Positions 1 through 64,000 of a stretch of 64,000 nucleotides of DNA are shown here, one piece after another (the first letter of the stretch is position 1; the number at the start of each line of letters is the position of its first letter). This DNA comes from Achromobacter dolens (GTDB lineage: Bacteria > Pseudomonadota > Gammaproteobacteria > Burkholderiales > Burkholderiaceae_B). Under the pieces are notes generated by a model, which was not told the DNA's origin, ran no database searches, and saw only the letters and a list, made by a program, of their open reading frames with translations. Both the position numbers and the translations under genes were made by a program. The stretch is taken from contig NZ_CADIJW010000018.1 of NCBI RefSeq assembly GCF_902859745.1, positions 1 through 64,000 on the forward strand, given 5' to 3'.

Positions 1-172
1 CGACATCACCCGCGGCCTGCTGGCCGCGCAGGCCGACGGCCGCCGCGCCGGCGCCGCGCTGCCGGTGCTGGGCGCCGCGTCCACCGCCGCCTGGAACCGC
101 TACGTCGACAGCTTCACCCGGCCGATTCCCGAGTGGTTCACCAAGCGGGTGCAGACCAACAACACGAACTAG
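1..172 (+). CDS. DUF3613-like protein, C-terminal fragment (Tad locus)
   Basis: Only the last 56 residues are in the window; the open frame runs in from the left edge and stops at TAG 170-172. The tail contains LGAAST, a RYVDSF segment and PIPEWF, resembling the conserved end of small DUF3613 proteins that lie inside Tad/Flp pilus loci of Burkholderiales. The next gene on the same strand is a TadG-like protein 59 bp downstream, which supports that setting. The family has no established biochemical role. The assignment rests on a short motif, so moderate confidence. Confidence 0.5.
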   Translation, partial: DITRGLLAAQADGRRAGAALPVLGAASTAAWNRYVDSFTRPIPEWFTKRVQTNNTN

Positions 173-231
173 CGCCTGTTCACACGACAAGGAGCCTCGG
201 GCCTGTCTCGCCGAGCCACGGAGCCACGATC

Positions 232-2343
232 ATGCCAGCCACTCATTCTCGTTCTGCGTTCTGCCCGCGGCAGCGCGGCAGCATGACGGTGGCCATCGTT
301 TTCGTGGTCATCGTCGGTCTGGTGCTGCTGGGCGTGGCCCAACTGGGCTATGCCTATTACATGAAGCGCGAAATGCAGAAGGCCTCGGACCTGGCGGCGC
401 TGTCGGCGGTGCAGGTGCTGGGCATGGGCGCGCCCGCGGACTGCGCCCGGGCGCAGGCGGCGGGGCGGGCCGCGGTGCTGGCCAACGTGCCCAACATCTT
501 CGACAGCTTCTCGGCGGCCGACGTCACCGTCGAATGCAAGGTGTGGGACACCAGCCGCGCCGACGCCAGCGGCATGTACGTGTTCGATCCCGCCAGCGGC
601 CAGGCGCCGAACGCGCTGCGCATCACCGTCAACAAGACCCTCACCAGCCTGATCCCCAGCTTCTCCGGCAGCACGGCGGGCGGCGCGCAGGTCCAGGTGA
701 TCTCGGTGGCCACCAGCACCCAGCCGGTGGCCGTGTTCACCGTCGGCTCGCGCCTGCTGCGCCTGCAGAAGGGCGGCCTGCTGTCGCAGTTGCTGGCCAC
801 CGTGGGCGCCACGCCGGCGCAGCTCGACATCCTGGACGCGGCCGGCCTGGCCACCGTCAACATCACGCCGTCGGGCCTGCTGGAGGCGCTGGGCCTGCCG
901 GTGTCGGTGGCCACCGGCGTGGGCACGCCGGCGCAACTGGCCGCGCTCAACAACCTGACGCTGGGCCAGTTGCTGCAGGCCACGCTGACCGTGATGAACA
1001 AGGCCGGCGATACCGCCGGCGCCAGCCTCGGGCTGCTGTCCAACGCCATCAACGTGGTGCTGAACGTGATGCCGGTGAACCTGCCGGTCAAGCTGTTCGG
1101 CGACGGTGGCGTCCTGGACCTGAACGTGGTGGGCGGCGACATCAACTCGGCGCTGCAGGCCAACATCAACGCGCTCAATGTGCTGGAGACCGCGCTGGTC
1201 ATCGCCAACGGCCAGAACCTGGTCAACCTGGGCCTGAACGTGCCGCTGCTCGGCGTGCAGTCGCAGGTGCGCATCGTCGAGCCGCCCACCATCGGCGTGG
1301 GCGGGGTGGGCACGCAGGCCACCAGCGCCGGCATCCGCGTCTACCTGCGCGCCAACACCAGCAACATCCCGCTGGTGGGCCCGCTGCTGGCCAACACGCT
1401 CGGCACCAAGATCGACCTGCCTGTCATCATCGACGTGGCGCAATCGACCGGCACGGTCTCCAAGCTGTGCCAGGCGCCGCTCACCGAGTCGCAGGCCACG
1501 ATCGACGTGACCTCGTCGGTCGCCAATATCTGCCTGGGGCGCTTTCCGGGCATGTCGTCGGCCGTCGACAACGTGCAGGCCAATTTCCTGTCCATCACCA
1601 ATAGCTGCCAGCCCAGCTCGTTCGCATCGATCCAGCGCTACCAGGTCCTGAACGTGCTGGGCATCCTGCCGCTGACCAGCAAGGTCACGCTGCCGATCTT
1701 CAACTCGACCGCGCCCGTGTCGGTCACGCTGACCGAGCCGCCGTCGCCCAATTCCACCGCCACCGTCAATGCCACCTCGGTCAACCTTGGCGCGCTGGCC
1801 TCGAACCTGGCCGACGCCGTGGTCGGCGGCATCCTGGGCGACCTGGTCGGCACCGGCACGCCGCTGACGCCGGAACAGCGCTTGTCGCTGGCCACCACGC
1901 TGGTGGGCGGCGGCGGCAGCAATCCGGGCAAATCGATTTCGCAGGTGGTCAACGACATGCAGTGGTCCTCCACCGCGCTCAACCAGCTCGGCCAGCGCAT
2001 GACCAACGGCGGCCTGACCGGGGTGCTGGGCGGCACGCTGCAGTTGGTGGGCAACCTCCTCAATTCGTTGCTGCTGGCGCCGCTGAGCGACGTGACCTGC
2101 CTGCTGGCGATCACGCCCGACGGGATCCGCCAGTGCCGCGTCAACACGGTCTCCTCGCTGGCGCTGAGCGGCGGCAACCAGGTGGGCGGCGTGCTGTCCA
2201 TCGTGGTGACGCTGCTGCAGCCGCTGCTCGGCATGCTGTCGACCCTGCTGCAGCAATTGCTGGACATGCTTGGCCTGAGTGTCGGCCAGACCGATGTATC
2301 GCTGCTGTCGGTGGACTGCGGCAAGCCCCGCCTGGTGTATTGA
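232..2343 (+). CDS. TadG-like Flp pilus assembly protein
   Basis: Protein of 703 residues. After a short basic leader, the [19 protein letters not shown] segment (about 17-35) forms one membrane helix, followed by [17 protein letters not shown], the signature of TadE/TadG-like pilus-assembly proteins (PF13400 type). The remainder is a long exported region rich in Leu, Val, Asn and Thr with scattered cysteines near the C-terminus. Such proteins are minor pilin-like or anchoring parts of the Tad secretion/pilus machine. ATG 232 was chosen because a GGAGCC stretch precedes it; an upstream in-frame ATG would overlap the preceding gene. It lies between a DUF3613-like gene and a sigma-54 activator, so this is probably the end of a tad operon whose core lies left of the window. 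Confidence 0.8.
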
Positions 2344-2392
2344 TGATGAAGCCCATGATTTCCGCCCCTTCGTGGCCGGCCCGGTGGTCGCC

Positions 2393-3799
2393 ATGACCCA
2401 GAAATTCTCGCGCGAAGAGTTCGACGTCTACGTCTGGGAGGGCACGTCCGACATCGCCAGCCGGGCCGAGCGCTGCCTGGCCGGCATGGATGTGTCGCTG
2501 GTGCGCGCCGACGCCGGCACCGCGTTTCCGCCGCCGCGCGACCCGTCGCGGCCCGCGGTGGCGCTGGTGTCGGTCTCGGTCATGGGCGACAACCGCTTCA
2601 GCGGTTACGACTGGCTGTCGGTGCAGGCCATGCCGGTCATCTGGGTGGCGTCCGAGGCCCGTGGCCGCGATCCGCGTTATTACCCGCCGGAATACTCCTA
2701 TACGCTGCCGCTGGCCTTCACCACCGCGGATCTGCGCAAGTTGCTGTTCGAACTGCTGGGCACCCTCGACCAGTTCAATCGCGCCGCGCCGCGGCGCGAG
2801 CAGCCGCTGATCGCCGTGTCGGAGCCGATGCGGGCGCTGCTGGCCGAGGCCGACATGTTCGCCGACTGCCGCAGCAACGTGCTGATCCACGGCGAGACCG
2901 GCGTCGGCAAGGAGCGCATTGCGCGCCTGCTGCACGACCACGCCGCCTGGTCGGACGGGCCGTTCGTCGCGGTCAACTGCGGCGCCATTCCCGAAGGGCT
3001 GTTCGAGGCGCACTTCTTTGGCCACGCCAAGGGCGCCTTCACCGGCGCGGTGGGCGCGCACAAGGGCTATTTCGAGCAGGCCAGCGGCGGCACGTTGTTC
3101 CTGGATGAGATCGGCGACCTGCCGCTGTACCAGCAGGTCAAGCTGCTGCGCGTGCTGGAGCAGAGCGCCGTGACGCGGCTGGGCTCCACCGTGGAGGTGC
3201 CGGTCGATTTCCGGCTGGTGGCCGCGACCAACAAGGACCTGCGTGTGCTGGTGGGCCAGGACGAGTTCCGCGCCGACCTGTATTACCGGCTGGCGGTGAT
3301 CGAGCTGCGCATTCCCAACCTGGAGCAGCGCGGCCCCGAGGAAAAGGTGGCGATCTTCCGCGCCTTGCTCGAACGGCTGGGCGCCGAGGGCGAGCCGCCC
3401 GCCTGGCTGCTGGAACGCGTGGCGCGCGCGCGATACGCCGGCAATGTGCGCGAGCTTTCCAACGTGGCCGAGCGCGTGGCGATCGTGCGGCGTCAGTTCC
3501 AGGCCTGGGACCAGGCCCGCATCGAGCGCATTTTCGATCAGTTGGCCGAGCCGCTGGGCGGGCCGGCGGCCTTGGCGACGGCGGGCGCCAATACCCAGTG
3601 CGAGCCGCCGGTATTCACCGACGCCGAACGCGCCGAGCGCGCCCGCATCCTGGCCGCGCTGGACGTCAACGGCTGGCGCCGCCAGGACACCGCCAATACC
3701 TTGGGTATCAGCCGCAAGGTGCTGTGGGAGAAGATGCGCAAGCTGCATCTGGGCGGCGGCCAGGGCGAAACCGCCGATGGCATTGTCGAGGCGTCGTGA
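2393..3799 (+). CDS. Sigma-54-dependent activator, Fis family (VpsR-like N-terminus)
   Basis: Protein of 468 residues. Residues 10-125 are receiver-like but lack an obvious phospho-acceptor pocket, as in VpsR-type regulators. The AAA+ domain shows Walker A GETGVGKE (168-175), the sigma-54 contact loop GAFTGA (214-219) and Walker B LFLDEIGD (235-242). A Fis-type helix-turn-helix follows at about 417-452. The start is placed 49 bp after the TadG-like stop; the ribosome-binding site is poor, so a nearby start cannot be excluded. Position directly after tad genes suggests it activates the pilus operon with RpoN, possibly answering a nucleotide signal rather than phosphorylation (inference from VpsR). 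Confidence 0.88.
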
Positions 3800-3913
3800 G
3801 CGCAATAGGGAATGTCCCTGGGCGCGCGACACTATCGCCGCGTGTTATTCACGCGCGTCAGCTTCAACCGGAATAAATTGCTATAGTTCCGCAACGATTT
3901 TTTTGGGGAAGGC

Positions 3914-4621
3914 ATGAACGTCCACTTTATCCGTGCCGCCGCTCGCATGGCGCTGTTGGGTACGGCCCTGTCCGGTCTGGCCGCGTGCGCCAGCGCGCAA
4001 TCCGAGCCCCCGCGCCCGACGGTGCAGCAGGTCGAGGACAAGCAAGCCGCCTCCACCCCGGTCACCCCGCCCGCGCCTGCGCCCGCCGCGCGCCCGTCCT
4101 CGACGGTGGCCGAGCTGCAGGCATTGATCCAGAACCGCCAGGTTTCCGAACTGCGTACGACCTACAACGGCACGTACGGCGCCAGCCTGCTGTTCAAGCC
4201 GGACGATCTGACGTACTACGTGGCCCTGTTCCAGCAGAAGGACTTCTGGCGCGTGCTCAAGACCAAGTCGGACAAGCAGGCCGAGGCCACTTACCGCGCC
4301 TTCGCGGCCCAGTCGGCCGACCTGGCCGAAGTGGATATCAAGCGCATCAAGCTGCAGGCCGAATATACCCACGCCGAAAAGCTGCTGGCCAGCCGCAGCG
4401 CCGAGCTGAGCACGCTGCAGGCCGACCGCACCCTGCGCATGCAGCAGGAAGAGCAGGTCGCCGCGCGCCAGGAACAGTCCCGCCAGGAAGCCACCGCGCT
4501 GGCCGACCAGCAGAAGGACGTGCGCCAGCAACTGCGCGACCTGCAACGCCAGATCGACGCCTTGCAGGCGCAGCAGGCGCAGATCGGCCAGGCGCCCGCC
4601 ACGCCCAGGCGCGGCAAGTAA
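3914..4621 (+). CDS. DUF2968 family lipoprotein
   Basis: Protein of 235 residues with a lipoprotein signal: basic N-terminus, hydrophobic stretch and lipobox GLAAC with Cys25. After a Pro/Ala-rich linker (about 45-62) comes a conserved-looking domain with GTYGASLLFKPDDLTYYVAL, then a long Gln/Glu/Arg-rich coiled coil (about 150-225). This matches DUF2968 proteins of Burkholderiales, which are predicted envelope lipoproteins without a known job. GGGGAAGGC directly before ATG 3914 is a convincing ribosome-binding site. It is monocistronic and closed by a strong hairpin. Confidence 0.8.
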   Translation: MNVHFIRAAARMALLGTALSGLAACASAQSEPPRPTVQQVEDKQAASTPVTPPAPAPAARPSSTVAELQALIQNRQVSELRTTYNGTYGASLLFKPDDLTYYVALFQQKDFWRVLKTKSDKQAEATYRAFAAQSADLAEVDIKRIKLQAEYTHAEKLLASRSAELSTLQADRTLRMQQEEQVAARQEQSRQEATALADQQKDVRQQLRDLQRQIDALQAQQAQIGQAPATPRRGK

Positions 4622-4639
4622 GCGCCTCGCACGCCAGCA

Positions 4640-4663
4640 AGCGGGCCCCCGGGCCCGCTTTTC
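4640..4663 (+). terminator. Rho-independent terminator after DUF2968 gene
   Basis: Perfect 9-bp stem AGCGGGCCC / GGGCCCGCT with a 2-base loop, followed by TTTT. It lies 19 bp after the stop codon of the DUF2968 gene and reads in the same direction. Confidence 0.85.
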
Positions 4664-4809
4664 ATTGGGCGGGGCCCGGCCGCTGCCGGTGTGTGGCGCA
4701 AATGCCGCCAAACCGCCCGGAATCGGCCGAAAACCCCGTTCGCGGTCCGGTATCCAGGAGTGCGCGCGCGCTTTCTTGTATTCTGGATGCCAGCCCCCAT
4801 ATTTCCATC

Positions 4810-5268
4810 ATGGCTCTCAAAGTTTTCGACCTCCAGTGCGAGCACGGCCACATCTTCGAAGGCTGGTTCGGTTCGCACGAAGACTACGACGCGCAGCAGG
4901 CGCGTGGACTGGTGTCGTGCCCGGTCTGCGGCTCGGCCAGCATCACCAAGCGCCTGTCGGCGCCGCGCCTGAACGTGGCGCACCTGCACGCGCCCGCGGC
5001 GCAGCCGGCGGCGCCGGCCGGCGCCACCGACGCCGAGAAGATGTCGGCGCTGCAGGCGGTGGTGATGCGCCAGGTGCGCGCGCTGCTGCGCAATACCGAA
5101 AACGTCGGCGCGCGCTTCGCCGAGGAAGCGCGCCGTATCCACGAGGGCGACGCGGACGAGCGCCCCATCCGCGGCACCGCCACGCGCGAAGAGCGCGAGG
5201 CCCTGGCCGAGGATGGCATCGACGTCATGGCCGTGCCCGACTTCCTCGACGACGAACGCCTGCAATAG
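4810..5268 (+). CDS. DUF1178 family protein
   Basis: Protein of 152 residues beginning MALKVFDLQC, with EHGHIFEGWFGS and a CPVCGS pair (Cys37/Cys40) that together with Cys10 and a nearby His could bind zinc. This is the DUF1178 pattern common in proteobacteria, with no established function. The C-terminal half is helical with many Arg and Glu and a conserved-looking ERPIRGTAT block. ATG 4810 is preferred because the family motif starts exactly there, although the open frame extends much further upstream. It is convergent with efp, sharing one terminator. Confidence 0.85.
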   Translation: MALKVFDLQCEHGHIFEGWFGSHEDYDAQQARGLVSCPVCGSASITKRLSAPRLNVAHLHAPAAQPAAPAGATDAEKMSALQAVVMRQVRALLRNTENVGARFAEEARRIHEGDADERPIRGTATREEREALAEDGIDVMAVPDFLDDERLQ

Positions 5269-5309
5269 CCGCGTTCGCCGCCGCGGCGGCTTTCACGGCC
5301 GCGCAAGGC

Positions 5310-5348
5310 AAAAAAAAGCGCCAGACCCCGAAGGGCTGGCGCTTTTTC
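5310..5348. terminator. Bidirectional terminator between DUF1178 gene and efp
   Basis: Stem AGCGCCAG / CTGGCGCT (5317-5343) flanked by a run of A on the left and a run of T on the right, so it can end transcription from both convergent genes. Confidence 0.85.
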
Positions 5349-5363
5349 TTGCCTGTCGCCGGA

Positions 5364-5924
5364 TCAGTTGTTGACGCGGCTGCGGTATTCGTTGGTGCGC
5401 GTGTCGATTTCGATCTTGTCGCCGATGGCGCAGAACAGCGGCACGTTCAGTTCGTAGCCGGTGTTGATCTTGGCGGGCTTGGTCACCTTGCCCGACGTGT
5501 CGCCGCGGACGGCCGGTTCGGTGTAGGTGATTTCGCGCACGATGGTCGTGGGCAGTTCCACCGAGATGGCGCGGCCGTCGTAGAAGACCACTTCCACGGG
5601 CATCGCTTCTTCCAGGTAGTTCAGGGCGTCGCCCATGCTTTCGGCTTCGATTTCGTACTGGTTGTACTCTTCGTCCATGAAGACGTACATCGGGTCGCCG
5701 AAGTAGGAGTACGTGCACTCCTTGCGATCCAGTTGGACGACTTCGAACTTTTCGTCGGCCTTGTAGACCGATTCGCTGGCCGAGGCGGTCAAGAGGTTCT
5801 TGAACTTCAGCTTGACGACGGCGGCGTTACGGCCGGACTTGTTGTATTCGGCCTTCTGGACCACGAGGGGATCCTTGCCGACCATGACCACGTTGCCGAC
5901 TCGCAATTCCTGAGCGGTTTTCAT
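5364..5924 (-). CDS. efp: Elongation factor P
   Basis: Protein of 186 residues covering the full three-domain EF-P: KOW-like N-terminus [11 protein letters not shown], the modification loop NKSGRNAA (28-35) and a C-terminal OB domain ending [17 protein letters not shown] binds between ribosomal P and E sites and rescues stalling at consecutive prolines. The loop residue at position 32 is Arg, not Lys, which marks the subclass glycosylated with rhamnose by EarP; earP lies 218 bp upstream in the same orientation. The start has a clear GGAG site. The 218-bp upstream gap implies its own promoter. Confidence 0.97.
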
Positions 5925-6142
5925 CGATAAAACTCCGGGGGGAAAGGGTGCACTCGCCGTGCTTGCAGAAAGCCGCGGCAGGTGAGGGCGCCAGGCAACG
6001 GGCCAGGCCCGCCATCTTGATCTCAACGCCATCTCAAGCCCGCGGGCCCGAAAAGGCCCGCTCGCTCGACTTTCATGCACACCCCGGGAGGCGTCATAGT
6101 TGAGGCGCCGAAAAACCCGGGCGACTCAGAAAACTCTCTATT

Positions 6143-7255
6143 CTAGCGTTTCTTGGCCAACTCTGCGCAAAAATCGGCCAGATTTTCCGCCAGGTCGGGG
6201 CGCGCGGCCTGCGCCGCGTCCCAGTCGCGCGCCGCCTGCGTCCAGGCCCGCCAGGCGGCCGGCGCGAGGGCGGCGCCGATCGCATCCGCCGCCGTGCCGG
6301 CCTCGGGCAGGTTCCAGGCGCGGATGGCGGCGGCCGCGGTTTCCGGGGCCGGATAGCGCGCGAGCCAGGCATCCAGCTTTTCCAGGTGCACGTTCTCTTC
6401 CTGGGGGTAGATCTGCCAGACCAGCGGACGCGCCGCCCAGGCCGCGCGCACGAACGAATCCTCGCCGCGCACCAGATTCAGGTCGGCGCACCACAGCACG
6501 CGGTCGAAGTCGGGTTGCGCCACGAACGGCAGGCGCGCCACCGCCGGGCCGCCGGGCCGCGCGCAGGCCGCTTCCAGCCCGGGAGCGACGCCTTCCGGCG
6601 CCAGCAGCAGGGCGGGGCGGGCATCGGCCGCCAGCGCCTGCGCCAGGCCGTCGATCGGCGCGCTGGGGTAGCAAAACAGGGACACGGTGCGGGCGCCGTC
6701 GCGCCGTTGCGACACGAGAGGCTCGGCCACGCCCAGTCCCCGCAGGAACGCCGCCTGGGCTTCGGCATCGGCCTGGAAGGCGTCGCGCTCGGCCGTCAGG
6801 CCCGGTTCGCGCAGCAGGCCGCCGGTGGCCGGCGTGAATCCCGGGAAGAAGAAATGCTTGACCAGCCCGTCGGGGCGCTGCGACGGCAGGCCGTGGCAGC
6901 TTTCCACCCAGGCCTCGGCGCTCAGGTATTCCAGGTTGATCCAGGCGGGATGACGCTGGCGCATGCTGGCCAGGAAGGCCTCGGGAGGATCGCAGGCGAA
7001 GGCCTCGATCACCACGTCGCGGGCGGCCAGCGCCGGATCCGGCGTGTCGGTCCAGCGCACGATATCGATGTCCTGGAACGCCTGGCGCGCGACAGTGGCA
7101 TCGATGCCGGGCTGGATGCGCGCGAAGCTGGCCAGGTCGTCCACCCACAGGCGCACCTCCCAGCCGCGGCCATGCGCCAGTCGCCGCGCCAAGCGCCAGC
7201 AGACGCCGATGTCGCCGTAGTTGTCGACCACGCGGCAGAAGATGTCCGCTTGCAT
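6143..7255 (-). CDS. earP: EF-P arginine 32 rhamnosyltransferase EarP
   Basis: Protein of 370 residues, GT-B-type glycosyltransferase that transfers rhamnose from dTDP-beta-L-rhamnose to Arg32 of EF-P. Recognised by the N-terminal MQADIFCRVVDNYGDIGVCW block (the conserved Asp residues include the catalytic one), EAFACDPPE, INLEYLSAEAW and the C-terminal RGEDSFVRA and PQEENVHLEKL nucleotide-sugar motifs. It starts 8 bp after the DUF2863 gene, so the two are co-transcribed, with efp downstream on the same strand. ATG 7255 is fixed by the family N-terminus. Confidence 0.95.
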   Translation of the reverse strand: MQADIFCRVVDNYGDIGVCWRLARRLAHGRGWEVRLWVDDLASFARIQPGIDATVARQAFQDIDIVRWTDTPDPALAARDVVIEAFACDPPEAFLASMRQRHPAWINLEYLSAEAWVESCHGLPSQRPDGLVKHFFFPGFTPATGGLLREPGLTAERDAFQADAEAQAAFLRGLGVAEPLVSQRRDGARTVSLFCYPSAPIDGLAQALAADARPALLLAPEGVAPGLEAACARPGGPAVARLPFVAQPDFDRVLWCADLNLVRGEDSFVRAAWAARPLVWQIYPQEENVHLEKLDAWLARYPAPETAAAAIRAWNLPEAGTAADAIGAALAPAAWRAWTQAARDWDAAQAARPDLAENLADFCAELAKKR

Positions 7256-7263
7256 CGACGCGC

Positions 7264-8466
7264 TCAGTGGAACTTGGCGGGCGCCGCCTCGGCGTCTTCG
7301 GGCAATTCGGCGTGCACCAGTTCGCCCAGGGGATTGGGGAAGTAGGGCGCGCCGCAGTCCTCGCAATATTCCGGCGGCAGCACGCCGGGAATGCGGCGCA
7401 CGTCGCTCACGCCGTATTCCTTGAGCAGCGCCGCGATCTCGTCGACCACGTCGGGCTGGCCCTCGTCGGCCGGCAGGTCTTCCTCGCGGCCGTACAGCGG
7501 CCAGACGCAGCCGTAGTAGACGTCGTTGCTGTTGCGCGCGGTGAAGCTGACGCGGTATTCGTCGACCCGATTTTCGCCGCAGCCGGCCACCACGGCGCGC
7601 AGTTGCGAGGCCTCGAGATTGACCGCGCCCTCGAGCCAACTGATGGCGGCGCGCAGCGACAGCGGGCGCACGCGGCGGTCGGCCTCGCGGTTGCTGACGT
7701 AGTAGGCGTCGGGCAGCAGGGCTTCGAAACCGCAGCCCGGCAGCAGGCCGGCCAGCGTCGGCTGGGCCTGCGCGGCCCATTGCGCCAGGCAGGCGTCGCG
7801 GCTGGCCTCGGCCTCGCCGATCTGCTCCTGCCAGCGGAACACGGGCGCGAACTCGGGCACCGCCACGGCCGCCACGATGTAGCGCGTGTCGGCCAGCATG
7901 TTGGCGGTTTCGGCCTCGGCATTGAGCGCGGGCTTGGTGGTCTCGGCGCCGAGCGCCTGCGAGCCCAGCCGTTGCAGCCATTGCCAGGTCTCGGAGAAGG
8001 TGCGTGGCATCTGGTCCACGCTTACCAGCACCGGCATCAGCGCGCTGCGGGCCTGGCTCGACAGCACGTGGCCATGCAGTTGCGCCAGCAGGGCCTGCTG
8101 GGCGCTGGCCGGCACGGGGCCCGTGGGGATGGCGTAGCGGGTCCAGGCCACGATGGGCGCGACGATCAGCAGGATGTCGTAGCGCACGCCGTTCTTCTCG
8201 ATCTTCATCGACTCGGACAGCGTTTCGGCCTGCTCGATCAGGACCTCATAGGCGCCCACGTCGCCCTGGGCGAGGTGGTCCAGCGCGGCTTCCAGCGGGG
8301 CATCCTGGCCTGCCTTGAGCAGCTTTGGAATCGCTTCGCCAAGCTGATTCTCCCAGTACACGTCTTCGACGCGGCTGCCCGAGCGGTTGAGCGACTGGGC
8401 AAGCGTGATGAGGCGGGTGGCGTCACGGGTCAAGCGGGGAGCGGATTGGCTGCGGGATCGGGCCAT
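7264..8466 (-). CDS. DUF2863 family protein
   Basis: Protein of 400 residues. Long, mostly soluble, with a C-terminal CEDCGAPYFPNPLGE segment whose two Cys could form half of a zinc site. Recognised as DUF2863, a betaproteobacterial family of unknown function. It is first gene of a probable operon with earP (8-bp gap), a placement that hints at a role around translation but does not prove it. Start ATG 8466 gives MARSRSQSAPRLTRD. Confidence 0.8.
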   Translation of the reverse strand: MARSRSQSAPRLTRDATRLITLAQSLNRSGSRVEDVYWENQLGEAIPKLLKAGQDAPLEAALDHLAQGDVGAYEVLIEQAETLSESMKIEKNGVRYDILLIVAPIVAWTRYAIPTGPVPASAQQALLAQLHGHVLSSQARSALMPVLVSVDQMPRTFSETWQWLQRLGSQALGAETTKPALNAEAETANMLADTRYIVAAVAVPEFAPVFRWQEQIGEAEASRDACLAQWAAQAQPTLAGLLPGCGFEALLPDAYYVSNREADRRVRPLSLRAAISWLEGAVNLEASQLRAVVAGCGENRVDEYRVSFTARNSNDVYYGCVWPLYGREEDLPADEGQPDVVDEIAALLKEYGVSDVRRIPGVLPPEYCEDCGAPYFPNPLGELVHAELPEDAEAAPAKFH

Positions 8467-8714
8467 AACTTCGGAGGACGTCCAGTAAGTGTGTAACGAC
8501 GTAGTTTAACGCCCGCCACGGCGGTGGTCGCGGCGACGCCCGGGCGCCCGCGAATCGGGCAGCACAAGGGCGCCGACGGTCACCGGACTGGACCCGGCCT
8601 TCCGCCGGGGATTGGTGCGGGTCTGGCAACAGATCGTGCCTGTTTAGGGGATTTATTGCTGATTGGAATCGACCGACAATGAACCCATCATCAAGCTTTC
8701 CTGGAGTCATCGCC

Positions 8715-9488
8715 ATGCGCTGGCCTACGCTTTTCGTTTCCCACGGTTCCCCCATGCTGGCCGTCGAACCCGGTTCGACCGGCCCCGCGCTGGCCGCCTG
8801 GAGCCAGTCCCTGGGCCGCAAGCCGCGCGCCATCCTGGTGGTCTCGCCGCACTGGATGGGCCATGGCCTGGCCCTGTCCACCCGCGACCAGCAGGTGGCC
8901 TGGCACGATTTCGGCGGCTTTCCGCCCGAACTCTACACGCTGCAATACGCCGCGCCCGGCTCGCCCGAGCTGGCGGCGCGCACGCAGGCCCTGCTGGCCG
9001 AGGCCGGCATCGCCGCCGACCGCGATCCGCGCCGGCCGCTGGACCATGGCGCCTGGGTGCCGCTGCGCTACCTCTATCCCGAGGTCGACGTGCCGGTGGT
9101 GCAACTGTCGCTGGACATGGGCCGCGACGCCGCCGGCCAGTTGGAACTGGGCCGCGCCCTGGCGCCGCTGCGCGACGAGGACGTGCTGATCATCGGCTCG
9201 GGGTCGCTGACGCACAACCTGCGCGACGTGCGCATGCCGCAGGACGCGCCGCCGGCGCCTTACGTGCCGGCGTTCCAGGCGTGGTATGCCGAACACCTGG
9301 CCGCCAACGACGTGCCGGCGCTGCTCGACTGGCAGGCGCGCGCACCGGGCGCGGCGCAGGCCCATCCGCACGACGATCACCTGATGCCGCTCTACGTGGC
9401 GCTGGGCGCGGGCGGCGGCCAGGCCACCCGCCTGACGGACGAGATCTCGTACGGCGCGCTGGCGATGGACGCCTATGCATTCAACTGA
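8715..9488 (+). CDS. Class III extradiol dioxygenase family protein (YgiD/DODA-like)
   Basis: Protein of 257 residues beginning MRWPTLFVSHGSPML, the signature of the 4,5-DOPA-extradiol-dioxygenase family. Likely metal ligands are His10, His46 (SPHWMG) and His222 (HDDHLMP), with His167 (GSLTHN) in the active site. Length agrees with E. coli YgiD. The start is chosen by the family N-terminus and the GGAG nine bases upstream; an ATG 36 bp earlier is in frame but lacks such a site. Substrate unknown: catecholic ring cleavage by analogy. It is monocistronic. The 248 bp upstream, between it and the divergent DUF2863 gene, hold no gene. Confidence 0.85.
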   Translation: MRWPTLFVSHGSPMLAVEPGSTGPALAAWSQSLGRKPRAILVVSPHWMGHGLALSTRDQQVAWHDFGGFPPELYTLQYAAPGSPELAARTQALLAEAGIAADRDPRRPLDHGAWVPLRYLYPEVDVPVVQLSLDMGRDAAGQLELGRALAPLRDEDVLIIGSGSLTHNLRDVRMPQDAPPAPYVPAFQAWYAEHLAANDVPALLDWQARAPGAAQAHPHDDHLMPLYVALGAGGGQATRLTDEISYGALAMDAYAFN

Positions 9489-9641
9489 GGCCTGTTGACG
9501 CCCCTCACCGCCGCCAACGTTTGGTTACCCCATGCGGTACCAAACCCCGCTGCGTCTATGCATAATGGCAGCCGCCCGCAATGCGGGCGTTTTCCTGTTC
9601 TGGACGCATGCCGGAGCCATCCGGCCGGGAGTGTAGAGATC

Positions 9642-10607
9642 GTGAATGCGCATATCGTGAAAGCCGCGAGTCTGGCCATCGTCGCCGCCACGCTGACGGC
9701 GGCTTCGTCCGCCTGGGCCGAGGACGTCGAGGGCTCCCGCGACCATCCCGCCCTGACGCGTTTCGAGGGCGCCGAGATCCGTGCCTACGAATTCAAGGAC
9801 TACGACGAAGCCGTGATGCCCAACCAGCCCATCACCCGCGAAAGCGAGGCCAGGGGCCTGACGCTGGAAGGCAAGCTGACGCGCATCGCCTATCGCATCG
9901 ATGGCAAGAAGTCGGCGCTGGAGGTCTATCGCAACTATCAAGGCGCGCTGCAGGCCGGCGGCTTCAAGACGCTGTTCGAATGCAAGGGCGACGAGCAGTG
10001 CGGCGGCGACTTCCAGTCGTTCGTCCTGAACAGCGGCAAGGTCAGCCAGCCGGGGCAGGGCGACGCGGCGTTCGGCGGCAAGTACTACGCGGTGCTGGCC
10101 AAGAAAGAGGCGCCCACCGGCGACATCTACGTGTTCCTGGATGTGATGGACGACACCTCCAACAACATCACGCCGGTGTTCCAGCAGGTGATCGAGACCA
10201 AGCCCATGCAGACCGGCCAGGTCAAGGTGCTGGACATGGCCGCCATGCAGAAGTCGCTGGCCGAATCGGGCCGCGTCGCGGTCTACGGCGTCTACTTCGA
10301 TACCGACAAGGCCGAGGTCAAGCCCGAGTCCAAGGCCGCGCTCGACGAGATGGGCAAGCTGCTCAACGCCAACCCGAAGCTGAAGGTCTACGTGGTCGGC
10401 CACACCGACAACCAGGGCACGCTGGCCGGCAACCTGGACCTGTCGCAAAAGCGCGCCGACGCCGTGGTCAAGGCGCTGGAAGCGGGCTACAAGATCCCGG
10501 CCGCGCGCCTGTCGGCGCGGGGCGTGGCCTCGCTGGCGCCGGTGGCGGCCAACGACGCCGAGGCCGGCCGCGCCAAGAACCGCCGGGTCGAACTGGTCGC
10601 GCAATGA
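9642..10607 (+). CDS. OmpA-family protein with N-terminal DUF4892-like region
   Basis: Protein of 321 residues from GTG 9642 (GGGAG about 11 bases upstream). It has a signal peptide ending about SSAWA, an N-terminal region with GSRDHPALTRFEGAEI resembling DUF4892 proteins, and a C-terminal OmpA peptidoglycan-binding domain: VYGVYFDTDKAEVKPES, VVGHTDNQGT, LSQKRADAVVKAL and AKNRRVEL. The protein probably sits in the periplasm or outer membrane, attached to cell wall. No beta-barrel repeat is evident. An alternative GTG lies at 9657. Confidence 0.82.
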   Translation: MNAHIVKAASLAIVAATLTAASSAWAEDVEGSRDHPALTRFEGAEIRAYEFKDYDEAVMPNQPITRESEARGLTLEGKLTRIAYRIDGKKSALEVYRNYQGALQAGGFKTLFECKGDEQCGGDFQSFVLNSGKVSQPGQGDAAFGGKYYAVLAKKEAPTGDIYVFLDVMDDTSNNITPVFQQVIETKPMQTGQVKVLDMAAMQKSLAESGRVAVYGVYFDTDKAEVKPESKAALDEMGKLLNANPKLKVYVVGHTDNQGTLAGNLDLSQKRADAVVKALEAGYKIPAARLSARGVASLAPVAANDAEAGRAKNRRVELVAQ

Positions 10608-10654
10608 TGGGGTGAGCCTGCCACGCGTCGCGATGGCAGGCGGCGCGCGGCCAT

Positions 10655-10690
10655 GAAAAAAGCCCCTGGAACCTCGGTTCCAGGGGCTTT
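10655..10690. terminator. Bidirectional terminator between OmpA-family gene and acnA
   Basis: Stem AAGCCCCTGGAACC / GGTTCCAGGGGCTT with a short TCG-like loop, preceded by an A run and followed by TTT, between two convergent genes. Confidence 0.88.
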
Positions 10691-10708
10691 GCCTTTGCGG
10701 CCCGCGCG

Positions 10709-13414
<2,706 letters not shown>

Positions 13415-13509
13415 GATGGACTCCGTGGTTTTGCCCGCGTAAAGCCGGCATTTTCAGGCGTTTCGACGCGTTTGTCATTCCGGGCGACAGCGGCGCGGGT
13501 TCGGTCTGT

Positions 13510-13530
13510 GTCTTATATCTTATATAAGAC
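13510..13530. promoter_or_regulatory. Perfect inverted repeat upstream of acnA
   Basis: Two 9-bp arms, GTCTTATAT and ATATAAGAC, separated by 3 bp, about 95 bp upstream of the acnA start in an otherwise GC-rich stretch. Symmetry and AT content resemble GntR/FCD-family operators. No matching regulator lies next to it; the GntR genes in this window have visibly different presumptive sites. Confidence 0.65.
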
Positions 13531-13661
13531 TTGAAGGGCGCGTCAAAGTTCCCGCCCGCGCCGGCCTGCGGGTTGCGCGGCGGTCGCGCAAACCCCTACT
13601 GTGCGGCAGCCGCGTCGTCCCTGCAAGTCCCCTTTTTTTAACAAAGAAGTCCTACAAGCGC

Positions 13662-13806
13662 ATGGCGGCGGGAGCCGGGGTCGTGCCGCGCGGCACGCCG
13701 CCGGTCGAGGCGGACAAGCTGCGCGAGGCAGTGGCCGCGGTGATGCGCCAGGCGGATTTCCGCGACCGCTTCCAGGCGCAAGGCCTGGTGATCCAGGCGC
13801 CGCGCC
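13662..13806 (+). pseudogene. Relic of a Bug/TctC-family solute receptor (C-terminal piece)
   Basis: Translating from ATG 13662 gives a segment with VVPRGTPPVEADKLREAV followed by AAVMRQADFRDRFQAQGL, the typical C-terminal helix pair of tripartite-tricarboxylate (Bug) receptors, which bind carboxylates in the periplasm. The similarity stops at about 13806, where the reading frame runs into the 3' end of the convergent LysR gene. There is no N-terminal lobe or signal peptide, so it is a decayed remnant, not a functional gene. The rest of the 390-bp interval between acnA and the LysR gene carries only the acnA operator region. Confidence 0.55.
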
Positions 13807-14715
13807 TCAGGCCAGCAAGGCCGGCATTTCCGCCGCCGCGAAATCCAGGAAACGCCGCAGGGCCAGCGGCGCGCCGCGGCGGGCGGGCATGACCGCGTAG
13901 ATGCGCGCCGGGTCAGCGCGCCAGGCGGGCAGCAGTTGCGCCAGGTCGCCCCTGGCCAGGGAGCCGGCGCAGAGATAGTGGGGCAGCAGCGCCACGCCCA
14001 GGCCGGCGCGCGCCATCTCGCGCAGCGCCGCGAGGTTGCTGCTGAGGCAGCGGGGGCGGAATTCGATCGACTCGGCTTCGCCCGCGGGGCCGGTGAAATG
14101 CCAGCTTTGCGGGCTGTCCTGGGTGGCGTGGGCCAGCAGCGGCAACGCGCTCAGTTCGCGCGGATGGCGCGGCGCGGCCCGGGCCATCTCCGGAGCCGCC
14201 ACCAGGATCAGCGGCACCGGCGCCAGTTCGCGCGCCACCAGCCTCGAATCCGTGAGCGAGGCGCCCTGGGCGCGGAAGGCCAGGTCATAGCCTTCGCCCA
14301 CCAGGTCGATGATCTGGTCGCGGGTGTCCAGCAATACCCGCACGCCGGGGTGCTTCAGGCAGAAGCGCGACACCAATTCGCCCAGCAGGGACACGGCCAG
14401 GGCGGAGGGGGCGGTCATGCGCAGCAGGCCGCTGGGCGTGTCGCCCATCGCCGCCGCCAGGTCGAAGGCGCTGCGGGCCTCGCGCGCCATCGCCAGCGCA
14501 TGCACGTAGATCTGCTCGCCCATGGGCGTGAGCGAGACGCGGCGGGTGTTGCGTTGCAGCAACCGCAGGCCCAGCCGCGTCTCCAGCTCGGCCACGCGCC
14601 GGCTGAGTTTGGAACGCTGCATATTGAGCACGCGGGCGGCGGCGGAGAAACCGCCTTTTTCCACTACCTCGGTGAAAAGCAGCAGGTCGTCGAGATGATG
14701 GATATAGGAATGCAT
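13807..14715 (-). CDS. LysR-family transcriptional regulator
   Basis: Protein of 302 residues. The N-terminal winged helix (about 8-65) contains LLLFTEVVEKGGFSAAARVL and SKLSRRVAELETRLGLRLLQR, and the C-terminal half is a periplasmic-binding-like effector domain. It is of the CrgA/PecT-like LysR subclass (RRVSLTPMGE, ARLGV-type). It is divergently arranged with a pirin gene, whose transcription it probably controls. ATG 14715 gives the expected short leader before the HTH. Confidence 0.92.
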   Translation of the reverse strand: MHSYIHHLDDLLLFTEVVEKGGFSAAARVLNMQRSKLSRRVAELETRLGLRLLQRNTRRVSLTPMGEQIYVHALAMAREARSAFDLAAAMGDTPSGLLRMTAPSALAVSLLGELVSRFCLKHPGVRVLLDTRDQIIDLVGEGYDLAFRAQGASLTDSRLVARELAPVPLILVAAPEMARAAPRHPRELSALPLLAHATQDSPQSWHFTGPAGEAESIEFRPRCLSSNLAALREMARAGLGVALLPHYLCAGSLARGDLAQLLPAWRADPARIYAVMPARRGAPLALRRFLDFAAAEMPALLA

Positions 14716-14833
14716 GGGCCAGGTTGGGGAATTGTCCTGTAACGCAGGACAATTATTCCTGAAATTAGCGTCTACTGTGCCGGACGCGGAACCCATAAGC
14801 TCTGCGCCACCCAAAAATCCAGGCAGCAGCTCC

Positions 14834-15805
14834 TTGACCATCCGCCTCAGTCCGCCCGTGGCCAAGCCGTTCGAGCCCGCGGGCGACGCCTGTTCGTTCC
14901 GGCAATTCCGCCAACCCGATTTTCCGCGCGGCATGTCGCCGCTGGTGCTGGCGGAGCATTTCGTCATGACCGGCCCCAGCTTCGCGCCGCACCCCCACGC
15001 CGGCATGTCGGCCGTGACGCTATTGCTGGAAGACAGCCGCGGCGCCCTGCGCAGCCGAGACAGCATGGACAACGACCATGAGATCCGGGCCGGCGACCTG
15101 CATTGGACCGTGGCCGGACGCGGCGTGATCCACGATCAGCAGCCCGTGGGAGAGTCGCGCCTGAACGGGGTGCGGTTGTACGTCAACCTGCCGCAGCGGC
15201 TCAAGTCGCTGCCGCCCGAGGCCTCGTTGCTGCGCGCCTGGGAGATGCCGGTCCTGCAGGGCGACGCCGGCCGCGTGCGGGTGGTGTCGGGCCGCTACGA
15301 TGGCTGGGAAGCGCCGCTGGCCACCCCCGAGCCGTTGTTGATCCTGGATGGCTGGCTGCGCCCGGGGGCGTCGCGGCTGGTGACGCTGCCGGCCGGCTGG
15401 AACGCCTGGCTATACGCGGTCCACGGCGAACTGGGAGTGCGGGCCCGCCACCAGATCACGGCGCCGGCGCGCCCGCCGGCGGATCTCGGGACGCGCCCGA
15501 TGGCGCCGTTCCGGCCGCGCGGCCGGGGGGCGGTGGCGGACAGGCGCGTCCCCGATCCCGATTTCGCCATCCTGCCGCCGGGGGCGGCGCTGACGGCCAC
15601 GGCGGATCGCGATGGGCTGCTGCAACTGCTGGCGGCCGGAGCGCCGGTTCATTTCCTCCTGGTGGCGGGGCGGGCCATCGACGAGCCCGTGATCCAGCGC
15701 GGGCCGTTCGTCATGGCGGACGCGCGGGCCCTGGGGCGGACCATGGCGGCCTACGAAGCCGGGGAATTCGGCCGACTGCGCGACCCGGCGGACCTGCCGG
15801 GTTGA
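14834..15805 (+). CDS. Pirin family protein
   Basis: Cupin-fold pirin with the metal-site motif HPHAGMSAVTLLLEDSRG, then GDLHWTVAGRGVIHDQQP, and a second cupin half. Bacterial pirins include quercetin dioxygenases and redox-sensing partners; the role here is unknown. The start is uncertain: the open frame reaches ATG 14714, which would overlap the divergent LysR start and leave no promoter space. TTG 14834 or GTG 14858 look more likely because the homologous region begins there. The C-terminal half has an Arg/Pro-rich stretch (about RPRGRGAV) unusual for pirins. Confidence 0.75.
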   Translation: MTIRLSPPVAKPFEPAGDACSFRQFRQPDFPRGMSPLVLAEHFVMTGPSFAPHPHAGMSAVTLLLEDSRGALRSRDSMDNDHEIRAGDLHWTVAGRGVIHDQQPVGESRLNGVRLYVNLPQRLKSLPPEASLLRAWEMPVLQGDAGRVRVVSGRYDGWEAPLATPEPLLILDGWLRPGASRLVTLPAGWNAWLYAVHGELGVRARHQITAPARPPADLGTRPMAPFRPRGRGAVADRRVPDPDFAILPPGAALTATADRDGLLQLLAAGAPVHFLLVAGRAIDEPVIQRGPFVMADARALGRTMAAYEAGEFGRLRDPADLPG

Positions 15806-15904
15806 CGAGCCCCGCGGGCTGGGCGCAAGCCGGCGTCGCGGACAACCATCGGAAACTAATCGTTGTAAGCGAGCAACAAAGCTGTCGTCCATATTAAGGG
15901 ACGC

Positions 15905-15923
15905 AATGAGAATGATTTCGTTT
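15905..15923. promoter_or_regulatory. Candidate Fur box upstream of TonB receptor
   Basis: AATGAGAATGATTTCGTT matches the Fur consensus well in its GA-GAAT-G-ATT core, in a locally AT-rich stretch (GTTTTATATAGAATC) that looks like a promoter. It is about 170 bp before the siderophore-receptor start. Confidence 0.6.
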
Positions 15924-16094
15924 TATATAGAATCGACCCCGCACGATCTCAATCTCCCTTGGTGAACGGACTCCACAAGACCGGCATGGCCGGCTTTGCG
16001 GCAGTTCGAATGGCAAGCCGTTACCCCGCGTGACCCTCATCGGGATTGTTGCGATCCCTGCTTCCTGCGAAGCGCCCGCCTACCGATTCCCGAT

Positions 16095-18296
16095 ATGAAA
16101 ATACGAACTCTTGCGTGCGTGGTTGCGGCCCTGCCGTACACCGCCCTCCATGCCCAATCCGCCGCGCCCGCCGCCGACGGCTCCGTCGTCTCCATGGAGG
16201 CAATCAAGGTCGAGGCCAGCGCCGACGCTTCGGCCGGCGGCCTGGCCCAGCCCTACGCGGGCGGCCAGGTGGCCCGCGGCGGCCGCGTCGGCGTGCTGGG
16301 CACGCAGGACATCATGAGCACGCCGTTCAGCATCACCAGCTACACCAACGAGCTGATCCAGGACAAGCAGGCGCGCAGCGTCGGCGACGTGCTGCAGAAC
16401 GATCCGGGCGTGCGCGTGGCGCGCGGCTTCGGCAATTTCCAGGAGTCGTACTTCATCCGCGGCTTCATCCTCAGTTCGGATGACGTGGCCTACAACGGCC
16501 TGTACAGCCTGCTGCCGCGCCAGTACATCGCCACCGAACTGTTCGAGCGCGTCGAAGTGCTGCGCGGCGCGTCGGCCTTCCTGACGGGGGCGGCGCCCAG
16601 CGGCGGCGGCATCGGCGGCGTCATCAACCTGGTGCCCAAGCGCGCGCCCAACGAGCCGCTCACCCGCTTCACCACCGGCGTGTCCAGCGGCGGCCAGTTC
16701 TCCGTGTCGACCGACATCGCGCGCCGTTTCGGGCCGGACGACAGCACCGGTATCCGCCTGAACGTCGCCAACCGCAGCGGCGACACCGGCATCGATGACG
16801 AACATTCCCGCACCAGCCTGGTGTCGTTGGGCCTGGACTGGCGCTCGGCCGACACGCGGTTGTCGGCGGATATCGGCTGGCAGGAGAACAAGCTCAAGCG
16901 CGCGCGGCCGAACATTAGTGTTGTGGGCCTGAAGGACCATGTGCCCGATGCGCCTGATGCCAGTTCCAATTACGCGCAGCCGTGGTCGTACTCCAATGAA
17001 CGCGATGTCTTCGGGACGATTCGCGCAGAGCACGATTTCAGCGACAAGCTTACCGGCTGGGCCGCCTTTGGTATGCGCCGTAGCGATGAGGCGAATTCGC
17101 TGGGCAACATCAATCTGACCAATGCCTATTCGGGCGCCAGCAATTTCTATCGCTTTGACAACACCCGCAAGGACAACGTCAATACGGGTGAGTTGGGGCT
17201 GCGTGCCAAGGTTCGGACGGGACCCGTGGGGCATGAATTCGTGGTGTCGGCGTCCTTCTTCGACTTGAAAACGAAGAATGCCTACATCATGGATGCAGGG
17301 AACAAGTTTCCGACCAATATCTACGATCCACAGTCATATGACAAACCGGCTTTCAGCGCGGGAGCGTCGCGGGGCAATGATATTGACGATCCTGCTCTTC
17401 AGGCGCGTACGCGGCTCAGCAGCTATGCACTCGGCGACACGTTGTCATTCCTGGACGACAAGGTGCTGCTGACGCTGGGCATTCGCCACCAGCGCCTGTC
17501 CTCGCGCAGCTATGCCTACAACACCGGCAAGGAGCAGGGCTCCTACGACGCCAGCCACAACTCGCCGGCCGCCGGCATTGTCTTCAAGGTGGCGCCGAGC
17601 GTGTCGTTGTATGCCAACTACATCGAAGCCCTGGTGGCCGGCGGTACCGCTCCGCTTAGGGCAAATGACAAGCCCGTGCCCAACGGCGGCGAGAGCCTGC
17701 AGCCTTACGTTTCCAAGCAAAAGGAAATCGGCGTCAAGTACGACGGCGGCGGCCTGGGCGCGGGCCTGGCGCTGTTCTCCACCGACAAGCCGCGCGCGGC
17801 CTATGACGCGTCCAATCGGTTCACCGCCTCCGGCAAGGACCGCCACCAGGGCATCGAGCTGACCGTGTTCGGCGAGCCGATCGACCGCGTGCGCGTGCTG
17901 GGCGGCCTGACCTTCCTGGACGCCAAGCAGCGTTCCACCGGCAACAGCGCCATCGACGGCAACCGCGTCATCGGCGTGCCGCGCTTCCAGGCCAACCTGG
18001 GCGCGGAATGGGACATCCCCGGCGTGCAGGGCCTGGCCGTGGACGGCCGCGTGGTCTACACCGGCGCCTCCTATGCGGACGACGCCAACACCCTCAAGGT
18101 GCCCGGCTGGACCCGCTTCGACGCCGGCCTGCGCTACATGATGGACGTGGACGGCCACGTGGTGACGCTGCGCGCCCGCGTCGAGAATATCGCCAACCGC
18201 AACTACTGGTCGTCGGTGGGCGGCTACCCGGGCAACGGTTACCTGGTGCTGGGCGGCCCGCGCACCTTCTCGCTGAGCGCCAGCATGGACTTCTGA
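16095..18296 (+). CDS. TonB-dependent siderophore receptor
   Basis: Protein of 733 residues with signal peptide ending about TALHAQ, plug domain (TPFSITSYTNELIQDKQARS, VEVLRGASAFLTG, GGVINLVPKR) and a 22-strand-type barrel ending in SASMDF with terminal Phe. This matches the TonB-dependent siderophore receptor family (FhuA/FpvA/FoxA group). A Fur-like box lies upstream. The central part, about 16.9-17.4 kb, has distinctly more A/T at third positions than the flanks, suggesting recombination of the ligand-contacting loops. No siderophore synthesis genes are nearby, so a xenosiderophore is plausible. Confidence 0.93.
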   Translation: MKIRTLACVVAALPYTALHAQSAAPAADGSVVSMEAIKVEASADASAGGLAQPYAGGQVARGGRVGVLGTQDIMSTPFSITSYTNELIQDKQARSVGDVLQNDPGVRVARGFGNFQESYFIRGFILSSDDVAYNGLYSLLPRQYIATELFERVEVLRGASAFLTGAAPSGGGIGGVINLVPKRAPNEPLTRFTTGVSSGGQFSVSTDIARRFGPDDSTGIRLNVANRSGDTGIDDEHSRTSLVSLGLDWRSADTRLSADIGWQENKLKRARPNISVVGLKDHVPDAPDASSNYAQPWSYSNERDVFGTIRAEHDFSDKLTGWAAFGMRRSDEANSLGNINLTNAYSGASNFYRFDNTRKDNVNTGELGLRAKVRTGPVGHEFVVSASFFDLKTKNAYIMDAGNKFPTNIYDPQSYDKPAFSAGASRGNDIDDPALQARTRLSSYALGDTLSFLDDKVLLTLGIRHQRLSSRSYAYNTGKEQGSYDASHNSPAAGIVFKVAPSVSLYANYIEALVAGGTAPLRANDKPVPNGGESLQPYVSKQKEIGVKYDGGGLGAGLALFSTDKPRAAYDASNRFTASGKDRHQGIELTVFGEPIDRVRVLGGLTFLDAKQRSTGNSAIDGNRVIGVPRFQANLGAEWDIPGVQGLAVDGRVVYTGASYADDANTLKVPGWTRFDAGLRYMMDVDGHVVTLRARVENIANRNYWSSVGGYPGNGYLVLGGPRTFSLSASMDF

Positions 18297-18357
18297 GCGC
18301 GGATGCCCGCCGCCCGGCGGGCGCCGCGCAGGCCAGGAAAAGCAACGCCCCGGCGGT

Positions 18358-19125
18358 CTAGGTCATCAACCAGCCGCCCGCCACGTCCAGCACCTGCCCG
18401 GTCACGAACCGCGCCTGGTCCGAGGCGAAGAACAGGCAGGCGTCGGCCACTTCCTCGGGCGTGCCGAGCCGGCGCAGCGCGGTGACCTCGGCCACGGCGT
18501 CGTTGATCTCCTTGGGCACGCTTTTCAGCAGCGGCGTGCTGATGCGCCCCGGCGCCAGGCCGTTGACGGTGACGTCGTGCTCGCCCAGTTCCGCGGCCCA
18601 GTGGCGCGTCAGGCCCAGCAGCGCCGCCTTGGTGGCGGCGTAGTGCGCGGCGACGATGTCGCAATAGGCCTTGCCCGCCACCGACGACATGTTGATCACG
18701 CGCCCCTGGCGCTGGCGCACCATGTGCGGCGTGGCCAGGTGGGTCATGTAGAACACGCTGTTCAGGTTGACCGCCACCACCTTGTCCCATTCGCCCGGCG
18801 TCATCTCCCAGACCTTCAGCGCGCGGCCGTCGGTCTTGGGCGAGATGCCGACGTTGTTGACCAGGATGGTGGCGGGGCCGAGGTCGCGGGTGATGCGGTC
18901 ATACGCAGCCTGGCACTGGTCGAAGTGCGAGACATCGGCGTGCACGAAGCTCACGGCATGGCCGCGCTTTTTCAGCTCCCTCTCATAGGCCTGGCCGCCC
19001 TGCGAATTGAAGTCGATCAGCCCGACCTTGCCGCCTTCGGCCAGGAAGCCCTCGACGATGGCCGAACCGATGCCGCCGACGGCGCCGGTGACGATGATGA
19101 CCTGATCCTGGAAGCGCGCGCTCAT
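18358..19125 (-). CDS. Short-chain dehydrogenase/reductase (FabG-like)
   Basis: Protein of 255 residues with classical SDR features: TGAVGGIG cofactor loop (13-20), NNVG (90-93), and Tyr162-x3-Lys166 catalytic pair with an upstream Ser. It resembles acetoacetyl-CoA reductase/3-oxoacyl reductase types, hence NAD(P)-dependent oxidation or reduction of a hydroxy/keto group. The start codon overlaps the stop of the upstream quinone-oxidoreductase-like gene by four bases, so it is the last cistron of the ABC transporter operon. Substrate not evident. Confidence 0.9.
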   Translation of the reverse strand: MSARFQDQVIIVTGAVGGIGSAIVEGFLAEGGKVGLIDFNSQGGQAYERELKKRGHAVSFVHADVSHFDQCQAAYDRITRDLGPATILVNNVGISPKTDGRALKVWEMTPGEWDKVVAVNLNSVFYMTHLATPHMVRQRQGRVINMSSVAGKAYCDIVAAHYAATKAALLGLTRHWAAELGEHDVTVNGLAPGRISTPLLKSVPKEINDAVAEVTALRRLGTPEEVADACLFFASDQARFVTGQVLDVAGGWLMT

Positions 19126-20117
19126 GCCCGCACCTTCAACATGATCTTGCCGATGTGCCGGCTGCTTTCCATCAGCGCGTGGGCCTGGGCCGCTTCTTCC
19201 AGCGGGAACACCTGGTGGATCAGCGGCAGGCAGCGCCCCTGTTCCATCAGCGGCAGCACCTTGTCGGCCAGCGCCTGGGCGATGGCGCCCTTGTCTTCGT
19301 CCGAACGCGGCCGCAGGGTGGAGCCGGTGAACGACAGCCGGCGGGTCATGATGGGCAGGGCGTCGATTTCGGCCTTGCTGCCTTCCAGGAAGGCGATCTG
19401 CACCAGCCGGCCATTCACCGCCAGCAGGCGGAGATTCTTGTTGATGTAGGCGCCGCCAACCATGTCGAGGATCACGTCCACGCCCTGGCCGCCGGTGGCC
19501 TGGCGGACCTCCGCCTCGAAGTCGGTGTCGCGGTAGATCAGCGCGTGCTGCGCGCCGGCCTTCAGGCAGGCCTCGGCCTTCTCCTGGTTGCCCACCGTGG
19601 TCCAGACCTCGGCGCCGAAGGCGCGCGCCAGTTGGATCGCGGTCAGGCCGATGCCGCTGGAGCCGCCATGCACCAGGAACTTCTCGCCGGCCGCGAGGCG
19701 GGCGCGCTCGAACACGTTGGTCCAGACGGTGAAATAGTTTTCCGGGATGGCGGCGGCGGACAGCAGGTCCAGGCCGCGCGGCACCGGCAGGCAGTGGCGC
19801 TCGTCGGCCAGGCAGTACTGCGCGTAGCCGCCGCCGGGCGTCAGCGCGCAGACCCGGTCGCCAACCTGCCAGCGCGTGGCGTCGGGACCGACGGCGACGA
19901 TGGTGCCCGCGACCTCCAGTCCCAGGTAGGGCGAGGCGCCGGGCGGCGGCGGATACGAGCCCGAGCGTTGCAGCACGTCGGGGCGGTTGACGCCGGCGTA
20001 GGCCACCTCGATCAGCACCTGGCGGCCGGCGGGCGCGGCCATCTCGCGTTCGGCCAGGCGCAGGCAATCGGGCGCGCCGCCGGTGCCGTGGTCGATGAAT
20101 GTGCAGCGTAGAGACAT
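19122..20117 (-). CDS. NAD(P)H:quinone oxidoreductase-like (zinc-free MDR)
   Basis: Protein of 331 residues of the medium-chain dehydrogenase family without the zinc-binding cysteines, typical of quinone oxidoreductase/PIG3-like enzymes. NADPH motif HGGSSGIGLTA (150-160), AGVNRPDVLQRSG and NYFTVWTN are characteristic. It probably reduces quinones or enones, or acts as enoyl reductase on a pathway intermediate. ATG 20117 matches the family N-terminus and sits 19 bp after livF; it overlaps the SDR start. Confidence 0.9.
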   Translation of the reverse strand: MSLRCTFIDHGTGGAPDCLRLAEREMAAPAGRQVLIEVAYAGVNRPDVLQRSGSYPPPPGASPYLGLEVAGTIVAVGPDATRWQVGDRVCALTPGGGYAQYCLADERHCLPVPRGLDLLSAAAIPENYFTVWTNVFERARLAAGEKFLVHGGSSGIGLTAIQLARAFGAEVWTTVGNQEKAEACLKAGAQHALIYRDTDFEAEVRQATGGQGVDVILDMVGGAYINKNLRLLAVNGRLVQIAFLEGSKAEIDALPIMTRRLSFTGSTLRPRSDEDKGAIAQALADKVLPLMEQGRCLPLIHQVFPLEEAAQAHALMESSRHIGKIMLKVRA

Positions 20118-20136
20118 GAATGCGGTCCTTCGGATT

Positions 20137-20841
20137 TCAGTGGCCCAGATAGGCCTTCTTGACATGGGGATCGGCCAGCAGCTCGGCGCCGGTGCCCGTG
20201 CGCACGATGGCGCCGTTCTCCAGCACGTAGCCGCGGTCGGCCAGGCGCAGCGTGCGGAACACGTTCTGCTCCACCAGCAGCACCGTGACGCCGTGGGACG
20301 TGACGTCGTGGATGATGTCGAACATCTGCTGCACCAGCAGCGGCGACAGGCCCAGCGAGGGCTCGTCGAACACTAGCAGCTTGGGATCGGCCATCATGCC
20401 GCGCGCGATCGCCACCATCTGCTGCTCGCCGCCGGACAGCGAGCCGGCGTACTGCCCCAGGCGCTCGCGCACCCGCGGGAAGATCCGCAGCACTTCCTCC
20501 AGCTTGCGCTGCACGATGGGGCGGGCGGCGCGCTTGTACGAGCCCATCAGCAGGTTGTCGCGCACCGTGAAGTGCGGGAACAACTGGCGGCCTTCGGGAA
20601 TCATGGTGATCCCGGCGTCGACGATGTCGTAGGGCGTGCGGTTGGTCAGGTCGCGGCCCTCGAACTCGACCCGGCCGGCGGTGGCGGGAACCACGCCGCA
20701 CAGCGTCTTCAGGGTGGTGGTCTTGCCGGCGCCGTTGGCGCCGATCAGCGTCACGATCTCGCCGGCATTGACCTCGAAGTTCAGGCCGTTGAGCACCTGG
20801 CTCTTGCCGTAGCCCGACGACAGATCCGAAACCTTAAGCAT
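20137..20841 (-). CDS. livF: Branched-chain-type ABC transporter ATPase (LivF)
   Basis: Protein of 234 residues with Walker A GANGAGKT, signature LSGGEQQ, Walker B LLVFDEPSLGLSP and the LivF-type DRGYVLENG tail. It couples ATP hydrolysis to uptake together with the fused permease-ATPase. Its start overlaps the end of that gene by 8 bp. Substrate is set by the binding protein; despite the family name it need not be an amino acid. Confidence 0.93.
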   Translation of the reverse strand: MLKVSDLSSGYGKSQVLNGLNFEVNAGEIVTLIGANGAGKTTTLKTLCGVVPATAGRVEFEGRDLTNRTPYDIVDAGITMIPEGRQLFPHFTVRDNLLMGSYKRAARPIVQRKLEEVLRIFPRVRERLGQYAGSLSGGEQQMVAIARGMMADPKLLVFDEPSLGLSPLLVQQMFDIIHDVTSHGVTVLLVEQNVFRTLRLADRGYVLENGAIVRTGTGAELLADPHVKKAYLGH

Positions 20842-22615
20842 CCTGGTACTCCTTGCCCAAATAGGCCTCGATGACGGCGGGGTTCTCGACCACGTCCTTG
20901 GGGGCGCCGCTCACCAGCACCGCGCCTTCGTTCAGCACGATGATGCGGTCAGACAGCGCCATGGTGGCCTGCATCATGTGCTCGATCAGCAGCACCGACA
21001 CGCCCGAATCGCGGATGCGGCGGATCATCTTGATCGACTTCTCGATGTCGGTGGGGTTCAGCCCCGCCATTACCTCGTCCAGCAGCAGGATGCGCGGCCG
21101 GATCGCCAGCGCGCGGGCGATCTCCAGCCGCTTCATGCCGCCTACCGTCAGGCTGCGGGCCTCGGTGTTCAGGTACTTGAGCAGGTCGGTTTCCTCGGCC
21201 ACCTTGAGCGCGATCTGCTCGGCCTCCTCGCGGTCGGCGGTGCGGATGAAGGCGCCCAGCATGATGTTCTCCAATACCGTCAGGCCGGTGAACGGCTTGG
21301 CGATCTGGAAGGTGCGGCCCAGGCCCTGGTGCGCGAACTCGTCCGGCGTGCTGCACGAGACCCAGTTGCCCTTGGCGTCGACCATGGACACCGCGCCCTT
21401 GTCGGGCGACAGGAAGCCGGACAGCAGGTTGAACACCGTGGTCTTGCCGGCGCCGTTGGGGCCGATCATGCCCAGGATCTCGTACTGGTTCAGCGTCAGC
21501 GAGACATCGTTGGTGGCGCGCAGGCCGCCGAAGCTCTTGAACAGGTTCTCGGCCTTGAGCACCGGCTGCTCGCGCCGCGCCGCGTCGGTCGGACGGGCCG
21601 GTTCGACCAGTTGGCGCCGGGCGCGCGGCGTGCCCAGGTAGGGTAGGCGCGCCAGGGCGCGCTCGATGGCCGGACCGAAGGCGCCGGCCAGGCCGCGCGG
21701 GATGGTCAGCACCACCGCCACCAGGATCAGGCCGTAGATCAGCCCGTGCATGCCGTTGCCCACGCTGGACAGCCAGCCGCGCGCCAGCTCGGCGATTGGC
21801 AGCACCAGGAAGGTGCCGGCGATGGGGCCGGCCACCGTGCCCAGGCCGCCGATCAGCGCGAACATCGCCACCTGCACCGACAATTCCAGCGAGAAGGCCG
21901 AGCTGGGATCGACGAAGGTCAGGTAAGTGATGTGGAAGGTGCCGATCACGCTGGTCAGCATGGCCGACACCACCGCGGCGATGATCTTGACGCGCACCGT
22001 GTGGATGCCCACCGCCAGCGCCGCGTCCTCTCGCTCGCGGATGGCGATCAGGTAATGGCCGATGCGCGACTTGCGGATGTACCACGAGACCCAGGTCACC
22101 AGCAGGAACAGGCCGAAGGCGATGATCACGTAGTTGATCTTCTCGCGGAACACGATCCAGGCCCAGCCGATGTTCAGCGGCAGGCTGATGCCGCTGGAGC
22201 CGCCGGTCCAGCTTTCCTCGTGGATCACCAGCAGCCGCACCACTTCCAGGATGGCGATGGTGGCCAGCGCGAAGAACGGCCCGCGCAGCCGCAGCGTGGG
22301 ATAGCTGATGATGATGGCCACGGCCGCCGAGATGGCCGCGCCCGCCAGCATGCCGAACCACGGCGAGATGCCGAAGTTCTGCGTCAGCAGGGTGGCGGTG
22401 TAGCCGCCGATGCCGTAGAACACCGCGTGGCCCAGCGACAACTGGCCGGCGTAGCCGCCGACGATGTTCCAGGCCACCGACAGCGCGGAAAAGACGAACA
22501 GCAGGACGAACAGGTTGGTCCAGAACGGCGTGCCCGTGACGACGGGCACGATGAACATGACGATCAGCAGAATCAGGCTGACGTAGGCTTTGGGGCTTCG
22601 AAAGTCGGGAAACAC
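20834..22615 (-). CDS. Fused ABC permease-ATPase (LivM-LivG)
   Basis: Protein of 593 residues. Residues 1 to about 330 are a LivM-type permease (GGYAGQLSLGHAVFYGIGGY, many membrane helices, IREREDAALAVGI loop). After a polar linker (about 335-355), a full LivG ATPase follows with GPNGAGKTTVFNLLSG, LGRTFQIAKPF, the LTVGGMKRLE signature and LLLDEVMAGLNP. The start is GTG 22615, with AAGGAG six bases upstream, giving VFPDFRSPK. Fusion forces 1:1 stoichiometry of LivM and LivG; such fusions occur in Burkholderiales. The gene lies 22 bp after livH. Confidence 0.93.
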   Translation of the reverse strand: MFPDFRSPKAYVSLILLIVMFIVPVVTGTPFWTNLFVLLFVFSALSVAWNIVGGYAGQLSLGHAVFYGIGGYTATLLTQNFGISPWFGMLAGAAISAAVAIIISYPTLRLRGPFFALATIAILEVVRLLVIHEESWTGGSSGISLPLNIGWAWIVFREKINYVIIAFGLFLLVTWVSWYIRKSRIGHYLIAIREREDAALAVGIHTVRVKIIAAVVSAMLTSVIGTFHITYLTFVDPSSAFSLELSVQVAMFALIGGLGTVAGPIAGTFLVLPIAELARGWLSSVGNGMHGLIYGLILVAVVLTIPRGLAGAFGPAIERALARLPYLGTPRARRQLVEPARPTDAARREQPVLKAENLFKSFGGLRATNDVSLTLNQYEILGMIGPNGAGKTTVFNLLSGFLSPDKGAVSMVDAKGNWVSCSTPDEFAHQGLGRTFQIAKPFTGLTVLENIMLGAFIRTADREEAEQIALKVAEETDLLKYLNTEARSLTVGGMKRLEIARALAIRPRILLLDEVMAGLNPTDIEKSIKMIRRIRDSGVSVLLIEHMMQATMALSDRIIVLNEGAVLVSGAPKDVVENPAVIEAYLGKEYQDA

Positions 22616-22637
22616 GTCTCGCTCCTTGTGGCTCTGA

Positions 22638-23504
22638 TCACTCTGTGCCGACGCCGAACAGGCCGGTCGGACGCAGGACAAGGATCAAGAGGAAGATCCC
22701 GAAATAGACGACCTCTTTGAGGTCGGGGGCGATGTAGTAGCCGGCCAGCGTATCGACGATGCCGATGATCATGGACCCGGCCACCGCGCCGTACAGGCTG
22801 CCCAGGCCGCCCAGCACCACGATCACGAAGGCGGTCAGCACGAAGTACGTGCCTACTGTCGGGAACACCGGATACTGAGGCGCCAGGAGGCCCGCGGCGA
22901 TGCCGACGAAGGCGGTGCCCAGGCCGAAGGCGATGGCGTAGACGTTGTTGACATTCACCCCCATCAGCGTGGCGGCGTAGCGGTGCTGCGCCACCGCCCG
23001 CAGCGCGCGGCCCAGGTAGGTGCGGTGCATGAACAGGTGCAGCAGCACGGCCAGGCTCAGGCCGACCACGAAGGTCACCAACTGGCCGGTGACCATGGAG
23101 TAGTTGCCGACGTCCAGGGTGCTGGTGCCCAGTTGCACCGGGGCGCGGAACACGTTGGCGCCGAAGATCACCAGCGCCAGGTTCAGCAGGATGGTGGACA
23201 CGCCCACCGTGGCGAAGATCTGGATGTGCTGGTCGGCGTTGAGCAGCGGCTGGATGATGCCCTTCTGCGTCAGCGCGCCCAGCGCGAACAGGATGACCGC
23301 CACCGGCACCAGGCCGATGTACGGGTGCACGCCGAACTGCGCCGCGATCAGGTAGACCGCGTACATGCCGATCATCAGGAATTCGCCATGCGCGAAGTTG
23401 ACGACGCGGACCACGCCGAAGATCAGCGTCAGCCCCAGGCTGATGATGGTGTAGGCGCCGCCCAGCAACAGGCCGTTGATGACCAGTTGAATGAAGATAT
23501 CCAT
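22638..23504 (-). CDS. livH: Branched-chain-type ABC transporter permease (LivH)
   Basis: Protein of 288 residues, almost entirely membrane helices. LivH hallmarks: INGLLLGGAYTIISLGLTLIFG at the start, VVNFAHGEFLMIG and the cytoplasmic coupling loop RAVAQHRYAATLMGVNV. It forms the channel with the LivM half of the fused protein. It is the second gene after the binding protein, separated from it by 149 bp containing a hairpin. Confidence 0.95.
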   Translation of the reverse strand: MDIFIQLVINGLLLGGAYTIISLGLTLIFGVVRVVNFAHGEFLMIGMYAVYLIAAQFGVHPYIGLVPVAVILFALGALTQKGIIQPLLNADQHIQIFATVGVSTILLNLALVIFGANVFRAPVQLGTSTLDVGNYSMVTGQLVTFVVGLSLAVLLHLFMHRTYLGRALRAVAQHRYAATLMGVNVNNVYAIAFGLGTAFVGIAAGLLAPQYPVFPTVGTYFVLTAFVIVVLGGLGSLYGAVAGSMIIGIVDTLAGYYIAPDLKEVVYFGIFLLILVLRPTGLFGVGTE

Positions 23505-23584
23505 GGTGCAACCTCTTGGAACGGGGCGCGTCCCGGCCGCGCGCCGTCGCCGGCGGGGCCGGGGCCGCGGGCCCCAGTGAAACG

Positions 23585-23606
23585 CCGGACGCCCCCGAGC
23601 GTCCGG
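23585..23606 (-). terminator. Hairpin between binding-protein gene and livH
   Basis: Stem CCGGACGC / GCGTCCGG with a 6-base loop, flanked by AAAC and GTTT, in the 149-bp gap. It probably trims transcription so that binding protein is made in excess over the permease, as is common in such operons. No long U tract, so attenuation rather than full stop. Confidence 0.55.
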
Positions 23607-23653
23607 TTTGCTGGCTTGCCGTGCCGGGCCTGCCCGATGGCGGCCCCGGCGTC

Positions 23654-24853
23654 CTATTTCTTGAAGACGGGCTTGCCCAGCGCGAGGTTGTCAGGCGCGA
23701 TGGTGACCAGCTTGCCATCCTGCCACTGCATCACGTAGAAGGTCGAGGCGTTGTTCTGGCCGTCCTCGCCGAAGTCGAAGGCCCAGCCGTTGGCGGTCTG
23801 GCCGGCCGGCTTCTTGTACGCCAGCACGGCCGCGCGGATCTTGTCCTTGTCGGTGGACTTGGCGTTGGTGATGGCTTCGAAGAAGGCCTTGGCGCCGACA
23901 TAGTTGGTCAGGCTGTGGCCGGACTGCGGGTCGCTCTTGTAGGTGGTCTTGTAGGCTTCCAGGAACTTGTCCAGGCCGGGCGCGCCGGCCGGATTGATGG
24001 ACGCCTGCGGGAAGTCCAGGTCGAACACGCCGTTCATGTCGGCGCCCACGGCCTTGGCGGTGTCGGCCAGCGAATAGCCGCCGCCGGCGCCGATCACCAC
24101 CTTGGGCTTGAAGCCGGCGGCGCGCGCCTGGCTGAAGTACAGGATGGCGTCGTTCTGGTAGGCGGTCTGCAGCACCACGTCGACCTTGGCGCCCTTCAGG
24201 CGCAGGATCAGCGAGGACAGGTCGACCGTCTTGGCCGAATAGGGCAGCACCTCGGCCACGGTGTAGCCCAGTTCCTGGGCGCGCTTTTTCTCGGTGGCGG
24301 CCACGTCGGTGCCGTAGGGGCCGTCCTCGTGGATGATGCCGATGCGCACTTCCTTCGGGTTCAGGCCCATGCCCGGCCCGATGATGTCGTGCAGCGCGTT
24401 GACCACCGACACGCCGTACAGCGCGGTGTTGGGGTTGCTGCGGAACAGGTACTTGTAGCCGCGCGTGGTGATCTTGTGGGCGGTGGCGCCCAGCTCGAAG
24501 TAGGGCACGCCGGCCAGCTCGGTCACGGGCGAGGCCGCGTACGAGATGCCCGAGGCGTAGCTGCCGAACACGCCGACCACGTTCGATGAGATCAATCGCT
24601 TGGTCTCGGACACCGCCTGGGTCGGGTCGACCGCGTCGGCCTTGATGATCTGGATCTTCTCGCCGTTGATCCCGCCGGCGGCATTGATTTCGTTGACGGC
24701 CAGCTCCAGGCCGCGATAGCTCTCCTGCCCCAGCAACGCCAGCGCGCCGCTGAACGGGAAGAGGGCGCCCACCTTGATGTCGGCCGCCGCGGTGCCGCTG
24801 GCCATGACGCCGCACAGGCCCAGCGCGATGGCGAATTGTTTGATCTTGAACAC
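23654..24853 (-). CDS. ABC transporter substrate-binding protein (LivK/HAAT type)
   Basis: Protein of 399 residues with signal peptide ending about GTAAA and a type I periplasmic fold: IKVGALFPFSGALALLGQ, ELAVNEINAAGGING and PVTELAGVPYFELGATA. It captures a small organic compound in the periplasm for the LivHMGF-like transporter. First gene of a six-gene operon that includes two redox enzymes, so the ligand is probably a catabolic substrate rather than just leucine/valine. An AT-rich operator-like site lies about 60 bp upstream. Confidence 0.92.
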   Translation of the reverse strand: MFKIKQFAIALGLCGVMASGTAAADIKVGALFPFSGALALLGQESYRGLELAVNEINAAGGINGEKIQIIKADAVDPTQAVSETKRLISSNVVGVFGSYASGISYAASPVTELAGVPYFELGATAHKITTRGYKYLFRSNPNTALYGVSVVNALHDIIGPGMGLNPKEVRIGIIHEDGPYGTDVAATEKKRAQELGYTVAEVLPYSAKTVDLSSLILRLKGAKVDVVLQTAYQNDAILYFSQARAAGFKPKVVIGAGGGYSLADTAKAVGADMNGVFDLDFPQASINPAGAPGLDKFLEAYKTTYKSDPQSGHSLTNYVGAKAFFEAITNAKSTDKDKIRAAVLAYKKPAGQTANGWAFDFGEDGQNNASTFYVMQWQDGKLVTIAPDNLALGKPVFKK

Positions 24854-24913
24854 TGTCTACGCTCCTTTGTGGGTTTGGATGCGGACTGTTGTCTGAGTCG
24901 TCCGTCTGTTTTT

Positions 24914-24928
24914 GAATATATGATATAT
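24914..24928. promoter_or_regulatory. Operator-like site A upstream of ABC importer operon
   Basis: GAATATATGATATAT, whose reverse complement is identical over all 15 bases to the site at 29879-29893. AT-rich island in GC-rich DNA, placed about 60 bp before the binding-protein start. The likely ligand is the GntR/FCD protein encoded at 29074-29778 (inference). Confidence 0.6.
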
Positions 24929-25126
24929 GCGCCGGCGGGGTGTGAGAACCTCGTCCTGGATTCTAGTGCCGGACTTGGCCGGCTGAATCGGGGATTTCCC
25001 TCAAGCCGCATGAATAAAGCGTTTGCGGGCAGTTTTCGCCTGCGTGACAGGTCAAATTCCGCTGTCCGGGCGCTGTTTCGCGGACCTTTTCATGGCTGCT
25101 TTGCTGGCAAGAAAGTTCCCCTTTGA

Positions 25127-25145
25127 ATCATATATCCTATATGAT
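25127..25145. promoter_or_regulatory. Operator-like inverted repeat B upstream of SDR operon
   Basis: Perfect 8-bp arms ATCATATA and TATATGAT separated by TCC, about 40 bp before the SDR start. It shares ATCATATAT with sites A and C, so the same regulator probably binds all three. Confidence 0.62.
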
Positions 25146-25185
25146 CAAAAGGCGTTTGAGCATAAGAATCCAGGAGACAAAGAGC

Positions 25186-25968
25186 ATGTTCGAGGAAGTG
25201 GATTTCGCCGGAAAAAAGGTACTCATCACCGCCGGCGCCGATGGACTGGGCCTGGAAATGGCGCAGGTGTTCCACCGCGCGGGGGCGTCGGTGCTGGTGT
25301 GCGACGTCAACCGCGAGCGGCTGGCCGCGCTGCCGGCCGAATTGCCCGGCGTGCGCGCGGTGCATGCCGACGTGTCGGATGAAGACAGCGTGGCCGCCCT
25401 GTTCGATGCCGTGCGCCAGCAGTTGGGCGGCCTGGACATCCTGGTCAACAACGCCGGCGTGGCCGGCCCCACGGGTTTCGTCGAGACCTTGTCCAAGGCC
25501 GACTGGGACCGCACCCTGGCGGTCAACATCACCGGCCAGTTCCTGTGCGCGCGCCAGGCCATCCCGCTGCTCAAGCAGTCGCGCGCCGGCGTCATGATCA
25601 ACCTGTCGTCGGCCGCGGGCCACCTGGGCTTTGCCGGACGCTCGGTCTATTCGGCCTCGAAGTGGGCGGTGATCGGCTTCACCAAGTCGCTGGCGATCGA
25701 GCTGGGCGGCCACGGCATCCGCGTCAACGCCATCCTGCCGGGCGCGGTCGAAGGCCCGCGTATCCGCGCCGTGATCGAGGCCAAGGCCAGGACGCTGGAC
25801 AAGCCGGTCGAGGAAATCGCCGCGCTCTACGAGAACCAGGCCGCGCTGGGCCGCATGGTCACGGCGCGCGACATTGCCAACATGGTGCTGTTCAACGCCA
25901 GCGAGGCCGCCCGCAGCGTCACGGGGCAGGCCATCGTGGTGGACGGCTTCACGCAGAAGCTCTACTGA
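25186..25968 (+). CDS. Short-chain dehydrogenase/reductase
   Basis: Protein of 260 residues, classical SDR: TAGADGLG loop (15-22), NNAG (88-91), Ser141 and Tyr155-x3-Lys159. ATG 25186 is preceded by AGGAG. The C-terminal region contains VEGPRIRAVIEAKA, typical of SDRs acting on polyols or hydroxy acids. First gene of a three-gene operon with a 3-hydroxyacyl-CoA-dehydrogenase-like protein (1-bp overlap) and a beta-keto acid cleavage enzyme; it probably oxidises an early intermediate. Confidence 0.9.
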   Translation: MFEEVDFAGKKVLITAGADGLGLEMAQVFHRAGASVLVCDVNRERLAALPAELPGVRAVHADVSDEDSVAALFDAVRQQLGGLDILVNNAGVAGPTGFVETLSKADWDRTLAVNITGQFLCARQAIPLLKQSRAGVMINLSSAAGHLGFAGRSVYSASKWAVIGFTKSLAIELGGHGIRVNAILPGAVEGPRIRAVIEAKARTLDKPVEEIAALYENQAALGRMVTARDIANMVLFNASEAARSVTGQAIVVDGFTQKLY

Positions 25969-26930
25969 TGGCGGCCGATCCGCGGCGGCGCCACGCCGCC
26001 ATCATCGGCACCGGCCTGATCGGCCAGGCCTGGGCCATCGTGTTCGCGCGCCAGGGCTGGCAGGTGCGGCTGTACGACGTCGACGCCGCCATGCTGGCCG
26101 AGGCCGGCGCGCTGATCCGGCGCCAGCTCGATGCATTGCAGGCGCACGGCCTGCTGCGCGACGCGGCGGCGGCCGCCGCCCGCATCGAAGTGGCGGCCAG
26201 CCTGCCCGAGGCGCTGGCCGGCGCCCGCTACATCCAGGAGAACTCGCCCGAGCGGCGGGATCTGAAGCGCGAGCTGTTCGCGCGACTGGACGCGGCGGCC
26301 GATCCCGACGCCATCATCGGCAGTTCCACGTCCAGCATTCCCGCCAGCGAATTCACCGAAGGCCTGCCCGGCCGGGCGCGCTGCCTGGTGGCGCATCCGG
26401 TCAATCCGCCGTACCTGATCCCGGTGGTGGAGCTGTGCCCGGCGCCCTGGACCAGCGAGGCCGCCATGCAGGCGGCGCGCGACATCATGCTGGACATCGG
26501 CCAGAAGCCGGTGACGATGCGGCGCGAGATCGAGGGCTTCATCCTCAACCGCCTGCAGGGCGCGCTGCTGCACGAGGCCTTCCGCCTGGCCGCCGCCGGC
26601 ATCGCCAGCGCCGAGGACATCGATACCACGGTCAAGGACGGCCTGGGCCTGCGCTGGTCGTTCATGGGGCCGTTCGAGACCATCGACCTGAACGCGCCCG
26701 GCGGCCTTGCCGACTACTGCGCGCGCTACGGCGGGCTGTACCAATCCATCGGCGCCAGCCAGCGCGAACCCGTGCCCTGGGACGGCGCGCTGGTCGAGGC
26801 CCTGGCGGCCGAACGGCGCGGCCTGCTGCCCGCCGAAGACCTGACGACGCGCCGCTACTGGCGCGACGAACAACTGATGCGCCTGATGCGCCACAAGCAA
26901 CAGCAAGACAACGGAGACGAAAATGGCTAA
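25968..26930 (+). CDS. 3-hydroxyacyl-CoA dehydrogenase-like / carnitine-dehydrogenase-like enzyme
   Basis: Protein of 320 residues. Rossmann motif IGTGLIGQAWA (about 13-22), followed by the family's catalytic block VAHPVNPPYLIPVVELC with His143 and Asn146, and a C-terminal helical domain. Closest in shape to L-gulonate 3-dehydrogenase, lambda-crystallin and carnitine 3-dehydrogenase, which oxidise a beta-hydroxy acid without CoA. The next gene cleaves beta-keto acids, so product and substrate fit. ATG overlaps the SDR stop (TGATG). Confidence 0.88.
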   Translation: MAADPRRRHAAIIGTGLIGQAWAIVFARQGWQVRLYDVDAAMLAEAGALIRRQLDALQAHGLLRDAAAAAARIEVAASLPEALAGARYIQENSPERRDLKRELFARLDAAADPDAIIGSSTSSIPASEFTEGLPGRARCLVAHPVNPPYLIPVVELCPAPWTSEAAMQAARDIMLDIGQKPVTMRREIEGFILNRLQGALLHEAFRLAAAGIASAEDIDTTVKDGLGLRWSFMGPFETIDLNAPGGLADYCARYGGLYQSIGASQREPVPWDGALVEALAAERRGLLPAEDLTTRRYWRDEQLMRLMRHKQQQDNGDENG

Positions 26931-27858
26931 GCCGAAACAGAAGGTCGTGATCACCTGCGCCGTGACGGGCGCCATCCATACCCCCAGCATGTCGCCGCAC
27001 CTGCCGGTGACGGCCGACGAGATCGCCGAGGCCGCCATCGGCGCGGCCCGCGCCGGCGCCGCCGTGCTGCACCTGCACGCGCGCGACCCGGAAACCGGCA
27101 AGCCGTCGCAGGACCCGGCGCTGTTCGAGCCGTTCCTCAAGCGCATCAAGGCCGAGACCGACGCCATCATCAACATCACCACCGGCGGCAGTCCGCACAT
27201 GACGGTGCAGGAACGCATGCGGCCGGCCACCACCTTCAAGCCGGAGCTGGCGTCGCTGAACATGGGCTCGATGAACTTCGGCCTGTTCCCGATGCTGGGC
27301 CGCTTCCAGGACTTCAAGCATGAGTGGGAGCGCGAGCACCTGGAGAACAGCCGCTCGCTGATCTTCCGCAACACCTACCAGGACATCGAGTCGATCCTGG
27401 AGCTGGGCAACGCCAACGGCACGCGCTTCGAGTTCGAGTGCTACGACATCAGCCACCTGTACAACCTGGCGCATTTCGTCGACCGCGGCCTGGTGAAGTC
27501 GCCGCCGTTCATCCAGTCGGTGTTCGGCATCCTGGGCGGCATTGGCCCGCACCCCGAAGACCTGATGCACATGAAGCGCACCGCCGACCGCCTGTTTGGC
27601 AACGAATACGAATGGTCGATCCTGGGCGCCGGCCGCAACCAGATGCCGCTGGCCACCATCGGCGCGGCCATGGGCTCGAACGTGCGGGTGGGTCTGGAGG
27701 ATTCGCTGTGGATCGGGCCGGGCCAACTGGCCGAGTCGAACCGCTCGCAGGTCGAGCGCATCCGCACCATCCTGGAGGCGCTCAACCTGGAAGTGGCCAC
27801 GCCCGCCGATACCCGCGCCAAGCTGGGCCTGAAGGGCGGCGACAACGTGGCTTTCTGA
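26923..27858 (+). CDS. Beta-keto acid cleavage enzyme (BKACE, DUF849)
   Basis: Protein of 311 residues. BKACE enzymes condense a beta-keto acid with acetyl-CoA and split it to acetoacetate and a new acyl-CoA (type reaction: 3-keto-5-aminohexanoate cleavage). Zinc ligands His50 and His52 sit in VLHLHARD; PHLPVTADEIA, TTGGSP, GLEDSLWIGPG are family motifs. It overlaps the previous gene by 8 bp. With a beta-hydroxy-acid dehydrogenase just upstream, the pair could convert a beta-hydroxy acid to acetoacetate plus an acyl-CoA, as in carnitine breakdown; the true substrate is unknown. Confidence 0.93.
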   Translation: MAKPKQKVVITCAVTGAIHTPSMSPHLPVTADEIAEAAIGAARAGAAVLHLHARDPETGKPSQDPALFEPFLKRIKAETDAIINITTGGSPHMTVQERMRPATTFKPELASLNMGSMNFGLFPMLGRFQDFKHEWEREHLENSRSLIFRNTYQDIESILELGNANGTRFEFECYDISHLYNLAHFVDRGLVKSPPFIQSVFGILGGIGPHPEDLMHMKRTADRLFGNEYEWSILGAGRNQMPLATIGAAMGSNVRVGLEDSLWIGPGQLAESNRSQVERIRTILEALNLEVATPADTRAKLGLKGGDNVAF

Positions 27859-27996
27859 CGCCAGGCCGGGCAAGGGCGTGCGCGCCGCCGCCGGATTGAT
27901 GCCCCTGCCGATGGCGCGGCGCGCGGCCCGCCGGATGCGGGTCGCGGCGCTCCCGGGCGCCGCCCGCGGGACGCCGCCAGCGCGAGCGGCGGGGCG

Positions 27997-29064
27997 TCAG
28001 GCGTGGCGGCGCAAGGCGGCGACGAGGGTCTTGATGTCCAGCGGACGATCGAAATTGGCGGCATGGCGCGCGGCCAGCGTCAGCTCGGCCGCGCGCGCCA
28101 GTTCGGCGTCGGACGGCGCGGCCGCGCCCAGCGCCGCCAGCGTGGTGGGCAGCCCCACCTGTTCGTACCACTGCGTCAGCGTGGCCAGCATGCCGTCCTG
28201 GCGCGCCTCCAGGTCGAGCTGCACCAGCAGGCCGACGGCCACCTGCAGGCCGTGCGGCGCGCTGGCCAGGCCGGCGATCTTCGGCAGGCCGCGCGTCAGG
28301 GCGTGGGCGATCGACAGGCCGCCGCTCTCGAAGCCCAGGCCGCTCATCAGGATCATGGCTTCCACCACCCGCTCGAAGGCGGGCGTGGGCTGGCCGCTGC
28401 CGGCCGCCGCCAGCGCGTCGGCGCCGTCGGCCAGCAGCGTGCGCAGGCAACCGTCGGCGATCAACTGGGCGGTCAGCGGCGGGACGCCGTCGTACATGTT
28501 GCGTCCGCCGTTGCGGGCGCATTGTTCGGCTTCGAATTTCTTGGAGATGGCGTCACCCAGGCCGGCGCGGAAGAACGCCGCGGGCGCGGTGGCGATGACG
28601 GCGGTGTCGACCAGCACGATGGTGGGGTTGAACAGCATGTGCTCGACCGCCAGGAGGTTGTGATGGGCGTCGTACAGCACGTAGTTCTTGCTGGTGGGGG
28701 CGTCGTTGGAGGCCACCGTGGGCACCGTGACCAGGTGGCAGTGCTCGGCCTTGGCCACCGCCTTGCCGGCGTCCAGCGCCTTGCCGCCGCCCACCGCGAT
28801 CACCATGTCGACGCCGGCGGCCGCGGCCTGCGCGCGCAGCGCCGCGATCGATTCGGGCGTGATGTCGCCCTCGACCGGCAGGGCCGTCAGCGCCACGCCG
28901 TGGGCGCCGCACAATGCCTCGATTCTCGGGCCCAGCACGCCCTGCACGTAGCGGTCGATGACCAGGGCGGCGCGGCGGCCAAACAGGGCGGCGTATCCGC
29001 CCAGCGCGTCGAGCGCGCCGGCTCCCTGGATGTAGCGGCCGGGAGCGCCGAAAATCTTCAGCAT
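27997..29064 (-). CDS. Glycerol dehydrogenase-like (GldA family) oxidoreductase
   Basis: Protein of 355 residues. Group III metal-dependent alcohol dehydrogenase fold: MVIAVGGGKALDAGKAVA binds NAD, and PTVASNDAPTS, GLGDAISKKFEAEQ, HALTRGL and SAPHGLQVAVG carry the probable metal-binding Asp and His residues. Oxidises glycerol-like polyols; actual substrate unknown. It lies 9 bp upstream of the end of the GntR gene on the same strand, so both are co-transcribed. The 138-bp gap to the convergent BKACE gene holds no clear terminator. Confidence 0.88.
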   Translation of the reverse strand: MLKIFGAPGRYIQGAGALDALGGYAALFGRRAALVIDRYVQGVLGPRIEALCGAHGVALTALPVEGDITPESIAALRAQAAAAGVDMVIAVGGGKALDAGKAVAKAEHCHLVTVPTVASNDAPTSKNYVLYDAHHNLLAVEHMLFNPTIVLVDTAVIATAPAAFFRAGLGDAISKKFEAEQCARNGGRNMYDGVPPLTAQLIADGCLRTLLADGADALAAAGSGQPTPAFERVVEAMILMSGLGFESGGLSIAHALTRGLPKIAGLASAPHGLQVAVGLLVQLDLEARQDGMLATLTQWYEQVGLPTTLAALGAAAPSDAELARAAELTLAARHAANFDRPLDIKTLVAALRRHA

Positions 29065-29073
29065 CGAGTCTTC

Positions 29074-29778
29074 CTATTTGCGAGGCCCGGGCGGGCGGTA
29101 GTCGAGTTCTTTTTCGCGTTCGACCAGCCAGTCGATCATGATCTTGCCGCCCCATACCAGGTCGGCCTGGATCGCCTTGGTGGCGGCTTCGGGGTCGCGC
29201 GCTTCCAGCGCGGCCAGCACGGCCTCGTGGCGGTGTTCGTCCTGGGAGTAGTCCAGCCCGGCCGTCTTGATGTGGAACACCTTGAGGATCGGGCCGGTGA
29301 TGACCCAGAACGATTCCACGGTGTTGCGCAGGATGGGCTTGTTGCTGGCTTCCAGGATGCCGAAGTGGAACTTGCGGTTCAGGTAGCTGGCGCGCTTGGG
29401 GTCGGTCGAGGTGCAGGAGATGAAGTCCTTCTGCAGCGCGATCAGGTTGTCCAGTTGCTTGCGCGTGATGTTCCTGGCGGCCTCGGCCGCGCCCATGCCT
29501 TCCAGGTGGAAGCGGATCTGCTGGATCTCGCGCAGCTTTTCCGAGTTGACATAGGGCACGTAGACCGCGGTGGCGGCCTGCATTTCCAGGCCCTGTTCGC
29601 TGATGAGGCGGAAGATCGCCTCGCGCACGGGCGTGATCGAGACGCCCATTTCCTGGGCCAGCTCGCCAATGATGAGGCGCTCTCCGGGTTCGTACTGCCC
29701 GTTGATCAGGGCGTTACGGATCTCGTTGTAGACCTTGACGGAGAGGTTCTCTTTTTTTACCGGTTTAAGGCTGGGCAT
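29074..29778 (-). CDS. GntR-family transcriptional regulator, FCD subfamily
   Basis: Protein of 234 residues. N-terminal winged helix (about 10-70: VYNEIRNALINGQYEPGERL, SITPVREAIFRL), then a helical FCD effector domain that may bind a carboxylate through a metal (His in NRKFHFGILEASNK and DEHRHEAVLAAL). Divergent from the two-part transketolase, with operator-like site C between them. It is the natural candidate for the factor binding sites A, B and C, hence controller of the 18-34 kb island. ATG 29778 chosen by HTH position; a longer frame extends through the operator. Confidence 0.9.
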   Translation of the reverse strand: MPSLKPVKKENLSVKVYNEIRNALINGQYEPGERLIIGELAQEMGVSITPVREAIFRLISEQGLEMQAATAVYVPYVNSEKLREIQQIRFHLEGMGAAEAARNITRKQLDNLIALQKDFISCTSTDPKRASYLNRKFHFGILEASNKPILRNTVESFWVITGPILKVFHIKTAGLDYSQDEHRHEAVLAALEARDPEAATKAIQADLVWGGKIMIDWLVEREKELDYRPPGPRK

Positions 29779-29878
29779 GACGGTCGAGGCTTGGGTTCGA
29801 TGGAATGGCGGAGGCCGTGAAACGGCGCCCGGCTGAATTCTATCCCGCCCTGGCCAATTCAAGCGCGATGGGTATATT

Positions 29879-29893
29879 ATATATCATATATTC
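29879..29893. promoter_or_regulatory. Operator-like site C between GntR/FCD and transketolase genes
   Basis: ATATATCATATATTC, the exact reverse complement of site A at 24914-24928 and sharing ATCATATAT with site B. It lies 20 bp before the transketolase start and about 100 bp before the divergent regulator start, so it could serve both autoregulation and operon control. Confidence 0.65.
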
Positions 29894-29913
29894 TGATAAG
29901 CGAAGGAGACGCC

Positions 29914-30771
29914 ATGCGCCAGGACCGGGGAGACCCAAGCGAAGACGAGGTCCGGATGCTGCGGGAAAAGGCCCGCCACATCCGGTTGGAGACCATCAGG
30001 CTGATCGAGATCGCCAAGGTCGGGCATTACAGCTCGGTCTTTTCGTGCGCCGAGATCTTTGCCGCCCTGTATTACGACGTGATGCGGCTGCGGCCGGGCG
30101 AGCCTGGCTGGCCGGATCGCGACCGCTTCCTGATGGGCAAGGGCCACGCGGCCGTGGGCCTGTTCCCGGTGCTGGCCGACCACGGTTTCATTCCGCATGA
30201 ACTGCTGGACGGCTACACCAGCCTGGGCAGCCCGCTGGGCGACCATCCCGACATGACCAAGGTGCCGGGCGTCGATTTCAGTTCCGGCTCCATCGGCCAT
30301 GCGCTCTCGAACGGCGCCGGCATGGCGCTGGGCGGCCGCATGAGCCAGCGCGATTTCAACGTGTTCGTGATGCTGGGCGATGGCGAGATGCAGGAAGGGC
30401 AGGTGTGGGAGGCCGCGTTGTTCGCCGCGCACCACAAGCTGTCGCGCCTGGTGGCCATCATCGACCGCAACGGCTACCAGCTCGACGGCAAGGTCGACGA
30501 CGTGATCGGCGTGGAATCGCTGCGCGACAAGTGGCAGGCCTTTGGCTGGGAGGTGCACGAGGTCGACGGCCATGACCTGGCGGCGCTGACCGCGCTGCTG
30601 CGGCGGCTGCGCGCGGACGAGGCGCGCGCGCGGCCGGCCTGCGTCATCGCCAAAACCATCAAGGGCAAGGGCGTTTCCTATATGGAGACCGAACCCGGCT
30701 GGCATCTGGGCTACCTGGCGCCGCAGGACGCGCAGGCCGCCATCGACGAAATCATGACCCGCGAGATCTGA
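29914..30771 (+). CDS. Transketolase, N-terminal (ThDP-binding) subunit
   Basis: Protein of 285 residues corresponding to the first third of transketolase. Motifs: GHYSSVFSCAEIFAALYY, MGKGHAAVGL, and the ThDP/Mg motif LGDGEMQEGQVWEA. It pairs with the next gene to form a split transketolase that moves two-carbon ketol units. AAGGAG precedes ATG 29914. The stop TGA is immediately followed by the ATG of the second subunit, so translation is coupled. Placed in a catabolic island, it is unlikely to be the housekeeping enzyme. Confidence 0.92.
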   Translation: MRQDRGDPSEDEVRMLREKARHIRLETIRLIEIAKVGHYSSVFSCAEIFAALYYDVMRLRPGEPGWPDRDRFLMGKGHAAVGLFPVLADHGFIPHELLDGYTSLGSPLGDHPDMTKVPGVDFSSGSIGHALSNGAGMALGGRMSQRDFNVFVMLGDGEMQEGQVWEAALFAAHHKLSRLVAIIDRNGYQLDGKVDDVIGVESLRDKWQAFGWEVHEVDGHDLAALTALLRRLRADEARARPACVIAKTIKGKGVSYMETEPGWHLGYLAPQDAQAAIDEIMTREI

Positions 30772-31758
30772 ATGGCACAGGCACAGACGCTTTCCCCCGA
30801 TTCCTGGCAGTACCGCGCGCTGAACGCGGTGAACCCCGGGCTGTCGTATCTTTCCGACGCGCTGATCGACCTGGCGCGGGCCGGGCATCCGGTGGTGGCC
30901 GGCTCGGCAGACCTGCAGTATTCCAACGGCCTGAACCGCTTCGCCTCGGCCTATCCCGACCGCTACGTGCAGTTCGGCATTTCCGAGCAGAACATGGTGT
31001 CGGCGGCGGCCGGCCTGGCCACCACCGGCGCGATGCCGTTCGTGGCGACCTTTGCCTCGTTCCTGGGCCTGCTGTGTTGCGAGCAGATCCGCATGGACGT
31101 GGCCTATACCAAATTGCCGGTGCGGCTGATCGGCCATCACACCGGCATCAGCCTGGGTTTCTATGGCGCCTCGCACCACGCCACCGAGGACATCTCGACC
31201 ATGCGCGCCATCGCCGGCCTGACCGTGGTGTCGCCGGCCGACGGGCCGCAACTGGCCGCCGCCATCAAGGCCTCGGTGGACTGGCCCGAGCCGATCTATT
31301 TCCGCATCGGCCGCGGCCGCGACCCGCAGGTGTACGAGGACGGCGCGCCGTTCGCGTTCGGCCGCGCCATCGTCCACTCAACCGGCAGCGACCTGAACAT
31401 CATCGCCTGCGGTATCACGCTGCACGCGGCGCTGGAAGCGGCCGCCCGGATGCGCGAGGACGGCCTGTCGGTGGGGGTGATCGACATGCCCACCATCAAG
31501 CCGCTGGACCGCGAGGCGGTGCTGGCCGCGGCTGGCCAGGCGCGCGCGCTGCTGACGGTGGAGGAACACAATGTGATGGGCGGCCTGGGCTCGGCGGTGG
31601 CCGAGGTGCTGGCCGATGCCGGCAGCGGCACGCGGCTGCGGCGCCATGGCATCTATGACGAATACAGCCTGATCGCGCCGCCCACCACGCTGTACGCGCA
31701 CTACCAACTCGACGGCGCCGGCATCGAGGCGGTGGCGCGCGGACTCATCGCGCGATAG
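30772..31758 (+). CDS. Transketolase, C-terminal (pyrimidine-binding) subunit
   Basis: Protein of 328 residues with the Pyr and C-terminal domains. FGISEQNMVSAAAGLA holds the conserved Glu that activates ThDP; HHTGISLGFYGASHHATEDIS and MPTIKPLDREAVLAAA follow. It is adjacent to its partner with no gap. Split transketolases are typical of accessory sugar or polyol pathways; together with a GldA-like enzyme and an AroE-like enzyme this suggests a polyhydroxylated substrate. Confidence 0.92.
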   Translation: MAQAQTLSPDSWQYRALNAVNPGLSYLSDALIDLARAGHPVVAGSADLQYSNGLNRFASAYPDRYVQFGISEQNMVSAAAGLATTGAMPFVATFASFLGLLCCEQIRMDVAYTKLPVRLIGHHTGISLGFYGASHHATEDISTMRAIAGLTVVSPADGPQLAAAIKASVDWPEPIYFRIGRGRDPQVYEDGAPFAFGRAIVHSTGSDLNIIACGITLHAALEAAARMREDGLSVGVIDMPTIKPLDREAVLAAAGQARALLTVEEHNVMGGLGSAVAEVLADAGSGTRLRRHGIYDEYSLIAPPTTLYAHYQLDGAGIEAVARGLIAR

Positions 31759-31814
31759 GGCGTGCCAGCATTCACGGGCGCCGGCCACCGGCGCCCCGAC
31801 AAGGAGACAGAGCA

Positions 31815-32624
31815 ATGAAGGAAATCAGCGGCAACACCCGCCTGTTCGGCATCCTGGCCGACCCGATCTACCACGTCAAAACCCCGCAGCGCCTGAACGA
31901 GCATTTCGCGCGCATCGGCTTTGACGGCGTCTGCGTGCCGTTCCATGCGCGGCCCGACAACCTGGCCGAGGTGGTGGCCGGGCTGCGCCGGCTGGAGAAC
32001 CTGGGCGGCCTGATCGTCACCATGCCGCACAAGGCGGCGATCCTGGCCCTGGCCGACGAGGCCACGCCGGTGGCGCGCAAGATCGGCGCGGCAAACGTGG
32101 TGCGGCGCGAGGCCGATGGCCGCCTGGTGGCGCACATGCTGGACGGCGAGGGCTTCGTGCGCGGCCTGCGCACGCACGGCGTGGCGCCCGAGGGCAAGCG
32201 CGCCTATCTGGCCGGCGCCGGCGGCGCGGCCAACGCCATCGGCTTCGCGCTGGTGCAGGCGGGCGTGTCGCGGCTGACCATTGCCAACCGCACGCCGGCC
32301 AAGGCCGAGGACCTGAGGGCGCGCATCCTGTCGCTGCATCCCGGGGCCGACATCACGGTCGGCACGGCCGATCCGTCCGGCCATGACCTGGTGGTCAACG
32401 GCACCTCGCTCGGCATGAAGCCGGACGACGCGCTGCCGCTGGACGCGGCGCGGCTGACGCCCGATCAACTGGTGTGCGAGGTCATCATGCAGCCGGCCGA
32501 CACGCCGCTGCTGGTGGCGGCGCGGGCGCGCGGCTGCAAGGTGCACTACGGCGCGCCGATGCTGGCCGGGCAGATCGAGCTGATGGCGGAAATGATGGGC
32601 GTGGCGCCGGCCGCGCAACGCTGA
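31815..32624 (+). CDS. Shikimate dehydrogenase-like (AroE family) oxidoreductase
   Basis: Protein of 269 residues with AroE architecture: N-terminal substrate domain with the catalytic Lys73 in TMPHKAA and Asp110 in MLDGEGF, GAANVV, and NAD(P)-binding LAGAGGAANA (about 131-140). The usual HSxSP substrate motif reads HVKTP (20-24), so the first of the two Ser that hold shikimate's carboxylate is replaced by Val. This argues for a different polyol/keto substrate. It follows transketolase by 56 bp with GGAG before ATG. Not the housekeeping aroE by context. Confidence 0.85.
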   Translation: MKEISGNTRLFGILADPIYHVKTPQRLNEHFARIGFDGVCVPFHARPDNLAEVVAGLRRLENLGGLIVTMPHKAAILALADEATPVARKIGAANVVRREADGRLVAHMLDGEGFVRGLRTHGVAPEGKRAYLAGAGGAANAIGFALVQAGVSRLTIANRTPAKAEDLRARILSLHPGADITVGTADPSGHDLVVNGTSLGMKPDDALPLDAARLTPDQLVCEVIMQPADTPLLVAARARGCKVHYGAPMLAGQIELMAEMMGVAPAAQR

Positions 32625-32642
32625 GGCGCGACGGACGAGACG

Positions 32643-34241
32643 ATGGGCGACTACGACTTCATTATCGCGGGCGGCGGCACCGCCGGCTGCATCCTGGCCA
32701 ACCGCCTGACGGCCGACGGCCGCCACCGGGTGCTGATGCTGGAAGCCGGGCACGAGGCGCGCAGCATGTGGATCTCGATCCCGGCGGGCTTTTCCAAGCT
32801 GTTGGTGAACCCGGACTACAACTGGCGCTTCGCCACAGAGCCGGAGGACAACGTCTACGGCCGCACCATCGCCGTGCCGCGCGGCAAGGGCCTGGGCGGT
32901 TCGACGCTGATCAACGGCATGATCTACGTGCGCGGCCGGCCGCAGGACTACGACGGCTGGGAGGCCGCCGGCGCCACCGGCTGGGGCGGCGGCACCGCCG
33001 AGCGGGTGTTCCGCAAGATTGAATGTTATGAGCCCGGCGGCGAGACCCGCGGCAAGTCCGGGCCGATGCACCTGGAGGAAGTGGCCGAGCGCTTTCCACT
33101 GTCCGACGCCTTCCTGCGCGCGGCGCAGGAGGACGGCCTGCCGCTCAACCCGGACTACAACGCCGGCCGTCAGGATGGGGTCGGCTACTACCAAGTGGTG
33201 CAGCGCCACGGCCGCCGCTGGAGCGTGGTCGACGGTTACCTCAAGCCCGCCGCCGGCCGCAAGAACCTGACGGTGGAATGCGGCGCGCACGTGACGCGGC
33301 TGTTGTTCGAAGGCAAGCGTTGCGTCGGCGTGGCCTACCGCAAGAATGGCCAGGAGTTCACCGTGCGGGCGCGGCGCGAGACGCTGCTGTGCCTGGGCGC
33401 GGTGCAGTCGCCGCAACTGCTGGAACTGTCGGGCGTGGGCAATCCCGCGCTGCTGCAATCCTTCGGCATTCCGCTGGTGCACGCGCAGCCGCAGGTGGGC
33501 GAGAACTACATCGACCACTTCGCCACGCGCATGAACTGGCGGGTCAGGAACACCGTGACGCTCAACGAGATGTCGCGCGGCTGGCGCCTGGCGCAACAGG
33601 TGGCGCGCTACTACACCCGCCGCAAGGGCATCCTGACGCTGGGCACGGGCCTGGTGCACGGCTTCGTCAAGAGCGCGCCGGACCTGCCGGCGGCCGACGT
33701 GCAGTACTTCTTCGTGCACGCCAGCTACGCCAACGCGGCTGAGCGCATCCTCGACCGCGAGCCGGGCATGACCATCGGCGTGGCGCAACTGCGGCCGGAG
33801 TCGACGGGTTCCATTCACATCAAGTCGCCCGATCCCTTCGCCGCGCCGTCGATTCGTCCCAACTTCCTGTCCGCGCAGATCGATCGCGACAGCCTGGTGG
33901 GCGGCATGCGGGTGGCGCGGCGTATCGTGCAGCAGCCGGCTCTGCGGCGCTATATCGAGCGCGAGATGAGTCCGGGGCCAGACGTGGACAGCGACGAGCA
34001 ATGGCTGGACTTCGCGCGCCGCAACGGCCAGACCATCTATCACCCGATCGGCACCTGCCGCATGGGCTCGGATGGCGGCGCGGTGACCGATCCGCGCCTG
34101 CGGGTCAACGGCATCGACGGCCTGCGGGTGGTGGACGCCTCGGTGATGCCGAAGATGGTGTCGGGCAACACCCAGGCGGCGGTGATGATGGTGGCCGAGC
34201 GCGGCGCCGAGATGATCCTGGAGGATGTTGCGGCGGCGTGA
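32643..34241 (+). CDS. GMC-family FAD-dependent oxidoreductase (choline-dehydrogenase-like)
   Basis: Protein of 532 residues. FAD dinucleotide motif YDFIIAGGGTAGCILANRL at the start, GMC signature PRGKGLGGSTLINGMIYVRG (about 80-99), and C-terminal active-site His in YHPIGTCRMG with VSGNTQA. Oxidises primary alcohols to aldehydes and possibly acids. It is the fourth gene of the transketolase operon (18-bp gap), probably performing the entry or exit oxidation of the pathway. Confidence 0.93.
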   Translation: MGDYDFIIAGGGTAGCILANRLTADGRHRVLMLEAGHEARSMWISIPAGFSKLLVNPDYNWRFATEPEDNVYGRTIAVPRGKGLGGSTLINGMIYVRGRPQDYDGWEAAGATGWGGGTAERVFRKIECYEPGGETRGKSGPMHLEEVAERFPLSDAFLRAAQEDGLPLNPDYNAGRQDGVGYYQVVQRHGRRWSVVDGYLKPAAGRKNLTVECGAHVTRLLFEGKRCVGVAYRKNGQEFTVRARRETLLCLGAVQSPQLLELSGVGNPALLQSFGIPLVHAQPQVGENYIDHFATRMNWRVRNTVTLNEMSRGWRLAQQVARYYTRRKGILTLGTGLVHGFVKSAPDLPAADVQYFFVHASYANAAERILDREPGMTIGVAQLRPESTGSIHIKSPDPFAAPSIRPNFLSAQIDRDSLVGGMRVARRIVQQPALRRYIEREMSPGPDVDSDEQWLDFARRNGQTIYHPIGTCRMGSDGGAVTDPRLRVNGIDGLRVVDASVMPKMVSGNTQAAVMMVAERGAEMILEDVAAA

Positions 34242-34325
34242 CGGAGGGCGACCTCGAAGGAGAAGTCCGCGCCGGGTGCGCGGGCCGGCGCGGTTTGCGG
34301 GGCGGCCGCCGTCCGCCGCGCGCCC

Positions 34326-35429
34326 TCAGCCGTGGCGGCTGCGGTGCAGCGTCAGCTTGCCGATGCGGTCCCAGTCCCAGGCGATGCCCAGGCCCGGATC
34401 TTCGGACGGAATGGCGCGGCCGTTCTCGATGCGCATGCCGTGCTCGGTCACCATGTCCAGTTGCGGGATGTATTCCAGCCAGCGGCTGTTGGGCACCGCG
34501 CAGCACAGCGCCACGTGGATCTCCATCAGGAAGTGCGGGCACACCGGCACGTTGTAGGCTTCGGCCATGTGCGCCACCTTGAGCCACGGCGTGATGCCGC
34601 CGATGCGGCCCACGTCCACCTGCACGATGGAGCAGGCCTCGCTCTGCAGGTAGTCCTTGAACTGCGACAGGCTGTAGAGCGATTCGCCCACGGCGATGGG
34701 CAGGGTGGTGGACTGGCTCAGGCGGCGATGGGCCTGCACGTCGTCGGCGTGGATGGGCTCCTCGAACCAGGCCAGGTCCAGCGGCTCGAAGCAGCGCGCG
34801 CGGCGGATCGCCTCGGGCAACGAGAAACCCTGGTTGGCGTCGGTCATGATGTCCCAGTCCGCGCCGACGGCGGCGCGCACCGCGGACAGCCGCGCCACGT
34901 CCTCGGCCACGTGCGGCCGGCCGACCTTGATCTTGGCCCCGCCGAAGCCGGCCTCGCGCGCCTTGAGCGCCTCTTCCACCAGTTGCGGCGGCGCCAGGTG
35001 CAGCCAGCCGCCCTCGGTGGTGTAGAGCGGAATGTCCGCCTTGGCGCCGCCCGCCAGCCGGTGCAGCGGCAGCCCGGCGCGGCGCGCGCGCAGGTCCCAC
35101 AGCGCGGTGTCGATGGCGGCCAGCGCGATCGAGGTCAGCGCGCCCACGGTGGTGGCGTGCACGCGGTACATCAGGTCGCGCCAGAGCTGTTCGATGTCGT
35201 CAGCCTCGCGGCCCAGGAGCAGCGGCGCCAGGTGGTCGTCCAGCAGCCGGATCACGGACGAACCGCCGGTGCCGATGGTGTAGCTGTAGCCGGTGCCGGT
35301 GACGCCATCGGCGTCGGTGATGCGCACGATCGGCGTTTCCTGGCGCTCGAAGCTCTGCACGGCGTCGGTGCGCCTGACCTTGGGCTGCAGGTCGACCTGC
35401 AGGATCTCGACGGAAGCGATGCGGGCCAT
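34326..35429 (-). CDS. Enolase-superfamily dehydratase/racemase (mandelate racemase type)
   Basis: Protein of 367 residues. N-terminal capping domain, then TIM barrel with KIK at 166-168 (acid-base Lys), metal ligands Asp197, Glu223 and Glu249, and His299 in CPHF on the opposite face, the mandelate-racemase subgroup layout. Such enzymes remove the alpha-proton of a hydroxy acid or sugar acid, leading to racemisation or dehydration. It is the last gene of an operon with an amino-acid-type ABC importer and a UxaA-family dehydratase, so a sugar-acid substrate is likely. Specific substrate unknown. Confidence 0.9.
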   Translation of the reverse strand: MARIASVEILQVDLQPKVRRTDAVQSFERQETPIVRITDADGVTGTGYSYTIGTGGSSVIRLLDDHLAPLLLGREADDIEQLWRDLMYRVHATTVGALTSIALAAIDTALWDLRARRAGLPLHRLAGGAKADIPLYTTEGGWLHLAPPQLVEEALKAREAGFGGAKIKVGRPHVAEDVARLSAVRAAVGADWDIMTDANQGFSLPEAIRRARCFEPLDLAWFEEPIHADDVQAHRRLSQSTTLPIAVGESLYSLSQFKDYLQSEACSIVQVDVGRIGGITPWLKVAHMAEAYNVPVCPHFLMEIHVALCCAVPNSRWLEYIPQLDMVTEHGMRIENGRAIPSEDPGLGIAWDWDRIGKLTLHRSRHG

Positions 35430-35442
35430 GGGTTCTCCTGGG

Positions 35443-36261
35443 TCAGCCGCCGACCTTGCCGACTTCCTGCGGCAGGTCGACGCCGTGGAACTGCTTGTAG
35501 ATGGTGTTGAGCTCGCCGCTCTTGAGATTGGCGCGCACCCAGGCGTCCAGCTTGTCCTTGAGCGCCGGCTCGTTCTTGCGCAGGCCGATCGCCAGCATGT
35601 TCAGGCGCATCACGAACTTCGATTCCATCTGCTTGGCCGGCGCCTTGTCGTTGATGGTGCGCAGCAGGGCCGGCGCGGTGGCGAAGATGTCGGCCTGGCC
35701 GCTGACCACCGCGGTGATCGAGGTGGCGTCGTCGTCGAAGCGGATGATCTGCGCGTCCTTGGGGGCGATCTTGGTCAGCTCGGTGTCGTTGGTGGTGCCG
35801 CGGGTGGCGATGACCTTCTTGTTGGACAGGTCGGCCGCGCTGGTCAGCTTCATGTCCCTGGGCGCGCCGACCACCGCCAGGATGGCGGCATAGGGCACCG
35901 AGAAGTCGATGACCTTCTGCCGTTCGGGCGTGACCGACATGCTGGAGATGACGATGTCGGCCTTGCCGGTCTGCAGGAACGGCACGCGGTTGGCGCCGGT
36001 GGTGGGCACGATCTCCAGGGTCACGCCCAGGCCCTTGGCCAGCAGGCGCGCGGTCTCGACGTCGGAGCCGGTGGGGTTGAGCGCGGCATCCTTCATGCCG
36101 TAGGGCGGCACGCCCAGATCGATGGCCACGCGCAGCTTGCCGGCCTTCATGATGTCGTCGAGCTGGTCGGCGAGGGCGGCGCCGGACAGGGCCAGGCCGC
36201 CGATCAGGGCCAGGCCGGCGAAAGCGGCGCGCAGCCGCGGCGGGAATACGGACTTGTTCAT
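35443..36261 (-). CDS. Amino-acid-type ABC transporter substrate-binding protein
   Basis: Protein of 272 residues from ATG 36261 (GGAG nine bases upstream; an ATG five codons earlier is possible). Signal peptide ends about GAALA. It has type II periplasmic-binding motifs LRVAIDLGVPPYG, TGKADIVISSMSVTPER and a final WVRANLKSGELNTIYKQF. Polar-amino-acid (HAAT/PAAT) family; here the partners are sugar-acid enzymes, so an acidic ligand is plausible. Confidence 0.9.
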   Translation of the reverse strand: MNKSVFPPRLRAAFAGLALIGGLALSGAALADQLDDIMKAGKLRVAIDLGVPPYGMKDAALNPTGSDVETARLLAKGLGVTLEIVPTTGANRVPFLQTGKADIVISSMSVTPERQKVIDFSVPYAAILAVVGAPRDMKLTSAADLSNKKVIATRGTTNDTELTKIAPKDAQIIRFDDDATSITAVVSGQADIFATAPALLRTINDKAPAKQMESKFVMRLNMLAIGLRKNEPALKDKLDAWVRANLKSGELNTIYKQFHGVDLPQEVGKVGG

Positions 36262-36314
36262 GCGGGTTGTCTCCATTGTCGTTGTGGTCGGGGCAAGGGG
36301 CGGGGCCGGCGGCC

Positions 36315-37029
<715 letters not shown>

Positions 37030-37046
<17 letters not shown>

Positions 37047-37689
37047 TGAGTCTCCTTTCCAAGGAACGGCTCCAGCGCGACAGCGGATAGCACATGAGGA
37101 AGTACAGGACGGCGGCGCAGCCGAAATAGACGAAGGGCTGGAAGGTCGAGTTGTTGAGGATCTTGGCGTTGTAGGCCAGCTCCGGATAGCCGATCACCAG
37201 CGAGGCGATCGAGGTGTTCTTGATGATCTGCACCAGAAAGCCGACGGTGGGCGGGGTGGCGATGCGCAGCGCCTGCGGCAGCACCACCTTGGCCATGCGC
37301 TGCAGCCGCGACAGGCCCAGGCATTCGGCCGCTTCCCACTGGTTCTTCGGCACCGCCTGGATGCAGCCGCGCCATATCTCGCCCAGGAAGGCGCTCGAAT
37401 AGATGGTCATGGCCAGGCCGGCCGCGGCCAGCGCCGACAGCTCGCCCAGGCCGAACAGGCTGGGGCCGAAGAAGCACAGGCCCATCAGCACCAGCAGCGG
37501 CGTGCCCTGGATCACCTGGATGTAGCCGGCGGCGGCCGCGCGCAGGGCGCGGCGCGGCGAGACGCGGGCCAGCGCCAGCAGCAGGCCGGCCAGGCCGCCG
37601 CCGGCGAAGGTCCAGGCCGACAGCTTGACCGTGCCCCAGGCGCCTTCCACCAGATACCAGGCGTGTTGTTCGGGAATGAAGAAAGCCAT
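37030..37689 (-). CDS. Amino-acid-type ABC transporter permease (second)
   Basis: Protein of 219 residues with about five membrane helices and the HisM/GlnP coupling loop AECLGLSRLQRMAKVVLPQALR. It ends in a basic tail with SRWSRSLERRLNASRR. Pairs with the permease 10 bp upstream to form the transmembrane dimer. Confidence 0.93.
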
Positions 37690-37699
37690 GGCGCGTCCC

Positions 37700-38383
37700 C
37701 TACAGCGGCGTGCCGAGCTTGCGCCGGCGCGGGAACACGACCTGGGCCAGCAGCCAGAACCCCAGCCGCATCAGCCACGACAGCGCCAGGTACACGCCCC
37801 ACAGCACGATGAAGACCTCGAAGTTGCGGTAGGTGTCCGACTGGATGCGGTTGGCCACGCCCAGCAGTTCCTCGGCGCCCACCGCCGACATGATGCTGGA
37901 GGCCAGCATCAGCAGCACGAACTGGCTGGTCAGCGAAGGATAGACGCGTTCGACCGCCGGACGCAGCACCACGTGCCAGAACACCTGCAGCCGCGACAGC
38001 GCCAGGCACTCGCCGGCCTCGAGCTGGTCCTTGGGGATGGATTCGATGCCGGCGCGCACGATCTCGCAGGTGTAGGCGCCAATGTTGATTACCAGCGCCA
38101 GCACCGCGCCCGCCATGATCGGCATGGTGAGGCCGGCGCTGGACAGGCCGAAGATGAGGAAATAGGCCTGGATCAGTAGCGGCGTGTTGCGGATCAGTTC
38201 CACATAGCCGCCGGCCACGGCGCGCAGCCAGCCCATGCCGCTGTTGCGCGCCAGCGCGCACAGCGTGCCGAGGATGAACCCCAGCACGGTGGCGCAGAAC
38301 GACAGCTTGACCGTGACCCACGCGCCCTGCGCGAGCAGGGGCCACTGTTCAAGCACCGAGGCGAAATCAAACGTGTAGTTCAC
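37700..38383 (-). CDS. Amino-acid-type ABC transporter permease (first)
   Basis: Protein of 227 residues of the HisM/GlnP type; EAGECLALSRLQVFWHVVLR is the coupling loop. Membrane helices span most of the length. It follows the UxaA-family large subunit gene by 22 bp on the same strand, placing the transporter in the same transcript as the dehydratase. Confidence 0.93.
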   Translation of the reverse strand: MNYTFDFASVLEQWPLLAQGAWVTVKLSFCATVLGFILGTLCALARNSGMGWLRAVAGGYVELIRNTPLLIQAYFLIFGLSSAGLTMPIMAGAVLALVINIGAYTCEIVRAGIESIPKDQLEAGECLALSRLQVFWHVVLRPAVERVYPSLTSQFVLLMLASSIMSAVGAEELLGVANRIQSDTYRNFEVFIVLWGVYLALSWLMRLGFWLLAQVVFPRRRKLGTPL

Positions 38384-38405
38384 CGTGTCGCTCCCTGGGG
38401 CCGGT

Positions 38406-39638
38406 TCAGGCCGCGCGGCTCAAGGGCAGGCAGGACGGGCCGATAGGCTCGAACGCCTTGTAGGTGAGGATGAATTCGCGGTGGCCCAGGTCCTCGGACT
38501 TGCTGGGCGCGCCGTTGGCGACCGCGCGGACCTGGGCGTGGATCTCCTCGGCCACTTCCTGCAGCGAGCCGCGGCCCTCCAGGATGCGGCCGGCGTCCAC
38601 GTCCATGTCCTCGCCCAAAGCGCGGTAGGTGTCGGGGTTGGCGCAGACCTTGATGACCGGAGAGACCGCCGAACCCACCACCGAGCCGCGCCCGGTGGTG
38701 AACAGGATCACGTGCGAGCCGCAGGCGATCAGTTCGACGATCTCGGCGTTGTCGCTGATGTTGGGAAAGCCGAAGCGCGGCTCGCCGTCGGGCACCACGT
38801 CCAGCAGGTACAGGCCGCCGAAGGGCGGCACGTCGCCCGGCTTGATGATGCCGTCGATGGGCGAGGCGCCGCTCTTGGCGTAGGCGCCGAGCGATTTTTC
38901 CTCGATGGTCGAGAGGCCGCCGTCGGCATTGCCGGGGGCGAAACTGCCGTGGCCCATGATGCTGTAGTAGCGCGCCGCCTTGTTGACGCAGGCCACGATC
39001 TCCTCGCCCAGCTCGGGCGTGGCGGCGCGGCGCCGCATGTGGAATTCGCAGCCGACCAGCTCGCCCGTCTCCTCGAAGATACAGGTGGCATCCTGTGCGA
39101 TCAGCATGTCGAAGGCGCGGCCCACCGCCGGGTTGGCGGTGATGCCGCTGGTGCCGTCCGAGCCGCCGCAGATGGTGCCGATCACCAGTTCGTCGATGCC
39201 CATGGGCACGCGCGCCTGTTGCGCCAGTTGCGCGACAGCGCCGCGCACCCAGGCGCGGCCTTCCGCCACGGTGCTGCGGGTGCCGCCGCGCTGCTGGATG
39301 GTCAGGGTCTGCACCGGACGGCCGGAGTCGGCGATGGCCGCTTCCAGCTTGCGCTTGTTCATGCTTTCACAGCCCAGCGACACCAGCAGCGCGGCGCCGA
39401 CGTTGGGGTGGGTGGCGATGGCCGTCATCATGCGTTCGGCATAGGCGTTGGGGTAGCAGCCGGGAAAACCCACCAGGTGCACCTGCACGTCGCCGGCCAG
39501 GTCGCGGAAATCGAGCGCGATCTCGCGCGCCACGTGATGGGCGCATTCGACCAGGTAGGCGACGACGACCACGTTGCGGATGCCTTTGCGGCCGTCGGCG
39601 CGCGGATAGCCCTGCAGGGGCTGGGACAGATCGGTCAT
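38406..39638 (-). CDS. UxaA-family sugar-acid dehydratase, large subunit
   Basis: Protein of 410 residues equivalent to the C-terminal catalytic domain of altronate dehydratase, galactarate dehydratase and sulfolactate sulfo-lyase. Recognised by DGRKGIRNVVVVAYLVECAHHVA, FPGCYPNAYAERMM, GTICGGSDGTSGITANPA and TTGRGSVVGSAVSPVIKVCANP. It removes water from an aldonic acid to give a 2-keto-3-deoxy acid with an iron cofactor held by conserved Cys. The N-terminal SAF domain is encoded separately 10 bp upstream. With SDR and FAH-family genes across the promoter, L-fuconate, D-arabinonate or L-galactonate are candidate substrates. Confidence 0.92.
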   Translation of the reverse strand: MTDLSQPLQGYPRADGRKGIRNVVVVAYLVECAHHVAREIALDFRDLAGDVQVHLVGFPGCYPNAYAERMMTAIATHPNVGAALLVSLGCESMNKRKLEAAIADSGRPVQTLTIQQRGGTRSTVAEGRAWVRGAVAQLAQQARVPMGIDELVIGTICGGSDGTSGITANPAVGRAFDMLIAQDATCIFEETGELVGCEFHMRRRAATPELGEEIVACVNKAARYYSIMGHGSFAPGNADGGLSTIEEKSLGAYAKSGASPIDGIIKPGDVPPFGGLYLLDVVPDGEPRFGFPNISDNAEIVELIACGSHVILFTTGRGSVVGSAVSPVIKVCANPDTYRALGEDMDVDAGRILEGRGSLQEVAEEIHAQVRAVANGAPSKSEDLGHREFILTYKAFEPIGPSCLPLSRAA

Positions 39639-39648
39639 GGCGGAAACC

Positions 39649-39975
39649 TCAGTGCCGGTCGGTGAAGGCGCGGCCTTCTTCCAGCGTGTAGGTGGGGGTG
39701 TAGTCGCTGTCGAGGTTGTGGGTGTGGATGTGGTCCCCGGCCGCGACGGCGGTGGTCAGGCTGCCGATGATGGCGCCGTACTTCAGGATCTTTTCGCCGG
39801 CCGGCATGGCGTGGCGCGCCAGCTTGTGGCCCAGGCCCAGCGGCGCGGCGATGACGGCGCTGCCGTCTTCGAGCTGCACGCGGGCGCCGGCGGGCAGGGC
39901 GTGGCGCACGATCAGGCAGTTGTCTTCAGGGGAGATCAGCAGGAGCTGAGGGTCCAGGGTGGCTTGTCTCGTCAT
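39649..39975 (-). CDS. UxaA-family dehydratase, small subunit (SAF domain)
   Basis: Protein of 108 residues comprising a single SAF domain as found at the N-terminus of UxaA/GarD proteins: RHALPAGARVQLEDG, GHKLARHAMPAGEKILKYGAI and a terminal HIHTHNLDSDY. It is the partner of the following large subunit. ATG 39975 chosen because an upstream in-frame ATG lies in the AT-rich promoter. First gene of the leftward sugar-acid operon. Confidence 0.9.
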   Translation of the reverse strand: MTRQATLDPQLLLISPEDNCLIVRHALPAGARVQLEDGSAVIAAPLGLGHKLARHAMPAGEKILKYGAIIGSLTTAVAAGDHIHTHNLDSDYTPTYTLEEGRAFTDRH

Positions 39976-40137
39976 GATTTTTATGTGTTGATGTTTTGCA
40001 TATAAAAGCAAGTTTCATATTGGTGGTCAACACTCGTTTGCCCTTGTGTGAGGAAAAAGGGTTCAAATTCGGGTAATTACTGAGTTTTTCGGCATGCCTC
40101 TGGCTTGCGATGCGCCATAAATCCAGTATATTTGTTT

Positions 40138-40993
<856 letters not shown>

Positions 40994-41030
40994 GCCGCCG
41001 CTCCGCTTTGTTCCCTTTCAAGGATTCCGC

Positions 41031-41885
41031 ATGAAACTCGTACGCTACGGCCAGCCCGGCCAGGAAAAACCCGGCCTGATCGACGCCCAGGGCGCGCTGC
41101 GCGACCTGTCGGGCGTGGTGGCCGACATCGACACCGCCGCCATCGCCCCGGCCGAACTGGCCCGGCTGGCCAAGCTCGACCCCGCCAGCCTGCCGCGCGT
41201 GGACGGCGTGGTGCGCTACGGCTGCCCGGTCAACGGCGTTGGCAAGATCGTCTGCGTCGGCCTGAACTACGCCGACCACGCCGCCGAGTCCGGCCTGCCG
41301 GTGCCGGCCGAGCCGGTCCTGTTCCTCAAGCCCAGCTCGTCGCTGAGCGGCCCGAACGACCCGGTGATCATCCCGCGCGGCTCGGTCAAGACCGACTGGG
41401 AAGTGGAGCTGGGCGTGGTCATCGGCAAGAAGGCCTCGTACGTGGAGGAAAGCGAGGCCATGGACTACGTGGCCGGCTACACCGTGGTCAACGACGTGTC
41501 CGAGCGCGAATACCAGATCGAGCGCGGCGGCCAGTGGGACAAGGGCAAGGGCTGCGACACCTTCGCGCCGGTCGGCCCGTGGCTGGTGACGCGCGACGAG
41601 GTCGCCGATCCGCAGAACCTGGACATGTGGCTGGAAGTGAACGGCCATCGCTTCCAGAACGGCAGCACCCGCACCATGGTGTTCGGCGTGAAGACGCTGG
41701 TCAGTTACATCAGCCGCTTCATGTCGCTGATGCCGGGCGATATCATCAGCACCGGCACGCCGCCGGGCGTGGGCCTGGGCCAGAAGCCGCCGGTGTACCT
41801 GAAGGCGGGCGACGAGATGCGCCTGGGCATCGCCGGCCTGGGCGAACAGCGGCAGGCCCTGCGGGCCTGGAGCCGGGCCGAATAA
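41031..41885 (+). CDS. FAH-family hydrolase, probable 2,4-diketo-3-deoxy-sugar-acid hydrolase
   Basis: Protein of 284 residues of the fumarylacetoacetate hydrolase fold: KIVCVGLNYADHAAESG, LFLKPSSSLSGPNDPVIIPRG, DWEVELGVVIGKKAS (metal-binding Glu) and STGTPPGVGLGQKP. In non-phosphorylative L-fucose and L-rhamnose pathways this family splits the 2,4-diketo acid to pyruvate and lactate. Neighbourhood with SDR and UxaA-type dehydratase supports that role over ureidoglycolate or catechol pathways. Confidence 0.87.
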   Translation: MKLVRYGQPGQEKPGLIDAQGALRDLSGVVADIDTAAIAPAELARLAKLDPASLPRVDGVVRYGCPVNGVGKIVCVGLNYADHAAESGLPVPAEPVLFLKPSSSLSGPNDPVIIPRGSVKTDWEVELGVVIGKKASYVEESEAMDYVAGYTVVNDVSEREYQIERGGQWDKGKGCDTFAPVGPWLVTRDEVADPQNLDMWLEVNGHRFQNGSTRTMVFGVKTLVSYISRFMSLMPGDIISTGTPPGVGLGQKPPVYLKAGDEMRLGIAGLGEQRQALRAWSRAE

Positions 41886-41913
41886 AATCGGGTTTCACTC
41901 CAACGCCGACGCC

Positions 41914-42762
41914 ATGACCGCTTCCAAGATTTCCCCCGCCGATTCCACGCCGACCGAGGCCGACGCCGCCGACGCGCCGGGCGCGCAACGCTACGCCGCG
42001 CCCGCCCTGGAAAAGGGGCTGGACATCCTGGAGGCGCTGGCCGCCAGCCCGGCCGGCTACACGCTGGCCGAGCTGGCGCAGAAGATCGGCCGCAGCGTCA
42101 GCGAGATCTTCCGCATGGCGGTGACGCTGCAGCGGCGCGGCTTCGTGCAGGTCGACGACAACGACCGCTACACGCTGACGCTGAAGATGTTCGAGCTGGC
42201 GCACCGCCAGCAGCCGCTGAAATCGCTGGTGAGCGTGGCGCTGCCGCTGCTGCGCGAACTGGCCAACCGCGCGCGCCAGTCGTGCCACCTGGCGGTCTAC
42301 CAGGCCGGCCGGGTGGTGGTGATCGCGCAGGTCGACAGCCCCGAGCGCTGGTCGTTCGGCCTGAAGGTGGGCGTGATGATGGGCCTGACCGACACGTCCT
42401 CGGGCCACGTGTTGCTGGCATTCCGCGACGAGGTCGAGCGCACCCGCATGCTGGCCGCCCACATCAAGGTGGAAGGCGAGCTGGAGTCCGACCCGGGCGA
42501 ACTGTTCCCGATCCTGGCGGACGTGCGCAAGAACGGCTGCGCCTGCATGGCCAGCCGCCAGATCCGCGGCATCACCAACGTCGCCTATCCGGTGATGGGC
42601 GTGGGCAACCAGGTCATCGCCGCCATCAACGTGCCCCACATCGAGCGCATCGACCGCAAGGAATCGCCCAGCATCGCCCAGGTGCAGGAGATCGTCGCCA
42701 ACGTCGCCCAGCGGTTGTCGACGCTGATGGGGTATAGCGGTTATCTGCCGGAGCAGGCGTAG
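41914..42762 (+). CDS. IclR-family transcriptional regulator
   Basis: Protein of 282 residues. After an Ala/Asp-rich leader, ALEKGLDILEALAASPAGYTLAELAQKIGRSVSEIFRM is the IclR winged helix (about 28-85), followed by the effector domain with SCHLAVYQAGRVVVIAQVDSP and IRGITNVAYPVM. It is the last gene of the rightward SDR-FAH operon and presumably controls both divergent sugar-acid operons, responding to a pathway keto acid. Confidence 0.93.
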   Translation: MTASKISPADSTPTEADAADAPGAQRYAAPALEKGLDILEALAASPAGYTLAELAQKIGRSVSEIFRMAVTLQRRGFVQVDDNDRYTLTLKMFELAHRQQPLKSLVSVALPLLRELANRARQSCHLAVYQAGRVVVIAQVDSPERWSFGLKVGVMMGLTDTSSGHVLLAFRDEVERTRMLAAHIKVEGELESDPGELFPILADVRKNGCACMASRQIRGITNVAYPVMGVGNQVIAAINVPHIERIDRKESPSIAQVQEIVANVAQRLSTLMGYSGYLPEQA

Positions 42763-42774
42763 GGGAGGGCGCGC

Positions 42775-44277
42775 TCACGCCGCCTGGATCGGGATCACCG
42801 CATGCACCGGGCGACCGCGCGCATCAATCGCCACCGTCACCGGCATGTCGCGCACCTCGAATTCATAGATCGCCTCCATGCCCAGGTCGGCGAAGGCCAC
42901 CACGCGCGCCGCGCGCACGGCCTGCGACACCAGGTAGGCCGCGCCGCCCACCGCGCTGAGGTAGGCGCCGCCGTGGGCCTGGATCGCCTGCACCGCCAGC
43001 GGTCCGCGCTCGGCCTTGCCGATGGTCACCAGCAGGCCGCTGTCGGCCAGCAGGCGCGGCATGAACTTGTCCATGCGGGCCGCGGTGGTGGGGCCGGCCG
43101 GGCCCACCGCTTCGCCGGCCACCGGATCGACCGGGCCGACGTAGTACAGCGCGCGCCCTTGCAGCGGCACCGGCAGCGGTTCGCCCCGCGCCAGCAATTC
43201 ATCCATGCGCTTGTGCGCGGCGTCGCGGCCGGTCAGCAACCTGCCGGACAGCAGCAGCGTTTCGCCGGCTTGCCACGAGGCGACCTCGGCGTGCGTCAGT
43301 GAGTCCAGGTCGACCCGGCGGCCGGCGCTGTCCGGCAGGGCGTCCGGAATGCCGTCCCAGGCCGCGGGATCGGGCGGCGGCAGTACCGCCGGCCCGCTGT
43401 CGGGCATCGTGAACGTCACGAAGCGGGTGGCGGCGCAGTTGGGCAGCAGCGCCACCGGCAGCAGCGCCGCGTGCGAGGCGGCGGTGGCGACCTTGACGTC
43501 GAGCACGGTGGTGTCGCCGCCCAGGCCCTGGGCGCCGATGCGCAGCGCGTTGACGCGCTGGTGGACCTCGATCCGCAAGCGCTCGACCGGGTCTTGCGCG
43601 CCGCGTGCCAGCAGCTCGGGCATGTCGATCGGCGTGAAGAGGGCGCGCTTGGCCAGGGCCATGGCCTGTTCCGGCGAACCGCCCACGCCCAGCCCCAGCA
43701 CGCCCGGCGGGCACCAGCCGGCGCCCATGCCGGGAAGTTGCGCCACCACCCAGTCGGCGACCGAGTCGCTGGGATTGAGCATGGCATAGCGCGCCTTGAC
43801 GTCGCCGCCGCCGCCCTTGGCGACTACGGTCAACTCCAGTCCGTCGCCTTCCACCAGTTCCACGTGCAGCACGGCGGGCGTGTTGTCGCGGGTGTTGCGG
43901 CGCAGGCCCAGCGGGTCGCGCACCATCGATGCCCGCAGCGGATTGGCGGCACAGCCATAGGCGCGCGCCACGGCCCGGTCGGCCAGGCTTTGCAGGCTGG
44001 GCGTGGGGCCGGAGCCGTCGGCGCGGATGCGCGCGTCCATGCCGAGCCGGGCATAGACGTGCGCCACGCCGGTGTCCTGGCAGACCGGGCGCCGCGCCCG
44101 CGCGCTCATCTTGCTGTTGACCAGCAATTGCAGCAGCGCGTGGCGCGCGGCCGGCGCGGTTTCGCGGTCGTGGGCGGCCTTCAGCGCCCGCACGAAATCG
44201 GGCGGATGCGTGTGGCTGACCGCCTGCAGGGCCTGGGCGATGCTGGTCTCGATATCGGAAGCGAGCAGGACGCGCAT
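42775..44277 (-). CDS. Class I fumarate hydratase (fumarase/L-tartrate dehydratase family)
   Basis: Protein of 500 residues carrying both alpha and beta parts in one chain. The three 4Fe-4S ligands are visible: Cys66 in VCQDTG, Cys189 in GWCPPG and Cys281 in LPNCAATR. The KGGGGD motif (154-159) and C-terminal AVGPAGPTTAARMDKFMP and GKAERGP match class I fumarases; length is near the usual 500-550. It hydrates fumarate to malate, or dehydrates tartrate. It is the last gene of an operon with a Bug receptor and a fumarase/PcaB-superfamily lyase, so it probably removes fumarate made by the lyase. Confidence 0.92.
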   Translation of the reverse strand: MRVLLASDIETSIAQALQAVSHTHPPDFVRALKAAHDRETAPAARHALLQLLVNSKMSARARRPVCQDTGVAHVYARLGMDARIRADGSGPTPSLQSLADRAVARAYGCAANPLRASMVRDPLGLRRNTRDNTPAVLHVELVEGDGLELTVVAKGGGGDVKARYAMLNPSDSVADWVVAQLPGMGAGWCPPGVLGLGVGGSPEQAMALAKRALFTPIDMPELLARGAQDPVERLRIEVHQRVNALRIGAQGLGGDTTVLDVKVATAASHAALLPVALLPNCAATRFVTFTMPDSGPAVLPPPDPAAWDGIPDALPDSAGRRVDLDSLTHAEVASWQAGETLLLSGRLLTGRDAAHKRMDELLARGEPLPVPLQGRALYYVGPVDPVAGEAVGPAGPTTAARMDKFMPRLLADSGLLVTIGKAERGPLAVQAIQAHGGAYLSAVGGAAYLVSQAVRAARVVAFADLGMEAIYEFEVRDMPVTVAIDARGRPVHAVIPIQAA

Positions 44278-44289
44278 GATGTGGCGGGC

Positions 44290-45270
44290 CTATTGCAGCG
44301 TGATGCCGGCCTGCTTGATGACGCCGGCCCAGCGCTTGCCTTCATCGGCGGTGAATTGCTGGAAGGCGGCGGGCGCGTACTGGCCCTCCGGCAGCAACTG
44401 GATGCCCTGTTCCACCATCTTGCCGGTGAAGTCACTGTCGGCCAGCGCCTTCTGCCAGGCGCCGTACATCGTCTGCACCACCGCGTCCGGCGTGCCCTTT
44501 GGGGCATATAGGCCGTACCACGTGGACACCTGGAAGCCCGGCAGGGCTTGCGCGCCCATCGGCGCCACGTTGGGGAACTGCGCCATGGCGGTGGCGGAGG
44601 TCAGCCCCAGCGCGCGCACCTTGCCGCCGCGGGTCTGAGGCAGGGCGGTGTTGGTCTGGTCGAACATGGCGTCGACCTGGTTGCCCATCAGGTCGTTCAG
44701 CGCCGGGCCGGCGCCCTTGTAGGCGATGGGCGTGATGTCCATGCCGGCCTGGCTGGCGAACATGGCGGCCACCAGGTGCGAGGTCGAGCCGACCCCGGCG
44801 TTACTGAAGTTGAGCTTGCCCGGATGCTGCTTGCCGAAGGCGATCAGTTCGGACACCGACTTGTAGGGCGAGCTTTCGCCCACCAGCAGCACCAGCGGCG
44901 TGTCGGGGAAGCGGAACACCGCCTGGAAGTCCCTGGTCGGGTCGTACGGCAGCCGTTGGTACAGCGACGGCGCGGCCGCCATGTAGCCGATGTGGCCCAC
45001 CAGGAAGGTGTAGCCGTCGGGCGTCGACTTGGCCGCCTTGGCCGCGCCGATGGTGCCGCCCGCGCCGCCCACGTTCTCGATCAGGATGGTCTGCTTGAGT
45101 TCCTGCGCGACGCGGTTGGCGATGTTGCGCGCCATCGCGTCGGTGGGGCCGCCGGCCGCGAACGGCACGATCCAGGTGATGGCGCGGTTGGGGTAGGTGT
45201 CCTGCGCGTGCGCGCCCGGGGTCAGGGCGAATGCCGCCGTGGCGGTGATCGCCGCCAGCCAGTTCTTCAT
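44290..45270 (-). CDS. Bug-family (tripartite tricarboxylate) solute-binding protein
   Basis: Protein of 326 residues with signal peptide ending about PGAHA, then the Bug hallmarks YPNRAITWIVPFAAGGPTDA, VENVGGAGGTIGA-like IENVGGAGGTIGAAKAAKS, and STSHLVAAMFASQAG. It binds a small carboxylate in the periplasm. No TctAB membrane partners are nearby; orphan Bug receptors are usual in Bordetella/Achromobacter. ATG 45270 has GGAG upstream. It lies 12 bp after the fumarase stop side in the same operon. Confidence 0.93.
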   Translation of the reverse strand: MKNWLAAITATAAFALTPGAHAQDTYPNRAITWIVPFAAGGPTDAMARNIANRVAQELKQTILIENVGGAGGTIGAAKAAKSTPDGYTFLVGHIGYMAAAPSLYQRLPYDPTRDFQAVFRFPDTPLVLLVGESSPYKSVSELIAFGKQHPGKLNFSNAGVGSTSHLVAAMFASQAGMDITPIAYKGAGPALNDLMGNQVDAMFDQTNTALPQTRGGKVRALGLTSATAMAQFPNVAPMGAQALPGFQVSTWYGLYAPKGTPDAVVQTMYGAWQKALADSDFTGKMVEQGIQLLPEGQYAPAAFQQFTADEGKRWAGVIKQAGITLQ

Positions 45271-45319
45271 GGTTTGTCTCCGTGGGTGTTTTTTATCGGG
45301 GGAAAGCCGGCGCCGCGGT

Positions 45320-46675
45320 TCAGGCGGCGCCGGGGTTGAGATGCGCGCGCATGCGGTCCACCATCCGGGGCGCGGCCCCGAGGTAGTGGGCCGGATCGCA
45401 CAGCCGTTCGATCTGGTCCGCGCCGAGCCGCTGCGCGACCCGCGCGTCCTCGCGCAGCACGTCAGCCAGCCGGCGGCGGGACGTGGCCGCCTCGCGGCAG
45501 GCGTCGTAGACCACGTCATGCGCGGTCTGGCGGCCGATGTGCGGCGCCAGGCCCATCATCACGGCCTCGGCCACGATCAGGCCGCCGGACAGATCCAGGT
45601 TGCGCGCCATGCGCGCGGTGTCCACTTCCAGTCCGCCGAGCATGAAGCGGGCCTGGCGCAGCGAGCCGGCCGTCAGCACGAAGGCCTCGGGCACGGCCGA
45701 CCATTCGATGTGCCAGGGGCCGGTGGCGCGCTCGAAGTCCTGCAGCATGGCGTCCAGCGCCAGCCCGGCGTGCTGGCGCACGGTCTTGGACGCCGCCCAC
45801 ATCAATTCGCACGAGATCGGATTGCGCTTCTGCGGCATGGTGCTGGAGGCGCCGCGGCCCTTCACGAACGGCTCGAACGCCTCGCCCAGCTCGTTGGTCA
45901 TCATCAGCATGATGTCGACCGCGATCTTGCCCAGCGAGCCGCATACCAGCGCCAGGAACTGCACCGTTTCCGCCAGGCCGTCGCGCGCCACGTGCCAGGT
46001 CACCGGCGCGGCGCCCAATCCCAGTTCGTCCATCAGGGCGCCATGCACCGTCAGGCCCTGCTCGCCGAGCGAGGCCAGCGTGCCGGCCGCGCCGCCGAAT
46101 TGCCCGATCAGCACCCGCGGCCGCAACTGCGCCAGGCGTTCGCGATGGCGCCGCAGCATCAGCAGCCAGATGGCGGCCTTGTAGCCGAACGTGATCGGCA
46201 GGGCGTGCTGCAAATGGGTGCGGCCTGCCATGGGGGTGTCGCGGTATTCGCGCGCCAGGTTGTCGAGGATGGCGTCCAGCGCCGCCAGGTCGGCATCCAC
46301 CAGTTCCAGCGCCTCGCGCACCTGCAGCACGGTGGCGGTGTCCATGATGTCCTGCGTGGTCGCGCCCCAATGCAGGTATTCGCCTTCCGGACCGCATTGG
46401 CGCGACAGCTGGTGCACCAGCGGCAGGATCGGATAGCCGACGATCTCGGTTTCCTCGCGCAGCAGCGTCATGTCGAGGGCGGCGGCGTCGGCGCGGGCCT
46501 CGATGGCGCGGGCGGCCTCGGCCGGGATCACGCCCAGCCGGCCCTGCACCCGCGCCAGCGCGACTTCGGTTTCCACATAGCGTCGCACGGTGGCGGCATC
46601 GTCGAACACGGCCCGCATCGCGGCGGTGCCGAACATATCTTTGAAGAGGGTGGATTCGAGAACCGAGACTGGCAT
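45320..46675 (-). CDS. Aspartase/fumarase-superfamily lyase (PcaB-like)
   Basis: Protein of 451 residues. Superfamily regions present: HWGATTQDIMDTA (102-114), GRTHLQHALPITFG (151-164) and the signature GASSTMPQKRNPIS (275-288) with the flexible-loop Ser residues. The PQKRNP form is shared with carboxymuconate cycloisomerase and several C-N lyases. No other protocatechuate genes are near. With fumarase and an uptake receptor downstream, an N-substituted aspartate or similar compound cleaved to fumarate is more likely than cis,cis-muconate chemistry. The inverted repeat at 46676 begins immediately before its ATG. Confidence 0.85.
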   Translation of the reverse strand: MPVSVLESTLFKDMFGTAAMRAVFDDAATVRRYVETEVALARVQGRLGVIPAEAARAIEARADAAALDMTLLREETEIVGYPILPLVHQLSRQCGPEGEYLHWGATTQDIMDTATVLQVREALELVDADLAALDAILDNLAREYRDTPMAGRTHLQHALPITFGYKAAIWLLMLRRHRERLAQLRPRVLIGQFGGAAGTLASLGEQGLTVHGALMDELGLGAAPVTWHVARDGLAETVQFLALVCGSLGKIAVDIMLMMTNELGEAFEPFVKGRGASSTMPQKRNPISCELMWAASKTVRQHAGLALDAMLQDFERATGPWHIEWSAVPEAFVLTAGSLRQARFMLGGLEVDTARMARNLDLSGGLIVAEAVMMGLAPHIGRQTAHDVVYDACREAATSRRRLADVLREDARVAQRLGADQIERLCDPAHYLGAAPRMVDRMRAHLNPGAA

Positions 46676-46709
46676 AAATGTACGCTCTTAAAAAGTTGTA
46701 CGTACATTT
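46676..46709. promoter_or_regulatory. Inverted repeat between lyase and GntR/UTRA genes
   Basis: Perfect 9-bp arms AAATGTACG (46676-46684) and CGTACATTT (46701-46709), separated by 16 bp. The right arm also forms the self-complementary TGTACGTACA (46697-46706). Its left end touches the lyase start codon, an ideal place for repression by the divergent GntR protein. Confidence 0.7.
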
Positions 46710-46799
46710 AAGCAGGGCCTTCGGCGGGCGTCAATGCCGGGGAATACCCGCGCCCGGGCAGCAGATAGAATGGAGCCTGTCGCAAACACCCCCGGTTCC

Positions 46800-47522
46800 A
46801 TGTCCATCTCGCTGTACACCCGCATCTCCGAAGAACTGGCACGACGGATCGCCGGCGGCGTGTATGCCGTGGGGGCCGTGCTGCCGTCCGAGAACGCCCT
46901 GGCCGAAGAGTTCGACGCCAGTCGTCACACCCTGCGGGCGGCGTTGCGCCAGTTGCAGGACCTGGGGTTGATCGCGCGTCGGCGCGGCAGCGGCACCGTG
47001 GTCACGGCGGCCCGGCCCAAGGCCGGTTTCAGCCAGTCGCTGCGGTCGCTGGAAGACTTGGTGCAATTGGCCGCGCGCACGCCGCGCACCATCCTGCAGG
47101 TGCAGGAGATCGTGGCCGACCTGGAACTGGCCGCGCGCCTGGGCGTCGGGCCGGGCACGCGCTGGCTGCGTTTTGTCTCGACCCGAGGCACGCCGGCGCA
47201 GCCGCCGGTGGTGTGGACCGAGCTGTATGTGGACGCCCACTACAAGGGCGTGCGCAAGCTGGCGCGCCAGCATCCCGACCGGCTGGTGTCGGAACTGATC
47301 GAGGAACACTACGGCCGCCGCATCGCCTCGGTCGAGCAGACCATCTCGGCCTGCGCCATGCCGGCGGCGGTGGCCGGCGAATTGCAGGTGGCGCCGGAGT
47401 CGCCCGGCTTGCTGATCCTGCGCCACTACAAGGACCAGGCCGGGCAGATCGTGGAAGCGTCGTGCTCGTACCATCCTGCCGGACGCTACGAGTTTTCGAC
47501 GACGCTGATCCGCGAGCACTGA
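46800..47522 (+). CDS. GntR-family regulator with UTRA domain (HutC subfamily)
   Basis: Protein of 240 residues from ATG 46800 (MSISLYTRISEELARRIAGG); starts at 46770 or 46734 are also possible, but none has a strong ribosome-binding site. N-terminal winged helix (LPSENALAEEFDASRHTLR, ALRQLQDLGLIARRRGSGTVV), then a UTRA ligand domain ending SYHPAGRYEFSTTLIR. HutC-type regulators bind pathway substrates. It is divergent from the lyase operon with a clear inverted repeat between them, so it is the probable repressor. Confidence 0.9.
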   Translation: MSISLYTRISEELARRIAGGVYAVGAVLPSENALAEEFDASRHTLRAALRQLQDLGLIARRRGSGTVVTAARPKAGFSQSLRSLEDLVQLAARTPRTILQVQEIVADLELAARLGVGPGTRWLRFVSTRGTPAQPPVVWTELYVDAHYKGVRKLARQHPDRLVSELIEEHYGRRIASVEQTISACAMPAAVAGELQVAPESPGLLILRHYKDQAGQIVEASCSYHPAGRYEFSTTLIREH

Positions 47523-47548
47523 GCCGGTTGGTCCCCGCGCCGCCGCGC

Positions 47549-48685
47549 CTACACCGCGTACACCACCCGGTGCGCTTCCGTCGGCAGCGGCAGGTCCCAG
47601 CGGTGCAGCATGCCCAGCAAGGTCTTGTTCGGCAGCGACGTGTCGCGCCGGGCGTTGCGCCGCAGCAGTTCGGCGCGCGGCTGCTCCAGGTACACCAGCT
47701 CGACCTCGGCGTGGTAGGCGTACAGCAGGTCCAGCGTTTTCTTGCGCATCAACTGGCTGAGGTTGGTGGCGTTCCAGACGAACGGGCGGCGCGCGCGCAG
47801 CAAGGCCTTGGCCCGGTCGATCGCCAGGTGCGCCACCTTGCCTTCGTTCTTGCCGTGCGCCAGGCCGAGCGCCTCGCGCGCGTCGTCGAACGACACGACC
47901 GGCAGGTCGGGGTGATGCGCCGCCACCCAACTGTTCTTGCCGCTGGCCGGCAGGCCCGACATGACGATGACGCGCGAGCCGGGCTCCTGGAACAGGGCGT
48001 AGTCCGGATGCACGTCGGCGCCGCGAAAGTAGCTGACGGCGGTGTGCGCGTCGGCGAAGCGCCGCGGTTGGCCGTAGCAGTCTTCCTCGCGCGCGGCCTC
48101 GCGGAACAGCGCGATGTTGTCCAGCACCTGCTGCTGGTCGCGGCAGACGCGGCCGCGCATGTCGGCCTCGGCCAGCATTGCCAGCAGCGGAATGCTCAGT
48201 TGCCACGACAGCTCGCGCACGATGAATTCCACCGATTTGCCGCGGCGCGAACCGGACAGGGCGAAGAACGGCACCTGGTGCACGGCGATCAGGCGGCAGA
48301 TGGCCTCGCGCACGGCGAAGGGCACGCCGGCGTCCCACAGCGCGATGCGCGCGTCGATCGCGCCCCGGGCGGAATGGCCGGGTTGCGAAATCGCGCCGCT
48401 GGCCGGGTCGATCACCGTGGTGGCGTGCTTGGCGATGTCGTGCAGCAGCGCCGCCAGGAACACGATCTCCTGGTCGGCGCGGCTGGCGGCCTGGTAATCG
48501 GGCAGCGCCAGCAGGGCCTCGACCACCATGCGGGTGTGGGTCCAGACGTCGCCCTCGCCGTGGTAGCGCGGGTCCTGCGGCGTGGTCTTGGCCAGCTCCA
48601 GCGCCGGAAAGGCCGCCAGACAGGCGGCGAAGTCCGGCGCCCGGCCGGCGGCGGGCGCCAGGGCCCGCAATTGTTCGTAGTTCAT
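47549..48685 (-). CDS. HD-Pnk: HD phosphoesterase fused to polynucleotide 5'-kinase
   Basis: Protein of 378 residues. The N-terminal HD domain has His50 (DVWTHTRM), His82-Asp83 (LLHDIAKH), His104 (GHSARG), His136 (VHQVPF) and Asp175 (EADMRG). The C-terminal kinase domain has P-loop GLPASGKNSW (244-253), a Asp267-Asp268 pair (SFDDAR) and an Arg-rich lid RRNARRD (342-348). This is the layout of bifunctional HD-Pnk end-healing enzymes, which remove 2',3'-phosphates and phosphorylate 5'-OH ends of broken RNA or DNA. ATGA overlap with the upstream ligase gene shows coupled expression. Function inferred from domains. Confidence 0.87.
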   Translation of the reverse strand: MNYEQLRALAPAAGRAPDFAACLAAFPALELAKTTPQDPRYHGEGDVWTHTRMVVEALLALPDYQAASRADQEIVFLAALLHDIAKHATTVIDPASGAISQPGHSARGAIDARIALWDAGVPFAVREAICRLIAVHQVPFFALSGSRRGKSVEFIVRELSWQLSIPLLAMLAEADMRGRVCRDQQQVLDNIALFREAAREEDCYGQPRRFADAHTAVSYFRGADVHPDYALFQEPGSRVIVMSGLPASGKNSWVAAHHPDLPVVSFDDAREALGLAHGKNEGKVAHLAIDRAKALLRARRPFVWNATNLSQLMRKKTLDLLYAYHAEVELVYLEQPRAELLRRNARRDTSLPNKTLLGMLHRWDLPLPTEAHRVVYAV

Positions 48686-49551
48686 GATGCCTCCTTGTCG
48701 CCGCGCAGCGTGTCCCAATCGACCCGCGGACGCGGGGCGTACAGGTCGACGCCGGGCGCGAGCAGGTTGGGGACGTAGGGCTGCTCGGAATGGTGCTTGT
48801 CGGCGGCCAGGATGGCCTGGACGAAGTCGGCGCGCACCCATTTGTATCGGCCCAGCGTCCTGCCGTCGGCCTCCACCTTGATGTACAGGCCTTCCGACAG
48901 GTCCGACTTGTCGCATTGCCGCCAGGCCAGCGCCAGGTCCAGGCCCTCGCGCCGCACGGTGGCCTCGAACGCGTCGCGCCACCGCGCCGTCTTGGCCAGC
49001 GAGGGCCGCAGCAGGGCCTTCAGGTCGGCCAGGCGCGCGGGCGCCAGGCCGTCGTACAGGACAGGCACCGACAGCACCGGGCCGCCGGCCAGCAGTTCGC
49101 GCCGCGCCTCGGTGGACAGGAAGGCGCCGGTGCGGCGGTCGAGCACGTCGAACTCGAAGAAGTGGTGCGGCAGCGCGTCGTAGAACACCGAGTGCTTTTT
49201 CGATAGCGTTTCGCCGTACATCACGTAGCGGTCTTCCAGCCGTTGCAGCAGCCAGCCGGCGTGGGCCTGGGCCCAGGCCTTGATGAAGTTGAATTGGCGT
49301 TCGCGTCCGCCGCCCACCAGGTAGTGGCCGCGCGATTGCAGCAGCAGGTCGCCCGCGGGGCTGAAACTGATGCCGGTGTTGGCGCCATCGAGTTTCTCTT
49401 CCACCACCAGGCGCAGGCCGCGCAGGTCGCGGTAAGGCACGTGGTCGTGGCCGTGGTCGCCCTCCTGCAGCCGCGAGCCTTCCAGGTGCGGGGTGCGGGG
49501 ATAGCGGAACAGTTCAAGGGATTGCGCGCAGGCGCGGAAATCCGGCGTCAT
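48682..49551 (-). CDS. RNA ligase (Rnl2-type nucleotidyltransferase)
   Basis: Protein of 289 residues. Covalent nucleotidyltransferase motifs in order: motif I EEKLDGANTG with adenylation Lys53, an early MYGETL segment, motif III FFEFDVLDR (131-139), motif IV EGLYIKVE (220-227) and motif V RYKWVR (235-240). This matches ATP-dependent RNA ligase family proteins of about 250-340 residues. It seals 3'-OH and 5'-phosphate ends prepared by the HD-Pnk encoded next. GGAG precedes ATG 49551. First gene of the two-gene repair operon. No RtcR-like regulator is adjacent. Confidence 0.88.
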   Translation of the reverse strand: MTPDFRACAQSLELFRYPRTPHLEGSRLQEGDHGHDHVPYRDLRGLRLVVEEKLDGANTGISFSPAGDLLLQSRGHYLVGGGRERQFNFIKAWAQAHAGWLLQRLEDRYVMYGETLSKKHSVFYDALPHHFFEFDVLDRRTGAFLSTEARRELLAGGPVLSVPVLYDGLAPARLADLKALLRPSLAKTARWRDAFEATVRREGLDLALAWRQCDKSDLSEGLYIKVEADGRTLGRYKWVRADFVQAILAADKHHSEQPYVPNLLAPGVDLYAPRPRVDWDTLRGDKEAS

Positions 49552-49952
49552 GGGTCTTCTCCAGGAAAAGTGGGGAAGCCGACGACGCGGTCTTGCGGGG
49601 AAGGGAAGCGAGGGGGGATGTGTTGCGCGTTCCGGAACCGCGCCTGCCGCGGGTCGCGCTCAAGACCGGGAAGGTCGAGCCGCGTGAATGGACAGGCTGA
49701 CCGCGATTACCGGAAGGTAGTCGTCGGCGTTTAGGCGAATTGACGAATGGCAGACACGTTGGCACCCGGAAGAGAAGGGGTTGTTGAAAAGCAAGGGCGC
49801 ATCCTAAGGCAACGATGATGAGGCTGTCAACGCCGCGTCCGCCGGTTGTTGTCCGGCGGACACGCGGCGTTGTGCCCGGCACGGGGACGCGCCGGGCGGT
49901 ATCGCGGTATCACGGCGCTATTACATTCAAATCACGATAGTGATTTTGAAAT
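49552..49952. other. Intergenic region upstream of repair operon, no gene
   Basis: About 400 bp between the RNA ligase start and the end of the leftward alpha/beta hydrolase gene. It is less GC-rich than its surroundings and must contain the ligase promoter. A 122-residue frame on the minus strand has no signal or domain pattern and is not credible. An imperfect inverted repeat TTCAAATCAC / GTGATTTTGAA with a GATA-containing centre lies at 49926-49950, just after the hydrolase stop. Confidence 0.5.
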
Positions 49953-50996
49953 TCACAGCCGCGTCACCTGCAGCACCGCGTCGGCGAAGGCCTCGGGCGC
50001 TTCCTGCGGCAGGTTGTGGCCGATGCCGCCGGTCACGTCGACGTGACGGTACTTGCCGCTGAACTGGCCGGCATAGGCGGCGGGCGCGGGGTGCGGCGCG
50101 CCGTTGGCGTCGCTTTCCAGCGTGATGGTGGGCACCGCGATCTTCGGCGCCACGGCCAGGCGCCGCTCCAGGTCGTCGTAGCGCGCCTCGCCCTGGGCCA
50201 GCCCGAGGCGCCAGCGGTAGTTGTGGATGACGATGGCGACGTGGTCGGGGTTGGCGAAGGCGCGGGCGCTGCGCGCGTAGGTGGCGTCGTCGAAGCGCCA
50301 TTGCGGCGAGGCCAGTTGCCAGATCAGTTTGTTGAAGGCGTCGACGTTGGCGGCGTAGCCGGCCGCGCCGCGTTCGGTGGCGAAGTAGAACTGGTACCAC
50401 CACTGGAACTCGGCCTGCGGCGGCAGCGGCTTGCGGTTGCCTTCCTGGCTGCCGATCAGGTAGCCGCTGACCGACACCAGCGCCTGGCAGCGTTCGGGCC
50501 AGAGCGCGGCCATGATGTTGGCGGTGCGCGCGCCCCAGTCGAAGCCGGCGATGACGGCCTTGCCGATCTTCAGGGCGTCCATCAGGGCGATGATGTCGAC
50601 CGCCACCACCGCCTGTTCGCCGTTGCGCGCGGTATCGGCCGACAGGAAGCGGGTCGAGCCGTAGCCGCGCAGGTACGGCACGATGACGCGGTAGCCGGCG
50701 GCGGTCAGGCGCGGCGCCACGTCGATGAAGCTGTGGATGTCGTAGGGCCAGCCGTGCAGCAGGATGGCGACCGGGCCGTTGGCCGGGCCGGCGTCGACGT
50801 AGCCGATGTCCAGGTCGCCGGCGCGGATCTGGCGGATGGCGCTGAAGCTGGCCGTGCCGGTGGCGCGAGGGGCGACTGGCGCGGCGCCCTGGGCGCGCGC
50901 GCTGGCGCCCAGGCCCAGGTTCAGGAGGCTGGCGCCGGCCAGGGCCGAGGTGGTGCCGAGCAGGCGGCGGCGTCGGGTGTCGATGGGATCGGGCAT
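49953..50996 (-). CDS. Exported alpha/beta hydrolase (epoxide-hydrolase-like)
   Basis: Protein of 347 residues. The N-terminus MPDPIDTRRRRLLGTTSALA looks like a twin-arginine signal, ending about ASARA. The catalytic domain has the oxyanion segment LLHGWPYD (79-86), nucleophile Asp153 in GFDWGARTAN and the final His in GIGHNLPQEAPE, the epoxide-hydrolase/dehalogenase arrangement. It would act in the periplasm on an epoxide, ester or halide. ATG 50996 chosen because the Tat motif starts there; the frame runs further upstream. Confidence 0.87.
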   Translation of the reverse strand: MPDPIDTRRRRLLGTTSALAGASLLNLGLGASARAQGAAPVAPRATGTASFSAIRQIRAGDLDIGYVDAGPANGPVAILLHGWPYDIHSFIDVAPRLTAAGYRVIVPYLRGYGSTRFLSADTARNGEQAVVAVDIIALMDALKIGKAVIAGFDWGARTANIMAALWPERCQALVSVSGYLIGSQEGNRKPLPPQAEFQWWYQFYFATERGAAGYAANVDAFNKLIWQLASPQWRFDDATYARSARAFANPDHVAIVIHNYRWRLGLAQGEARYDDLERRLAVAPKIAVPTITLESDANGAPHPAPAAYAGQFSGKYRHVDVTGGIGHNLPQEAPEAFADAVLQVTRL

Positions 50997-51187
50997 GGCG
51001 GGTCTCCGGGAAAGGGAAGTGACAGGGTGTGGCGCCGTTGTAGCCAGCCCGGCGGGGTGGGGGGTGTCGCAATGTACGGCGCGGGCGGGCGGATACATTG
51101 CGACTTGAATCTCCTTGTCCGCGCCGCCGCCGTCGCGCGCGGATGACGAGCGCGCGATGCCTGTTGTGCATTCGGCGCGGACTTGGC

Positions 51188-52387
51188 ATGATCCGCGCCA
51201 TGGCAACGGACCCGACCTCCCGCATCACGCGCCCGCGCGCCCGCCGCGCGGGCCGCGCCGCCGTGCGGCTGGCCCTGGGGTTGGCCGCGCTGACGGCCGC
51301 CGCCTATGCGGCCACGGCCGTGATGGAGATCCCGCCGCCGCACACGCTGTGGCGGCTGGAGGCGTCGGCGCCGTCGCGCCGCGGCGACCTGTTGCCGGCG
51401 CGGGTCGTGCCGGCCTCGGCCACGCCGTCCGTGCTGGCGGCCAGCGCCTGGCCGCCGCCCGCCACGGTGCCGTGGAAAGGCGCCGAAATTCCGTTCGAGC
51501 GGTTCCTGCAAAGCACCGCCACGAATGCGCTGGTGGTGCTGCGCGACGGCCAATTGGAGTACGAGTGGTACCGGCCAGGCGTGCGCGCCAGCGACCCGCA
51601 GTCGTCGTGGTCGATGGCCAAGTCGGTGGTGTCGCTGCTGGTGGGCCAGGCGATCGCGCGCGGCGAGCTGCGCGAGGACGATCGCCTGACCGCGCTGCTG
51701 CCCGAGCTGGCGGGCGCCGGCGATTACGACCGCGTCACGCTCGGGCATCTGCTGGACATGGCCTCGGGCATCGACGTGTCGGAGAACTACCGGGCCTACT
51801 GGCCTTTCACCGGCACCGCGCGCATGTATCTGACGCGCGATCTGGCCGGGTTTGTGCACGACCACCGGCGCATGCATTTCACGCCGGGCAGCGCGGGCGA
51901 CTACCGCAGCGTCGACACCCAGCTACTGGGCATGGCGCTGACGCGGGTGACCGGCAAGCCGCTGGCCGACCTGCTCGCCGAGCGGCTGTGGGGGCCGATG
52001 GGCGCGGAGTCCGCCGCCACCTGGAACCTGGACCGGCCCGGCGGCATCGAGAAGGCGTTCTGCTGCCTGAATGCCACGGCGCGCGACTTCGCGCGGGTCG
52101 GGCAGCGCGTGCTTGAGTCCGGGCAGGGCGCAGGCCTGGTCCCGGCCGCCTGGGTGGCGCGCATCGCGCGTCCCGCCCCGCATCCGGTCGACGGCTGGGG
52201 CTACGCCGCGCAATGGTGGCAACTGGAGCCCACGGGCGGGCCGGACTTCGCGGCCGTCGGCATCCATGGCCAGTACCTGTACGTGCATCCCGGCCGACGC
52301 GTGGTGATCGTCAAGCTCAGCGACTATGGCGAGAACCAGGACGAGCGCGAGACCTATCGGGCGCTGCGGGCGATCGCCGATCGTTGA
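51188..52387 (+). CDS. Membrane-anchored serine hydrolase (beta-lactamase/class C family)
   Basis: Protein of 399 residues. Arg-rich leader and one N-terminal membrane segment (about 25-45), then a penicillin-binding-like fold with Ser142-x2-Lys145 (SMAK), Tyr239-x-Ser241 (DYRSVDTQLLG) and GIHGQYLYVHPGRR near the end. Related to class C beta-lactamase-like esterases and 6-aminohexanoate-dimer hydrolase (NylB). Substrate unknown; drug resistance should not be assumed. ATG 51200 is an equal alternative start. Divergent from the hydrolase gene. Confidence 0.85.
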   Translation: MIRAMATDPTSRITRPRARRAGRAAVRLALGLAALTAAAYAATAVMEIPPPHTLWRLEASAPSRRGDLLPARVVPASATPSVLAASAWPPPATVPWKGAEIPFERFLQSTATNALVVLRDGQLEYEWYRPGVRASDPQSSWSMAKSVVSLLVGQAIARGELREDDRLTALLPELAGAGDYDRVTLGHLLDMASGIDVSENYRAYWPFTGTARMYLTRDLAGFVHDHRRMHFTPGSAGDYRSVDTQLLGMALTRVTGKPLADLLAERLWGPMGAESAATWNLDRPGGIEKAFCCLNATARDFARVGQRVLESGQGAGLVPAAWVARIARPAPHPVDGWGYAAQWWQLEPTGGPDFAAVGIHGQYLYVHPGRRVVIVKLSDYGENQDERETYRALRAIADR

Positions 52388-52405
52388 GGCGGCGCGCGGC
52401 CCTGG

Positions 52406-53851
52406 CTACAGCAGGCCCGAGGTCAGCGCCTTGAGCGTGGCGGCCGCGCGGGTCGAGCATTCCAGCTTGCGGAACACGCTTTCGACGTGGGTGCGCACCG
52501 TGCTGGGGCTGATGTTCAGCGCGCGCGCCGCTTCCTTGTTGCTGGCCCCAAGGCTGATCTGCCGCAGCACTTCCAGTTCGCGCTGCGACAGCGGCGAGAC
52601 GGCGCGGCGCGGGGCGGCGGTTTCGCCACCCGCCGCGGCGATGGCGGCCTCGGCCACGTCAGCATCGTAGCGGCCGGTGGCGGCTTCCTGGCGCAGTTGC
52701 CGCGCCGCGTCCGCCAGCGCAAGCGCGGGACGCCAGGGGCGGTCCTCGAGCAGCGCCTGCAAGGCCACGCAGGCGGCCAGCACGCGTTGCGGCAGGCCCA
52801 ATGCCGCGCCCGCCGCGCCGCGGAAATAGCCGCTGCCATCCAGCCGTTCGTAGGCATACGAGGCCAGTTCGGCGGCCTCGCTCAGGCCCTTGATCTGGCG
52901 CGCCGCGCGCGCGGTCCAGTAGGGCATCAGGCGCACCTGCTCCCACTGGTCCGGCGACAGCTTGCCGGCGGTGTTCCACAGGCGGTTCGGCAGCGCGGCG
53001 CGGCCGATGCCGTGGACCAGCGCGGCGGCCTGCAATTGCGCCTGCGTCGCCGCGTCCAGGTCGAGCCGCGCGGCGGTGGCCACCGCCAGCGCCGCCACCC
53101 GGCGCGAATAGCCGGCCAGCCAGGGCAGCTTGAGTTCGGCCACGTCGGCCAGCAGCGTCAGCGCGGCGGGCGCGCCGGGGCGGCCGCCGGCCAGGTTCCA
53201 GTCGGCGCCGTCGGGCGGATCGGCGTCGATCCGGTCGAGCCAGGCCGGGCCGTGGCGCGCGGCCAGCGCGGCGACGTCGGCGGGATACTTGGCGCCGGCC
53301 TGCTGGCGCAGGAAGTCCAGCGCGCTGTCGCGGCCATGGGCGCGGCTGAGGATCTCCAGGTCGCTGGCGGCGTTGACGATGAACGCCAGCGGCGAGACGG
53401 CGCCGCCGTCCAGCGCCTGCGGCATGCCCTTGCCATCGTGGCGCTCGAAGGCGTGGCGCAGACCGGTCACGACCGCGTCGGGCATGCCCAGGCTGACGGC
53501 GACGTCGCCGGAGATCTCGCAATGGATCAGCGCCAGCGGCACGATCAGCGACTGCGTGCGCGCATCCAGCGGCGGCAGGGTCTGCGCCATCATGGCCTCG
53601 CGCGAGGCGATGTCGTCGCCCAGCAGTTCGGCGAAGCCGCCGGCGTTGGCGGTGCAGCCTGACCAGCGCAGCAGCGCCACCGCGCGGGCGTGGTCCTGGC
53701 CGGCCGCATCCAGGCCGTGCGCGGCGGCCAGCAGGCCCGCCAGGCAGGCGGTGCGGCGCGAATGGTCGGTGGCGCGGCCCATGCTGAGGTCGCCGATGAA
53801 GGCCATGGCCAGCACGGCGTCGGTCAGTTCTATGGCGCTATCGGCGATCAT
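52406..53851 (-). CDS. LuxR-type regulator with tandem, degenerate HD-GYP domain
   Basis: Protein of 481 residues from ATG 53851. An N-terminal HD-like region (GDLSMGRATDHSRRTACLAG), then an HD-GYP region (about 250-390) in which the canonical HDIGK reads HGIGR, the HHERxDGxGYP block reads YAYERLDGSGYFRG, and the intermediate His is missing. The metal site is therefore lost, so c-di-GMP hydrolysis is improbable. The C-terminus is a LuxR helix-turn-helix (LSQRELEVLRQISLGASNKE, SPSTVRTHVESVFRKLE). Likely a sensor-regulator; divergent from an exported hydrolase it may control. Confidence 0.82.
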   Translation of the reverse strand: MIADSAIELTDAVLAMAFIGDLSMGRATDHSRRTACLAGLLAAAHGLDAAGQDHARAVALLRWSGCTANAGGFAELLGDDIASREAMMAQTLPPLDARTQSLIVPLALIHCEISGDVAVSLGMPDAVVTGLRHAFERHDGKGMPQALDGGAVSPLAFIVNAASDLEILSRAHGRDSALDFLRQQAGAKYPADVAALAARHGPAWLDRIDADPPDGADWNLAGGRPGAPAALTLLADVAELKLPWLAGYSRRVAALAVATAARLDLDAATQAQLQAAALVHGIGRAALPNRLWNTAGKLSPDQWEQVRLMPYWTARAARQIKGLSEAAELASYAYERLDGSGYFRGAAGAALGLPQRVLAACVALQALLEDRPWRPALALADAARQLRQEAATGRYDADVAEAAIAAAGGETAAPRRAVSPLSQRELEVLRQISLGASNKEAARALNISPSTVRTHVESVFRKLECSTRAAATLKALTSGLL

Positions 53852-54010
53852 GGGGGCAGGCGGGGCGATGAATGGGGGCGGCAGGAGAGGGCGGGAAAGC
53901 GAGAACCGGCGCATCGGTCAATCATCCGATACCGCGCGACGGGCGGGAAAACGACACTGGCGTCAAGCAAGCGCCATGTCGGCGTTTGATCCCGAAAAAA
54001 AGGAACCGTC

Positions 54011-54784
54011 ATGAAGCGCCATATTATCGCAGCCTCCCTCCTGGTAGCCGGCCTGTTCGCCGCGCCCGTCTCGCAATCGTTCGCCGCCGAGCCGGCCGCC
54101 GCGCGGCCGTCCGTCGTCATTGTGCACGGCGCCTTCGCCGATGGCTCGGACTGGGCCAAGGTGGTCGCCCTGCTGCAGGCCAAGGGCGTGCAGGTGCAGG
54201 CGGTGCAGAACCCGCTGGAATCGCTGGCCGGCGACGTGGCCGCGGCCAACCGCGCCATCGACAACCAGCCCGGCAAGGTGGTGCTGGTCGGCCATTCGTG
54301 GGGCGGCACGGTGATCACCGAGGCCGGCAACCATCCCAAGGTCGCCAGCCTGGTCTACGTGGCCGCGTTCGCGCCCGACGCCGGCCAGTCGGTGGCGACG
54401 CTGACCGAGGGCACGCCCAAGGCGCCGGGTTCGGACAGCATCGGCGCCGACAGCCACGGCTGGCTGAGCCTGTCGCCCGCCGGCCTGGCGCGCGATTTCG
54501 CGCAGGATGTGCCGGCCGCGCAGGCCCGGGTGATGGCGGCCACGCAGGGCCCGATCAAGGCCAGCGCCTTTGGCGAAGCGGTGTCGACCGCCGCGTGGAA
54601 GACCAAGCCGTCGTGGTTCGTCGTCAGCAACCACGACCGCATGATCCTGCCGGCGCTGCAACACCAGATGGCCAAGCGCATCGGCGCCAAGGTCACCGAC
54701 CTGCAGACCAGCCACGTGCCGCAGCAATCGCAGCCGGACGCCGTGGCGCGGGTGATCCTGGACGCGGTGGCGAGCGTGAAGTGA
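54011..54784 (+). CDS. Exported alpha/beta hydrolase (EstC-like)
   Basis: Protein of 257 residues with a signal peptide ending about SFAA. VIVHGAFADGSDWAKV, nucleophile Ser96 in GHSWGG, an Asp in VVSNHDRMI and terminal His in TSHVPQQSQP form a complete triad. Similar in size and sequence feel to small esterases/salicylate-esterase-like proteins of the periplasm. Divergent from the HD-GYP/LuxR gene by 159 bp. Substrate unknown. Confidence 0.88.
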   Translation: MKRHIIAASLLVAGLFAAPVSQSFAAEPAAARPSVVIVHGAFADGSDWAKVVALLQAKGVQVQAVQNPLESLAGDVAAANRAIDNQPGKVVLVGHSWGGTVITEAGNHPKVASLVYVAAFAPDAGQSVATLTEGTPKAPGSDSIGADSHGWLSLSPAGLARDFAQDVPAAQARVMAATQGPIKASAFGEAVSTAAWKTKPSWFVVSNHDRMILPALQHQMAKRIGAKVTDLQTSHVPQQSQPDAVARVILDAVASVK

Positions 54785-54789
54785 GGGCT

Positions 54790-54860
54790 GTGACCGCCCG
54801 GCGACATGACGCCGGGCGGTCACGCATGAACGCCGCGCGTCCGTCGGGACACGCGGCGTT
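54790..54860. terminator. Two tandem hairpins between convergent genes
   Basis: First hairpin: a perfect 14-bp stem (54790-54803 with 54810-54823) and 6-base loop. Second: a 14-bp stem with one mismatch (54829-54842 with 54847-54860) and a GTCG loop, directly before the stop codon of the convergent Crp-family gene. Neither has a long U tract, but together they probably insulate the two transcripts. Confidence 0.65.
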
Positions 54861-55559
54861 TCAGCATCCGGACGCCAGTTGTTCGAGCGCCGCGAGCCGC
54901 AGCACGTAGAGCGTGCCGGAGCGGCTGGCGATGATGCCTTCGCGGCGCCACTTGGAGAAGATGCGGCTGAGGGTCTCTGCCCGCATGCCGAGCTTGACGG
55001 CGATCTGCGAGTGGCTGAGCGGCAGGGTCAACGGCTGGCCGGCCTGAGGCTTGCCAGCGCGTAGCACGTATTCGGCCAGGCGTTCCTGCGCCGAACTGGA
55101 AGTGAGCCAGTCGATCCGGTCGGTGTGATGCCGCACCAGCGCGGCGCCGTGGGCGGCGACGCGGCAGGCGAAGCGGCCGTCGTCGCGACATAGCTGCAGG
55201 AAGGCGCCTTGATGCAGCAGGCAACCATTGCCGTCGCGGCGGGCGCGGACATGATGCAGGTGGCGCGGCGTCGGCTCGAACATGGCCAGCACCGACAGCC
55301 AGCCGCCCGGGCCGACTTCGCCAAATATCTTGTCATCGCCATCAGCGGTGTAGCGCAGGCCCTGGACCAGCCCCTCGCACACCAGCAGGCACGCGGTTGC
55401 CGGCTGGCCTTCGGAAAACAGCGTGTCACCCGCCTCGAAGCGCAGCCAATGGGCGCGCGCCGCCAGCGCGCCGAGCGCGGCGTCGGCGATGCCCTCGAAC
55501 CAGGGATGGCGCCGCAACGCGGCGAGCAGAAGCGACTGAGACGAATTGACAATAGTCAT
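54861..55559 (-). CDS. Crp/Fnr-family transcriptional regulator
   Basis: Protein of 232 residues. Cyclic-nucleotide-binding-like N-terminus (LRFEAGDTLFSEGQPATACLLV, GPGGWLSVLAMFE), dimer helix and C-terminal winged helix with LSHSQIAVKLGMRAETLSRIFSK. It lacks the N-terminal cysteine cluster of FNR and the exact cAMP pocket cannot be verified by eye. It is divergent from the iron-type ABC operon, with TGAC-AATA-GTCA overlapping its own start, so autoregulation and control of the operon are plausible. Confidence 0.9.
   Translation of the reverse strand: MTIVNSSQSLLLAALRRHPWFEGIADAALGALAARAHWLRFEAGDTLFSEGQPATACLLVCEGLVQGLRYTADGDDKIFGEVGPGGWLSVLAMFEPTPRHLHHVRARRDGNGCLLHQGAFLQLCRDDGRFACRVAAHGAALVRHHTDRIDWLTSSSAQERLAEYVLRAGKPQAGQPLTLPLSHSQIAVKLGMRAETLSRIFSKWRREGIIASRSGTLYVLRLAALEQLASGC
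55547..55558. promoter_or_regulatory. Short inverted repeat at the Crp-family gene start
   Basis: TGAC and GTCA separated by AATA, overlapping the start codon of the regulator gene. Similar to degenerate Crp/FNR half-sites; could mediate autorepression. Confidence 0.35.
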
Positions 55560-55589
55560 TTGATCGGCGGAGGTGGCTACCTAGAATTC

Positions 55590-55605
55590 GAATCGAAAAT
55601 GATTC
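55590..55605. promoter_or_regulatory. Possible Fur-like site before binding-protein gene
   Basis: GAATC and GATTC arms separated by GAAAAT, in the only AT-rich stretch before the uptake operon. It has the size and composition of a weak Fur box, and would cover the ATG at 55599, favouring the downstream GTG start. Confidence 0.3.
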
Positions 55606-56747
55606 CTGTTCAAGATGCCCTCCCCGTGAAAAAATACAAGGCCAGGACCGCGCCGCAACCGCGCCGTCTTATAAGTTCTCCCATTGCCTTGAGCGCCTTG
55701 TCGGCGGCGTTGTCATGGTCGTCTGGCGCGGCGGCGCAGGGGCCCGTGCGCTTCACCGACATGCTCGGCAACCCGGTCACGCAGGCCGCGCCTGCGACGC
55801 GCGCGGTCTCGCTGCCGATGCCGGGCGGCACGCTGTTGATGTCATTGGACGGCGGCTCGTCGCGCCACCTGGCGGGCATGCATCCCGACTCCTATGCGCG
55901 CATGGCCGACCCGGTGCCGTCGCGCCTGTTCCCGCACATGGAAAGCGTGCGCTCGGACATCACCCGGTCGGGCTTCGTGCCGAACGTGGAAACCCTGCTG
56001 CAGATCCGTCCCGACATGGTGTGGCAGTGGGGTCACATGGGAGACGACCTGATCGCGCCGCTGCGCAATGCCGGCCTGCCGGTGGCCGCGCTGCTCTACG
56101 GCACCGACGTGCGCACCCGCGAATGGATCCGGCTGATGGGGCATTCGCTCGGGCGGGATGCCCAAGCCGCCCGGCTGCTGGCGTGGCGCGACGAGGTGCG
56201 CGCGCAGATCCTTCGCGTCACCGGCGGCCTGCGCGCCGACGAGCGGCCGGGCGTGCTGTACCTGTCGCGCTACCGGCCGCAATTGCGCACCTCGGGCGCG
56301 GGCAGCAGTTTCGATGACGACATCCAATTGACTGGCGGGCGCAACGTGGCCGCGGCAGTGGTCGGCACCGGCCAATCGGTCGGCATCGAGCAGATCATGG
56401 CCTGGGCGCCCGATGTGATCCTGCTGAACAACTTCGAGTCGGGCCTGACGCCCGCCATGATCTATGCCGATCCGCTGTTCGCGGATATTCCGGCCGTGCG
56501 CAGCCATCGCGTCTACATGATTCCGGCCGGCGGCTATATCTGGGATCCCCCCAGCCAGGAATCGCCGTTGTACTGGCAGTGGCTGAGCCAGTTGCTGCAT
56601 CCGAAGCGATTCGACTGGCCGCTGCGCGAGCGCATCGCGCAGGCCTACGCCTGGCTGTACGGCTATGACATCGACGCGGCCGATATCGACAAGGTGCTGC
56701 GCATGCGCTTGAACCACGGAGCCGCCGGCTATGACCGCCTGCGCTGA
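55599..56747 (+). CDS. Periplasmic binding protein of an iron/cobalamin-type ABC importer
   Basis: Protein of about 382 residues of the helical-backbone (FepB/BtuF) type: VRFTDMLGNPVTQAAP, NVETLLQIRPDMVWQWG, a RTSGAGSSFDDDIQLTGGRN block and IMAWAPDVILLNN. A signal peptide ends about SSGAAAQ. Start uncertain: ATG 55599 gives a long basic leader, GTG 55626 gives the more usual VKKYKA leader; neither has a clear ribosome-binding site. It captures a chelated metal or metallophore for the downstream permease, overlapping the latter's start by 17 bp. Confidence 0.87.
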   Translation: MIPVQDALPVKKYKARTAPQPRRLISSPIALSALSAALSWSSGAAAQGPVRFTDMLGNPVTQAAPATRAVSLPMPGGTLLMSLDGGSSRHLAGMHPDSYARMADPVPSRLFPHMESVRSDITRSGFVPNVETLLQIRPDMVWQWGHMGDDLIAPLRNAGLPVAALLYGTDVRTREWIRLMGHSLGRDAQAARLLAWRDEVRAQILRVTGGLRADERPGVLYLSRYRPQLRTSGAGSSFDDDIQLTGGRNVAAAVVGTGQSVGIEQIMAWAPDVILLNNFESGLTPAMIYADPLFADIPAVRSHRVYMIPAGGYIWDPPSQESPLYWQWLSQLLHPKRFDWPLRERIAQAYAWLYGYDIDAADIDKVLRMRLNHGAAGYDRLR

Positions 56748-57801
56748 ACGGAATCCCGCGCGGGGCGACGATCGGCGGCGCGCCTGGCCCTGGTGGCTGA
56801 TGATCGCCGCGGCGCCGCTGTCGGCCCTGGCCGCGTTGTGCGTGGGGCGTTATGCCTTGCCGGCCTCTCACGTGGGCGCCGCGCTGGCCGGATGGGCGCT
56901 GCCCGACGGCCTGGCATCCTGGCTGCCGGCCGTCGCCGACGCCGAGCGCCGGGTGGTATTGCTGGTGCGCCTGCCGCGGGTGCTGCTGGCGCTGCTGGCC
57001 GGCTCCAGCCTGGCGCTGTGCGGCGCGGCCTTGCAGGGCGCCTTCCGCAACCCCCTGGTCGGGCCGCAGATCCTCGGCATTTCGTCCGGCGCCGCGTTTG
57101 GCGGGTGCGCGGCGATCCTGCTGTTCTCGTCGTTGTGGGCGACGCTCGGGCTGGCCTTTGCCGGCGGCCTGCTGGCGGTGGCCATCGTCTACCTGCTGGG
57201 CCGCTCGCGGGGGCGCACCACCATCCTGATGCTGGTGCTGGCGGGCGTGGTCACCAGCGCGTTCTTTTCCGCGCTGATCTCGCTGGCCACCTATTTTGCC
57301 GATCCCTACGACAGCCTGCCGGCGATCGTGTTCTGGCTGATGGGCAGCTTCGCCACGGCGTCCTACGTCAAGCTGGGGGCGGCGGTGGCGCCCATCGCGG
57401 CGGGCATGGGGCTGTTGTTCGCGCTGCGGTTCCGCATCAACGTGCTGTCGCTGGGGGACGAGCAGGCCAGCGCCATGGGGCTGGCGGTCGAGCCGCTGCG
57501 CTGGATGCTGCTGGGCTGCGCCACGCTGGTGGTGTCGGCCAGCGTGGCGGTGTCCGGCACGGTGGGCTGGGTCGGGCTGGTGGTGCCGCACATCGCGCGC
57601 ATGCTGGTCGGCCCGGATCACCGCGCGCTGCTGCCGGCCAGCGCCTTGCTTGGCGGCACCTACATGGTGTGGGTCGATACCGTGGCCCGCAGCGCCACCA
57701 GCGCCGAGATTCCGCTGGGCGTGATCACCGCGCTGGTCGGCGCGCCGCTGTTCGCATGGCTGTTGCGCCGCACGCAGGTCAGGGAGGCGGGCCATGCTTG
57801 A
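56731..57801 (+). CDS. FecCD-family ABC permease
   Basis: Protein of 356 residues, nine to ten membrane helices. Family blocks RLPRVLLALLAGSSLALCGAALQG, NPLVGPQILGISSGA, GTVGWVGLVVPHIARMLVGPDHR and the tail PLGVITALVGAPLFAWLL. Only one permease gene exists, so the transporter uses a homodimer as in BtuC. Overlaps the binding-protein gene and, by 8 bp, the ATPase gene. Confidence 0.95.
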   Translation: MTACAERNPARGDDRRRAWPWWLMIAAAPLSALAALCVGRYALPASHVGAALAGWALPDGLASWLPAVADAERRVVLLVRLPRVLLALLAGSSLALCGAALQGAFRNPLVGPQILGISSGAAFGGCAAILLFSSLWATLGLAFAGGLLAVAIVYLLGRSRGRTTILMLVLAGVVTSAFFSALISLATYFADPYDSLPAIVFWLMGSFATASYVKLGAAVAPIAAGMGLLFALRFRINVLSLGDEQASAMGLAVEPLRWMLLGCATLVVSASVAVSGTVGWVGLVVPHIARMLVGPDHRALLPASALLGGTYMVWVDTVARSATSAEIPLGVITALVGAPLFAWLLRRTQVREAGHA

Positions 57802-58528
57802 AGTGGATCGCCTTGCCGTGCAGGCCGGCGGCCGCGTGCTGCTGTCCAACCTGACGCTGCGCGTGCCGGCCGGCGGCGTGCTGGCCGTGCTGGGGCCGAA
57901 CGGCCGGGGCAAGACCACCTTGCTCAAGACGCTGCTGGGGGTGCAGCCGCCGGCCGCTGGCGCGGTGCGCCTGCGCGGCCACGCCGCCTATGTGCCGCAG
58001 CGCACCGATTCGCTGTTCGCCTACGACGTGCTGGCCATGGTGACCATGGGCCGCGTGCGGCACCTGCGCTGGTGGGCCTCGCCCGGCCCGGGCGACCGCG
58101 AGATCGCCCGCGAGTGCCTGCGCGCCGTGCGGCTGGAGCATCTGGCGGCGCGGCCGTTCCACGCGCTCAGCGGCGGCGAACAGCAGTTGGCCTGCATCGC
58201 GCGGGCCATGGCCAGCGCCAGCCCCATCATCGTCCTGGACGAGCCCAGCGCGGCGCTCGATCTGCGCAACCAGGACGTGATCCTGACGCTGCTGCGGCGG
58301 CTGGCGGGCGAGGGCATGACGGTGGTGTTCTCGACCCACCAGCCGCAGCACGCGCAGCACATCGCCGACCAGACCCTGTTGATGCATCCCGACGCCTGCG
58401 AGGCCGGCCCCACCGGACAGATGTGCACCGACGAACGCCTGAGCCGGCTGTACGGCTTGCCGGTGCGGGTAACCACCGTCACCGCCGACCGCCGCGAGGT
58501 GCCGGGCGTGATTCCTCTTTTCCATTGA
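57794..58528 (+). CDS. Iron-chelate-type ABC transporter ATPase
   Basis: Protein of 244 residues with Walker A GPNGRGKTT (an Arg replaces the common Ala), signature LSGGEQQLACIARAM and Walker B PIIVLDEPSAALD. FepC/FecE/BtuD type. It couples ATP use to the FecCD-like permease. The next gene begins 5 bp after its stop, so the two downstream unknown genes belong to the same transcript. Confidence 0.94.
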   Translation: MLEVDRLAVQAGGRVLLSNLTLRVPAGGVLAVLGPNGRGKTTLLKTLLGVQPPAAGAVRLRGHAAYVPQRTDSLFAYDVLAMVTMGRVRHLRWWASPGPGDREIARECLRAVRLEHLAARPFHALSGGEQQLACIARAMASASPIIVLDEPSAALDLRNQDVILTLLRRLAGEGMTVVFSTHQPQHAQHIADQTLLMHPDACEAGPTGQMCTDERLSRLYGLPVRVTTVTADRREVPGVIPLFH

Positions 58529-58533
58529 ATCCG

Positions 58534-59136
58534 ATGAACACCATCGTCTATTTGAATCACTGGACCGGCGACGGTCCAGCCGCGTTGACCGGCGGCGATG
58601 CGCCGCCGGCCGTCGCCGAACCCCTGTACGCCCTGCACCGTCTGGAACTGGCGACGGTACGGGCCTTGCTGGTGCCGGCCAATACCGACCAGCGCTATCT
58701 GCTGTCGCAGCAGGCTCGGCTGGAGGCCTGGCTGCTGGCGGGCGGCACGATGGTGTTCAACGGCCACGTGGCCTATCCCTTCCTGCGCTGGCTGGCGCCG
58801 TTCGCGCCCGGCCCGGCGCGCGGCATCGAGGGACTGCGGCTGCACCGCGCCCAGGCGCATCCCGTGTTCGATGGCGTCGATCCGGAACACCTGACCTTCC
58901 GCCGCGGCGTGGCCGGCTTCTACGCGCGCGGCGGCAACCCGCCGCCGGCCGGCGCCAGCGTGCTGCATACGCTGGGGCCGGACGCGGTGCCGGTGGACTG
59001 GGTGCTGTCCTTGCCCGGCGGCGGCCGCCTGTTCACGCATTCCGGCAACGACATGTGGATGTATGCGGGCAGCGCGGACAGCACCCGCCGCATCGTGCCG
59101 CAACTGATCGACTGGCTGCGCGGGGAGGCGGCATGA
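58534..59136 (+). CDS. Unknown protein in uptake operon, GATase1/ThuA-like
   Basis: Protein of 200 residues, no signal peptide or membrane helix, so cytoplasmic. The order of an alpha/beta segment ATVRALLVPANTDQRYL, then a LEAWLLAGGTMVFNGH helix-strand unit, resembles the flavodoxin-like fold of class I glutamine-amidotransferase/ThuA proteins, but no catalytic Cys is present at the nucleophile elbow. It shares the QARL-x-(A/R)(W/F)L-LAGGT/AAGKT pattern with the next gene product, suggesting a tandem pair of paralogs. Function unknown; context points to handling of the imported compound. Confidence 0.6.
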   Translation: MNTIVYLNHWTGDGPAALTGGDAPPAVAEPLYALHRLELATVRALLVPANTDQRYLLSQQARLEAWLLAGGTMVFNGHVAYPFLRWLAPFAPGPARGIEGLRLHRAQAHPVFDGVDPEHLTFRRGVAGFYARGGNPPPAGASVLHTLGPDAVPVDWVLSLPGGGRLFTHSGNDMWMYAGSADSTRRIVPQLIDWLRGEAA

Positions 59137-59783
59137 TCCACGACGCCCATTCCGTTTCGAACCGGCGCGCGCCGGTGATCGCCGCGCTGGACGCCGGCAC
59201 CTACTACCACCATCGCACCTTCCACACGCCGGAACTGGCGGCGTACATCGACCGGGTGATCTACCTGCCGGAACTGGATGACGCCGCCCTGGAGGGCTGC
59301 GACGCCTTGATCGTGTCGTGCCGCATCAATCCCGAGCTGCTGGTGGCGCAGCGGGCGCGCTTGGCCCGCTTCCTGGCGGCCGGCAAGACGCTGGTGGCGA
59401 TGGGCGAGACCGGCTCGCACCGCTGGCTGGATGGCGTGTGCTGGACCGATTGCGAAGTGAATTTCTGGTGGTGGAAGACGCCGGGGGCCGATCCCGGCCT
59501 GCGGCTGGCGGCGCCCGACCATTCGCTGTTCCGGTATCTGACGCTGGCCGATGTCACCTGGCACCAGCATGGCACCTATGCGCCGCCGCCGGGCGCGGTC
59601 TCGCTGGTCGACAAGGTCGACGCCGGATCGGTGCTGTACGAGGACCGCTGCAGCACGGCGGGCCGGCTGATCGTCACCTCGCTCGATCCGATGTACCACC
59701 ACGGCAGTTATTTCATGCCGGCCACCAGCCGCTTCCTGCGCGGTTTCCTGCCGTGGCTGAAAGATTCCACGCCCGCCGCCTGA
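59133..59783 (+). CDS. Unknown protein in uptake operon, second ThuA-like paralog
   Basis: Protein of 216 residues. Starts APVIAALDAGTYYHHRTFH, then CDALIVSCRINPELL and ARLARFLAAGKTLVAMGETG, again a GATase1/ThuA-like outline. It is rich in Trp and His (CEVNFWWWKTPG, TWHQHGTY, DPMYHHGSYFMP), which could coordinate a metal. It overlaps the preceding stop by ATGA. No assigned function; the position between an ABC importer and TonB receptors implies a role in processing or releasing the ligand. Confidence 0.6.
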   Translation: MIHDAHSVSNRRAPVIAALDAGTYYHHRTFHTPELAAYIDRVIYLPELDDAALEGCDALIVSCRINPELLVAQRARLARFLAAGKTLVAMGETGSHRWLDGVCWTDCEVNFWWWKTPGADPGLRLAAPDHSLFRYLTLADVTWHQHGTYAPPPGAVSLVDKVDAGSVLYEDRCSTAGRLIVTSLDPMYHHGSYFMPATSRFLRGFLPWLKDSTPAA

Positions 59784-59825
59784 GGCGGCATCCTTCCGGC
59801 CTCCGGGCTATTGCGCTTTTTTCGT

Positions 59826-61994
59826 ATGACTCATTCCTTCCCGTCCTCGCCCTTCGTCCGCGCCATCCTGCTGGCAGCCGCCAGCCTCGGCGCGCCCGCC
59901 ATGGCCGCCGAGACCGCCGCGCAGCTTCCCGCCATTCGCGTCACGGCCGAAGACGCCGCCGTCGACGACGGCCGCCTGCATGCCATTGGCGCCGCGCCGC
60001 CGCCGGCGACGCTCGACCATACGGTCACGCAATCGGTGTCGGTGGTGGATCGCCAGGACCTCGACCGGCTCAGCGCCATCAGCACGCTCGAACTGTTGGG
60101 CAGAATTCCGAACGCCACCATCAATCTGGGCGGCGGCATTGGCGGCACCTTGTTCCTGCGCGGCATGGACACGCTCGATATGCGGGTACCCGTGTTCATC
60201 GACGGCGATCGCTTTCGCGGCCGCAACAAATTGCAGTTCATGCTCATCAGCCCCACCGAGCTGGAAGCGGTCGAGGTGGTGCGGGGGCCTGATTCGGCAC
60301 GCTTTGGCAGCGATGGGCTGGGGGGCTTGATCAACTTCGTCACCAAGCGCGCCCGTGGCAACCTGGATCACGGGTTCACCGTGAACGGCGGCGAGGTGTC
60401 GACCACCTGGCAGAGCAATGGCAATGGCAGGCAGGCCAACGCGGCGCTGGAGGCGGCCGGCGATGGCTTCGACCTGCGCGTCTATGCCACCGGACGGCGC
60501 GCCGGCAACTTCCGCAGCGCCGAGGGCGCAGTGCCGAACAGTGATTTCCGCAGCGCGGGCGGCGGCATCGTGCTGGGCTACATGCCGGATGCGCGCCAAC
60601 GTATCGAGATCAGCGGCCGCATGGCGCACGTCAACGAAGGCTGGGCGGGCACCGTGCCGCCCTATCCGCTGGCCAGAACGCGCAGCAATCCCCTGAACGT
60701 CAAGCAGGGAAGGCTGGCCTATCGGGGCGAGTTCGACGGCGCGATCAGCGAATTGCGCGCCAGCGTCTACGTCAACGAATTCGACACCACGCTGGTGGTG
60801 CACAACCAGGCCAACCCGGATCGCGTGCTGGACGTGCAGCGCCACGTGCCGGGGCCGCTGGCGTATGGGGGCAGCCTGGCTGCAACCCTTCCGTGGGCCA
60901 GTGTCGCCACCACGGTCGGCATGGATTTCATGCATGAAAACTGGCCCGGCCAGGAACGGCGCACACAGGTGACGCTGCGCCAACCGGACGGCGCCACCCG
61001 CATCGCTCGCGGCGACTGGGTGCCCAGCGGACCGTCCCGCTACCAGACCAATATCGGCGCCTTCCTGAGCAATGAGTGGACGATTTCGCCAAAGTGGACG
61101 TTGACCGCCGGCGGCCGCCTGGATTGGTACCGTTCCGATGTCGACCTTTCCCCCCTGCCGTCGCCCGATCTGCTGCCGGCGTTCCGCGCGGCGCGCAACA
61201 ACCAGCAGACCGCCACGACCGGCAGCCTGGGGGTGTCGTATCGCGCTACGCAGGTGGTCGAACTGCTGGGCAGCGTAGGCAATTCGTTCCGCATGCCGTG
61301 GATCTTCGACATGTTCGACGCCGGCTTCACGGGCGCGAGCTATTCCTTCCCCAACCCCCGGCTCAAGCCCGAGCGCGGCACCAACGTGGACATCGGCACC
61401 CGCCTGCATTTCGAGGATGCCAGCGTTGGCCTGACCGCGTTCCGCAGCGATTTCCGCGACTTCATCGAGAACGTCAACACCCAGTACAACGGCCTGCCCG
61501 CCACCCAAAAGGCGAATGTGGGCAAGGTCCGGGTGCAGGGGGTGGAAAGCGACTGGCGCTGGCAGGTGACGCGCGCGCTCAACCTGTATGGCAGCGCCGG
61601 CTACCTGCATGCCACCAACCGCATCACCCACCGGCCGCTGCCCTCCATCGCCACGCTCAGCGGCCTGATGGGGGTGCAGTACGTCGGGCCGAATGACGCC
61701 TATGCATTCGGCGCCGAATTGCAGTGGGCCAAGGGGCAGGGCCGTTATGACGACCGCAAGGAATACCCGGCGGCCGGCTTTGGCGTGGTCAACCTGTCCG
61801 CGCAATTGCAGTTGGACCGGCTGGGCTTGCCGAGGGTGGGCAATACCCAGGCGGTGTTCAGCATCAACAACCTGTTCGACCGCGCGTATCGCACCGCCGC
61901 CACGGCGTCGAATGTCAATTACCCCATGACGGGCCTGAACCCGTTGCTGCAGCCGGGGCGCAGCGTCAATGTGACGTTGCGGACACGGTTCTGA
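59826..61994 (+). CDS. TonB-dependent outer-membrane receptor (first of tandem pair)
   Basis: Protein of 722 residues. Signal peptide ends about APAMAA, followed by LPAIRVTA (TonB-box region), plug domain with SVSVVDRQDLDRLSAIS, VEVVRGPDSARFGSDGLGG and LINFVTKR. The barrel contains FRMPWIFDMFDAG and PNPRLKPERG, reminiscent of the FRAP/NPNL motifs of heme receptors but without certainty, and ends VNVTLRTRF. ATG 59826 chosen by exact analogy with the paralog downstream. It follows the uptake operon by 42 bp and probably supplies its ligand. Confidence 0.92.
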   Translation: MTHSFPSSPFVRAILLAAASLGAPAMAAETAAQLPAIRVTAEDAAVDDGRLHAIGAAPPPATLDHTVTQSVSVVDRQDLDRLSAISTLELLGRIPNATINLGGGIGGTLFLRGMDTLDMRVPVFIDGDRFRGRNKLQFMLISPTELEAVEVVRGPDSARFGSDGLGGLINFVTKRARGNLDHGFTVNGGEVSTTWQSNGNGRQANAALEAAGDGFDLRVYATGRRAGNFRSAEGAVPNSDFRSAGGGIVLGYMPDARQRIEISGRMAHVNEGWAGTVPPYPLARTRSNPLNVKQGRLAYRGEFDGAISELRASVYVNEFDTTLVVHNQANPDRVLDVQRHVPGPLAYGGSLAATLPWASVATTVGMDFMHENWPGQERRTQVTLRQPDGATRIARGDWVPSGPSRYQTNIGAFLSNEWTISPKWTLTAGGRLDWYRSDVDLSPLPSPDLLPAFRAARNNQQTATTGSLGVSYRATQVVELLGSVGNSFRMPWIFDMFDAGFTGASYSFPNPRLKPERGTNVDIGTRLHFEDASVGLTAFRSDFRDFIENVNTQYNGLPATQKANVGKVRVQGVESDWRWQVTRALNLYGSAGYLHATNRITHRPLPSIATLSGLMGVQYVGPNDAYAFGAELQWAKGQGRYDDRKEYPAAGFGVVNLSAQLQLDRLGLPRVGNTQAVFSINNLFDRAYRTAATASNVNYPMTGLNPLLQPGRSVNVTLRTRF

Positions 61995-62094
61995 GCCTGT
62001 CGCGCGGGGCCCTGTTGCCCCGCGCGCCGGCTTTCATCGCCGCCGCGCAAGGCGGCGTTTCTCCGGCCTTCGGGCTTTGCCTTTGCGTTCCCGT

Positions 62095-64000
62095 ATGACT
62101 CATCCCTTTCCGCATTTGCCCCTGGTCCGCGCTTTCCTGCTCGCGGCCACCACCCTTGGCGTGCCCGCCGTGGCCGCAGAACCCGCGCAACTGCCTGCCA
62201 TCCGCGTCACGGCCGGCGACGGCGCGGACGACGGCCGCCTGCACGCCATCGGCGCCGCCCCGCCGCCGGCGACGCTGGACCATGCGGTGACGCAATCGGT
62301 GTCGGTGGTCGATCGCCAGGACATCGACCGGCTCAGCCCCATCAGCACCCTGGAGCTATTGAGCCGGATTCCGAACGCCACCATCAACCACACGGGCGGC
62401 ATTGCCGGCACGGTATTCCTGCGCGGCATGAACACCAATGACATGCGGGTGCCTGTCTTCATCGACGGCAATCGCTTCCGTGGCCGCAATACCCTGCAAT
62501 TCATGCTGATCAGCCCGACCGAGCTGGAGCAGGTCGAGGTGGTGCGGGGGCCGGATTCGGCGCGCTTCGGCAGCGATGGGCTGGGCGGCCTGATCAACTT
62601 TGTCACCCGGCGCGCCCACGGCAATCTGGATCATGCATTCCAGCTCAATGGCGGCGAGGTGTCGGCGTCGTGGCGCAGCAACGCCAACGCGCTGCAGGCC
62701 AACGCCGCGCTCGAAGCCGCCGGCGACGGCTTCGACCTGCGCGTGTATGCCACCGGCCGGCGCGCCAGCAATTTCCGCAGCGCCACCGAAGAGGTGCCCA
62801 ACAGCGGTTTTCGCGGCGCGGGCGGCGGCATCGTGCTGGGCTACATGCCCGACGCGCGCCAACGCATCGAGATCAGTGGCCGCATGGCGCACGTGAACGA
62901 CGATGCCGCCGGCGCGGTGCCGCCGTATCCGCTGGCCAGCAGCCATCGAGATCCGCTGGCCGTCAAGCAGGGCAAGCTCGACTATGCCGGTGAATTCGAC
63001 GGCCTGGTCAGCGAGTTGCGGGCCAGCCTGTACGTCAACGAATTCGACACCACCCTGGCCGCGCACAACGAGGTAAACCCGGCCCGGGTGGTCGACGTGC
63101 GCCGCCACGTGATCGGGCCGCTGGTCTATGGCGGCAACCTCGCCGCGACCCTTCCGTGGGCCAGCGTCGCCACCACGGTCGGCATGGATTTCATGCACGA
63201 AACCTGGCCGGGCCAGAAACTGCGCACCCGGACGACGGTGCGCCAGCCCGATGGCGCCACCACCCGGAACCGTGGCGATTGGATCCGCGGCGGACCGACC
63301 CGTTACCAGACCAACATTGGCCTGTTCCTGAGCAACGAATGGAACCCCGCGCCCAAATGGACGGTGAGCGCGGGCGGCCGCTACGACTGGTACCGTTCCG
63401 ACGTTGGCCTCAGTCCGCTGCCGTCGCCCGATCTGCTGCCGGCCTTCCGCGCCGCCCGGAACAACCAGCAGACCGCCATCACCGGCAGCCTGGGGTTGTC
63501 GTACCGCGCCACCGAGGTGGTGGAACTGCTGGGCAGCGTGGGCAATTCGTTCCGCATGCCGTGGATCTTCGACATGTTCGACGCCGGCTTCACCGGAACC
63601 GGCTACACCTTTCCGAATCCCCGGCTCAAGCCCGAGCGCGGCACCAATGTGGATGTCGGCACCCGTCTGCATTTCGCCGACGCCACGGTCGGCCTGACGG
63701 CGTTCCGCAGCGACTTCCGCGATTTCATCGAGAGCGTCGACACGATGTATCTGGGGCTGCCGGCGACGCAGCGCGCGAACGTGGGCAAGGCGCGCGTGCA
63801 GGGATTCGAAAGCGACTGGCGCTGGCAAGTGACGCGCGCGCTCAACCTGTATGGCAGCGCCAGCTATCTGCACGCCACCGACCTGGTCACCCATCGGCCG
63901 CTGCCTTCCATCGCCGCGCTCAGCGGCCTGATGGGCGTGCAGTATGTGGGGCCGAACGAGGCCTACGCCCTGAGCGGGGAACTGAAGTGGGCCAAGGGGC
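62095..64000 (+). CDS. TonB-dependent outer-membrane receptor (second of tandem pair), cut by window end
   Basis: At least 635 codons with no stop before the window edge. Begins MTHPFPHLPLVRAFLLA and follows the preceding receptor nearly residue by residue: signal peptide, LPAIRVTA, plug (VEVVRGPDSARFGSDGLGG), FRMPWIFDMFDAG, PNPRLKPERG. Differences concentrate in presumptive extracellular loops (for example WVPSGPSRY versus WIRGGPTRY) as expected when paralogs diverge in ligand. Lies 100 bp after the first copy. Confidence 0.92.
   Translation, partial: MTHPFPHLPLVRAFLLAATTLGVPAVAAEPAQLPAIRVTAGDGADDGRLHAIGAAPPPATLDHAVTQSVSVVDRQDIDRLSPISTLELLSRIPNATINHTGGIAGTVFLRGMNTNDMRVPVFIDGNRFRGRNTLQFMLISPTELEQVEVVRGPDSARFGSDGLGGLINFVTRRAHGNLDHAFQLNGGEVSASWRSNANALQANAALEAAGDGFDLRVYATGRRASNFRSATEEVPNSGFRGAGGGIVLGYMPDARQRIEISGRMAHVNDDAAGAVPPYPLASSHRDPLAVKQGKLDYAGEFDGLVSELRASLYVNEFDTTLAAHNEVNPARVVDVRRHVIGPLVYGGNLAATLPWASVATTVGMDFMHETWPGQKLRTRTTVRQPDGATTRNRGDWIRGGPTRYQTNIGLFLSNEWNPAPKWTVSAGGRYDWYRSDVGLSPLPSPDLLPAFRAARNNQQTAITGSLGLSYRATEVVELLGSVGNSFRMPWIFDMFDAGFTGTGYTFPNPRLKPERGTNVDVGTRLHFADATVGLTAFRSDFRDFIESVDTMYLGLPATQRANVGKARVQGFESDWRWQVTRALNLYGSASYLHATDLVTHRPLPSIAALSGLMGVQYVGPNEAYALSGELKWAKG

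Follow-up and report, generated by a model that had tools for sequence, protein, structure and literature searches.

Gene Content of the Locus

The sequence analysed here is a 64,000-nt stretch of an Achromobacter dolens contig, referred to below as the window. Its minus strand carries two adjoining genes, which an earlier note on this DNA had placed at the same positions: an ATP-dependent RNA ligase of 289 aa (48682..49551; type a, as defined below) and, following it, an HD-Pnk of 378 aa (47549..48685). As also noted then, the ligase stop and the HD-Pnk start share a 4-bp ATGA overlap (48682..48685), which may couple translation of the two. The HD-Pnk start codon, an ATG, sits within a mechanically called ORF of 477 aa. 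Upstream of the ligase, in the leader region at 49552-49830 on the same strand, are a promoter-like sequence, a mini-ORF, and a long-range stem. The enzymes and their pairing are already known; the leader appears to be undescribed.

Both domains previously proposed for the HD-Pnk are confirmed by Pfam matches and by conservation. Residues ~1-203 at the N-terminus form a predicted HD phosphoesterase domain (PF01966 HD, 24.5 bits against a cut-off of 22), and residues ~235-378 at the C-terminus a predicted P-loop 5′-OH polynucleotide kinase domain (PF13671 AAA_33, 66 bits). H42, H50, D83, H104, D175, G249, K250, D267, R314, and R347 are invariant in 62 aligned HD-Pnks, and H82 is kept in 61 of them; the protein has the features of its family, an N-terminal HD domain with the H..HD..D metal ligands and a C-terminal P-loop kinase with the catalytic Asp and Arg. 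Asp or Asn takes the place of the Walker A Ser/Thr in 57 of the 62 (Asn251 in the window). Runella slithyformis HD-Pnk and Deinococcus DRB0098 have the same domain order, HD and then P-loop kinase. The closest folds to the HD domain are tRNA-processing enzymes, by a second look at the Foldseek ranks, in which other families are possible too. This domain is also 33–39% identical to the HD domains of longer proteins (L015-L038 except L029), mostly from one Pseudomonadota family, which are probably CCA-adding enzymes.

The ligase, which begins at an ATG, matches PF09414 (RNA_ligase) with 110 bits and an E-value of 2.4e-31. Its nucleotidyl Lys53 lies in motif I (K-x-D-G), within VEEKLDGAN; motifs III-V are present as well, and K53, D55, G56, E220, and K237 are invariant across 36 ligases, in agreement with the intact Lys53 and motifs reported before. 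The label then given to it, Rnl2-type, holds as far as RNA ligase goes but is loose as to subtype: by sequence nothing in the PDB matches at E 0.01, and the best fold matches, with TM about 0.4, have E-values of similar size (Naegleria RNA ligase, 1.6e-7; Palaeococcus RNA ligase, 2.0e-7; T4 Rnl2, 6.4e-7). Members of the Rnl2 subfamily have an Rnl2-like C-terminal domain and are nearer to Rnl2 than to the Rnl3 and Rnl5 ligases. The AlphaFold models of the two proteins are confident (pLDDT 92.6 and 96.5). PADLOC matched neither of them.

Pairing and Distribution

The pairing, put forward earlier as something that homologs should conserve, recurs in most of the loci compared: a PF09414-like ligase is found within 1.5 kb of the HD-Pnk in 73 of 80 loci from named genomes (the best 80 of 146 relatives from a scan of these genomes), and in 64 of the 80 it lies upstream, on the strand of the HD-Pnk and no more than 300 bp away. 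For L047, where HD-Pnk is present twice, the count used the distant copy, so that 74 loci have a ligase neighbour. The six without are L059, L062, L085, L086, L077, and L087, the last two truncated by a contig end. The ligase is downstream of the HD-Pnk in L069 and L078, and on the opposite strand in L109. The organisms compared belong to Pseudomonadota, Bacteroidota, Cyanobacteriota, Actinomycetota, and Acidobacteriota, and further from Myxococcota, Bacillota, Chloroflexota, and Verrucomicrobiota. Munir and Shuman are said to have stated the ligase-HD-Pnk pairing already in 2017, the HD-Pnk of Runella slithyformis reportedly being often beside a ligase gene.

The 45 largest ORF clusters listed for 93 loci showed no third family that keeps turning up next to the pair in different clades; the remaining large clusters were taken, by eye, as antisense shadows or clade-local synteny. 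In L047 (Burkholderia aenigmatica), the two HD-Pnk-like genes (7889-9394 and 15131-16165) are ~6 kb apart on one contig; in L060 (Pectobacterium sp., 7992-9155) the HD-Pnk is split over two ORFs; and in L203, from the same genome as L013 (G281), there is one in-frame stop within the ligase match.

Ligases paired with HD-Pnk divide into two groups, separated by long, fully supported branches. Type a, the window's group, makes up 46 of 79 rows (the deep L118 included) and type b the other 33; type-b ligases are shorter and mainly from Bacteroidota, with PF09414 confirmed in all 30 of those tested. A quick HD-Pnk tree requires six or more changes of ligase type, of which three, for type b, are forced by its well-supported branches alone. 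In one Bordetella sp. locus (L049, 7291-9134), a type-b ligase accompanies an HD-Pnk that shares 69% identity with that of the window. These swaps suggest that healing rather than sealing defines the system.

HD-Pnk relatives also occur on eleven viral contigs (two of them weak, partial matches), in one phage record, and in 45 of 72,556 plasmid records. Three plasmid loci are variously arranged: in L210 the ligase follows the HD-Pnk; in L211 it precedes it, with one gene between, in an operon that lacks a leader of the beta/gamma type described below; and L212 has no ligase match. The viral contig L121, with an HD-Pnk ~69% identical to the window's and a type-b ligase, is a partner swap.

The Leader in the Window and its Genus

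All leader features in the window are on the minus strand. A promoter-like sigma70-type sequence, TTGACA-18-TAGGAT (49801..49830), is found once where 0.1 are expected; of 16 aligned genus loci, 15 retain the TTGAC of its −35 element. Next comes the mini-ORF, GTG…TAA, of 8 codons (49731..49757; leader peptide MSAIRQFA*), and then stem P1, with its 5′ arm (GCCGACGAC, 49720..49728) 2 nt past the mini-ORF stop and its 3′ arm (GTCGTCGGC, 49578..49586) 15 nt ahead of the Shine-Dalgarno-like GGAG of the ligase (49559..49562); the two arms are separated by 133 nt. The leader has a computed minimum free energy of −81.4 kcal/mol (z −2.8), reached by 3 of 200 shuffles. RNAalifold on the genus sequences gives 44 pairs, 5 of them changed on both sides, with a small covariation term (−0.9).

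A covariance model of the structured leader, R1 (49566..49767), ties it to the operon within the genus. At E 0.001, with stricter filters, which lose weak matches, R1 matches 17 of 43 genus genomes, once in each and always 12–16 nt before the ligase match. A strong type-a ligase match is present in 18 genomes, which include all 17; the other 25 have no R1 hit, and the leader of the 18th (G614, locus L165) is too divergent for R1. Rfam has no match to the leader above gathering, a result that also bears on a tRNA-like or self-cleaving RNA, both weighed on reading the sequence. The three that fall below it, of which istR is best (E 0.38), were rejected as identities for the leader.

The Leader in Other Beta- and Gammaproteobacteria

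Further beta/gamma loci with a type-a ligase number 24, several of them near-copies and one (L165) from the same genus; L045, where the ligase start is missing, was excluded, and L049, L059, and L062 lack a ligase of type a. In all 15 genus loci a mini-ORF stops next to the stem arm, and in 18 of the 24 (several of the 18 being near-copies) one ends beside the strict arm motif. L012, L051, and L061 have an ATG-started mini-ORF beside a looser arm motif, and L013, L052, and L063 have no mini-ORF of this type; nor is one of the beta/gamma form found in five loci outside the beta/gamma group. In the strict set the start is GTG or TTG and the stop varies among TAA, TGA, and TAG, while the peptides are 8–9 codons long and commonly start Met-Pro-Arg, with no common end. 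Once near-copies and L063 are removed there are 22 representatives, picked for having the stem: all 22 have a 7–9 codon mini-ORF with its stop 0–5 nt before the arm, against 0.24 expected from shuffling. The leader contains a conserved short ORF that keeps its start, its stop, and its frame.

In the same 22 representatives, 99% of P1 cells are paired in register, and positions 1, 3, and 7 are changed on both sides; no position is when the partner is slid by 1–3 nt. The stem has at least 8 of its 9 pairs in 27 of the 28 loci with the arm motif, the register being picked for each locus as the best fit, and is matched by 0–2% of shuffles for nine-pair loci and 1–23% for eight-pair loci. R1 also matches the leaders of Burkholderia L047 (E 1.7e-10) and, weakly, Pseudomonas L053 (E 0.045), and misses more divergent ones. 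A pattern written for one leader subgroup matches twice in 399 genomes, both times with no ligase or HD-Pnk match in the surrounding 1.5 kb; it is uninformative, as its reversed control also matches twice.

The distribution within the genus raises the question of whether the leader regulates anything, since a 2.3-kb cassette recently acquired by horizontal transfer could simply carry its promoter and 5′ untranslated region along. The ligase is matched in just 19 of the 43 genus genomes (strongly in 18), and in 11 of 16 genus loci, with unlike flanks, the conserved unit begins just past the HD-Pnk (47534-47551) and ends at ~49.8 kb (49780-49843), reaching about 230–290 nt upstream of the ligase. 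In L151-L153 the match with the window is longer, in L165 it covers the genes only, and L166, whose ligase match is weak, does not match the unit. P1, on the other hand, persists from family to family through compensatory changes while its loop ranges from 54 to 237 nt, and neutral drift is not expected to preserve a stem around so variable a loop; we consider a non-regulatory leader quite unlikely. The metabolic block downstream of the window's HD-Pnk (42783-47530) is on the opposite side of the pair in L153 and does not adjoin it in L151 or L152, indicating local rearrangement.

Start-Stop Codons in Other Phyla

Upstream alignments from cyanobacteria and Bacteroidota show a conserved ATG-TAG/TAA or ATG-TAA, that is, a start codon followed directly by a stop. 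Such a pair, as [AG]TG-stop, is present in 19 of 25 loci on the type-b side (6.2 expected), 85–115 nt ahead of the ligase in 16 of the 19; among 243 controls, each taken from in front of another long ORF in these type-b-side loci, 58 have one. In cyanobacteria it is present in 6 of the 8 loci with enough sequence (2.6 expected). As the start-stop loci are related by descent, these counts overstate independence. ATG-stop also lies upstream in L207 and L208, two HD-Pnk-linked loci whose upstream sequence was newly read. Compared with shuffles, a stem running from the start-stop region towards the ligase start does better, at p about 0.05 or less, in 12 of 25 loci tested, several of these being Chitinophagaceae relatives with the same stem; in 7 of the 25, p is above 0.3.

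It is tempting to see one device here: in at least three phyla, a switch read by ribosomes, with a mini-ORF of 8–9 codons (most beta/gamma loci) or a bare start-stop pair (Bacteroidota and cyanobacteria) on, or immediately ahead of, the 5′ arm of a long-range stem, would directly turn on ligase-HD-Pnk operons of both ligase types, the signal being stalled or non-recycling ribosomes. This generalization is put forward tentatively, and we hold it to be somewhat doubtful. A start-stop mini-ORF needs no elongator tRNA; it would thus sense trouble in initiation or termination, an unusual property, and not the lack of an amino acid.

Possible Function

The reading that best accounts for these observations, to which we give a probability of roughly 0.55, is an RNA break-repair operon under a ribosome-read leader. 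In this operon the HD-Pnk would remove a 2′,3′-cyclic phosphate or 3′-phosphate and phosphorylate the 5′-OH, and the ligase would seal the ends so healed; cleaved RNAs are the likeliest substrates. The interpretation of the pair in the earlier note, as a cut-heal-seal set that may restore cleaved tRNAs, is partly supported.

The same two proteins might instead mainly mend DNA breaks with dirty ends (radiation, mitomycin), with the leader as a general stress switch. This seems unlikely given that the ligase belongs to PF09414 and has RNA ligases as its top fold matches, and that the HD domain is nearest to tRNA-processing enzymes. The viral contig L124 bears on the question as well: there the gene downstream of the HD-Pnk (9613-10680) presumably encodes an RlaP-like nucleotidyltransferase, as one might expect of phages that repair RNA. 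A role of RlaP in RNA repair is described in PMC7824862. What DNA repair has in its favor comes chiefly from Deinococcus, where DRB0098 was studied in 2007 together with the ligase-like DRB0100: irradiation induces the DRB0098 operon, and the protein phosphorylates 5′-OH ends of DNA (PMC1997131). One plasmid copy of HD-Pnk is also close to recX and umuD. Two results of the Deinococcus study count against the healing-and-sealing reading preferred here: HD-motif mutants of DRB0098 had phosphatase activity that was not lowered, and no DNA or RNA joining was detected for the operon's ligase-like protein (PMC1997131). What sets the window pair apart from Runella and Deinococcus is its PF09414 RNA ligase, together with a leader for which no description was found; a literature search of partial coverage turned up no leader or uORF of any ligase-HD-Pnk operon, which is weak evidence of novelty.

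Possible Regulation

How an RNA-repair operon might be controlled from its leader is suggested by the arrangement of the parts. Its own promoter would drive the operon through a leader of ~240 nt, in which the mini-ORF is presumably translated. A ribosome-read attenuator is proposed because a ribosome resting on the mini-ORF stop, or close to it, would mask the P1 5′ arm and so prevent the stem; disturbed translation would then yield more repair enzyme, although both the direction of this response and its signal are conjectural.

Two levels of control can be considered. When a ribosome footprint is placed at the mini-ORF stop in folding calculations, accessibility of the ligase start is unchanged in seven of seven beta/gamma loci, and a translational switch by P1 is therefore unsupported in the window's lineage. 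The same footprint in 17 start-stop loci raises accessibility by at least 0.05 in 11, lowers it in 3, and leaves it flat in 3; in 6 of the 17 the result is above that of every control footprint placed elsewhere. At the transcriptional level, the sequence past the 3′ arm is T-rich (3.7 T in 8 nt, against 1.7 expected), with TT only in 4 of 8 genus representatives, the window's included, and in the last 60 nt of the loop C exceeds G in 21 of 22 loci. A search past the 3′ arm found no intrinsic terminator. The T-rich stretch hints at a terminator, for which a loop of 54–237 nt would be unusual, and together with the C-rich loop it would fit transcription attenuation, whether intrinsic or Rho-dependent, for which tnaC is a precedent.

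The unchanged accessibility would also suit a leader to which a protein binds, or one that acts as a structured RNA transcribed along with the genes (compare the Y RNAs of rtcBA operons), with the mini-ORF a by-product of a conserved motif. The strong nucleotide conservation of the leader within the genus points the same way, as does the Bacteroidota start-stop motif, which extends beyond two codons (about G[CT]CATGTAAT). A by-product would hardly be expected to show start and stop codons that vary while frame and 7–9 codon length hold, as they do in all 22 representatives, and no Rfam family exceeds gathering; on balance this alternative, too, is improbable. With a ribosome-read leader, the mini-ORF and stem offer a practical handle: the stress that induces the operon would point to the natural substrate.

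Short upstream ORFs are familiar from the tnaC and erm leaders, where ribosomes stall on them and the genes controlled concern drugs or amino acids. The closest known logic is that of toiL, the uORF of topAI-yjhQ, where stalling remodels the leader RNA and opens the downstream gene (PMC12121999). There, toiL controls a toxin-antitoxin pair rather than RNA repair; in the window the arm begins directly past the mini-ORF stop, and start-stop versions occur among ligase-HD-Pnk leaders.

Two other RNA repair systems are worth comparing. Pnkp1 has a calcineurin-type phosphoesterase where the window protein has its HD domain. The Pnkp1-Rnl-Hen1 complex (PMC4411300) differs also in its Hen1: no Hen1 gene is beside the window's pair, which forms a separate two-gene operon. 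The rsr-yrlBA-rtcBA operon is, like the one proposed here, an RNA repair operon, and its expression answers RNA damage: it is regulated by tRNA fragments under control of the RtcR protein (PMC7790460), where in the window a leader RNA containing a mini-ORF is the candidate for control. RtcB, a different RNA-sealing enzyme, is also encoded in the genome from which the window comes, on another contig (G000:C3:129287-130318).
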